Below the pieces are notes generated by a model, which was given only the letters and a program-made list of their open reading frames with translations, was not told where the DNA came from and did no database searches. A stretch of DNA of 29,846 nucleotides from a virus. Location of the stretch: the IMG/VR virus record IMGVR_UViG_3300031862_000030, positions 1 through 29,846 of that record; one strand, 5' to 3'. Numbering within the stretch: position 1 is the stretch's first letter; every line of letters begins with the position of its first letter. The position numbers and the translations under genes were made by a program. This document shows, in pieces, positions 1-29,846 of this stretch.

Positions 1-2
1 GG

Positions 3-74
3 ACAGATTTAGAAGAAAAGAAAATAACTGAAGTAGAAGTCAAAAAGAAAGAAGTGCCAGTTAAGTTAAAATGA
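3..74 (+). CDS. 3' end of an unidentified upstream gene (partial)
   Basis: An open frame enters from the left edge and ends at a TGA at 72-74. The visible 23 residues are highly charged and rich in lysine and glutamate, ending VKKKEVPVKLK. No domain can be recognised from this tail. Because the terminase nuclease at 514 has no ATPase domain attached, this cut-off gene is one candidate for the missing ATPase subunit, but that is inference from position only. It is followed 9 bases later by the wHTH gene on the same strand. Confidence 0.5.
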   Translation, partial: TDLEEKKITEVEVKKKEVPVKLK

Positions 75-83
75 TGTGCTAAC

Positions 84-284
84 ATGAGTCAGAGTGATGT
101 ATTGAAGTATTTGAAAAGATGCAAGAAATGGAAATCTTCAAAAGAAATAGCAGAAGCAATAAATCTTCCTGTAGGAAGTATCAATCATTCATTACAAAGA
201 CTGTATGCCTGGAAGAAAGTCAAGTTTAAAATTATACCACCAGTTCATGATAAACCATGGAAATTTTGGAAGGTGATGAAATGA
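84..284 (+). CDS. Small winged helix-turn-helix protein
   Basis: A 66-residue protein that reads as a minimal winged helix: helix 1 (SQSDVLKYLKRCKK), a helix-turn-helix (KSSKEIAEAINLPVGSINHSLQRLY, residues about 19-42), then a basic wing (WKKVKFKII). The pattern of a spaced Ser-Lys-Glu-Ile-Ala turn followed by a recognition helix is typical of archaeal wHTH regulators. It has no other domain, so it is either a DNA-binding regulator or a small terminase-like DNA-recognition protein. The latter is attractive because it sits two genes upstream of the terminase nuclease. Its stop codon overlaps the next start by four bases (ATGA), so the two are translationally coupled. Confidence 0.6.
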   Translation: MSQSDVLKYLKRCKKWKSSKEIAEAINLPVGSINHSLQRLYAWKKVKFKIIPPVHDKPWKFWKVMK

Positions 285-517
285 GTAACAAAGTAAAGAA
301 TTTTTTAAGAATAATGAAAATTGAAACTACTCATGAAGAAAGGATTGAAATAGATAAGGAAATAGAAAAGAAAACAAATAAGAATTGTGATATAGGAATT
401 GATGAATTAAATAATGAGGAACTATTAGGAATTATCAATTCTATAAAAAATAAGAAAAAGAAAAAGAAGGAATCTGGAGTTGAAGTTGTGAATACAATGG
501 TAGAGGTTCCAGCATGA
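281..517 (+). CDS. Lysine-rich small protein of unknown function
   Basis: A 78-residue protein. I chose the ATG at 281 over the ATG at 257 because GGTGA at 271-275 is well placed for it and it makes an ATGA overlap with the upstream gene. The N-terminal half is mixed charged helix (NKVKNFLRIMKIETTHEERIEI), the middle is acidic (IGIDELNNEELLGIINSI), and it is followed by a run of lysines (KNKKKKKK). I do not recognise a family. The position immediately before the terminase nuclease, with a second ATGA overlap, suggests a role in packaging, for example small terminase subunit or linker, but there is no motif evidence. Confidence 0.5.
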   Translation: MSNKVKNFLRIMKIETTHEERIEIDKEIEKKTNKNCDIGIDELNNEELLGIINSIKNKKKKKKESGVEVVNTMVEVPA

Positions 518-1134
518 GATTATTTTATTGGGGTATAGACCTCGCAACAAAACCAGAAGGAGATTCAACAGTAATTACTATTCTAGAAGGAATCGAACAC
601 CCAAACATTCAGTATCAATATGTAACCCGAGTCTTGAAGGAAGTCAAAGGTGTAGATTTACAGGACCAGTGGGAGTATATCAAACATCTTGCTAAAGCAT
701 ATCCTCCAGCAAAGATGAAAATAGACCAGACAGGAATAGGAATGCAGATAGGACAGTTAGCAGAAGAGGAATATGGAGAAGTTGTAGCAGAAGGCATTCA
801 CATGACCATGTTAATAAAAGATGCAATAATCTCGAACTTCAGGAGTTTTCTTGAAGTAGCAAGGAATACTGGTTATAAAAAGATAGTCTTGCCAAATGAA
901 CCTACCTTAACAAATCAAATTCTCAGTCTAGAGAGAGAAATAAGTCTTACGAATGTGCCTAAGTATCATCACCCAGATTCTCCAGATGCACATGATGATT
1001 ATGTATGGTCAGTTGCTTTAGCTTGCTGGGGAGCAAAAGAAGCAGAAGGACATGGTCTTAGGTTTGATAATCTGGCAGAACTTCCAGACATCAAGAAAGA
1101 GATAGAATTGAATCAGAAAAGTTTAATTACTTGA
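514..1134 (+). CDS. Terminase large subunit, nuclease domain only
   Basis: A 206-residue RNase H-fold nuclease of the terminase large subunit (Terminase_6C type). Acidic residues expected to bind metal are visible: D9 in GIDLA, D71 in KIDQTGIG, and D161/D162 in HDDYVWSVALA. The gene begins exactly at the first strand of the nuclease fold, with GAGGT at 503-507 as ribosome-binding site, so it is a separate gene and not a read-through fragment. The usual N-terminal ATPase (Walker A/B) is absent from the whole window. In the packaging motor this domain cuts concatemeric DNA at initiation and headful termination. The ATPase is presumably encoded upstream; a degenerate or partial terminase is less likely given the intact catalytic residues. 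Confidence 0.8.
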   Translation: MRLFYWGIDLATKPEGDSTVITILEGIEHPNIQYQYVTRVLKEVKGVDLQDQWEYIKHLAKAYPPAKMKIDQTGIGMQIGQLAEEEYGEVVAEGIHMTMLIKDAIISNFRSFLEVARNTGYKKIVLPNEPTLTNQILSLEREISLTNVPKYHHPDSPDAHDDYVWSVALACWGAKEAEGHGLRFDNLAELPDIKKEIELNQKSLIT

Positions 1135-1155
1135 AAGAATAATAATAATAATAAC
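1121..1155 (+). repeat. Junction element copy A: GTTTAATTACTT + (AAT)n
   Basis: The last codons of the terminase gene and the spacer before the portal gene form GTTTAATTACTTGAAAG followed by an AAT triplet tract. The same arrangement recurs at six other junctions (4661, 13619, 17669, 18151, 28834, 29275). It lies about 22 bases before the portal ATG at 1167, a distance that fits an archaeal TATA-like element for a short-leader mRNA; a terminator/processing role is the alternative. Confidence 0.5.
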
Positions 1156-1166
1156 TAGGTTGCACC

Positions 1167-4100
1167 ATGACTATCATAGATAGATTTTTACAAAGCATTG
1201 GATTGGAGAAAATAAGAAAAGAAATTAATCCTTATACTGGTCTAGTTTCAGGGCAATTCTGGAGTCAAACAGGAATGCCGTGGGTAAGCAGTGAGGGTCG
1301 TAAAGCAGTATTGACCGAATGGTTTTGGCAACCTATCAGAGGACAACCTAGGAGAGTTGATACCAATGAACTGCGAAAATTTTCTCAGACACTTTGGATT
1401 TACAACTGTATCCAAACAATCATCAATGAAATAACTTCATTGGAATGGGATATAGTTCCTAAGGATGAATATGAGTATGAAGATGTGAAGGACCATATAA
1501 GAGAAGTTAAACTCTGGTTGGAAAAACCTAATGAAAACAAAGAAACAATGGAATCTATTACCAGAGCATTCATCAAAGATATTCTAGAATTGGATGCAGG
1601 AGTCATAGTTAAAGTCTTTACAAAAGATTCTTATGATTTTGAACATTTGGAACCAAAATCTGGAGCACCAATTCTTAAACCACTTTTCTGTCCTTATTGT
1701 GCAGGTAGTAGGCAACTTTCAAGACCAGACATAGTTCAAACAGTAAGAAATATAAACCATTCTATTAGTAGTCAATTACAAAATCCAAATGCAGAATCCT
1801 ACTATAAGATGTATTCCGAACAACTTGCAAAATGTGTAAAGATTGAAGGTGAGATGAAAAAGGCGTTTGCAGAATCTAAATTTATTATTAATTGCCCTTT
1901 CTGTAATGGGACTGGTAAAGGAAGAACATTGAAGGAATTATATGTAAGAGATGGTTCTAGTTTTCTAAAAGAAGCAGATAAGTTTGGTTATATAAAAGGT
2001 TACTGGCAATATTCTTATCAAATTCCAGCACACCCAATGTGGTTCAACAGAGAGGAAATAATCTATCAGATGATTCATCCAAGGTCAATGTCTGTTTATG
2101 GTTATGCTCCCACTCAAGCAATATTAGATGTTGTAAAATCCTTACATTATTCAGTCCAATGGAATAGGGCTTTCTATGAAGAGACTGGAATTCCAGATGC
2201 ATTTATTTCCCTCAAAGATGCCAGTGCAGCTGATTACGAAAGATTTAAAGAATATTGGCAGAGGGAGATTATAGGTAAGCCACATAAATTACCTATAGTG
2301 AATACTTCGGTTGAGATTAAACCTCTGAGTATGTCGCAGAAAGAATTGGAATTTTTGGAAAGTCAGCAATGGTATTTCAAACTTGTAATTTCTACCTTTG
2401 GATTGACACCAGCAGAATTAGGATTTACTGAAGATATTAATAGAGCAACTGGAGTATCACAAGCAGAAGTAGTGAGGAGAAAAGCAATACGACCTCTAAT
2501 CAGAATTATTGAACAATCCTGGGATGAAGTTATAAAAGAATTCGGTTTCTTTGATGTTGAATTCAAATATACAGTCAAGGACATAATCGAGGAAGGACAG
2601 AAAGTTGACATTCAAAACAAACAATTACAATCAGGATTGAGAACTATAAATGAAATAAGAGTGGAGAATGGAATGATGGAAGTCAGTTGGGGAGATGTGC
2701 CGATGCAGTTATTGAGGTTTGCACCTCAAATAGCTATGGGAGGAGGAAGTGCGTTTGAAGTTCCTGGTGGAGAAGGTCAACCACAATCAGAATTAACTCA
2801 ACCTCTTCAAGTTACTGAATCAGAAGCAGAGATAAGAGCAAGAAGAGAAATGCAGGAAGAACTGAATGCTACAAGGCAGGTTCTCAAGCCAATGCAAGCA
2901 CAGATGATTGGAGTTAAACCACAAATTATTGTTGATATTACTACTGCACCTCCAGGACCAGTAGGTTCAATAAAATCAATCAAATATACTTGCCGATGGT
3001 GTAAAGAGAGATATGATGAAAAATTAGATAGATGTCCTAAATGTGGCGGACCACTGAGAGAGGAAAGGATTAAAGTTTTTTATAAACAAGTAGGAGATTC
3101 GGCAGCAGTAGGGTTTGGAAATCTATCAAGACCTATCGGAGGAGAGCAACATGTCCCTTTACCTCAACCCCCTCTGCAAGACGCACATCCTGAAGTCACA
3201 GGAATAGCAAACAAACCCCCAAGCAAGTCAGAAGGTTCGCAGACTTCTCCTTTCAGAGATTTCAAAAGCAGATGTCCAAGTTGTGGATTTGAAGGATTAG
3301 TTTTTCAAGGAATCCAACAAGCAGATTCATTCTACCCAATAGAAACAGATTGGTATAGTTGCCCCAGATGTGGAATGTGGATAAGAACAGGAGAGCCAGA
3401 TTTATTATCAATGCAAACTATGGCAAGACAGGGAGAGAATAGAGGACCATTTTATGGAGAAGGTGGACCAGGAAGATTGGCAGATACTTCTGGAATAGAA
3501 ATTCCTACTCATGGCGGAGTTCCTACTGCAACAAGTGAAGGAATATCTGGACATCAACTAGCTTCTGTCGGTCAAGGAATACAACCAGAACCGAGCAGAA
3601 CGAGCAGGACTTATGCAGAGTCTTACAAGGGCAAAAAAAAAATTTTAAAAGTCATGGAACCAGTAAAACAAGAACCTGAAGTCCAATATCTAAATGTAGT
3701 CCGACCAGATTCTTATGAGCAATATAAAATTGAAGAGAAATGTCCTTTATGTTCTAGTCCTCATGTCGAGTTTGTAGGTGGTTTTGCATTCCATTGTCTA
3801 GATTGTAACTTTGATTGGACAGATAGGATAAATGTAAATCCAATTTTGAGAGACCCAAGAGGAACTGGAACAGGACAACCAATGATAGAACCAGGAGGTC
3901 ATGTAGGATTTGAGCAAGTTCAAACACAGGAAATTCCAGACTTGACAGGAAGTCAACCACCAATGAGTCAAACAACTTATGTGAGGAAAGTTGCAGAGGT
4001 TGATGACATTAAAGCATGGGCAGGATTCAACTATGTCCCATTCCTAGAAAAGATTCTAGAATTCATCAGGAATTACAATTTTGGTGAAATCACAGATACA

Positions 4101-4442
4101 AACAAAAAGCAGATTCAATCCATAAGGAATATACTTCTTAGAGGATTTAAACAAGGATACAACATTTCAAAGATTTCATCCAGTATCAATAGAGTAATCG
4201 GAGATAAGGACAAAGCAGAATCCATAGCAAGGACAGAAATAATCAGAGCAACTAATGAAGGTAAACTAAAAGAGATGGAAGATAGAGATGTTGAAAAAGT
4301 CAAATGGTTAATTGCTCCAGATGAAAGAACTTGTGAAATCTGTAAAAAAGAAGAAGGTAAAATACTCACTTTAGAAAAAGCTACTGGACAGATACCAGCA
4401 CACCCAAACTGTAGATGCACCTGGATACCATATGTCAAATGA
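1167..4442 (+). CDS. Portal protein fused to MuF-like minor head protein, with four zinc modules
   Basis: A 1091-residue fusion. Residues about 60-520 form an HK97/SPP1-type portal (for example IYNCIQTIINEITSLEWDI near the N-terminus and TPAELGF...RATGVSQAEV near 415-435). Within the portal, CPYC (C175, C178) and CPFCNGTG (C243, C246) make a cysteine pair set resembling a DnaJ CxxCxGxG module. Beyond the portal come three zinc ribbons: C609/C612/C623/C626, C703/C706/C732/C735 and C859/C862/C877/C880, joined by Pro/Gly-rich linkers. The C-terminal 110 residues are a Mu F/SPP1 gp7-type head morphogenesis domain ending in CEICKKEEG (C1056, C1059) and HPNCRCTW (C1082, C1084). The portal is the 12-fold DNA gate, and MuF proteins join the prohead and can be ejected with DNA. 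Usual portals are 400-600 residues and MuF is a separate gene, so this architecture is unusual. Confidence 0.88.
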   Translation: MTIIDRFLQSIGLEKIRKEINPYTGLVSGQFWSQTGMPWVSSEGRKAVLTEWFWQPIRGQPRRVDTNELRKFSQTLWIYNCIQTIINEITSLEWDIVPKDEYEYEDVKDHIREVKLWLEKPNENKETMESITRAFIKDILELDAGVIVKVFTKDSYDFEHLEPKSGAPILKPLFCPYCAGSRQLSRPDIVQTVRNINHSISSQLQNPNAESYYKMYSEQLAKCVKIEGEMKKAFAESKFIINCPFCNGTGKGRTLKELYVRDGSSFLKEADKFGYIKGYWQYSYQIPAHPMWFNREEIIYQMIHPRSMSVYGYAPTQAILDVVKSLHYSVQWNRAFYEETGIPDAFISLKDASAADYERFKEYWQREIIGKPHKLPIVNTSVEIKPLSMSQKELEFLESQQWYFKLVISTFGLTPAELGFTEDINRATGVSQAEVVRRKAIRPLIRIIEQSWDEVIKEFGFFDVEFKYTVKDIIEEGQKVDIQNKQLQSGLRTINEIRVENGMMEVSWGDVPMQLLRFAPQIAMGGGSAFEVPGGEGQPQSELTQPLQVTESEAEIRARREMQEELNATRQVLKPMQAQMIGVKPQIIVDITTAPPGPVGSIKSIKYTCRWCKERYDEKLDRCPKCGGPLREERIKVFYKQVGDSAAVGFGNLSRPIGGEQHVPLPQPPLQDAHPEVTGIANKPPSKSEGSQTSPFRDFKSRCPSCGFEGLVFQGIQQADSFYPIETDWYSCPRCGMWIRTGEPDLLSMQTMARQGENRGPFYGEGGPGRLADTSGIEIPTHGGVPTATSEGISGHQLASVGQGIQPEPSRTSRTYAESYKGKKKILKVMEPVKQEPEVQYLNVVRPDSYEQYKIEEKCPLCSSPHVEFVGGFAFHCLDCNFDWTDRINVNPILRDPRGTGTGQPMIEPGGHVGFEQVQTQEIPDLTGSQPPMSQTTYVRKVAEVDDIKAWAGFNYVPFLEKILEFIRNYNFGEITDTNKKQIQSIRNILLRGFKQGYNISKISSSINRVIGDKDKAESIARTEIIRATNEGKLKEMEDRDVEKVKWLIAPDERTCEICKKEEGKILTLEKATGQIPAHPNCRCTWIPYVK

Positions 4443-4659
4443 AAAGAGAGATAAATGGTTAATGAATTTTCTTAAAAAACATAAAGGTGAGACTCTAACT
4501 CTGAATAAAATTTATCAAATGGTGCCAAAGGGACATAGGATAGGGATAGGAATTATATCTACTAGAAGCTTATGCCAGATTTTAAAGAAATACCATATAA
4601 AAAAGAAATTAATTTATTCCAGGAAAGAAGGAAAAGTAGTTACAACCTATTCTATCTAA
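4432..4659 (+). CDS. Small wHTH-like DNA-binding protein
   Basis: A 75-residue basic protein overlapping the end of the portal-MuF gene by 11 bases. Predicted helices (KRDKWLMNFLKKHK; TLNKIYQMVP; STRSLCQILKKYHI) are followed by a basic hairpin-like segment (KKKLIYSRKEGKVVTTYSI), the order expected of a winged helix. It resembles small archaeal wHTH regulators but carries no diagnostic motif. Together with the gene at 84 it brackets the packaging genes, so it could regulate late transcription or bind DNA during packaging. The start at 4432 is the only ATG giving the full fold; no clear ribosome-binding site is visible, so it may depend on coupling from the portal gene. Confidence 0.55.
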   Translation: MSNEKRDKWLMNFLKKHKGETLTLNKIYQMVPKGHRIGIGIISTRSLCQILKKYHIKKKLIYSRKEGKVVTTYSI

Positions 4660-4660
4660 T

Positions 4661-4699
4661 CTTTATTAACTCAAAAAAATAATAATAATAATAGTAAGG
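4661..4699 (+). repeat. Junction element copy B with (AAT)n
   Basis: CTTTATTAACTCAAAAAAAT is followed by an AAT tract and then TAGTAAGG. It closely matches copy C at 13619-13655, and the similarity continues downstream into a hairpin (4719-4737 here, 13683-13701 in copy C). It begins just after the stop of the wHTH gene and precedes a 67-base leader for the protease gene. Confidence 0.55.
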
Positions 4700-4718
4700 A
4701 CTCTGAGCAACCACAACA

Positions 4719-4737
4719 GTTCTGTTATTGCCAGAAC
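4719..4737 (+). promoter_or_regulatory. Leader hairpin GTTCTG / CAGAAC before the protease gene
   Basis: GTTCTG (4719-4724) and CAGAAC (4732-4737) pair perfectly around the loop TTATTGC. A homologous hairpin with a different but still complementary stem (ACTCTG / CAGAGT) and loop TTATTGT occurs at 13683-13701. The preserved pairing suggests a selected structure in RNA or DNA. It lies 30 bases upstream of the protease ATG at 4767. Confidence 0.5.
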
Positions 4738-4766
4738 ATCTAGTCCTAGAATAGAAAGGTATCAAA

Positions 4767-6647
4767 ATGAAAAACTTCAATTTTTTCATCCCGTTCTCGA
4801 AATCACCTAGTTTTGATTCTACGTCAGGTTTTCAGTATCTTGACGGCATAGCTTCGACAATGGACATTGACAGGGATATCGAGAGGATGAGCAAACATGC
4901 ATTGGATAAAATCGTCCAGACAATTAATACAGGAAAAATTAATTTGTTTATGGACCACGAGCATGAGGCATTGAAAGCTATTGGTCTGCTTGAGAGAGCA
5001 ACATTAGGAATGGACAATAAATCAGTCCAGGTCAAAATCAGGCTGGAGAAATCAGATTCTCCGATGAGCCCAGTTCCTTATCTGCTTGACAAACTTGCAA
5101 GCGGCGTGAATCTCGGTCTGTCAGTCGGTGGAAGAGTACTCAGTCAACATGATGAAATCGAGAAAGGGCAGAAAGTGGGACATATTGATGATGTGGAACT
5201 TTACGAAGTTTCAGTCGTGGGAATACCTTCAAATCAGTTTGCAACTTTGAGCATTGCAGGAGCAATTGCAAAATCAGCCAAATTAAATAAAATTTTAATT
5301 AAACCAGATTTTATAAAATCAGATATTCTTTTCAAGACTCTCGGTCAGATGCTGAGAGACGAACAATTATTTTTCAAAAAACAGGAGGTGAATGGTTTGA
5401 GAAAAGAATTGGGAAGCGTCCCAGGAGCACAAGAAGTTCATGGGATTTCAGCGCCAGTCGGTCATAACATGACCGAGAATAATGCATGTCCTGAATGTCA
5501 TGCACTGAAGGGAGAACTTCTATTCCAAAGGGACAATACTCTGGTTTACAAGTGCAGAGCTTGCGGGATGGAATTTACCAAAGACTTGCTAGCTAATGAC
5601 ACAGTTTCAGTTTTAGGGCATCAGCCTATAAGAGATACAGGAAGAGGACCTGGAGACATGGTCGAATCTCTTCCTAAATCTGCTAAAGTCACGATGAAAA
5701 AGAATGCTACTTTTACCCACGAAGAACTTGTCAAAATAAATAAAGCTGTCAAGAAAGCCAGACAGGTTATGAAAGAAGCCGAAGCTCAAACTAATCCGTA
5801 TGCAGTATGCACGGAAGCTCTCGGCGAAATGTATACTGACAAGTGGAGAAGATGCGTTCAGCATGTTCAAAGTGGGAAAGGCATGGATAGCTTTAAAGAA
5901 GCAGAAAGTGAAGCTGAGGCTGCTTACAAACCTGTCTATACAAGAGAAATGGAGGAATCTAAAGTGAAAAAAGACGCAGAAGCCGAAGCTGAAGCAGAGG
6001 ACGAAGCCGAGGGCGAGAGTGAGTCCGAGGCTGGAAAAGTAAAAGTAAGACCTCTGAAGAAACCAAAATTTGTTAAAGAAGGAGAAGCTGAATCAGAAGC
6101 TGAGAGTGAAGCCGAAGATGAAGCTGAAACAAAAATAAAACCAACTTTAACAAAACCATGCGGAAGAAAACCAGCTTATTTATCAGCAAAAGAAGCTGAG
6201 AGTGAAGCAGAAGATGAATCAGAAAGCGATTCAGCAGAGGAAGCAGAAGAGGAAGAAGAATCTGAGGCTGAAGCAGAAGGAACAAAAGTTCCTGAAAAGA
6301 AAGAATCTCCTGGAGAAGAAGCAGCTGCAGGAACAACTGCTGGACATACAATGACTCCTGGATTTGCAACACCATCAGGTCCTCAACATATTACCCATAC
6401 ACCTGGAGTTCCAGGAAGTGGGAGAGGTCTAGGAACAATTCAAGATGTTCCAATGCAACATCCTTTGAAATCAGCTAAGGTGGATTTGGAAAAAAGAGTT
6501 GACGAATTAGTCGATAAGAAACTTAAAAAGTTTTTAGAAGACAAGCCAAGTGTTATTAAGGCTTTGTCAGATAACTTAGGACCCGAGACTATAGAACCAA
6601 CACCAGTAGGTGAGGTTCTACAAAAGAAAATGAGATTTAGACCATAG
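4767..6647 (+). CDS. HK97-type prohead protease fused to an acidic scaffold, with zinc ribbon
   Basis: A 626-residue protein. Residues about 20-175 are a prohead protease of the HK97/U35 type: FMDHEHE supplies the catalytic His (H64 or H66), LGLSVGGRV the Ser (S119), and ELYEVSVVGIPSN the conserved core strand. A four-Cys zinc ribbon follows (CPEC at 241-244, CRAC at 263-266). Residues about 310-380 form a compact helical segment (THEELVKINKAVKKARQVM...). Then come three Glu/Ala/Ser tracts (about 402-425, 439-457, 475-510) typical of highly charged scaffold regions, and a C-terminal coiled coil (DLEKRVDELVDKKLKKFL). The protein would template capsid assembly and then cut itself and the capsid N-terminus. 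An AAAGG at 4756 serves the ATG at 4767. Codon use in the N-terminal third is slightly richer in GC than neighbouring genes. Confidence 0.85.
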   Translation: MKNFNFFIPFSKSPSFDSTSGFQYLDGIASTMDIDRDIERMSKHALDKIVQTINTGKINLFMDHEHEALKAIGLLERATLGMDNKSVQVKIRLEKSDSPMSPVPYLLDKLASGVNLGLSVGGRVLSQHDEIEKGQKVGHIDDVELYEVSVVGIPSNQFATLSIAGAIAKSAKLNKILIKPDFIKSDILFKTLGQMLRDEQLFFKKQEVNGLRKELGSVPGAQEVHGISAPVGHNMTENNACPECHALKGELLFQRDNTLVYKCRACGMEFTKDLLANDTVSVLGHQPIRDTGRGPGDMVESLPKSAKVTMKKNATFTHEELVKINKAVKKARQVMKEAEAQTNPYAVCTEALGEMYTDKWRRCVQHVQSGKGMDSFKEAESEAEAAYKPVYTREMEESKVKKDAEAEAEAEDEAEGESESEAGKVKVRPLKKPKFVKEGEAESEAESEAEDEAETKIKPTLTKPCGRKPAYLSAKEAESEAEDESESDSAEEAEEEEESEAEAEGTKVPEKKESPGEEAAAGTTAGHTMTPGFATPSGPQHITHTPGVPGSGRGLGTIQDVPMQHPLKSAKVDLEKRVDELVDKKLKKFLEDKPSVIKALSDNLGPETIEPTPVGEVLQKKMRFRP

Positions 6648-6659
6648 GAGGTCTTAGAA

Positions 6660-7805
6660 ATGGAAAGATTAGAAATACCAACTGAAATGTCAGCAAGACA
6701 GTTAGGCAGTCCGTTCCAGAAAGCATTCGATTTACCAGATAGAGCAGTAGTTTCAGACCAACTCTCCGGGGGTTATGACCTTAGAAAGGACATAGCTAGG
6801 GAAATCGGGTTTACCGAAGATTCCTTGAGAGCAAATCTAGCAAAAGCATTGACCACAACACTATCAACATATTCTGCAGGAACTTTGCCAGTGTTAATAC
6901 CAGTATATATAGACCCAGAAATCATTGATTTAACAAGAAGAGCAACTCCATTGAGGGAATTAATTCCCAGAGTAGCCAACTACGGTAAGACAGCAGACTA
7001 CAATCAGATAACCACAATTGCAACTGCTCAAGCATTGGCTGAAGACGCAGCTTTGAATGAGCAAGACGAGACTTATGCGAGAAAGTCTGTTTCAATAAAA
7101 TATCTTTACTCTGTCGGTAGAGTCACAGGTCCGATGTTCGCAGCTTCCAAGCAATATTTGGCAGCTGGTGGATATGTGGATGCTTTGAGCCTTGAAGTCA
7201 AGAACAAAACTCTTGCACTCACAAGATTGGAAGAGTCCATGATTCTATTAGGAGACAAAGATACAGATTGGGTCGAACCAATAAATTCTACAACAATGAC
7301 TGCAGCAAACTGTTACGATGGAATCTGGAGATGGATTTACGAATACAATACAGCAGCAAACGTAACGGACAACGGCGGAGCAGTGCTATCAATATCTGCA
7401 ATCAGAACAGCAATTAGAGGATGCAGAACTAAAGGTGGTGAGCCGAATCTCATAGTTTGTGATTTCTCAAGCTATGATGACATCAAAGCTCTAATCCAGG
7501 ACCAGTTGAGGTACGTTAGTACTACAACAATCGCTTGGGGAATAACCACAGTCAGTTTCGAAGGAATCCCAATAATTGCAAGCAGGTTTTTGAGCACCAC
7601 TGCAGGAAGCGGAAGCGGGACAGTCTACAATGCAAAATCTCTGTTCGTTCTAGATACGAATGTAATAGAGATGAGAGTATTGCAGGATATAAGTTACGAG
7701 GAACTTGCAAAGACAAACGACAGTGTGAAATTCATGTTAAAGGTATATGAAGCACTTGTTGTTAAAGCGCCACAGTTCTGTTGGGTGATTCACGACATAG
7801 GCTAG
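6660..7805 (+). CDS. Major capsid protein, HK97 fold
   Basis: A 381-residue protein directly after the protease/scaffold with a strong ribosome-binding site (GGAGGT at 6647-6652). The sequence has the layout of the HK97 fold: an N-terminal arm (residues 1-70), a long-helix region (DPEIIDLTRRATPLRELIPR, about 85-105), a P-domain/E-loop stretch with SIKYLYSVGRVTGPMFAAS, and an A-domain ending in EGIPIIASRFL and SLFVLDTNVIEMRVLQDISY. The N-terminal arm up to about residue 60 could be removed by the protease upstream; no cleavage site can be proved by reading. Two strong leaders and hairpins downstream suggest that transcript level is tuned after this gene. Confidence 0.88.
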   Translation: MERLEIPTEMSARQLGSPFQKAFDLPDRAVVSDQLSGGYDLRKDIAREIGFTEDSLRANLAKALTTTLSTYSAGTLPVLIPVYIDPEIIDLTRRATPLRELIPRVANYGKTADYNQITTIATAQALAEDAALNEQDETYARKSVSIKYLYSVGRVTGPMFAASKQYLAAGGYVDALSLEVKNKTLALTRLEESMILLGDKDTDWVEPINSTTMTAANCYDGIWRWIYEYNTAANVTDNGGAVLSISAIRTAIRGCRTKGGEPNLIVCDFSSYDDIKALIQDQLRYVSTTTIAWGITTVSFEGIPIIASRFLSTTAGSGSGTVYNAKSLFVLDTNVIEMRVLQDISYEELAKTNDSVKFMLKVYEALVVKAPQFCWVIHDIG

Positions 7806-7815
7806 ATTTGGTTTC

Positions 7816-7837
7816 GGGTAGAATTTTTTTACTACCC
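7816..7837 (+). terminator. Hairpin with a seven-T loop after the capsid gene
   Basis: GGGTAG (7816-7821) pairs with CTACCC (7832-7837); the loop holds TTTTTTT (7824-7830). Archaeal RNA polymerase stops on T runs, and here the run is held in the loop of a stable stem. A second hairpin of identical design but unrelated stem sequence lies at 8129-8148. It could be an attenuator or an mRNA end stabiliser between capsid genes. Confidence 0.5.
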
Positions 7838-7842
7838 ATAAA

Positions 7843-7868
7843 ATAAAATTAAAGGAGGAGAAAAATAA
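7843..7868 (+). promoter_or_regulatory. Strong leader with AAAGGAGGAG ribosome-binding site
   Basis: TAAAATTAAAGGAGGAGAAA precedes the ATG at 7869. Almost the same leader (AAAATTAAAGGAGGAGAAAA at 8155 onward) precedes the next gene, with both genes beginning ATGGCAG. The extended match to the archaeal anti-SD (CCUCCU) implies high translation, as expected for abundant capsid components. Confidence 0.6.
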
Positions 7869-8123
7869 ATGGCAGAAGTAAGTTCAGTGAGTAAAGCAAT
7901 GATTAGTCCAGTTGCTAACTACAAACTGTGGATTTACACATTTACCAAAGCTGGTGCAACAGATTACCTAGACTGTTCAGGTGAATTCGCATCAGTCGTA
8001 GGAGTATTTGCTGTAAATCAAACAAGTGGAGCGGCTGACCCTGCAACTTCATTGACAGTTACAGCTGTAACTTTCAGTGTAGGGACTGGAGTAACAGTTG
8101 CTTTAGTAGTTGGAACAGGTTAG
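7869..8123 (+). CDS. Small capsid-associated (decoration-like) protein
   Basis: An 84-residue protein rich in Val, Thr, Ala and Gly, with alternating beta-strand patterns (FASVVGVFAVNQ, SLTVTAVTFSVGTGVTVALVVGTG). It has no signal peptide; the hydrophobic end is strand-like, not a membrane helix. It follows the major capsid gene with a very strong leader duplicated at the next gene, which fits a decoration or capsid-stabilising protein made in high copy. The family is not recognised, and a low-complexity membrane-active role cannot be excluded. Confidence 0.5.
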   Translation: MAEVSSVSKAMISPVANYKLWIYTFTKAGATDYLDCSGEFASVVGVFAVNQTSGAADPATSLTVTAVTFSVGTGVTVALVVGTG

Positions 8124-8128
8124 ACAAT

Positions 8129-8148
8129 TTGAAATTTTTTTGTTTCAA
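8129..8148 (+). terminator. Second hairpin with a seven-T loop
   Basis: TTGAAA (8129-8134) pairs with TTTCAA (8143-8148) around TTTTTTTG. The design matches the hairpin at 7816-7837: six base pairs and seven Ts in the loop, followed about 12 bases later by an AT-rich AAAGGAGGAG leader. The stems have different sequences, so the structure, not the sequence, is shared. Confidence 0.5.
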
Positions 8149-8177
8149 TCAATAAAAATTAAAGGAGGAGAAAAAGA

Positions 8178-8414
8178 ATGGCAGTAGTAGATAACATTAC
8201 CCGAAAAGAAATAACTGGATTGCTCGGAATTGAAGTGGTCAGAGCCCAGTTGACAGGAGCAACATCAACATTCGTAAGTAAATTTGGAACAGTAGTAGCA
8301 GTTGGAATAAATGTTGAAGGAACAAACGGAGCTACTTGGACAAGAAGCGGTTCAACCATAACCATAACAGGAACAAATGACGATTGGGTAAACATATTCG
8401 TCTTTGGAAGATAA
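8178..8414 (+). CDS. Second small capsid-associated protein
   Basis: A 78-residue protein that is mostly predicted beta strand (FVSKFGTVVAVGINVEGTN, GSTITITGTNDDWVNIFVFGR). The ending, strand - turn - DDWVNIFVFGR, is the kind seen in small phage capsid decoration or fibre-base proteins. It is preceded by the same strong leader as its neighbour at 7869, and both begin Met-Ala-x-Val. The two may be distant paralogues or simply co-opted the same leader; overall sequence similarity is low by eye. Confidence 0.5.
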   Translation: MAVVDNITRKEITGLLGIEVVRAQLTGATSTFVSKFGTVVAVGINVEGTNGATWTRSGSTITITGTNDDWVNIFVFGR

Positions 8415-8415
8415 G

Positions 8416-8487
8416 ATGCACAAAATAAAGAAACTGAAGAAAAGATTTAAGTTTAGGAATTCAAAATTAATAGAGGTGAAAAGGTAA
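8416..8487 (+). CDS. Possible 23-residue basic peptide
   Basis: An ATG one base after the previous stop opens a 23-residue frame, MHKIKKLKKRFKFRN..., ending TAATG over the next start. It has 10 Lys/Arg and no acidic cluster except one Glu. It may be a leader that couples translation to the structural gene downstream, or chance. No dedicated ribosome-binding site is visible. Confidence 0.25.
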   Translation: MHKIKKLKKRFKFRNSKLIEVKR

Positions 8488-9068
8488 TGGCAGCAACAGT
8501 TGATGTAGTTGAAGGAAATGGAGCAGGTCCAACATGGACTGTAATTACAGCAGCTAGGTATTGTAATGCAGATAATTATAACCCTGGAACATCAACTCCT
8601 GTAGTAGTCCCAGCAGCAACTGGTTACAGTTGGTGGAAAACCCATGCATTAAAAATCACAGCTGGTGGTTATACACAAATAACAAACCTCAGATTCTTCA
8701 CCGATGGAACAATTACTTGGACTTTAGGAACTGGAGGAATGGTTAAGTTAGCTCAGAAATCAACTGCAGATAAAGGTGTCCCAGCAGCAAATTACGACCA
8801 AGCAACTGGAAGTTCAACAACTGGAGATTATTTTGATGATGCAACACTTGGACACACTTTCTACAAGTCAGGTTCAGCAAATTATTCAGCACCAGTAAAT
8901 ATAACAACATATACTACTGGTTCTCCAATGCAGGTTGATAACACTACAGTTTATTCAGGAGCAGTATCTGCAACATATGGAGTAGTTCATCAGATTTTAA
9001 TTGCATCAGATGCAACTCAAGGAACACAAGCTGCAGAAACATTCACATTCCGATGGGACGAAATTTAG
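8487..9068 (+). CDS. Beta-rich virion structural protein
   Basis: A 193-residue protein with a good ribosome-binding site (GAGGTGAAAAGG before the ATG). The composition (Gly, Thr, Ala, Tyr, Trp) and repeated strand-turn patterns (ITAGGYTQITNLRFFTDGTITW, TYGVVHQILIASDATQGTQ) suggest a beta-sandwich virion surface protein. It ends with AETFTFRWDEI, the sort of terminal strand seen in phage and archaeal-virus structural proteins. Position after the capsid genes and before the adhesin block suits a capsid-surface or fibre-attachment role. I do not recognise the family well enough to name it. Confidence 0.5.
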   Translation: MAATVDVVEGNGAGPTWTVITAARYCNADNYNPGTSTPVVVPAATGYSWWKTHALKITAGGYTQITNLRFFTDGTITWTLGTGGMVKLAQKSTADKGVPAANYDQATGSSTTGDYFDDATLGHTFYKSGSANYSAPVNITTYTTGSPMQVDNTTVYSGAVSATYGVVHQILIASDATQGTQAAETFTFRWDEI

Positions 9069-9527
9069 GTGATTAACATAGGTAATACAATACCAAAAGA
9101 ATTTTCTTCTAATGACTTAGACAAAGAGATTTTTCAAGAAGTAATTAAGAATATCAAAGACAGTGTAGATTATTTCTGGTTTGCTAAATTCAAAGACGGA
9201 ACTACTTTATCTCAATACAATAAGGACGGTTCTGAAAATTTAGCTAAGAGGATTTTTGATGAAGAGAAAAAAGAAAACTTAGACCAAGTTTGGTGGATAC
9301 CTTTAAAAAACAAAACAAGCTATGGATTGAAATTAGAAGAAAATCAAAGATTGATTTTGGTTAGAAGAAATTACATAAGGACTACTGCAGATGGTCAGGA
9401 AAGAAGCACAATCTATATGTTGGGTTGGCAGAAAACCGAGAATGAAAAAAATATCAAGAACATACTTTTCCTGAATAAAGATGGTAAATTTGAAGTTTCT
9501 GATAATTTTGAACATTATTTTGTGTGA
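9069..9527 (+). CDS. Conserved-looking protein of unknown function; possible ATA start at 9078
   Basis: A 149-152-residue protein with DYFWFAKFKDGTTLSQYNKDGSENL early on, Trp-rich strands (DQVWWIPLKNK) and a run of beta strands to the C-terminus. No signal peptide or membrane helix. The conventional start is GTG at 9069, but that codon is part of the TAGGTGATT motif that elsewhere in this window is stop plus ribosome-binding site. By that rule the start would be ATA at 9078, giving IGNTIPKEF. The gene ends five bases before the adhesin at 9533, so it may serve that module. Function unknown. Confidence 0.6.
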   Translation: MINIGNTIPKEFSSNDLDKEIFQEVIKNIKDSVDYFWFAKFKDGTTLSQYNKDGSENLAKRIFDEEKKENLDQVWWIPLKNKTSYGLKLEENQRLILVRRNYIRTTADGQERSTIYMLGWQKTENEKNIKNILFLNKDGKFEVSDNFEHYFV

Positions 9528-9532
9528 ATTGA

Positions 9533-11848
9533 ATGGTAAAAAAAATATATCTAGGAGGAACAATAGTAACCTTGTTAGGACTATTTTTAGCACTTTCTCA
9601 GATTTATGGAGTTCATATTGAAACTTCTGGAGATACTGTTTGTAGCAATGAATGTATCAGTTATTTTAACATCACTTCAGAAAACTATACAATCTATGTT
9701 AGAAATCCAAATCAAATAAAATTACAGTTTTCTCCTGAGATTCAGGATTTTCAAGTTTATAGATTAAAATATAATGATTGGGTTCCAGTAGATGTAACAA
9801 ATTTCAATTTCAATAAAGGAGTTACCTATCAATTTAAAATAATTGCACATAAGAATTCAAAAGATACGGTTAAGTGGAGTTTGAGTTATTCAGATAAGGA
9901 AATAGACCCGACATGGATTGGAAGTTCTAATGTCATAAAATATGGGAATGATTTGGTTCCTGATTTTGGAGAAAGATTTTGGAATGCAAGTGGAGAATAT
10001 GCAGAATCTCCTTACTACCCTGCAATAATTTTAAACCAGACCAATTATATAGATAGATTAATTTCCTGGGAGTTTGATGAAATCAATGAAACTCACTGGC
10101 AAGCACAATTCACAATCAACCAGACTTTCTGGAACAATACAAAAAATTGTATAGGTAAATCAACTACTTGTTGGAATAATTTGAAGAACCACTATTTTCC
10201 TAATTCTACAAGTGCTCAAATCAAAGCTGATTTATTGAATATGGTAAATTATAAAAGAACCAGTTTTACTGATAACATTGAATTTTCTAATTTAAATTTT
10301 GATTCTGCAGGAGGAACTGGAAATTTCTTAATTATTTTTCCAGATGGTTTCAAAATAGGAGAGGAATTTAAATTAGGATTCAATTCAACCTATGGTTATA
10401 CAGAGTATCAAACTACCCAATCAACAACAACTACAGGATTTAAAGATGTCATGGCACTAACTATTACTGGGACGGATGCAGGAAATTACATAGTTCTTGC
10501 TGAAGCAGAAACAACTGAATCTACTGCAAGTTATGTTGCAAAGGTGAACATGAGTATTGATGGAACTTTATGGGGTTATTCAGCACAACAACCAATGACA
10601 GCTTCAACTGAGTGGAATCCTATTTCTTGGATGAAGAATGTAACTTTTGGAGCAGGTGAAACACATATTATCAGACTTGGATTAGCAACTGGAAGTGCTT
10701 CTTATACAGCATCTATAAGAAATATTCATGCATTTGTTTTGAAGCCTACTGATGGATATTATTACAATGAAAATGAAACTGTAGGTTATGTAGGTCCTGT
10801 AAAAGTAAACAAATTATGGCTTAATTTTACACCTCCGACATCTGCTCCATATCTTATTTTAGCATCATTTGAGGGAAATACAACAGCAACAACTGCTGAA
10901 CTTTGGGTAAATTTGACAGTCAATTCAATCGATAATGATACTCTTGAATATACAAGTGGTGCTGCTGAAATTAGAGCATTTGGATTGATGAATTTACTTA
11001 ATTTTTCAAATTCTCCCCAATCAATAGCAATTAATGCATATCAGAATTATGGGGCTCAATCTTATGCAATGAGAAGAATAAGATTGGCAGCAATTCCTTT
11101 AGGTAGCTATACTTATTATTTCAACAGTTCTGAATCAGAATCCACAACAACTTCAATAAGTTATGTTGATAAATTAGTTTTAACGCCAACTTTATTAAAT
11201 GCAAGCTATGTAGTAATTGGGTCATCCGAAACAGCAGAAAGTTCATCTACCTATTTTAGAGATGTTGCATTATATTTCAACACAGCAATACATAATGATG
11301 AATACGAAAGACCAAAGCAGACAACAAATTATTTCAATGGAATATTTCTAAAACAAGTAAATCCATCTGGTGCAGGAGGAGATGTGACAAAAATACAGTT
11401 TAAAACCTCTTCAGCATCTGGGACTGCAAAAATAAGGAATGCAAGACTATTGATATTTAAAGCACCAGCACCAACAGTTCCAGATATAAAAATAACTTTC
11501 AATGGTCTAACTACAAAAATTCTTTTTAATCAACCAGATATTTGTGATGAAAGAGCAATGAGAATTGTCTATCCTGAAAACCAAACAACTATAATGGGAG
11601 TAATCAATGGAACTAACAATGGAACTGCATCTGCAAATAATTTCGAATTCAGTCTTTCATCTAGTCCTCCAACAAATTATACTTTCTACATAGGAAATTA
11701 CACTCACAATATTACGATACCCGATACAGCTTGGTATAAAATTTATGCGACTATTCCAACAACTCAAAATAGAACTTTCTTATTCTATATTAACTGTAGT
11801 TATCCAACTTCAACATGGCAACCTAATTTTCAATTCAGGGCAACATAG
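9533..11848 (+). CDS. Membrane-anchored adhesin/fibre-like protein with three repeats of a beta domain
   Basis: A 771-residue protein. Residues 5-26 form an N-terminal hydrophobic segment, followed by a module (ETSGDTVCSNECISYFNIT ... DTVKWSLSYSDKEIDPTW, about 30-128) that is clearly related to the N-terminus of the 1403-residue adhesin at 23184. Three beta domains of about 105 residues follow (about 297-405, 423-530, 546-645), each with a YxVLAexE-like opening and a closing IRNaRxxxxK-like strand; such domains are common in phage surface proteins. Many Asn-x-Ser/Thr sequons suggest glycosylation outside the cell. It could be a virion fibre delivered through the membrane or a host-surface protein made during infection. 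Confidence 0.65.
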   Translation: MVKKIYLGGTIVTLLGLFLALSQIYGVHIETSGDTVCSNECISYFNITSENYTIYVRNPNQIKLQFSPEIQDFQVYRLKYNDWVPVDVTNFNFNKGVTYQFKIIAHKNSKDTVKWSLSYSDKEIDPTWIGSSNVIKYGNDLVPDFGERFWNASGEYAESPYYPAIILNQTNYIDRLISWEFDEINETHWQAQFTINQTFWNNTKNCIGKSTTCWNNLKNHYFPNSTSAQIKADLLNMVNYKRTSFTDNIEFSNLNFDSAGGTGNFLIIFPDGFKIGEEFKLGFNSTYGYTEYQTTQSTTTTGFKDVMALTITGTDAGNYIVLAEAETTESTASYVAKVNMSIDGTLWGYSAQQPMTASTEWNPISWMKNVTFGAGETHIIRLGLATGSASYTASIRNIHAFVLKPTDGYYYNENETVGYVGPVKVNKLWLNFTPPTSAPYLILASFEGNTTATTAELWVNLTVNSIDNDTLEYTSGAAEIRAFGLMNLLNFSNSPQSIAINAYQNYGAQSYAMRRIRLAAIPLGSYTYYFNSSESESTTTSISYVDKLVLTPTLLNASYVVIGSSETAESSSTYFRDVALYFNTAIHNDEYERPKQTTNYFNGIFLKQVNPSGAGGDVTKIQFKTSSASGTAKIRNARLLIFKAPAPTVPDIKITFNGLTTKILFNQPDICDERAMRIVYPENQTTIMGVINGTNNGTASANNFEFSLSSSPPTNYTFYIGNYTHNITIPDTAWYKIYATIPTTQNRTFLFYINCSYPTSTWQPNFQFRAT

Positions 11849-11856
11849 GTGATTGA

Positions 11857-13617
11857 ATGCCAGATGTAGTTAAACCAGTAATTCCTCTCAGGAGATATAA
11901 AAATTATTCTATTGATGCCTTAATCAAAATCACAGGATTAACCAAAACATTTACAATTGATGCAAGAATAATAAAAATAATTGAAAAGACCTATACGATT
12001 GATACATTAATCAAAAAATTTGGTATAGAAAAGACCTATACCATTAATACTTTAATTCAAAAACAAGGTTTGACTAAAACATACACTATAGATTCACTTA
12101 TTGCAGGAACTAAAACCAAGACCTATACCATTGATTCCTTAATTCAGAAAGCAATAACAAAAACCTATACTATAGATTCACTGATTAAAGGACCAGTTGT
12201 TAAAACTTTTACCATTGATTCTTTAATAAGGAAATTAGGATTAGAAAAGACATATACAATAGATGCTTACATTAGTAAAGCATTCACCAAAACTTACACA
12301 ATTGATTCTCTAATCAGAAAACAAATCGAAAAGACCTATACGATAGATGCTTTGCTTAGAAAGTCAATAGAAAAAACCTACACAATTGACGCTTTAATTA
12401 GGAAAGCAATCGAAAAAACATATACCTTGGATGCTTTGATTAGGAAACTTGGTTTGGAGAAAACCTATACAATTGATGTAATAATTATAACATCAGTTAC
12501 CACTAAAACCTTAACTTACACTATTGACGCATTAATAGCAAAAACATTTTCTACAACTTTTACCATTGATTCATTGATTAGGAAGTTAATAGAAAAGACT
12601 TTTACCACAGATGTTTTAATTAAAAGGTTTGGACTGGAGAAAACCTACACTCAGGATGCACTTATCAGAAAAACTTTTGAAAAGACCTACACAATAGATT
12701 CACTGATTAAAAAAGCAATAGATAAGACTTATACCATAGATTCTTTAATTCTTAAAACTTTGACCAAGACCTATACCATTGATGCTTTGATAAAGAAGTT
12801 AATAGAAAAGACTTTTACCATTGACATCTTAATTAAGAAATTTGATTTGGAGGAGACATTCACCATTGACGCATTGATTATGAAACTTATCAGTGGAACT
12901 TTTTTAATGGATGTTTTGATTCAGAAATCAATAGAAAAAACCTTTACGCTTGATGCAATAATTGTTCTACTAAAAAACAAGACTTACACGATTGATACAC
13001 TCATACAAAAATTAATGGAGAAAACCTACACAATTGATGTTTTAATTAGGAAAATGTTGGAAAAGACCTTTACTACAGATGTTCTATTAATAAAAACAAT
13101 TGAAAAAACATTCACCATAGATTCCTTAATTCAAAAATTAGATTTGACCAAAACATACACGATAGATACCTTGCTAAGGAAAACAATTGAAAAAACATTC
13201 ACCATAGATTCTATAATCAGTAAAGCATTTGAGATTACATTTTCCATTACCGTTTTGATTAGGAAATCATTCACCAAGGATTATTCTATAGATGCCCTTC
13301 TTGCAATTACTTTGACCAAAACATATACCATAGATTCACTTATTGCAGGAACTGTAAGCAAAACTTATACCATAGATGTCCTGATGGTAAGGCAACTCAC
13401 AAAAGAAATGACTATTGATACCTTAATTCAAAGAGCATCTACAAAATCTTTTAAAATGGATGTTGTGATTGATGTAGTTCCTCAGCATGATTTGAAGATA
13501 ATGCAACAATTGGGCAAGAATGAGAACTTTGGAGAGAATCAATACTTGGATGTTGAGCATTCTCAAACAAGATACTATGAAAAGGGTAGGTTTGCTGGTA
13601 GAGCTATGACAGCTTAA
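11857..13617 (+). CDS. Fibre-like protein with 37 tandem KTYTIDxLI repeats
   Basis: A 586-residue protein. From about residue 15 to 540 it consists of 37 units of 14-15 residues with consensus (E/T)KT(Y/F)TID(S/A/T)LIxK plus two or three hydrophobic residues; one unit is expanded (IITSVTTKTL) near residue 215. The alternation suggests a beta-solenoid or beta-prism shaft with an Asp at a fixed turn. The 46-residue C-terminal tail (QHDLKIMQQLGKNENFGEN...) is non-repetitive. There is no signal peptide, unlike both neighbours. The start (ATG after TAGGTGATTGA) is well supported. A tail-fibre or capsid-fibre shaft is the likely role; the DNA repeats have diverged at synonymous sites, so the array is old or under selection. 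Confidence 0.6.
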   Translation: MPDVVKPVIPLRRYKNYSIDALIKITGLTKTFTIDARIIKIIEKTYTIDTLIKKFGIEKTYTINTLIQKQGLTKTYTIDSLIAGTKTKTYTIDSLIQKAITKTYTIDSLIKGPVVKTFTIDSLIRKLGLEKTYTIDAYISKAFTKTYTIDSLIRKQIEKTYTIDALLRKSIEKTYTIDALIRKAIEKTYTLDALIRKLGLEKTYTIDVIIITSVTTKTLTYTIDALIAKTFSTTFTIDSLIRKLIEKTFTTDVLIKRFGLEKTYTQDALIRKTFEKTYTIDSLIKKAIDKTYTIDSLILKTLTKTYTIDALIKKLIEKTFTIDILIKKFDLEETFTIDALIMKLISGTFLMDVLIQKSIEKTFTLDAIIVLLKNKTYTIDTLIQKLMEKTYTIDVLIRKMLEKTFTTDVLLIKTIEKTFTIDSLIQKLDLTKTYTIDTLLRKTIEKTFTIDSIISKAFEITFSITVLIRKSFTKDYSIDALLAITLTKTYTIDSLIAGTVSKTYTIDVLMVRQLTKEMTIDTLIQRASTKSFKMDVVIDVVPQHDLKIMQQLGKNENFGENQYLDVEHSQTRYYEKGRFAGRAMTA

Positions 13618-13618
13618 A

Positions 13619-13655
13619 GTTTATTAACTTTAAAAAATAATAATAATAATAAAGG
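13619..13655 (+). repeat. Junction element copy C with (AAT)n
   Basis: GTTTATTAACTTTAAAAAAT followed by an AAT tract and AAAGG, after the stop of the repeat-fibre gene. It is the closest relative of copy B at 4661, and the match extends through GAGCAA, ACAAC, TCTGTTATTG and TATCTGTCCT-like blocks into the coding start of the next gene. Confidence 0.55.
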
Positions 13656-13666
13656 AATTGGGACAA

Positions 13667-14995
13667 GTGAGCAAAAACAACAACTCTGTTATTGTCAGAG
13701 TATCTGTCCTAACGGCGATACTTCTAGCTACTTTAGGAGTCTTAGGAATAACAGTTTTAGCATTGACATTCTCGAATGCATATCCTAGTGGTCAAACTCT
13801 CGCAAGCCAGACATCCTGGTTCAATATAACAATCAGTTCAGCAATTTCTGATAAATGTGTTTTCACTCTAGGACTAGCGGGAAACAATTCCTATGTAGGA
13901 AACTTCACAATGACTAATCAATCAACTACAACATTCTATAATTCTTCTTTCGTTTTTGGTTCAGACAGTGGCTATAATCAACCGAATAATGTAACTTTCT
14001 ATTGCCTTAATAACACTGTTTATATCAATTCCTCAGTTTACACTTTTGATGCAGACACAGTGAAACCATTAGTCAGTTTGGCAAAATACAACTTAACTTA
14101 TTCTGGAGGCTTTGCATATTTGTTCTTCAATGTCTCAGATACCCATTATTCCCAATGTGGATTTTTTGTCAACAATACTGCAAATAATGCAACATTCATT
14201 GCAGGAACAGTAGGAACTCCAAGCAATGGAATCAATTCAAGAGCAAACTGCACTGCTCTAATTAATCCAAGTTCTCTAAATCTTCCTTATGACGGAAACT
14301 TTTACCTCCAAGGATGGGCAAACGATACTTTAGGAAATGGGACATATTCATCTACCAACCAAACTATTTTTGCTAAAACACTCTATCCAAACAAATGGAA
14401 CTTAATTACTTATTATGGTGCTAACGATACCTACCAGAATGAAACTGTCAGAGAATTTTACAATAACCACAACAATGGAATAAGTCAGATAGCAGTTTGG
14501 AATGAAACAAGTGGAACTTTCATAACCTGGTCAGCTTCTGCCCCGACAGTGAATCAAGGAACAGTTTTGTATCCAGGAGAAGCAGTCTATCTTTATGGTG
14601 GTGCTAATAGTCTTGTAAGTCCAGATTACATAGGAGAAGTTTATGGGACTGCAAGAGAAAATGTAACACTCAGTATAAACACTTCCAGTAAAGCAACTTC
14701 TTGGAATATATTGCCCTTGTATTTCAACACCACGATAAATTCAACTTTGTATGCTCTTACTTATAACGACACATATCCTTCAGCAGGTCAAGCTAAATTA
14801 ATGAATATTACTTTTGTAAGTTGGTTCAATGCATCAAGTGGACAATATATCACTTGCAGACAAGGTTATACAATCTGTGCTGGGACTACAGCAACACCTG
14901 ATACAGTTGTCCTACCAAAAGGGACTGCTGTATGGGTTCTTACAGATAGAATCTCAAGCAGCATAATATTAAATACAACAAGGATAAGTGGTTAG
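13667..14995 (+). CDS. Exported, sequon-rich glycoprotein with two WNL-type domains
   Basis: A 442-residue protein, starting at GTG 13667 (AAAGGA at 13651-13656, 10 bases upstream); a TTG at 13658 lies too close to that site. Residues about 8-35 form a signal anchor (VSVLTAILLATLGVLGITVLAL). The rest is extracellular in character, with a large number of Asn-x-Ser/Thr sequons and paired cysteines. Two C-terminal domains share a plan: KWNLITYYGAN ... VWNETSGTFITW ... LYPGEAVYLYGG (about 243-330) and SWNILPLYFNT ... SWFNASSGQYIT ... LPKGTAVWVLTDR (about 344-435). This WNL-x...pGxAvW plan is familiar from archaeal surface proteins. It is either a virion surface protein or a protein that remodels the host surface. 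Confidence 0.6.
   Translation: MSKNNNSVIVRVSVLTAILLATLGVLGITVLALTFSNAYPSGQTLASQTSWFNITISSAISDKCVFTLGLAGNNSYVGNFTMTNQSTTTFYNSSFVFGSDSGYNQPNNVTFYCLNNTVYINSSVYTFDADTVKPLVSLAKYNLTYSGGFAYLFFNVSDTHYSQCGFFVNNTANNATFIAGTVGTPSNGINSRANCTALINPSSLNLPYDGNFYLQGWANDTLGNGTYSSTNQTIFAKTLYPNKWNLITYYGANDTYQNETVREFYNNHNNGISQIAVWNETSGTFITWSASAPTVNQGTVLYPGEAVYLYGGANSLVSPDYIGEVYGTARENVTLSINTSSKATSWNILPLYFNTTINSTLYALTYNDTYPSAGQAKLMNITFVSWFNASSGQYITCRQGYTICAGTTATPDTVVLPKGTAVWVLTDRISSSIILNTTRISG
13683..13701 (+). promoter_or_regulatory. Hairpin ACTCTG / CAGAGT inside the start of the glycoprotein gene
   Basis: ACTCTG (13683-13688) pairs with CAGAGT (13696-13701) around TTATTGT. It is homologous to 4719-4737 but all four bases of the outer two pairs differ and remain paired. 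It lies 16 bases into the coding region. Confidence 0.5.
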
Positions 14996-14996
14996 A

Positions 14997-15584
14997 ATGA
15001 ATAAGAAAATGATACTTTCAGTTCTTTTGACTTTGTTAGCATTAACTCCAGTGGTTCTTGCTGACGCGATTTATACTCCATTACCTATTGATGGACAGAT
15101 TACAGGATTTTCTGATAATTCTGGATTTGAGATTCAAGTTACTAATTTGAGAACTGGAGAAAAGATATTGACAACTTCAGTTAGTGAAGGATACTACTTG
15201 ATAGATTGGGCTAATTCCATATTGAAATATCAGAATGGAGACCAGTTTAGAATAGAAGTAACGGCTTGTAGTAATCTTCCAAATTGTGTAAAATCATTAA
15301 CATACACTGGACAACCTGAATTAAATGCAGTTTTTGACTTATCAGGAATTCCAACCACTACAACTCTTCCAACAACTACGACCACAATTCCAACTCCTCA
15401 ACCAGGTTATGATTGGAATACTTTCATTACTGGTGGAGGTATAATTGCTTTTTTGTCATTCTTAGCATTCTATTTTGGAGCATACAAAGGAAGAGTAAGA
15501 ATACAAGTTTACAAAAAGATTTGGAATGAAACTACCAAAAAATGGACTTATAAATGGGTAACAGTATTTGGGAGGAGTGATTAA
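14997..15584 (+). CDS. Type I membrane protein: Ig-like domain, Thr-rich stalk, TM helix
   Basis: A 195-residue protein. The ATG at 14997 is preferred to the GTG at 14988 because it starts directly with a signal peptide (MNKKMILSVLLTLLALTPVVLADA). The mature part has a carboxypeptidase-regulatory/Ig-like domain (DGQITGFSDNSGFEIQVTNL ... GYYLIDWANS ... QNGDQFRIEV, about 30-115), then a short mucin-like stalk (TTTTLPTTTTTIPTPQP, about 120-137), a membrane helix (FITGGGIIAFLSFLAFYFGAY) and a basic cytoplasmic tail with KKWTYKWVTVFGRSD. The same Ig-like plan occurs in the next gene and at 18321. Topology places the domain outside the host cell. Roles could be egress, superinfection control or virion tethering. 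Confidence 0.6.
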   Translation: MNKKMILSVLLTLLALTPVVLADAIYTPLPIDGQITGFSDNSGFEIQVTNLRTGEKILTTSVSEGYYLIDWANSILKYQNGDQFRIEVTACSNLPNCVKSLTYTGQPELNAVFDLSGIPTTTTLPTTTTTIPTPQPGYDWNTFITGGGIIAFLSFLAFYFGAYKGRVRIQVYKKIWNETTKKWTYKWVTVFGRSD

Positions 15585-15586
15585 GA

Positions 15587-16108
15587 ATGCCTGGAGCACC
15601 CTATCCGGTTACAATAACAGCATTTGATATTGATAATACTACAAAATTATCTTCTGCTACGGTTACAATTATTGAAATCGCAACTCAGGAAAGATTAACT
15701 GGAACAACAAATGCAGCGGGACAAGTCATTCTAGATTTGTCGAATTTCACTTCAGGTTATACAAATGGAGATGTCGTTCACATAATTGCTTCAAAGAATT
15801 GGAAATCAGGTGGAGATAGGCATGTTATTGATACTGGAACTGGTAGTTACGATTCAACAATCTATGCAGATGGAATTCCAGTTCAACTGAATACTTGCAA
15901 ACTTGTTGAACTTCAAGCAGTTTCAGCAGCTACAGCAGGTCAAGTTAGAATTTATGACAATCACCATGATAATTTAGTTGCAACTCTCAAGCCTCCTGCA
16001 AACGACACTAGGGATATTTTCTTTGGAGATATGGGAAAAATCTGTGTTGGTGGATTTACTCATGTAAAAACTAGAAGTGATTTGGAGGTCACTGTTAAAA
16101 TAACATAA
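15587..16108 (+). CDS. Ig-like/carboxypeptidase-regulatory domain virion protein
   Basis: A 173-residue protein with no signal peptide. Residues 1-90 (PYPVTITAFDIDNTTKLSSA ... TNAAGQVILDLSNF ... YTNGDVVHIIAS) closely resemble the N-terminal domain of the tail-terminator fusion at 18321, including the PYPV opening and the TNxxGQVxxDLxNF strand. The remaining 80 residues are another beta domain. A strong site, GGAGGAGTGATT, precedes the ATG. The likely role is an accessory virion surface domain. Its last codons (16085-16092) can pair with the ribosome-binding site of the next gene. Confidence 0.55.
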   Translation: MPGAPYPVTITAFDIDNTTKLSSATVTIIEIATQERLTGTTNAAGQVILDLSNFTSGYTNGDVVHIIASKNWKSGGDRHVIDTGTGSYDSTIYADGIPVQLNTCKLVELQAVSAATAGQVRIYDNHHDNLVATLKPPANDTRDIFFGDMGKICVGGFTHVKTRSDLEVTVKIT

Positions 16109-16119
16109 GAGGTGACCTC
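16085..16119 (+). promoter_or_regulatory. Hairpin that masks the ribosome-binding site of the coiled-coil/TM gene
   Basis: GAGGTCAC (16085-16092, still inside the upstream coding region) is an exact complement of GTGACCTC (16112-16119), which overlaps the GAGGTGA ribosome-binding site (16109-16115) of the gene at 16123. The 19-base loop contains a smaller GTTA/TAAC stem. A ribosome finishing the upstream gene would open the stem, so the arrangement predicts translational coupling. Confidence 0.5.
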
Positions 16120-16122
16120 AAC

Positions 16123-16350
16123 ATGGCAAAAAGGATTGATGAAAGAGTTTCACTTCTTGAGGACCATATTGTTACTTTAAATAAGGAAACTGGTGAAATA
16201 AAGAATATTTTATCTAATCCCAATGATGGATTAATTTTAAAAGTGGATAGAATCTATAATAATTTAAAATGGATAAAATGGTTATTGGTAGTTTTTATCA
16301 TTCCAATCATAATTTTAATTATAGATATGTTAGTTAGGAGTCAAATTTGA
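16123..16350 (+). CDS. Coiled-coil protein with C-terminal TM helix (XhlA-like, holin candidate)
   Basis: A 75-residue protein: a heptad-rich N-terminal helix (RIDERVSLLEDHIVTLNKETGEIKNIL, residues 4-30), a short linker, a second amphipathic helix (VDRIYNNLKWIK), and a strong membrane helix (WLLVVFIIPIIILIIDMLV, about 53-71). Length and layout match the hemolysin XhlA type of holin-associated proteins found in phages. A structural role linking a membrane to the virion is the alternative. Its ribosome-binding site lies within a hairpin, suggesting controlled expression. The stop TGA directly abuts the ATG of the adaptor gene. Confidence 0.5.
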   Translation: MAKRIDERVSLLEDHIVTLNKETGEIKNILSNPNDGLILKVDRIYNNLKWIKWLLVVFIIPIIILIIDMLVRSQI

Positions 16351-17079
16351 ATGGTATACACAGATGTAACAAAAGTCAGGAATATAACAGGATTTACCAC
16401 TACTAATGCTTCTGCTTTAACTGATGTTGTCTTGAATGATATGATTACAGATGCTTCAAGAGAATTAGAAGTATTAACTGGAAGAAAATGGGGAGATGCA
16501 AACGCAGAAACAGAATATTTGGATGGACCAAGGCAGGATATGTTTGAGAATAGAGTATTGACAATAATGTTAAGTTATTTTCCTGTCCAATCAATAACCC
16601 AATTTTTAGAATTAAATCTAGACGGTTCGACAAACCACACTTATGGAAATTTAACTACAGGACAGATTTCAAACGGTTATGGTGCAGATACTGATGGTGA
16701 ATATGTCATTGATGCTAATATAGGAAAAATTACTCTTTTATCTAGAACAGTCCCAGAAGGTCCAAAAAGAATTAAAATTTCCTACACTTATGGTTATACT
16801 ACAACTCCTACAGAAATCGCTGAAATAACTGCTTGTATGGCAGGTTTGAAAGCAATTTCATTTATCACTGGTGGAATTTATGATGGAGTAAAAAGTTATT
16901 CGGTTCCAGAGATGAATGTTGGAAAGGAACAATCCGAGAGACTCCAGAAATTAGTAGATTATTTAAGCAATAGAATCACAACATTATTAGATAGTCCAAC
17001 AGTTGGAAGGAGAGAAAGAACCTTGTTCACAGTAACAGCTGGGACAAGGTGGGGAACTCAAACCCAATTAACAAGTTGA
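16351..17079 (+). CDS. Head-tail connector (adaptor, gp6/gp15-like)
   Basis: A 242-residue protein with features of head-tail adaptors: an N-terminal helical part that begins VTKVRNITGF and continues LNDMITDASRELEVLTGRKWG, a central beta insertion (LTIMLSYFPVQSITQFLELNLDG ... VIDANIGKITLLSRTVPEGPKRIKISYTYGY) and a C-terminal helical part (TEIAEITACMAGLKAISFITGG, EQSERLQKLVDYLSNRITTLL). The string tgrkW...YxDG plus the strand RIKISYTYGY is typical of the adaptor that docks under the portal. It is first in the neck gene order adaptor - stopper - gp10 - terminator - tube. GGAG about 12 bases before the ATG is the ribosome-binding site. Confidence 0.75.
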   Translation: MVYTDVTKVRNITGFTTTNASALTDVVLNDMITDASRELEVLTGRKWGDANAETEYLDGPRQDMFENRVLTIMLSYFPVQSITQFLELNLDGSTNHTYGNLTTGQISNGYGADTDGEYVIDANIGKITLLSRTVPEGPKRIKISYTYGYTTTPTEIAEITACMAGLKAISFITGGIYDGVKSYSVPEMNVGKEQSERLQKLVDYLSNRITTLLDSPTVGRRERTLFTVTAGTRWGTQTQLTS

Positions 17080-17084
17080 TGATT

Positions 17085-17309
17085 ATGGCAGTTAAAAAAA
17101 CAAAAACTAAAAAAGCAGAACCTGTGATAATCACAGTAGCACCTCCAAAAGAAATCCTAATGAAAGGAGCCATATCTGTATTGCCACAAGCAGTTGCATG
17201 CAGGGTATGTCATGATATAACCACATTAGCAGTTAATGGACAGCCAATTTGTTTCAAGGATTTCTTAGAAAAAGTTAAATCTGGTGAAATGAAAGCACAG
17301 GTGATGTAA
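17085..17309 (+). CDS. Small Cys-containing protein in the neck cluster
   Basis: A 74-residue protein from ATG 17085; an ATG at 17079 overlapping the previous stop (TGATG) would add two residues. The N-terminus is Lys-rich (MAVKKTKTKKAE), followed by a strand (PVIITVAPP) and CRVCHDITTLAVNGQPIC, three cysteines and a His that could bind one metal ion. Many siphovirus neck clusters carry a short gene here with no known function. It fits the general abundance of zinc-type motifs in this virus, but with three Cys plus one His the metal site is uncertain. Confidence 0.5.
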   Translation: MAVKKTKTKKAEPVIITVAPPKEILMKGAISVLPQAVACRVCHDITTLAVNGQPICFKDFLEKVKSGEMKAQVM

Positions 17310-17693
17310 ATGGCTACTCCTCCTGGAGTCAGCTTAGATGATTTCAATGCGGTAGTGAATGATTTAGCTAGGACTATTACTTATAAAACTGCTACTAAAA
17401 GAACATCTAACATTACTGGGACGGAGGAAAAAACATATACAGATTCTTCCATTACTGCAGTGGTCTTTAAAGAAAGGCAGAGGTTTGTTTTCGACCCAGA
17501 AGGCATTATGGAGAATGGAGATGCATATATTATGGTTTCCACATCTCAAGCATTGAATAAAGGAGACAGAGTGGTTTTTGACGGAGAAACTTATGAAATC
17601 ACACCTGCAGATAAAACAATCATGAGAAAATTTGGTGGGACAGATTTATTCCATTTTGCTACATTGAGGTTAATGACTGGTAAACAAATATAA
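17310..17693 (+). CDS. Head-tail stopper/head-closure protein
   Basis: A 127-residue beta-barrel protein. After an N-terminal helix (SLDDFNAVVNDLARTI) it has YKTATKRTSNITGTEEKTYT, then ITAVVFKERQRFVFDPEGIMENGDAYIMVS and GDRVVFDGETYEI, the order seen in stopper proteins (SPP1 gp16, HK97 gp9, Phage_H_T_join): gap-filling barrel, loop, and a final surface strand pair. These plug the connector after packaging and bind the tail. The ribosome-binding site is AGGTGATG just before the ATG. Position after the adaptor supports the call. Confidence 0.7.
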   Translation: MATPPGVSLDDFNAVVNDLARTITYKTATKRTSNITGTEEKTYTDSSITAVVFKERQRFVFDPEGIMENGDAYIMVSTSQALNKGDRVVFDGETYEITPADKTIMRKFGGTDLFHFATLRLMTGKQI

Positions 17694-17722
17694 TAATAAG
17701 AATAACAATAATAATAATAATT
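17669..17722 (+). repeat. Junction element copy D, two AAT tracts
   Basis: GTTAATGACTGGTAAACAAA, overlapping the end of the stopper gene, is followed by TATAATAATAAG and a second AAT tract abutting the ATG at 17723. No Shine-Dalgarno motif fits in this spacer, so the downstream gene may use a leaderless or AT-rich initiation context. Confidence 0.4.
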
Positions 17723-18172
17723 ATGAGAGACTATTCACAAATAATCAAAGAAGCGATGCCAGAGATTTTGAACAAATCCACTTTACTTATAGAAGCAAGA
17801 GCAAAACAATTGGCACCAGTAGATTTAGGAATCATGAGGAGTTCAATTACTTCATCAATTTCTCAAAGTGAAGCATATGTGAAAGTCTTAGCACCTTATG
17901 CAATCTACATGGAATATGGAAGACCACCTGGAAAAATGCCACCTATTGAAGCAATAGAGCCATGGGCAAAGAGACATAAATTAAATGCTTGGGCAGTTGC
18001 AAAAACTATTGCTAAGAAAGGTATTGAAGTTGGAACAATAGAAAGTCCTTTGAAAACTTTAGGAAATACATATCGTCCATTTTTAAGACCAGCAGTATTT
18101 CAATCTCTACCAGAAATTAGAAGAATCATCCTCCAGGTTATGAATAAAAAGTTAATTAACTTCAAAAAATAA
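17723..18172 (+). CDS. HK97 gp10-like neck/tail completion protein
   Basis: A 149-residue protein that matches the HK97 gp10-like family: an N-terminal helix followed by ARAKQLAPVDLGIMRSSI, strands (AYVKVLAPYAIYMEYGRPPGKMPP), a helical middle (IEPWAKRHKL ... AVAKTIAKKGI) and the conserved end YRPFLRPAVFQSLPEIRRII. APVDxGxxRxSI and YAxYxEYG are its hallmarks. These proteins form a ring at the head-tail junction. The spacer upstream is AAT-rich without a clear ribosome-binding site. The last codons form a perfect palindrome AAGTTAATTAACTT (18149-18162). Confidence 0.8.
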   Translation: MRDYSQIIKEAMPEILNKSTLLIEARAKQLAPVDLGIMRSSITSSISQSEAYVKVLAPYAIYMEYGRPPGKMPPIEAIEPWAKRHKLNAWAVAKTIAKKGIEVGTIESPLKTLGNTYRPFLRPAVFQSLPEIRRIILQVMNKKLINFKK

Positions 18173-18186
18173 TAATAATTATATAA
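18149..18186 (+). repeat. Junction element copy E with palindrome
   Basis: AAGTTAATTAACTT (18149-18162) is a 14-base palindrome, followed by CAAAAAATAATAATAATTAT. It spans the last codons and stop of the gp10-like gene and immediately precedes the structured RNA candidate, so it could carry a TATA-like promoter for that RNA. Confidence 0.45.
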
Positions 18187-18301
18187 CCCCAGTTGCAACA
18201 ATGGCGAGCCACCTTATCAGTGGAATGGGACGCCTAGAGGTTAGGAGTGATATCCTAACCTGACCATTATTACCTGAAATTGAGGAGCGATGAAATTTCA
18301 G
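18187..18301 (+). ncRNA. Structured RNA or 5' leader with three hairpins
   Basis: The 148-base gap between two neck genes holds three helices. Helix 1: GGCG (18203-18206) with CGCC (18231-18234), enclosing CCAC/GTGG (18209-18212, 18220-18223). Helix 2: GGTTAGGA (18239-18246) with TCCTAACC (18253-18260), six-base loop GTGATA. Helix 3: CTGAAATT (18274-18281) with AATTTCAG (18294-18301), whose 12-base loop holds GAGGAG and the start of a nine-codon frame (ATG 18290, stop 18317-18319). AATGG (18200-18204) could pair with CCATT (18264-18268) to close a junction. Its G+C content is above that of the surroundings. No known RNA family is recognised; it may be a leader controlling the terminator gene or a free viral RNA. 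Confidence 0.45.
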
Positions 18302-18320
18302 AGAAAACTACAAGAGTAGG

Positions 18321-19301
18321 TTGATTCAAATACCCCTAAATCCATATCCAGTTTCAATAACAGTTTTTGCTAACGATGGAAGCACTGGCTTTCCAGATGT
18401 TCCTGTAGTTCTGAAAAATTTAACTAAAAATGAATACCACACATCAACAACCAATAATTCTGGTCAAGTCATGTTTGATTTAGCAAACTTCAGCCTTGGT
18501 TATTCTAATGGTGATTCATTACAAGTTGAAGCAAGATTAGGAAGTTTCTACCAAAGAGCAACTGGAACTGTTGATACTGGTTTAGGATTCTCCAATTTTT
18601 CATTGACTTTAACAGCAATGGAAGTTGGAAATATAAAATTGATTGATTTCTTGGTTTTCAAAGAAGAACTAGTCAAATTCCTCAGGAGAAATCTTGCTGA
18701 CCCACAAAACAGATTGTCAAGTAAAACAGATGTTTTCAGTGCAACTAGCAATCAAGTGAAATTCACTTTGACAGATACAACTGCAAAGACTATAAAGAAC
18801 ATTCTCCAGAACGGTTCAAGTCTAAAAGAATATACCCAATACTATGTTGATTACCAAGATAAAAATACTTTGAATTATCCTACAATTTATTTTTTGACTC
18901 CAGCATCTACCAATGATATAATAGAAGTAACTTACACCTATGGGACTTCAGATTGGATTTATCCAGACTATCCTAGAGTTGATATTCAGATTGACTCTTA
19001 CCCTAGAGTAATGGTTGATTTTCTAACAGGCAATACAACAGAATTGAGTTTAGGGGGAACCGATAACATTTCCGAACTTGTTGTAACTTCTATCGTTTGG
19101 TCAACTAAAATGAGCGAATTGTTCGATTTGATTACAAAGATAAGGCAGTTGTTCATGTATAACAAACAGAATTTCTTTTTCTTCCAATTCATAAAACCAT
19201 TGAGGATTTCACCAGTTATAAAATCTCCAGATAGAGCAGAAAAAGTGATGCAGTTATCACAGGATTTTATGATACCTTTCAAAGTGGAGAGTGTAGCATG
19301 A
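18321..19301 (+). CDS. Tail terminator fused to an N-terminal Ig-like domain; TTG or ATA start
   Basis: A 326-residue protein. Residues about 5-95 are an Ig-like domain homologous to the protein at 15587 (PYPVSITVFANDG ... NNSGQVMFDLANFSLGYSNGD). A middle beta domain (SSKTDVFSATSNQVKFTLTD ... IEVTYTYG) leads to a C-terminal tail-terminator-like domain (YPRVDIQIDSYPRVMVDF ... SELFDLITKIRQLFM ... FMIPFKVES), which caps the tube and joins it to the neck. The plain start is TTG 18321, but it lies directly against GTAGG. Alignment of ATACCC CTAAATCCATAT with the ATGCCT GGAGCACCCTAT of its paralogue points to ATA 18330. Synteny (before the tail tube) supports the terminator call. Confidence 0.65.
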   Translation: MIQIPLNPYPVSITVFANDGSTGFPDVPVVLKNLTKNEYHTSTTNNSGQVMFDLANFSLGYSNGDSLQVEARLGSFYQRATGTVDTGLGFSNFSLTLTAMEVGNIKLIDFLVFKEELVKFLRRNLADPQNRLSSKTDVFSATSNQVKFTLTDTTAKTIKNILQNGSSLKEYTQYYVDYQDKNTLNYPTIYFLTPASTNDIIEVTYTYGTSDWIYPDYPRVDIQIDSYPRVMVDFLTGNTTELSLGGTDNISELVVTSIVWSTKMSELFDLITKIRQLFMYNKQNFFFFQFIKPLRISPVIKSPDRAEKVMQLSQDFMIPFKVESVA

Positions 19302-19399
19302 TAGAATTACTTGGAATATACAGAGTTTATTCAAAAGTATTTTGTTCAGATAATACTTTTAATCCCGAGAATTTGGAAAAAAACTTAGAAGGAGGTTAG
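19298..19399 (+). CDS. Small 33-residue protein between terminator and tail tube
   Basis: An ATGA overlap with the terminator gene opens a 33-residue frame, MIELLGIYRVYSKVFCSDN..., ending EGG-stop. Its last codons GGAGGT form the ribosome-binding site of the tail-tube gene, so at least translation to this point would feed ribosomes to an abundant protein. GGAG at 19286 is acceptably placed for its own start. No family can be named. It may be a real small neck protein or a coupling peptide. Confidence 0.4.
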   Translation: MIELLGIYRVYSKVFCSDNTFNPENLEKNLEGG

Positions 19400-19402
19400 T
19401 CT

Positions 19403-20386
19403 ATGGCAAATGTTCCATTACCAGGAGCAGCAACATCAGTCAACTATGGATGGGAAACAACATATGGCAGTGCAGGAACAATTAACAAATACTTCGGACA
19501 CGGTCAGAAAATAAGAGTCAGGAGAAACAACACAGCAGAAAGAGTTTATGGTTTAGGTAGCAGAGAAGCAACAGCGACAGTAGCAAAGCAATGGGCAGGA
19601 AGTTTTACATTAGACTTTATCCATTCTTCGCAAGTAGCAAATGGAGGAGCATCATTCTGGAAATGGGTGCTCGGTAAAGTAACTGATGCAGGAGCAGGTC
19701 CTTACACTCACACATTTGCATATAATACAGACTTTACATTGACTTCTGCAAGTTTAGGAATTGAATTCGACCAGCCAACAACAGATTATGAATGGACTCT
19801 GTTGGGTTCGGTAGTTTCAACTTGCACAGTAAGGTTGGCAGTCAATGAACCAATGAAAATAACAATAGATGGTTTGTATGCAAATGAGACATTGGACAAT
19901 ACTCTAACATCAGTTCAAGCACCAGCAGCAGCAGATGTACCATTTGAATTCGCACTAGCATCTGTATCTTATAGTTCGACATTGACCAGATGCTCAGAAT
20001 TTGAATTGGTAATAAACAACAATCCAGAATTGATTTGGGGTTTAGGTAGCAGAGAAGCAACAGCAGCAATAGGAAAGAATGTTGAATGTAATTTCAGGTT
20101 CACCATAACCTATGAAGCATCTACTTGGGATGCATTACTTTATGGTGCATCTGGAGGTCCAACATCAGTATTGACACCAGCAGAAACCGCAACTGTAACA
20201 ATCACAGTTAACAACGGTTTAGGAACAACAAATCAAAGACAGGTTGTGTTCAATCTAGCAAACGCATTCATCAATACTGCAGATATAAACTACGACCCCA
20301 ATGAAGTGGTAAGAGTTACTTACGAAGGATGGACAAGGACTATAACATCAATAGTCCAGACTGATAATACAAATGTAACTCCGTAG
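19403..20386 (+). CDS. Major tail tube protein
   Basis: A 327-residue, mostly beta protein with a strong GGAGG site. It has two related halves: GSREATATVAKQWAGSFTLDF (about 53-73) and GSREATAAIGKNVECNFRFTI (about 214-234), each preceded by a strand with GLG and followed by helix/strand elements (SFWKWVLGKV; TWDALLYGASG). This internal duplication is seen in tail tube proteins that build trimer-like rings with two barrel domains. The gene lies right before the frameshifting chaperones and the tape measure, the standard place for the tube gene. Length is above the common 150-250 residues, consistent with two domains. Confidence 0.75.
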   Translation: MANVPLPGAATSVNYGWETTYGSAGTINKYFGHGQKIRVRRNNTAERVYGLGSREATATVAKQWAGSFTLDFIHSSQVANGGASFWKWVLGKVTDAGAGPYTHTFAYNTDFTLTSASLGIEFDQPTTDYEWTLLGSVVSTCTVRLAVNEPMKITIDGLYANETLDNTLTSVQAPAAADVPFEFALASVSYSSTLTRCSEFELVINNNPELIWGLGSREATAAIGKNVECNFRFTITYEASTWDALLYGASGGPTSVLTPAETATVTITVNNGLGTTNQRQVVFNLANAFINTADINYDPNEVVRVTYEGWTRTITSIVQTDNTNVTP

Positions 20387-20394
20387 GTGATTAA

Positions 20395-20733
20395 TTGGCA
20401 GCAGAACCAACTCCAGTAGAATTGAGTAAAGACTTCAGTGATAAGGAATTCCAGATTGAGGAAAGTGGTAAAAAGTTTACCTTCAGATGGAAGCCACTTA
20501 GCTGGTATGAGGAAGAAAAAATAATCAATGAATGTATGGACATCAATCCAGCTACAAGACAAATAAAAATCAACACAGCAGAACTCAATAAAAGATTGCT
20601 GTTGGCTTGTTTGAAGGAAGCACCATTCGTAATCAATCAGGAAAATATCCTGAAATTGAAGCCAGAAATAAAGACGAAAATACTGAATGAAATAACTCCA
20701 CCAAGATTCACAGAAGAAACAGAAAAAAAGTAA
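20395..20733 (+). CDS. Tail assembly chaperone, G-like (upstream frameshift partner)
   Basis: A 112-residue protein that starts at TTG 20395, placed four bases after GGTGA (20386-20390); there is no in-frame ATG near. It is an acidic/basic helical protein (KFTFRWKPLSWYEEEKIINECMD) of the type found between tail tube and tape measure in siphoviruses. It ends ...ETEKK with codons GAA AAA AAG TAA, which contain the -1 slippery heptamer A_AAA_AAG. The following gene lies in the -1 frame without an intervening stop. These proteins bind the tape measure as it folds and are absent from the finished virion. Confidence 0.7.
   Translation: MAAEPTPVELSKDFSDKEFQIEESGKKFTFRWKPLSWYEEEKIINECMDINPATRQIKINTAELNKRLLLACLKEAPFVINQENILKLKPEIKTKILNEITPPRFTEETEKK
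20724..20730 (+). promoter_or_regulatory. -1 programmed frameshift site A_AAA_AAG
   Basis: In the chaperone frame the heptamer is read A AAA AAG, directly before the TAA at 20731. A shift by -1 gives AAA AAA GTA ATC TGG GCA ATG and continues in the T-like frame to 20954, joining 112 + 74 residues into a 186-residue protein. A GGGTC/GACCC hairpin (20750-20767) and an AAAGCTTT/AAAGCTTT stem (20769-20794) follow downstream. Confidence 0.75.
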
Positions 20734-20741
20734 TCTGGGCA

Positions 20742-20954
20742 ATGAATCAGGGTCCAAGTCCTGACCCCAAAGCTTTGATGATACTTAAAGCTTTTGCCCT
20801 ATGTGAGAACTTTGGTTGGAGTTTAGACGAGCTAGGAATACCAAAATACGAGCAAACTCAATTCATGGATGGATTCATTGCTATAATCATTGAAAGAAAC
20901 GAGCAGATAGAGAGAGAAAGAAAATTAGCAGAGTTGAAAGCAAAGCATGGTTAA
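20742..20954 (+). CDS. Tail assembly chaperone, T-like (expressed by -1 frameshift)
   Basis: A 70-residue frame, helical and acidic (ALMILKAFALCENFGWSLDELG ... IAIIIERNEQIERERKLAEL). It is in the -1 frame of the upstream gene, is open back to the slippery site, and has no good ribosome-binding site of its own for ATG 20742. By analogy with lambda G/GT, the main product is a GT-like fusion of 186 residues made in minor amounts. In lambda the T part recruits the tail tube protein while G coats the tape measure. The frame overlaps the tape-measure start by eight bases. Confidence 0.65.
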   Translation: MNQGPSPDPKALMILKAFALCENFGWSLDELGIPKYEQTQFMDGFIAIIIERNEQIERERKLAELKAKHG

Positions 20955-22536
20955 AGTAGATGAACTAGTAATTGATGTAAGAGCTATTGTAGATAAAGCA
21001 ATAGCAGATTTGAATAGAGTCAAAAATGTAGTTAATGATGTAATAAAACAACAGGATGAAATTGCAAGAAGGACCAGAAGGACAATAGACCATAAACCAA
21101 CAGTCAGTGGAGCAGCAGGAAGGGTTATTAGTCAGATTACAGGAAAAATAGGTGGGGGAATAGGTCAAGTTGGAACTCAAATTGCAGGTTTAGCAACTGC
21201 AGCAGGACCTTTGGGATTAGTTGTAGCTGGTATAACAGCAATTGTTACAGTTTTAAAATTGATACATGATAAAATTGAAAAGATGTTTAATGTCTTGAAA
21301 GAAGCTAGTCCTGCTTTTAAAGGAACTAAAGATTTAGTAGAAAAGACTTGGCTTCTTGCAATGAAGCCTCTTGCAGATTTTATTTCCATTTTAATGAGAC
21401 CATATATTATCATGGCGATGCAATATTTGAGAGCACAACTTCCAAAAATGTATGAGGCATTGAAAGCAAGTGGAGGTCAAATCACACCAGAAGTAATGAA
21501 TATATGGCAAGGAACAATGGCTGGATTAGGGTCCATTTTCCAGCAAATGATGAATCTAATACAACCATTCGCTGCTCAAATGGAAGGATTTTTAACAGGA
21601 ATAGGAACAGTATTTAATAATTGGTTGACTGGAATCAGTGATTGGTTTAATGGACTTCTTGCAGGTATAGGACAAGTTTTCTCTCCTATGCCGGATTCAT
21701 TAGCAAACTGGATAATGGATAGTATTAAAAAGAACAGTTCATATTTGGAAAAAATACCTAAAAATGTAGTAGATAAATTTTTTGAATGGATAGCAGTAAA
21801 TCCTCAGAATTTTATTAATTTACCAACAGATGTCCAACAAAAAATGCTTGATTGGCTAAGTAGTGGAGGATGGGAAAACTTACCACTTGATGTTGCCTTA
21901 AAACTTTTAGAATGGTTAACTAAATATGGAGTAGGAATTACTGACTTTCCTAAAAGAGTTGGAGACCAACTCTTTACACAAGTTGTATCTACAGCTAAAG
22001 ACATACAATCAGGAGTTACAAATTCATTTGATATTATTTCTACTCAAATTAGTGTTTTAGCACCATCTATAAAGGCAACTGTTTACAATGCTTTCATCGA
22101 CATAGTAAATTCATTGATTAGTGTATATAATTCAATAGTGAATAAAATAAGAAGTATGCCTATAATTGGACATTTAGCACCAAAGACACAAGCTCTTTTA
22201 CCATATATGACAATTCAAACTGAACTCCAGCAAGAAATAGATAAAATACTTGGATTTTCAGTTCAAGATTTGATTAATAAATGGAATGCTGAACATGCTA
22301 TGCAGTTCGGTGGAACTATTCCAGAAACAGGACTATTTTTGTTACATAAAGGGGAAAAAGTAGTTCCAACAAGCAAACCATCAGAAATGGCGAAATCAGA
22401 AATATCAAAAGTAACTATTTTTAAACCAAATTACGAATTCAGTGGAAAAATTAATAAAGAAGTTGATATTGATAGTATGATTAGAAGAAGCCATAGGATA
22501 GCTGAACTTGATTTGAGAAGGAGAGGATTAATATAG
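20947..22536 (+). CDS. Tape measure protein
   Basis: A 529-residue protein. An N-terminal coiled coil (DLNRVKNVVNDVIKQQDEIARR) is followed by a Gly-rich hydrophobic stretch (GKIGGGIGQVGTQIAGLATAAGPLGLVVAGITAIVTVLKLI, about 65-105), long helical segments with Trp-rich repeats (NNWLTGISDWFNGLLAGIG; MLDWLSSGGWENL; LLEWLTKYG), and a terminal QFGGTIPETGLFLLHKGEKVVPT, a motif common near the end of tape measures. At about 0.15 nm per residue the predicted tail is near 80 nm. The protein spans the tube lumen during assembly and can act in membrane entry through its hydrophobic segment. Confidence 0.82.
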   Translation: MVKVDELVIDVRAIVDKAIADLNRVKNVVNDVIKQQDEIARRTRRTIDHKPTVSGAAGRVISQITGKIGGGIGQVGTQIAGLATAAGPLGLVVAGITAIVTVLKLIHDKIEKMFNVLKEASPAFKGTKDLVEKTWLLAMKPLADFISILMRPYIIMAMQYLRAQLPKMYEALKASGGQITPEVMNIWQGTMAGLGSIFQQMMNLIQPFAAQMEGFLTGIGTVFNNWLTGISDWFNGLLAGIGQVFSPMPDSLANWIMDSIKKNSSYLEKIPKNVVDKFFEWIAVNPQNFINLPTDVQQKMLDWLSSGGWENLPLDVALKLLEWLTKYGVGITDFPKRVGDQLFTQVVSTAKDIQSGVTNSFDIISTQISVLAPSIKATVYNAFIDIVNSLISVYNSIVNKIRSMPIIGHLAPKTQALLPYMTIQTELQQEIDKILGFSVQDLINKWNAEHAMQFGGTIPETGLFLLHKGEKVVPTSKPSEMAKSEISKVTIFKPNYEFSGKINKEVDIDSMIRRSHRIAELDLRRRGLI

Positions 22537-22547
22537 AAGATAAAGGG

Positions 22548-22664
22548 ATGAGCACAGAGGAATTGATAAGGATAAAATTAAATTACTTAGAAAAAGAAGT
22601 TTCAGATATAAAACAAACTGTTAGAATAATTTTATCAATATTACAAAAGGAGAATAAGAAATGA
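22548..22664 (+). CDS. Small 38-residue coiled-coil protein
   Basis: A frame between tape measure and the next tail gene: MSTEELIRIKLNYLEKEVSD... then an amphipathic helix IKQTVRIILSILQK. It is heptad-like throughout, overlaps the next start by four bases (ATGA), and contains the AAGGAG ribosome-binding site of that gene. It resembles the coiled-coil half of the XhlA-like protein at 16123 but has no membrane helix. Coupling plus clean coding character favour a real gene. Confidence 0.45.
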   Translation: MSTEELIRIKLNYLEKEVSDIKQTVRIILSILQKENKK

Positions 22665-23044
22665 CATACACACTTGCAGGGTATAGTTTAGGAACAGTTA
22701 TTGAAGAAAACATGCTAAAAGAAACTTTTATAGTTCCAATGCCAGCATATCTTATGGATAGTAATGAAACTTATGTTTTTGATTTTGGTGGGACACAAAG
22801 AACAATAAATCTTACAGGAAAATTTACAGGAACTTTAGCAAATATTCAAGCTTTCATTTCAAACATGAACGGATTGATTCAAGGTCATCAAGACATAGAT
22901 GCTGGTTATCCAAAAGATTATGTTAGTGATTTGATAGGAACAATAAAAGTGAAGGTTTTAAGTTTTGAACCCACTTGGTCAGCAGGAGAGCCAGGACAAC
23001 TTTACTATACAATAAAATTAATTGAATCAGGGACACAAATATGA
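22661..23044 (+). CDS. Distal tail/baseplate-type protein
   Basis: A 127-residue protein located after the tape measure, where siphoviruses place the distal tail protein. It reads as a single beta domain with one helix: FIVPMPAYLMDSNETYVFDFGGTQRTINLTGKFTG, then TLANIQAFISNMNGLIQGHQ, and VLSFEPTWSAGEPGQLYYTIKLIESG. The final pattern (strand, G-x-P-G turn, YYTIKLIE strand) resembles the beta-sandwich of tail tube/Dit-like proteins. No exact family can be claimed by eye. AAAAGGAG precedes the ATG, and both ends overlap neighbours by ATGA. Confidence 0.5.
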   Translation: MTYTLAGYSLGTVIEENMLKETFIVPMPAYLMDSNETYVFDFGGTQRTINLTGKFTGTLANIQAFISNMNGLIQGHQDIDAGYPKDYVSDLIGTIKVKVLSFEPTWSAGEPGQLYYTIKLIESGTQI

Positions 23045-23187
23045 AATTGAAATGGAATGGACAGATACCAATAATAATAAGTAGGAAGGATTTGAACAAT
23101 AACATAAGAATAAACGAAAGTATCTTTGAAGTTACTGATGAAATAGGAGAAAAACTATTAAAAATAAAGGGATTTGAGAAAGTATGA
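23041..23187 (+). CDS. Small 48-residue protein, GFEKV ending
   Basis: An ATGA-overlapping frame on both sides: MKLKWNGQIPIIISRKDLNN..., then ESIFEVTDEIGEKLLKIKG and FEKV. The second half matches a common short motif in phage structural genes in which a strand is followed by a (D/E)xxxxxLLxxxGFExV helix-strand. It is encoded between the distal tail candidate and the large adhesin and is likely to be a small tail or adhesin-associated protein. Confidence 0.5.
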   Translation: MKLKWNGQIPIIISRKDLNNNIRINESIFEVTDEIGEKLLKIKGFEKV

Positions 23188-26100
23188 GTTTTACAACAAA
23201 AATAACAAATACAATGAAAACTCATAAAATCACGATAGCAGGAACTGGAACTATAATTACTCTAATTGCAGTTTTAATGACTCTCAGTTATTATGGAGTC
23301 ACAGTCAAGACTTCTGGGGACATAACTTGTGCAGGAACAATTCAGGAACCTTGTATTTCTTACATAAACATTTCAACCTCAAATTTTTCAGTAGTTAATC
23401 CAAAAACAGTCTTTTATTTTGATGATGAATCGAAAGTGAATTACACAGTCTATAAATTGGATACTATCGGAAGGTGGCAGAAATTCAACATCTCTGGAAA
23501 GACAATCAGTGCAAATTCTTTCTGGCAGTTGAAACTGGTTGGATACAAGCAGATAAATGAGACAGTCAAATGGGCGATGGGAGCAGGAGCAGTTGTCGCA
23601 GACCCTGTCTGGAAAGGATATTCCTCTAATGATTTCTTTGTAAAACTTGTTGAGAATCAAGCAGACCTCACACAAGGATATGCAGTTTTTGACTTCTACA
23701 ATCCCACAATTTTTGATTTTAATGTCTCTAAAGAATTGCTTAAACCATTCTTTCAAAAATATCTTGGAAATGATGTAAAAAGCTGGAAGATAATAATAAA
23801 CGGAACCGAATTAGGATACTATCCTGTCAATAAAAGCTATGTAGAACAGGTTTGGATAAGCAATATTTCTTGCTATAATATTATCTCGCCAAACGGAACA
23901 GTCTCTCAAATCTGCCAGGATTTAGGATGGTATGAAAATCAAACTAAATATAGAATAGAATATATTCAAGGAGACTATCCTGTTAAAGCTAAGACTGTTT
24001 ATGATGTTGAGTTATATGGATATTGGGATGCTCACTTAGGTTTGCAATCAGTAGAATGGTTTCCTGATATTACGGTTTCAGGAGTAACTTTTAGACAGAT
24101 GAAATGGGCTTGGTGGAACTCTTCTTGGCAAAGAAAAAGAGGAATAAACATAACAAATAGTGGTTCTTCTGCATTAACAAACTATCAATTTGTGATTAAC
24201 ATAACTTACGACAGCGACATGGCGAGCGATTTCTCAGACATCAGGTTTGTGAATGGTTCTGAAAATGCTGAGCTGAGTCATTGGTTAGAAACTAAAGTTA
24301 ATTCGCAGTGGGCTTATTTTTGGGTTAAAGTCCCAAGCATACCAGTTGGAACAAACCAAAACTTAATTTATGTTTACTATGGAAACACAAGCGTAGTAAA
24401 TTCAGCTTCAAATGGAACAAATGCTTTTGTATTTTATGACGACTTTTCAACAAACACAACATCTAATTATGTGCAAGTTGGCGCTACTGGAATTTCAAAC
24501 ATAACTTGGGATTCGACTAATGGTTATTTACATTGCTATGGATGCAGTAACGCAAGATTCAAGAATACTATTTCGCTCTTACTCAGCGAAGATTTAATTA
24601 TTGAAGGAAGATATAGAGGAAGTAATTTAGACCACCATGGTTCAGCGTTTGCCTATAATGCAAGCAATTGGATACATGGAACTTTCTGTTCTGCAAATAT
24701 GATACTTGATGTAAGAATTGCAGGAAGTGAAACTGCAAGCCAACCAGCATACACTTTTTCCGCAAATACATGGTATGTTGATAGGGTGATTTGGAATAGA
24801 ACTCAAGCACATGCATATGCATATGCTTATTCAGACCAAATTTTAACAAACTCAAGCACATCTTTAGTTTCTACATCTCTTAGTGCAAATTTTGGCACAA
24901 CACAACTATATTCTGGCGTAGACCTTTCAGGTTCTTCTGGAACAATTGAAGTTGATTGGATAAGAACAAGAAAATATGCAACACCAGAACCAACCTATTC
25001 AATCGGTTCTGAACAAACTCCTTCTCCTCCAGGTGGAGTAGTTGCAATATACCTTAATGGAAGTTCTACTGATAGGAAAATAGAGACAGGAGAAGTTTTA
25101 AATATCACTGGAACAATTTCAAGTGGGACAGTTTGTCTATCCGTTAATCATACTGATTTAGGAACAAATTTCACCTGCGGAACAGATTCTGTAACTTATA
25201 TGTGGAATTCTGTCAATTCATCAACAAACAAATTCAATGACGGAAGCACTACAAAAAATATTAGTTTTATAGCAAGCAAAGATATGGAAGATTCACACCT
25301 TTGCTATCCTGATAGTTTTAATCCAAATTGTACTAATGGAATGGATGAAGATTGGAATACATATACAATAGGACTTGCTGATTTAGGAAATACAATAAAT
25401 GAATATTATGATAATATTCCTGGCATGGTTTCAGCCAATTGGACATTCAAATATCAAACATATGTAAAAACAGGATATTATTTCAGTGTTCAATGTGAAA
25501 ACGAAACTTTTTTCAATACAATATTTTTACATACTGCTTCTTATGGAAATGGAACTTTTACAAGAACTGCTGAAATTCCAAGTGCATGCCTCAATAAGTA
25601 TTATGGATTGACAAAAATAATCACTGGGATAAGAAATATAAGTGCCAGTGAACCAACAAAATATTATGAAGGAAAGTTGGATTATGCACTAGGCAACCAG
25701 ACCATTTATGTAAGACTTCATAGTAATGATTTGATAAATAAAGCAAGCATAAATCTTACTGGAGTAAGCACAGCATCTCCAGAAAATTATCCAACCAATG
25801 TAAGAATTTTTGTAAATGATAGTTTAAGCAATGTTATTTCTGGAAAATTAAAAGAAGGAACATCAAGCATTAATACATTTTATGATGGAATAAGTCTAAA
25901 AAACATGACTTTCAACAGAACAGGAGGTCAGATGACTTATCTAAAACTGGCAAAAAATGCCATAGTTATGGATGCAAAATTAAATATCAGCGCATTTCCA
26001 ATCAATTATACTTTCCAATTCGCAGATTCTGCCGTTGAATCTTCAAATGGAGATTGGAGCACTTTAAGTACTGACCAACCCCTTAACGATTATACAGCAA

Positions 26101-27395
26101 CTTGGTCTTCTGCATGGAAAATAAATGGAACTGAATCCCTTTTAGTTTATCTCAATTCAGGTGGAACTGTTTCGAATTATGCATATATCGAGACATATAA
26201 TCCAAATAATGTGAACATGACCGATGCAGGTCATGTGAATGTTACAATCAAGCCATTGAATAAGAATTCAGCATTTGATATAGAAATTTTATATGGTCCA
26301 GAATTTCCTTTGAATTCGCGTACTGTCCTTTGGAGCGAGAATCTTTATGACATACCTGATGCTGGAGAAAATGTAACATTGGATTTGATAGATGTCAACA
26401 GCAATTCATACAAATTATTTTTCAGATTGAAACTAAATCGTGCAGATTATTTTGTTGCAGGTTCGAATATAGGATTTTATTTAGATTGGGTTCGAGCCAT
26501 AGATTCTTATTCATATCCAAATGACACATACATAGATGCCGAAGGAAATGGGACCGCTGATTGGAGTTATGCAGGCATGCTCAATGAAAGTGTATCACCG
26601 CAACAAACCAGTAATTTCAGTGATAGTTTGAATCATTATCTTTCTGTTTGTAGTTCTGATAGTTATGGAAATTGCAATATTCCATTGGTTTTTGGAACTG
26701 ATGCAGCTGGAATTATTCAGATATCTTCTATAAATATAACCTATACAATCATTTACAATCCAATTACTTTGAATGCTGATTATCTTCAAAATTACTTAAA
26801 TAAATCTGCTTATGGATATGTCAACATACCAATTAAAATTGAAGCTAATTATGGGAATGTTACTAGTGTTGGAAATATCACTATTTCTGGATTGAAATTG
26901 AGTTACAATGGTTCTGCCAATTTCACTGCAACTGCTTTCCAACTTGGAAACACTACAAATAATGCCAGTCAGAATATCAATGTTTACTTTTCTAGATTCG
27001 TAAGGAATCTTCCATACACATTTACAAATAATGTAATTTTCCTGCCTTCAAACAACAATGCAACCAATGTAACACCCTATGGACAAACAAACAACATAGC
27101 TATCTTTAACATCACTTGGATGAATTATGATGTGAATGCAAGTCTTGCTATCAGAATAAATGAAACAACTTCCTGTGCATTCTTCAGAATAAGTAACACA
27201 TCTTCATGGGACAATGGTTTCAATTTGACAACTTCATTCAAACAAATCTATTACAATAGGCAATTCAATTCGTCAGGAACAACAAATAACTGGTTGTGGG
27301 TAAATCTCTATAACTGCAATGCAACAGAATTGAAAACTTTTGTGAAAAGGTTTGATTTGGAAAGTTGTTGTATTGGCTGTATGGCTTGTTGGTGA
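23184..27395 (+). CDS. Giant membrane-anchored adhesin with DUF2341 and lectin-like domains
   Basis: A 1403-residue protein. An N-terminal TM segment (ITIAGTGTIITLIAVLMTL, about 16-34) is followed by the module shared with the gene at 9533 (KTSGDITCAGTIQEPCISYIN ... ETVKWAMG ... ADPVWKG, about 40-140). Residues about 310-400 are DUF2341 (WWNSSWQRKRGINITNSGSS ... FSDIRFVNGS ... YFWVKVPSIPVGTNQNLIYV), followed by a LamG-like domain starting FYDDFS (about 412-610). Several beta domains with many Asn-x-Ser/Thr sequons fill the rest, and the end has cysteine-rich ESCCIGCMACW. DUF2341-lectin pairs are common in archaeal and bacterial surface proteins. In a tail-gene context, receptor binding is the likely role. 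Confidence 0.65.
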   Translation: MSFTTKITNTMKTHKITIAGTGTIITLIAVLMTLSYYGVTVKTSGDITCAGTIQEPCISYINISTSNFSVVNPKTVFYFDDESKVNYTVYKLDTIGRWQKFNISGKTISANSFWQLKLVGYKQINETVKWAMGAGAVVADPVWKGYSSNDFFVKLVENQADLTQGYAVFDFYNPTIFDFNVSKELLKPFFQKYLGNDVKSWKIIINGTELGYYPVNKSYVEQVWISNISCYNIISPNGTVSQICQDLGWYENQTKYRIEYIQGDYPVKAKTVYDVELYGYWDAHLGLQSVEWFPDITVSGVTFRQMKWAWWNSSWQRKRGINITNSGSSALTNYQFVINITYDSDMASDFSDIRFVNGSENAELSHWLETKVNSQWAYFWVKVPSIPVGTNQNLIYVYYGNTSVVNSASNGTNAFVFYDDFSTNTTSNYVQVGATGISNITWDSTNGYLHCYGCSNARFKNTISLLLSEDLIIEGRYRGSNLDHHGSAFAYNASNWIHGTFCSANMILDVRIAGSETASQPAYTFSANTWYVDRVIWNRTQAHAYAYAYSDQILTNSSTSLVSTSLSANFGTTQLYSGVDLSGSSGTIEVDWIRTRKYATPEPTYSIGSEQTPSPPGGVVAIYLNGSSTDRKIETGEVLNITGTISSGTVCLSVNHTDLGTNFTCGTDSVTYMWNSVNSSTNKFNDGSTTKNISFIASKDMEDSHLCYPDSFNPNCTNGMDEDWNTYTIGLADLGNTINEYYDNIPGMVSANWTFKYQTYVKTGYYFSVQCENETFFNTIFLHTASYGNGTFTRTAEIPSACLNKYYGLTKIITGIRNISASEPTKYYEGKLDYALGNQTIYVRLHSNDLINKASINLTGVSTASPENYPTNVRIFVNDSLSNVISGKLKEGTSSINTFYDGISLKNMTFNRTGGQMTYLKLAKNAIVMDAKLNISAFPINYTFQFADSAVESSNGDWSTLSTDQPLNDYTATWSSAWKINGTESLLVYLNSGGTVSNYAYIETYNPNNVNMTDAGHVNVTIKPLNKNSAFDIEILYGPEFPLNSRTVLWSENLYDIPDAGENVTLDLIDVNSNSYKLFFRLKLNRADYFVAGSNIGFYLDWVRAIDSYSYPNDTYIDAEGNGTADWSYAGMLNESVSPQQTSNFSDSLNHYLSVCSSDSYGNCNIPLVFGTDAAGIIQISSINITYTIIYNPITLNADYLQNYLNKSAYGYVNIPIKIEANYGNVTSVGNITISGLKLSYNGSANFTATAFQLGNTTNNASQNINVYFSRFVRNLPYTFTNNVIFLPSNNNATNVTPYGQTNNIAIFNITWMNYDVNASLAIRINETTSCAFFRISNTSSWDNGFNLTTSFKQIYYNRQFNSSGTTNNWLWVNLYNCNATELKTFVKRFDLESCCIGCMACW

Positions 27396-27399
27396 TAGA

Positions 27400-28833
27400 A
27401 TGATTGTCCCGACAGATTTTTTCATGTGGATTTCAAAAAGAAAAAACTACCACTGCAAGGTCTATATTAATAATGATGATGTTACTAGCCAGGTTGTAGA
27501 AAGTTCTTTTAACAAACCAGTAACAATTGCAATTGGAGATTTCACCTGTAAACTTTTGAATCCAAAAGGAATTATCAGTGGAAAATATAATCCAGGAGAT
27601 ACAATAAAATTCTATGGAGATACTACTGCAGGAACAACTTTACAATTTTGGGGCAGGATTGATTACCTAAAAGACAATTTAAGTAATGATGGACATTTTT
27701 TAGAAATAGAAGGGAGGCATAGGAGTTACATTCTTACAGAGACTTTAGTGAATGCAAGTTATACTGCTACTGAGGTTGCAGATGTCCTGAAAGGAATAAT
27801 TGGCACATATGCTTCTGGATTTACTTACACCAATGTTAACAATACAGGAGAGACAATAACAGTTAATTGGAATTATAAACCATTTTGGGAGTGTGTTAAG
27901 ATACTTTGTAATTATGTTGGGTTTGACTGTTATGTGGATGATAACAATGATTTCCATTTCTTCCAAACTAATTCAATTCTAAATAGTGATGATGCAATTG
28001 TTGAAGGAGATAATTATATAAAAATAGAGGACTGGGGTGTTGATGATTTTTATTCTAAGACAAAAGTAACTGCAATGGGTGAGGATGAATCTAGAATACC
28101 TATATTATATACATCTACCTATGGCTCTGGTGAAACTAGAGAGGTCTTTATCAAAGACAGTTCAGCAAATACTGAAACCCAAGTCCAAGCATTAGCAGAA
28201 GCTAAGTTAGCAGAGGTAACAAACATTCCTCCTCAAGCAAAGATTCTTTCTTTTGCACTAACAAACTCTAATCCTGGAGATAATATTTGGGTAGTAGTTC
28301 CTAGACAAAAAACTTATGGAATATTCAAACTCTTACAAATTTCACATAAATTCGGACAAAAAACTTCCTGGCAGACAGAATCAAGTATAGAAAAAGAAAT
28401 AAGAGGAACACAACAAGTTCTCATGGAAAGGTCAAGAAAAGAAATAGAAATTCAGGTAGCACCCAATCCAAACAAACTCAATTTTTCCTATAATTTTACT
28501 TTTGATGATTCCACCAACATAGAAACTAATCCTGCTCTGAATTGTCAGACCGTAGCAGGAAAACTACAATTAACACCACCGAACACAACAGGATATATAA
28601 TAACTTCTACAAGAGCAGCTAGTAGTAACATAACAAAAATTCAACTCAGTTACAATGGTTGGAATTTAGGGACTAGCACTTTCGAGGTAAGTGTAGATGG
28701 AGGACTCCGTTATGAAACAATCCAGAAAGATGTCCTATTCACTCCTTCATATTCAGGAAGTAATCTGAAATTAAAGATAACTTTGAATTCTACCACTGCT
28801 CAAATAGAATCATTAGCTTTGCTATACTCATAA
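27400..28833 (+). CDS. Tail hub/baseplate-like protein
   Basis: A 477-residue protein. I chose ATG 27400 because GGTGA (27391-27395), which holds the stop of the adhesin, is its ribosome-binding site. The upstream ATG at 27352 would add a stretch lacking any site. Residues about 15-110 (CKVYINNDDVTSQVVESSFN ... FTCKLLNPKG ... DTIKFYGD ... QFWGRIDYL) and 110-300 (EIEGRHRSYILTETLVNASY, ATEVADVLKGIIGTY, FWECVKILCNYVGFDCYVDD) follow the plan of phage tail hub proteins (gp27/gp44-like): two barrel domains with an inserted helical part, then GDNIWVVVPRQKTYGIFKLLQISH. The C-terminal 110 residues look like an added beta-sandwich. Confidence 0.6.
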   Translation: MIVPTDFFMWISKRKNYHCKVYINNDDVTSQVVESSFNKPVTIAIGDFTCKLLNPKGIISGKYNPGDTIKFYGDTTAGTTLQFWGRIDYLKDNLSNDGHFLEIEGRHRSYILTETLVNASYTATEVADVLKGIIGTYASGFTYTNVNNTGETITVNWNYKPFWECVKILCNYVGFDCYVDDNNDFHFFQTNSILNSDDAIVEGDNYIKIEDWGVDDFYSKTKVTAMGEDESRIPILYTSTYGSGETREVFIKDSSANTETQVQALAEAKLAEVTNIPPQAKILSFALTNSNPGDNIWVVVPRQKTYGIFKLLQISHKFGQKTSWQTESSIEKEIRGTQQVLMERSRKEIEIQVAPNPNKLNFSYNFTFDDSTNIETNPALNCQTVAGKLQLTPPNTTGYIITSTRAASSNITKIQLSYNGWNLGTSTFEVSVDGGLRYETIQKDVLFTPSYSGSNLKLKITLNSTTAQIESLALLYS

Positions 28834-28868
28834 GTTTAATTACTTCAAAAATTAAATAAAATTAGGAG
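28834..28868 (+). repeat. Junction element copy F; TTTAATT/AATTAAA hairpin
   Basis: GTTTAATTACTTCAAAAATT opens this element, nearly identical to copy A at 1121. TTTAATT (28835-28841) can pair with AATTAAA (28850-28856). An AGGAGG site follows for the gene at 28880. Confidence 0.5.
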
Positions 28869-28879
28869 GCTATGAAAAA

Positions 28880-29164
28880 ATGGATGCAATTTCATTGCTA
28901 AATACCTTCCTTGAATTTGGCTTGGCTAATCCATTAGTCCAAACAGCCGCAGTTACAGTAGTGAGGACATTCTTTGGATGGGCACAACATGCTCTAGATG
29001 ACAATAAGATAGACAGAAATGAATGGAAGGAATTAGTCCAAACATTCTGTAGATTGCTCCCACAAGGACTAGGATTAAGTGCATTAGGAATACCAGCCGC
29101 AGGAAGTTTGTTTAGCGACATATTCGTAACTAAACTTGCTAAAGTAGCAGATAAGAAAAAGTAG
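28880..29164 (+). CDS. Small holin-like candidate
   Basis: A 94-residue protein: an N-terminal hydrophobic helix (AISLLNTFLEFGLANPLVQTAAVTVVRTFFGWA), an acidic loop with an EF-hand-like string (LDDNKIDRNEWKELVQTF), a second, moderately hydrophobic helix (LLPQGLGLSALGIPAAGSLF) and a Lys-rich end (KVADKKK). Two helices, a charged tail and a location at the end of the tail module match small phage holins, which often contain DGKI-x-W-type loops. The hydrophobicity is modest, so a soluble or membrane-associated role is possible. AGGAGG at 28864 supports the start at 28880. Confidence 0.4.
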   Translation: MDAISLLNTFLEFGLANPLVQTAAVTVVRTFFGWAQHALDDNKIDRNEWKELVQTFCRLLPQGLGLSALGIPAAGSLFSDIFVTKLAKVADKKK

Positions 29165-29177
29165 ATTGGCTTTAGAA

Positions 29178-29255
29178 GGGGCAACAGGTATGGCTCAATT
29201 ACTCGCCTGGAGTGCTTACCTGCCCCAAACTCTCAATAGTCAATCGCGATTGAGA
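29178..29255 (+). ncRNA. Structured junction with a perfect 14-base palindrome
   Basis: GGGGCA (29178-29183) plus GGTA (29187-29190) pair with TACCTGCCCC (29217-29226), interrupted by a three-base bulge; inside, ACTC/GAGT (29201-29204, 29210-29213) makes a smaller hairpin. Next is TCAATCGCGATTGA (29240-29253), a perfect palindrome that overlaps a TCTCAAT/ATTGAGA stem (29231-29237, 29249-29255). A T-rich tract follows. It could be a transcript end, a small RNA or a protein-binding site between the structural genes and the phosphoesterase gene. Confidence 0.45.
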
Positions 29256-29274
29256 ACCCCATTTCTTTACTTAT

Positions 29275-29305
29275 TTTCTTATACTTCAAAAAATAATATA
29301 GTAAA
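29275..29305 (+). repeat. Junction element copy G, TATA-like
   Basis: TTTTCTTATACTTCAAAAAA followed by TAATATAG just before the phosphoesterase start. It matches the ACTTCAAAAAATAAT core of copies E and F. The ATG at 29306 follows with no ribosome-binding motif, which suits an archaeal promoter producing a short or absent leader. Confidence 0.4.
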
Positions 29306-29846
29306 ATGGAAGGGAAGAAGCTCCAGAGGGAAATGTATCCCGTTCCAGACTTGAACAACAAATTGAGGATTACTATTCATGATTGTTTTGGCGTAGTCTC
29401 AGACACACATCTGGGAGCAAGAGGAGAAGCATTAAGAGAATTGTATGAAATTTATGACGATTTTGCAGAGAGAGGAATAAGACAGGTTTTCCATGTTGGA
29501 GATGTTACTGATGGAGAAAATGTTTATGTTGGTCACAGGAGATATGTGAAATGCTACGGGTATGAAGCTCAATTAAGGTGGGCTATCAGAAAATATCCTA
29601 TGAAGCCCGACATAACAACTCACATGATTGCAGGAAATCATGATTCTAGTTTTATGGTAAGAAGTGGTGCAGACATAGTGAAAGCAATCTGCTCAGAAAG
29701 AGCAGATTTGAAATACGCAGGACTTTTCTATGCAAGATACCAAGACGGAAGTTTGAGAATTGATTCTTTACATCCAAGAGGAGGGTCTTATTACTCAAAG
29801 TCTTATGGAATCCAGAAGTGGATTAGAAATAACGAAATGCCTAGCA
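29306..29846 (+). CDS. Calcineurin-like metallophosphoesterase (partial)
   Basis: A 180-residue fragment that runs off the right edge. Metal-binding motifs of the calcineurin superfamily are in order: SDTHLGAR (D33, H35), HVGDVTDG (D66), AGNHD (N111, H112) and HPRGG (H156). The family hydrolyses phosphomonoesters or phosphodiesters with two metal ions; substrates range from proteins to nucleic acids. Start is ATG 29306 (no ribosome-binding site, TATA-like element upstream) or ATG 29333 (GAGGG two bases upstream). Phages often carry such enzymes (lambda PP is the best known). It lies outside the structural block and may begin the next module. Confidence 0.82.
   Translation, partial: MEGKKLQREMYPVPDLNNKLRITIHDCFGVVSDTHLGARGEALRELYEIYDDFAERGIRQVFHVGDVTDGENVYVGHRRYVKCYGYEAQLRWAIRKYPMKPDITTHMIAGNHDSSFMVRSGADIVKAICSERADLKYAGLFYARYQDGSLRIDSLHPRGGSYYSKSYGIQKWIRNNEMPS

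Follow-up and report, generated by a model that had tools for sequence, protein, structure and literature searches.

A portal-MuF fusion protein with a long tether carrying putative zinc ribbons in a viral genome fragment

The window, a 29,846-nucleotide stretch of viral DNA, raises the question of how a portal protein and a MuF-like minor head protein come to be encoded by a single gene, and what the long cysteine-bearing stretch between them might do. The gene and its parts are as follows.

1167-4442, + strand: portal-MuF fusion gene, 1091 residues, single open reading frame (Pfam, PHROGs)
1167-2741, + strand: portal part, residues 1-525 (PF04860, PDB profile match, Foldseek)
2742-4004, + strand: linker, residues 526-946, mostly predicted disordered
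4017-4439, + strand: MuF domain, residues 951-1091, with the canonical RTE...N...CxxC...HPxCRC motif (PF04233, homologues, model)

The reading frame begins with ATG, has a single stop and is open from end to end, and both Pfam domains score above their curated cut-offs, which confirms the sequence-only reading that one gene joins a portal and a MuF protein. Phage_portal (PF04860) matches residues 192-500 with an E-value of 3.9e-29, together with a second stretch, at 102.3 bits against a cut-off of 39.1, while Phage_Mu_F (PF04233) matches residues 984-1086 with an E-value of 2.1e-17, at 64.3 bits against 29.6. PHROGs agree, with matches to the portal family phrog_2662 (8.8e-62) and the minor head protein family phrog_115 (2.6e-27). 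The portal chain 8q7d is the PDB profile match of the fusion alignment (E = 1.3e-34). Based on 36 aligned sequences, AlphaFold2 reaches good confidence for most of the portal part and for the MuF domain. In a Foldseek search with the full model, portals come out on top, that of phage 812 being the best and those of GTA and HK97 also appearing, with E-values down to 3.7e-15; the phage 812 portal is the same chain that the sequence profile finds. The MuF domain, when modelled alone, has a pLDDT of 89 and resembles predicted viral minor capsid and head morphogenesis proteins (best TMq 0.70-0.77), and solved structures in the PDB give no significant match to it. Its Cys/His set in the window is C1056/C1059/H1079/C1082/C1084; the T, C, H and C positions are invariant in 28 MuF homologues, and the window keeps the full motif. 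Between the two domains, from about residue 525 to 946, pLDDT is mostly below 50, with local maxima at the Cys ribbons described below and a helix at residues 553-580.

A joined gene of this kind could arise from an assembly or frameshift artefact, and its relatives bear on this directly. As a single-protein query against viral contigs, the fusion protein gives no relatives; they were gathered through the major capsid protein.

6660-7805, + strand: major capsid protein, SU10/HK97 type (PF17236, E = 1.7e-18)

This query gave 32 and then 80 viral loci, as well as three contigs from metagenome-assembled genomes (MAGs), one of them from Woesearchaeota. Rather than a conserved stop, six of the seven close relatives with a readable portal-MuF junction have the fusion (two near-identical contigs being counted once). 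In the seventh, L009, the portal and MuF genes are split by a TGATG stop-start overlap, the kind of junction that an artefact could have joined. With the fusion shared by six of these seven relatives and no interruption in the window's own reading frame, such an error is very unlikely. The split in L009 was also considered as an unspliced intron, and was kept as a TGATG overlap since the junction shows no convincing splice motif.

On a tree of 35 portals, 21, that of the window among them, are joined to MuF, and the other 14 lack the fusion. The fused or unfused label changes three times, compared with a mean of about 11 changes for shuffled labels. The clade of the window (eight rows, support 100/99) has seven fused members, L009 being the split one, and a separate MuF gene is found both in L009 and in a 12-member clade. 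Split relatives such as L009 show the fusion to be labile. One of the 21 fused portals of this family, defined by the major capsid protein, lies on a Woesearchaeota MAG contig. In a 371-genome sample of the phylum of the Woesearchaeota MAG, 11 genomes have a match, and three of them (G026, G037 and G042) encode the two Pfam domains within a single open reading frame. Several further genomes of the phylum have long reading frames with a MuF-like tail after another portal type, as recognised by eye or by Pfam portal models. The portal-MuF fusion is thus common and evolutionarily labile in a virus family linked to DPANN archaea. The host is probably archaeal, to judge by contig L068 from Woesearchaeota, the known archaeal fusions and the intron-like inserts described below, although two relatives, L069 and L070, lie in bacterial MAGs.

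The fusion itself is already known elsewhere. The sequence-only reading was aware of no such arrangement in a standard head-tailed virus; that claim fails for the fusion, which has precedents in HSTV-1, HRTV-28, Sonali and Microbacterium phages, and stands for the three-ribbon linker, which no other fusion examined has. In each of the first three, both Pfam domains were confirmed. HSTV-1 and HRTV-28 are haloarchaeal viruses. The record of gp3 of HSTV-1 (Haloarcula sinaiiensis tailed virus 1, Shortaselviridae) carries the note 'Portal (N-terminus) and Mu F-like (C-terminus)'. This protein has the same domain order as that of the window and also an archaeal host, but its linker is shorter and lacks CxxC ribbons, and the identity of about 27% is confined to the portal core. 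HRTV-28 gp10 (genus Pormufvirus) is likewise a single portal and MuF protein, of 1139 residues, from a virus of an archaeal host, but its linker differs in content and has no CxxC ribbons. Arthrobacter phage Sonali gp3, annotated 'portal and MuF-like fusion protein', comes from a phage of a bacterial host and has a Nudix domain, not zinc ribbons, between portal and MuF. Microbacterium phages of subclusters EA3, EA5 and EA8 and of cluster EB also have portal-MuF fusions (PMC7302621), in one gene as in the window but with bacterial hosts. What is new in the window is the ribbon-decorated tether and the insert in the portal.

Three four-Cys ribbons lie in the linker, and a further Cys set lies inside the portal, all as the sequence-only reading placed them.

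1683-1922, + strand: portal insert, about 77 residues, CPYC, helical hairpin, CPFCNGTGKG (window only)
2991-3044, + strand: putative zinc ribbon 1, C609/C612-C623/C626 (window only)
3273-3371, + strand: putative zinc ribbon 2, C703/C706-C732/C735 (window only)
3741-3806, + strand: putative zinc ribbon 3, C859/C862-C877/C880 (common to the close clade)

The Cys pairs of the insert are C175/C178 and C243/C246, and AlphaFold2 places two long helices, 187-203 and 209-236, between them. The whole protein has nine CxxC motifs, compared with a maximum of five in 5000 same-residue shuffles, and three compact CxxC..CxxC pairs, compared with a maximum of one in 5000 shuffles. Curated zinc-ribbon profiles give sub-threshold matches only (DUF7129, 16.1 bits against 30); zinc binding by the ribbons is suggested by their Cys spacing. 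Of the supposed chain of zinc ribbons, the ribbons hold and the packed chain does not: since the spacers are 76 and 123 residues long and mostly disordered, the ribbons resemble beads on a string.

Neither ribbons 1 and 2 nor the insert in the portal have a convincing counterpart in any of the fetched loci, and the insert matches nothing in the aligned relatives and nothing significant in phage records. The insert was considered as an in-frame intron and this was rejected: the frame is open, CPYC and CPFCNGTGKG are encoded, and the boundaries lack a convincing splice motif. Ribbon 3 has a wider distribution. It is found in all nine readable close relatives (L006, L008, L009, L073, L074, L076, L079, L080 and L081), always immediately before MuF, and since in L009 it is carried by the separate MuF gene, it belongs to the MuF side. 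Six of these relatives (L006, L008, L073, L076, L079 and L080) are like the window in having the fusion, ribbon 3 and a ribbon in the protease region, but they have a single linker ribbon and lack the portal insert. A linker ribbon is absent from the distant fused relatives and from HSTV-1, HRTV-28 and Sonali.

The linker or portal end takes up other domains as well, with lineage-specific stretches in L006, L008 and L080 and the Nudix domain in Sonali; the tether of portal-MuF fusions thus accepts extra domains. In one relative (L030, 1003-3732), in which MuF is a separate gene, the portal has a Zeta-toxin domain at its C-terminus (PF06414, E = 2.4e-26). Another locus (L150, 895-3714), from a genome of the woesearchaeotal phylum, has a fused portal-MuF whose tail after MuF resembles by eye an ADP-ribosyltransferase-type domain, with no Pfam match.

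A further ribbon occurs downstream of the fusion gene, in the protease.

4432-4659, + strand: small gene of 75 residues between fusion and protease
4767-6647, + strand: S78 prohead protease with a long acidic C-terminal part (PF04586, E = 2.6e-7)
5487-5564, + strand: putative zinc ribbon on the protease, C241-C266

In L006, L008 and L009, too, MuF and protease have between them reading frames of a size similar to the small gene. The protease-region ribbon is present in all close relatives read (the nine with ribbon 3, and L010), where it follows the protease domain directly or lies in the next reading frame. Among distant relatives in which the protease was found, none has a ribbon there, unrelated CxxC reading frames elsewhere in the region aside. 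Since ribbon 3 and the protease-region ribbon each occur in all close relatives readable at the site, and in none of the distant ones read there, both probably arose close to the clade's base. Their co-occurrence is limited to this one clade and so amounts to one evolutionary event.

These observations are best accommodated, with a probability of about 0.5, by a portal ring that holds MuF inside the head on flexible tethers, the ribbons serving as protein-docking modules. The ring would consist of twelve copies, as inferred from the family, and each portal subunit would lead from its C-terminus through a flexible tether of about 420 residues to a MuF minor head protein. The C-terminal end of portals points to the head interior, so the tethers and MuF would lie inside the head beside the packaged DNA, which is also where unfused MuF proteins are located. 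A covalent link would stand in for non-covalent contacts of the kind by which the SPP1 portal recruits gp7. Along the tether, the CxxC pairs would form small zinc-stabilised modules. Ribbon 3 is an inherited feature of the clade; ribbons 1 and 2, like the insert in the portal, would have been gained on the branch leading to the window, within a part of the protein that readily takes up domains. Because ribbon 3 is always accompanied by the ribbon in the protease region, its likeliest role would be protein docking in procapsid assembly, as a tether to protease or scaffold, and not DNA binding. This co-occurrence favours a protein contact, though only weakly, and the suggested docking role draws on it and on charge.

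The charge of the ribbons also bears on a different role, in which they bind DNA and hold the end of the genome close to the portal. In favour of it, ribbon 1 has a basic charge (+3), and SPP1 gp7 is described as a DNA-binding protein that the portal brings to the procapsid; yet the sole conserved ribbon, ribbon 3, is neutral to acidic (net charge -3 to +1), and the protease region carries a ribbon too. DNA binding is regarded as unlikely.

A narrower form of the docking proposal has the ribbon of the MuF tether dock to that of the protease region, in a zinc-dependent link that would bring protease or scaffold to the portal vertex, and which the window would have elaborated with two further ribbons on the tether and, on the portal itself, a helical hairpin capped by CxxC pairs. 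We regard this specific pairing as a long shot, less probable still than DNA binding. The ribbons on MuF and protease offer a testable idea of how the protease of archaeal tailed viruses finds the portal vertex.

Tethering has a consequence for copy number. The sequence-only reading took the fusion to fix one MuF per portal subunit, which holds only for an uncut chain; unless the tether is cut, MuF would reach up to 12 copies. In SPP1, MuF is held at the portal as proposed for the window, but gp7 is a single-domain protein from a separate gene, bound to the portal at one to two copies per capsid. The 80alpha minor capsid protein gp44 is ejected, binds DNA ends and is present in about two copies (PMC7290940). 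Such low numbers, and the ejection of gp44 with the DNA, suit a polyprotein whose disordered tether would be cut by the prohead protease at maturation, the fusion serving only for loading. The S78 protease gene lies just downstream, the tether is predicted to be disordered, and in both L009 and the 12-member clade MuF serves as a gene of its own. Against this, release of all copies would still leave more MuF than known systems hold. Such a polyprotein, in which freed MuF with ribbon 3 would be ejected and act as a pilot protein or at the genome end, is possible, though less probable than the tethered arrangement. The intact portal-MuF chain may be absent from virions.

Upstream of the fusion gene lies the terminase.

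514-1134, + strand: terminase large subunit, nuclease domain only (PHROGs terminase)

Its ATPase part is not recognised in the window, and in L008 and L009 the TerL reading frame has about 490-500 residues; the window may be cut upstream. Downstream, a protein of 586 residues (11857-13617) consists almost wholly of the short repeat KTYTIDSLIxK and its variants, and is perhaps a fibre. Two large Asn/Ser/Thr-rich proteins (9533-11848 and 23184-27395) have similar N-termini, and one has a DUF2341 domain.

The most unexpected feature met, short intron-like inserts in portal genes, belongs to the relatives and not to the window. Five inserts of 25-36 nt interrupt the portal genes of three close relatives (L008, 2257-2438; L009, 3194-3226; L079, 2131-2161), all within the equivalent of window residues ~35-62. 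They form hairpins, and most contain stop codons. The cuts that restore the conserved portal protein fall inside codons, after the second base of 3-nt bulges, and these bulges flank a central helix of 4 bp, which is the geometry of archaeal bulge-helix-bulge introns. The structural test was set at the protein-defined boundaries, replacing an unfiltered motif scan that was too unspecific: in four of the five inserts the central helix is complete, with four pairs, and at least four of the five intron-helix pairs are present, compared with 0.14% of random position pairs. The inserts thus fit as candidate archaeal bulge-helix-bulge introns. The first spliced pre-mRNAs described in archaea were those of CBF5 homologues (PMC2738675), and our literature search, which most subscription papers lay outside, found no such case in an archaeal virus. 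By the same comparison, no short inserts occur in other genes of the close clade, nor in the window, and an Rfam scan of the interrupted relatives gave no known RNA family. At the same portal position (after FWQ), L080 has a 187-nt insert with stop codons (3414-3602). This longer insert departs from the short bulge-helix-bulge geometry and has no match among Rfam families.

The portals of L008 (2413-6285) and L079 (2154-5417) contain inteins, with Intein_splicing and LAGLIDADG matches, and in L036 and L089 the fusion reading frame ends in what by eye appears to be the start of an intein, at the MuF HPxC or HVNC motif. HNH-endonuclease-like reading frames, recognised by eye, lie immediately before the portal gene in L009 (2545-3000) and immediately after the fusion gene in L006 (3741-4190), and share their neighbourhood with the intron-like inserts.
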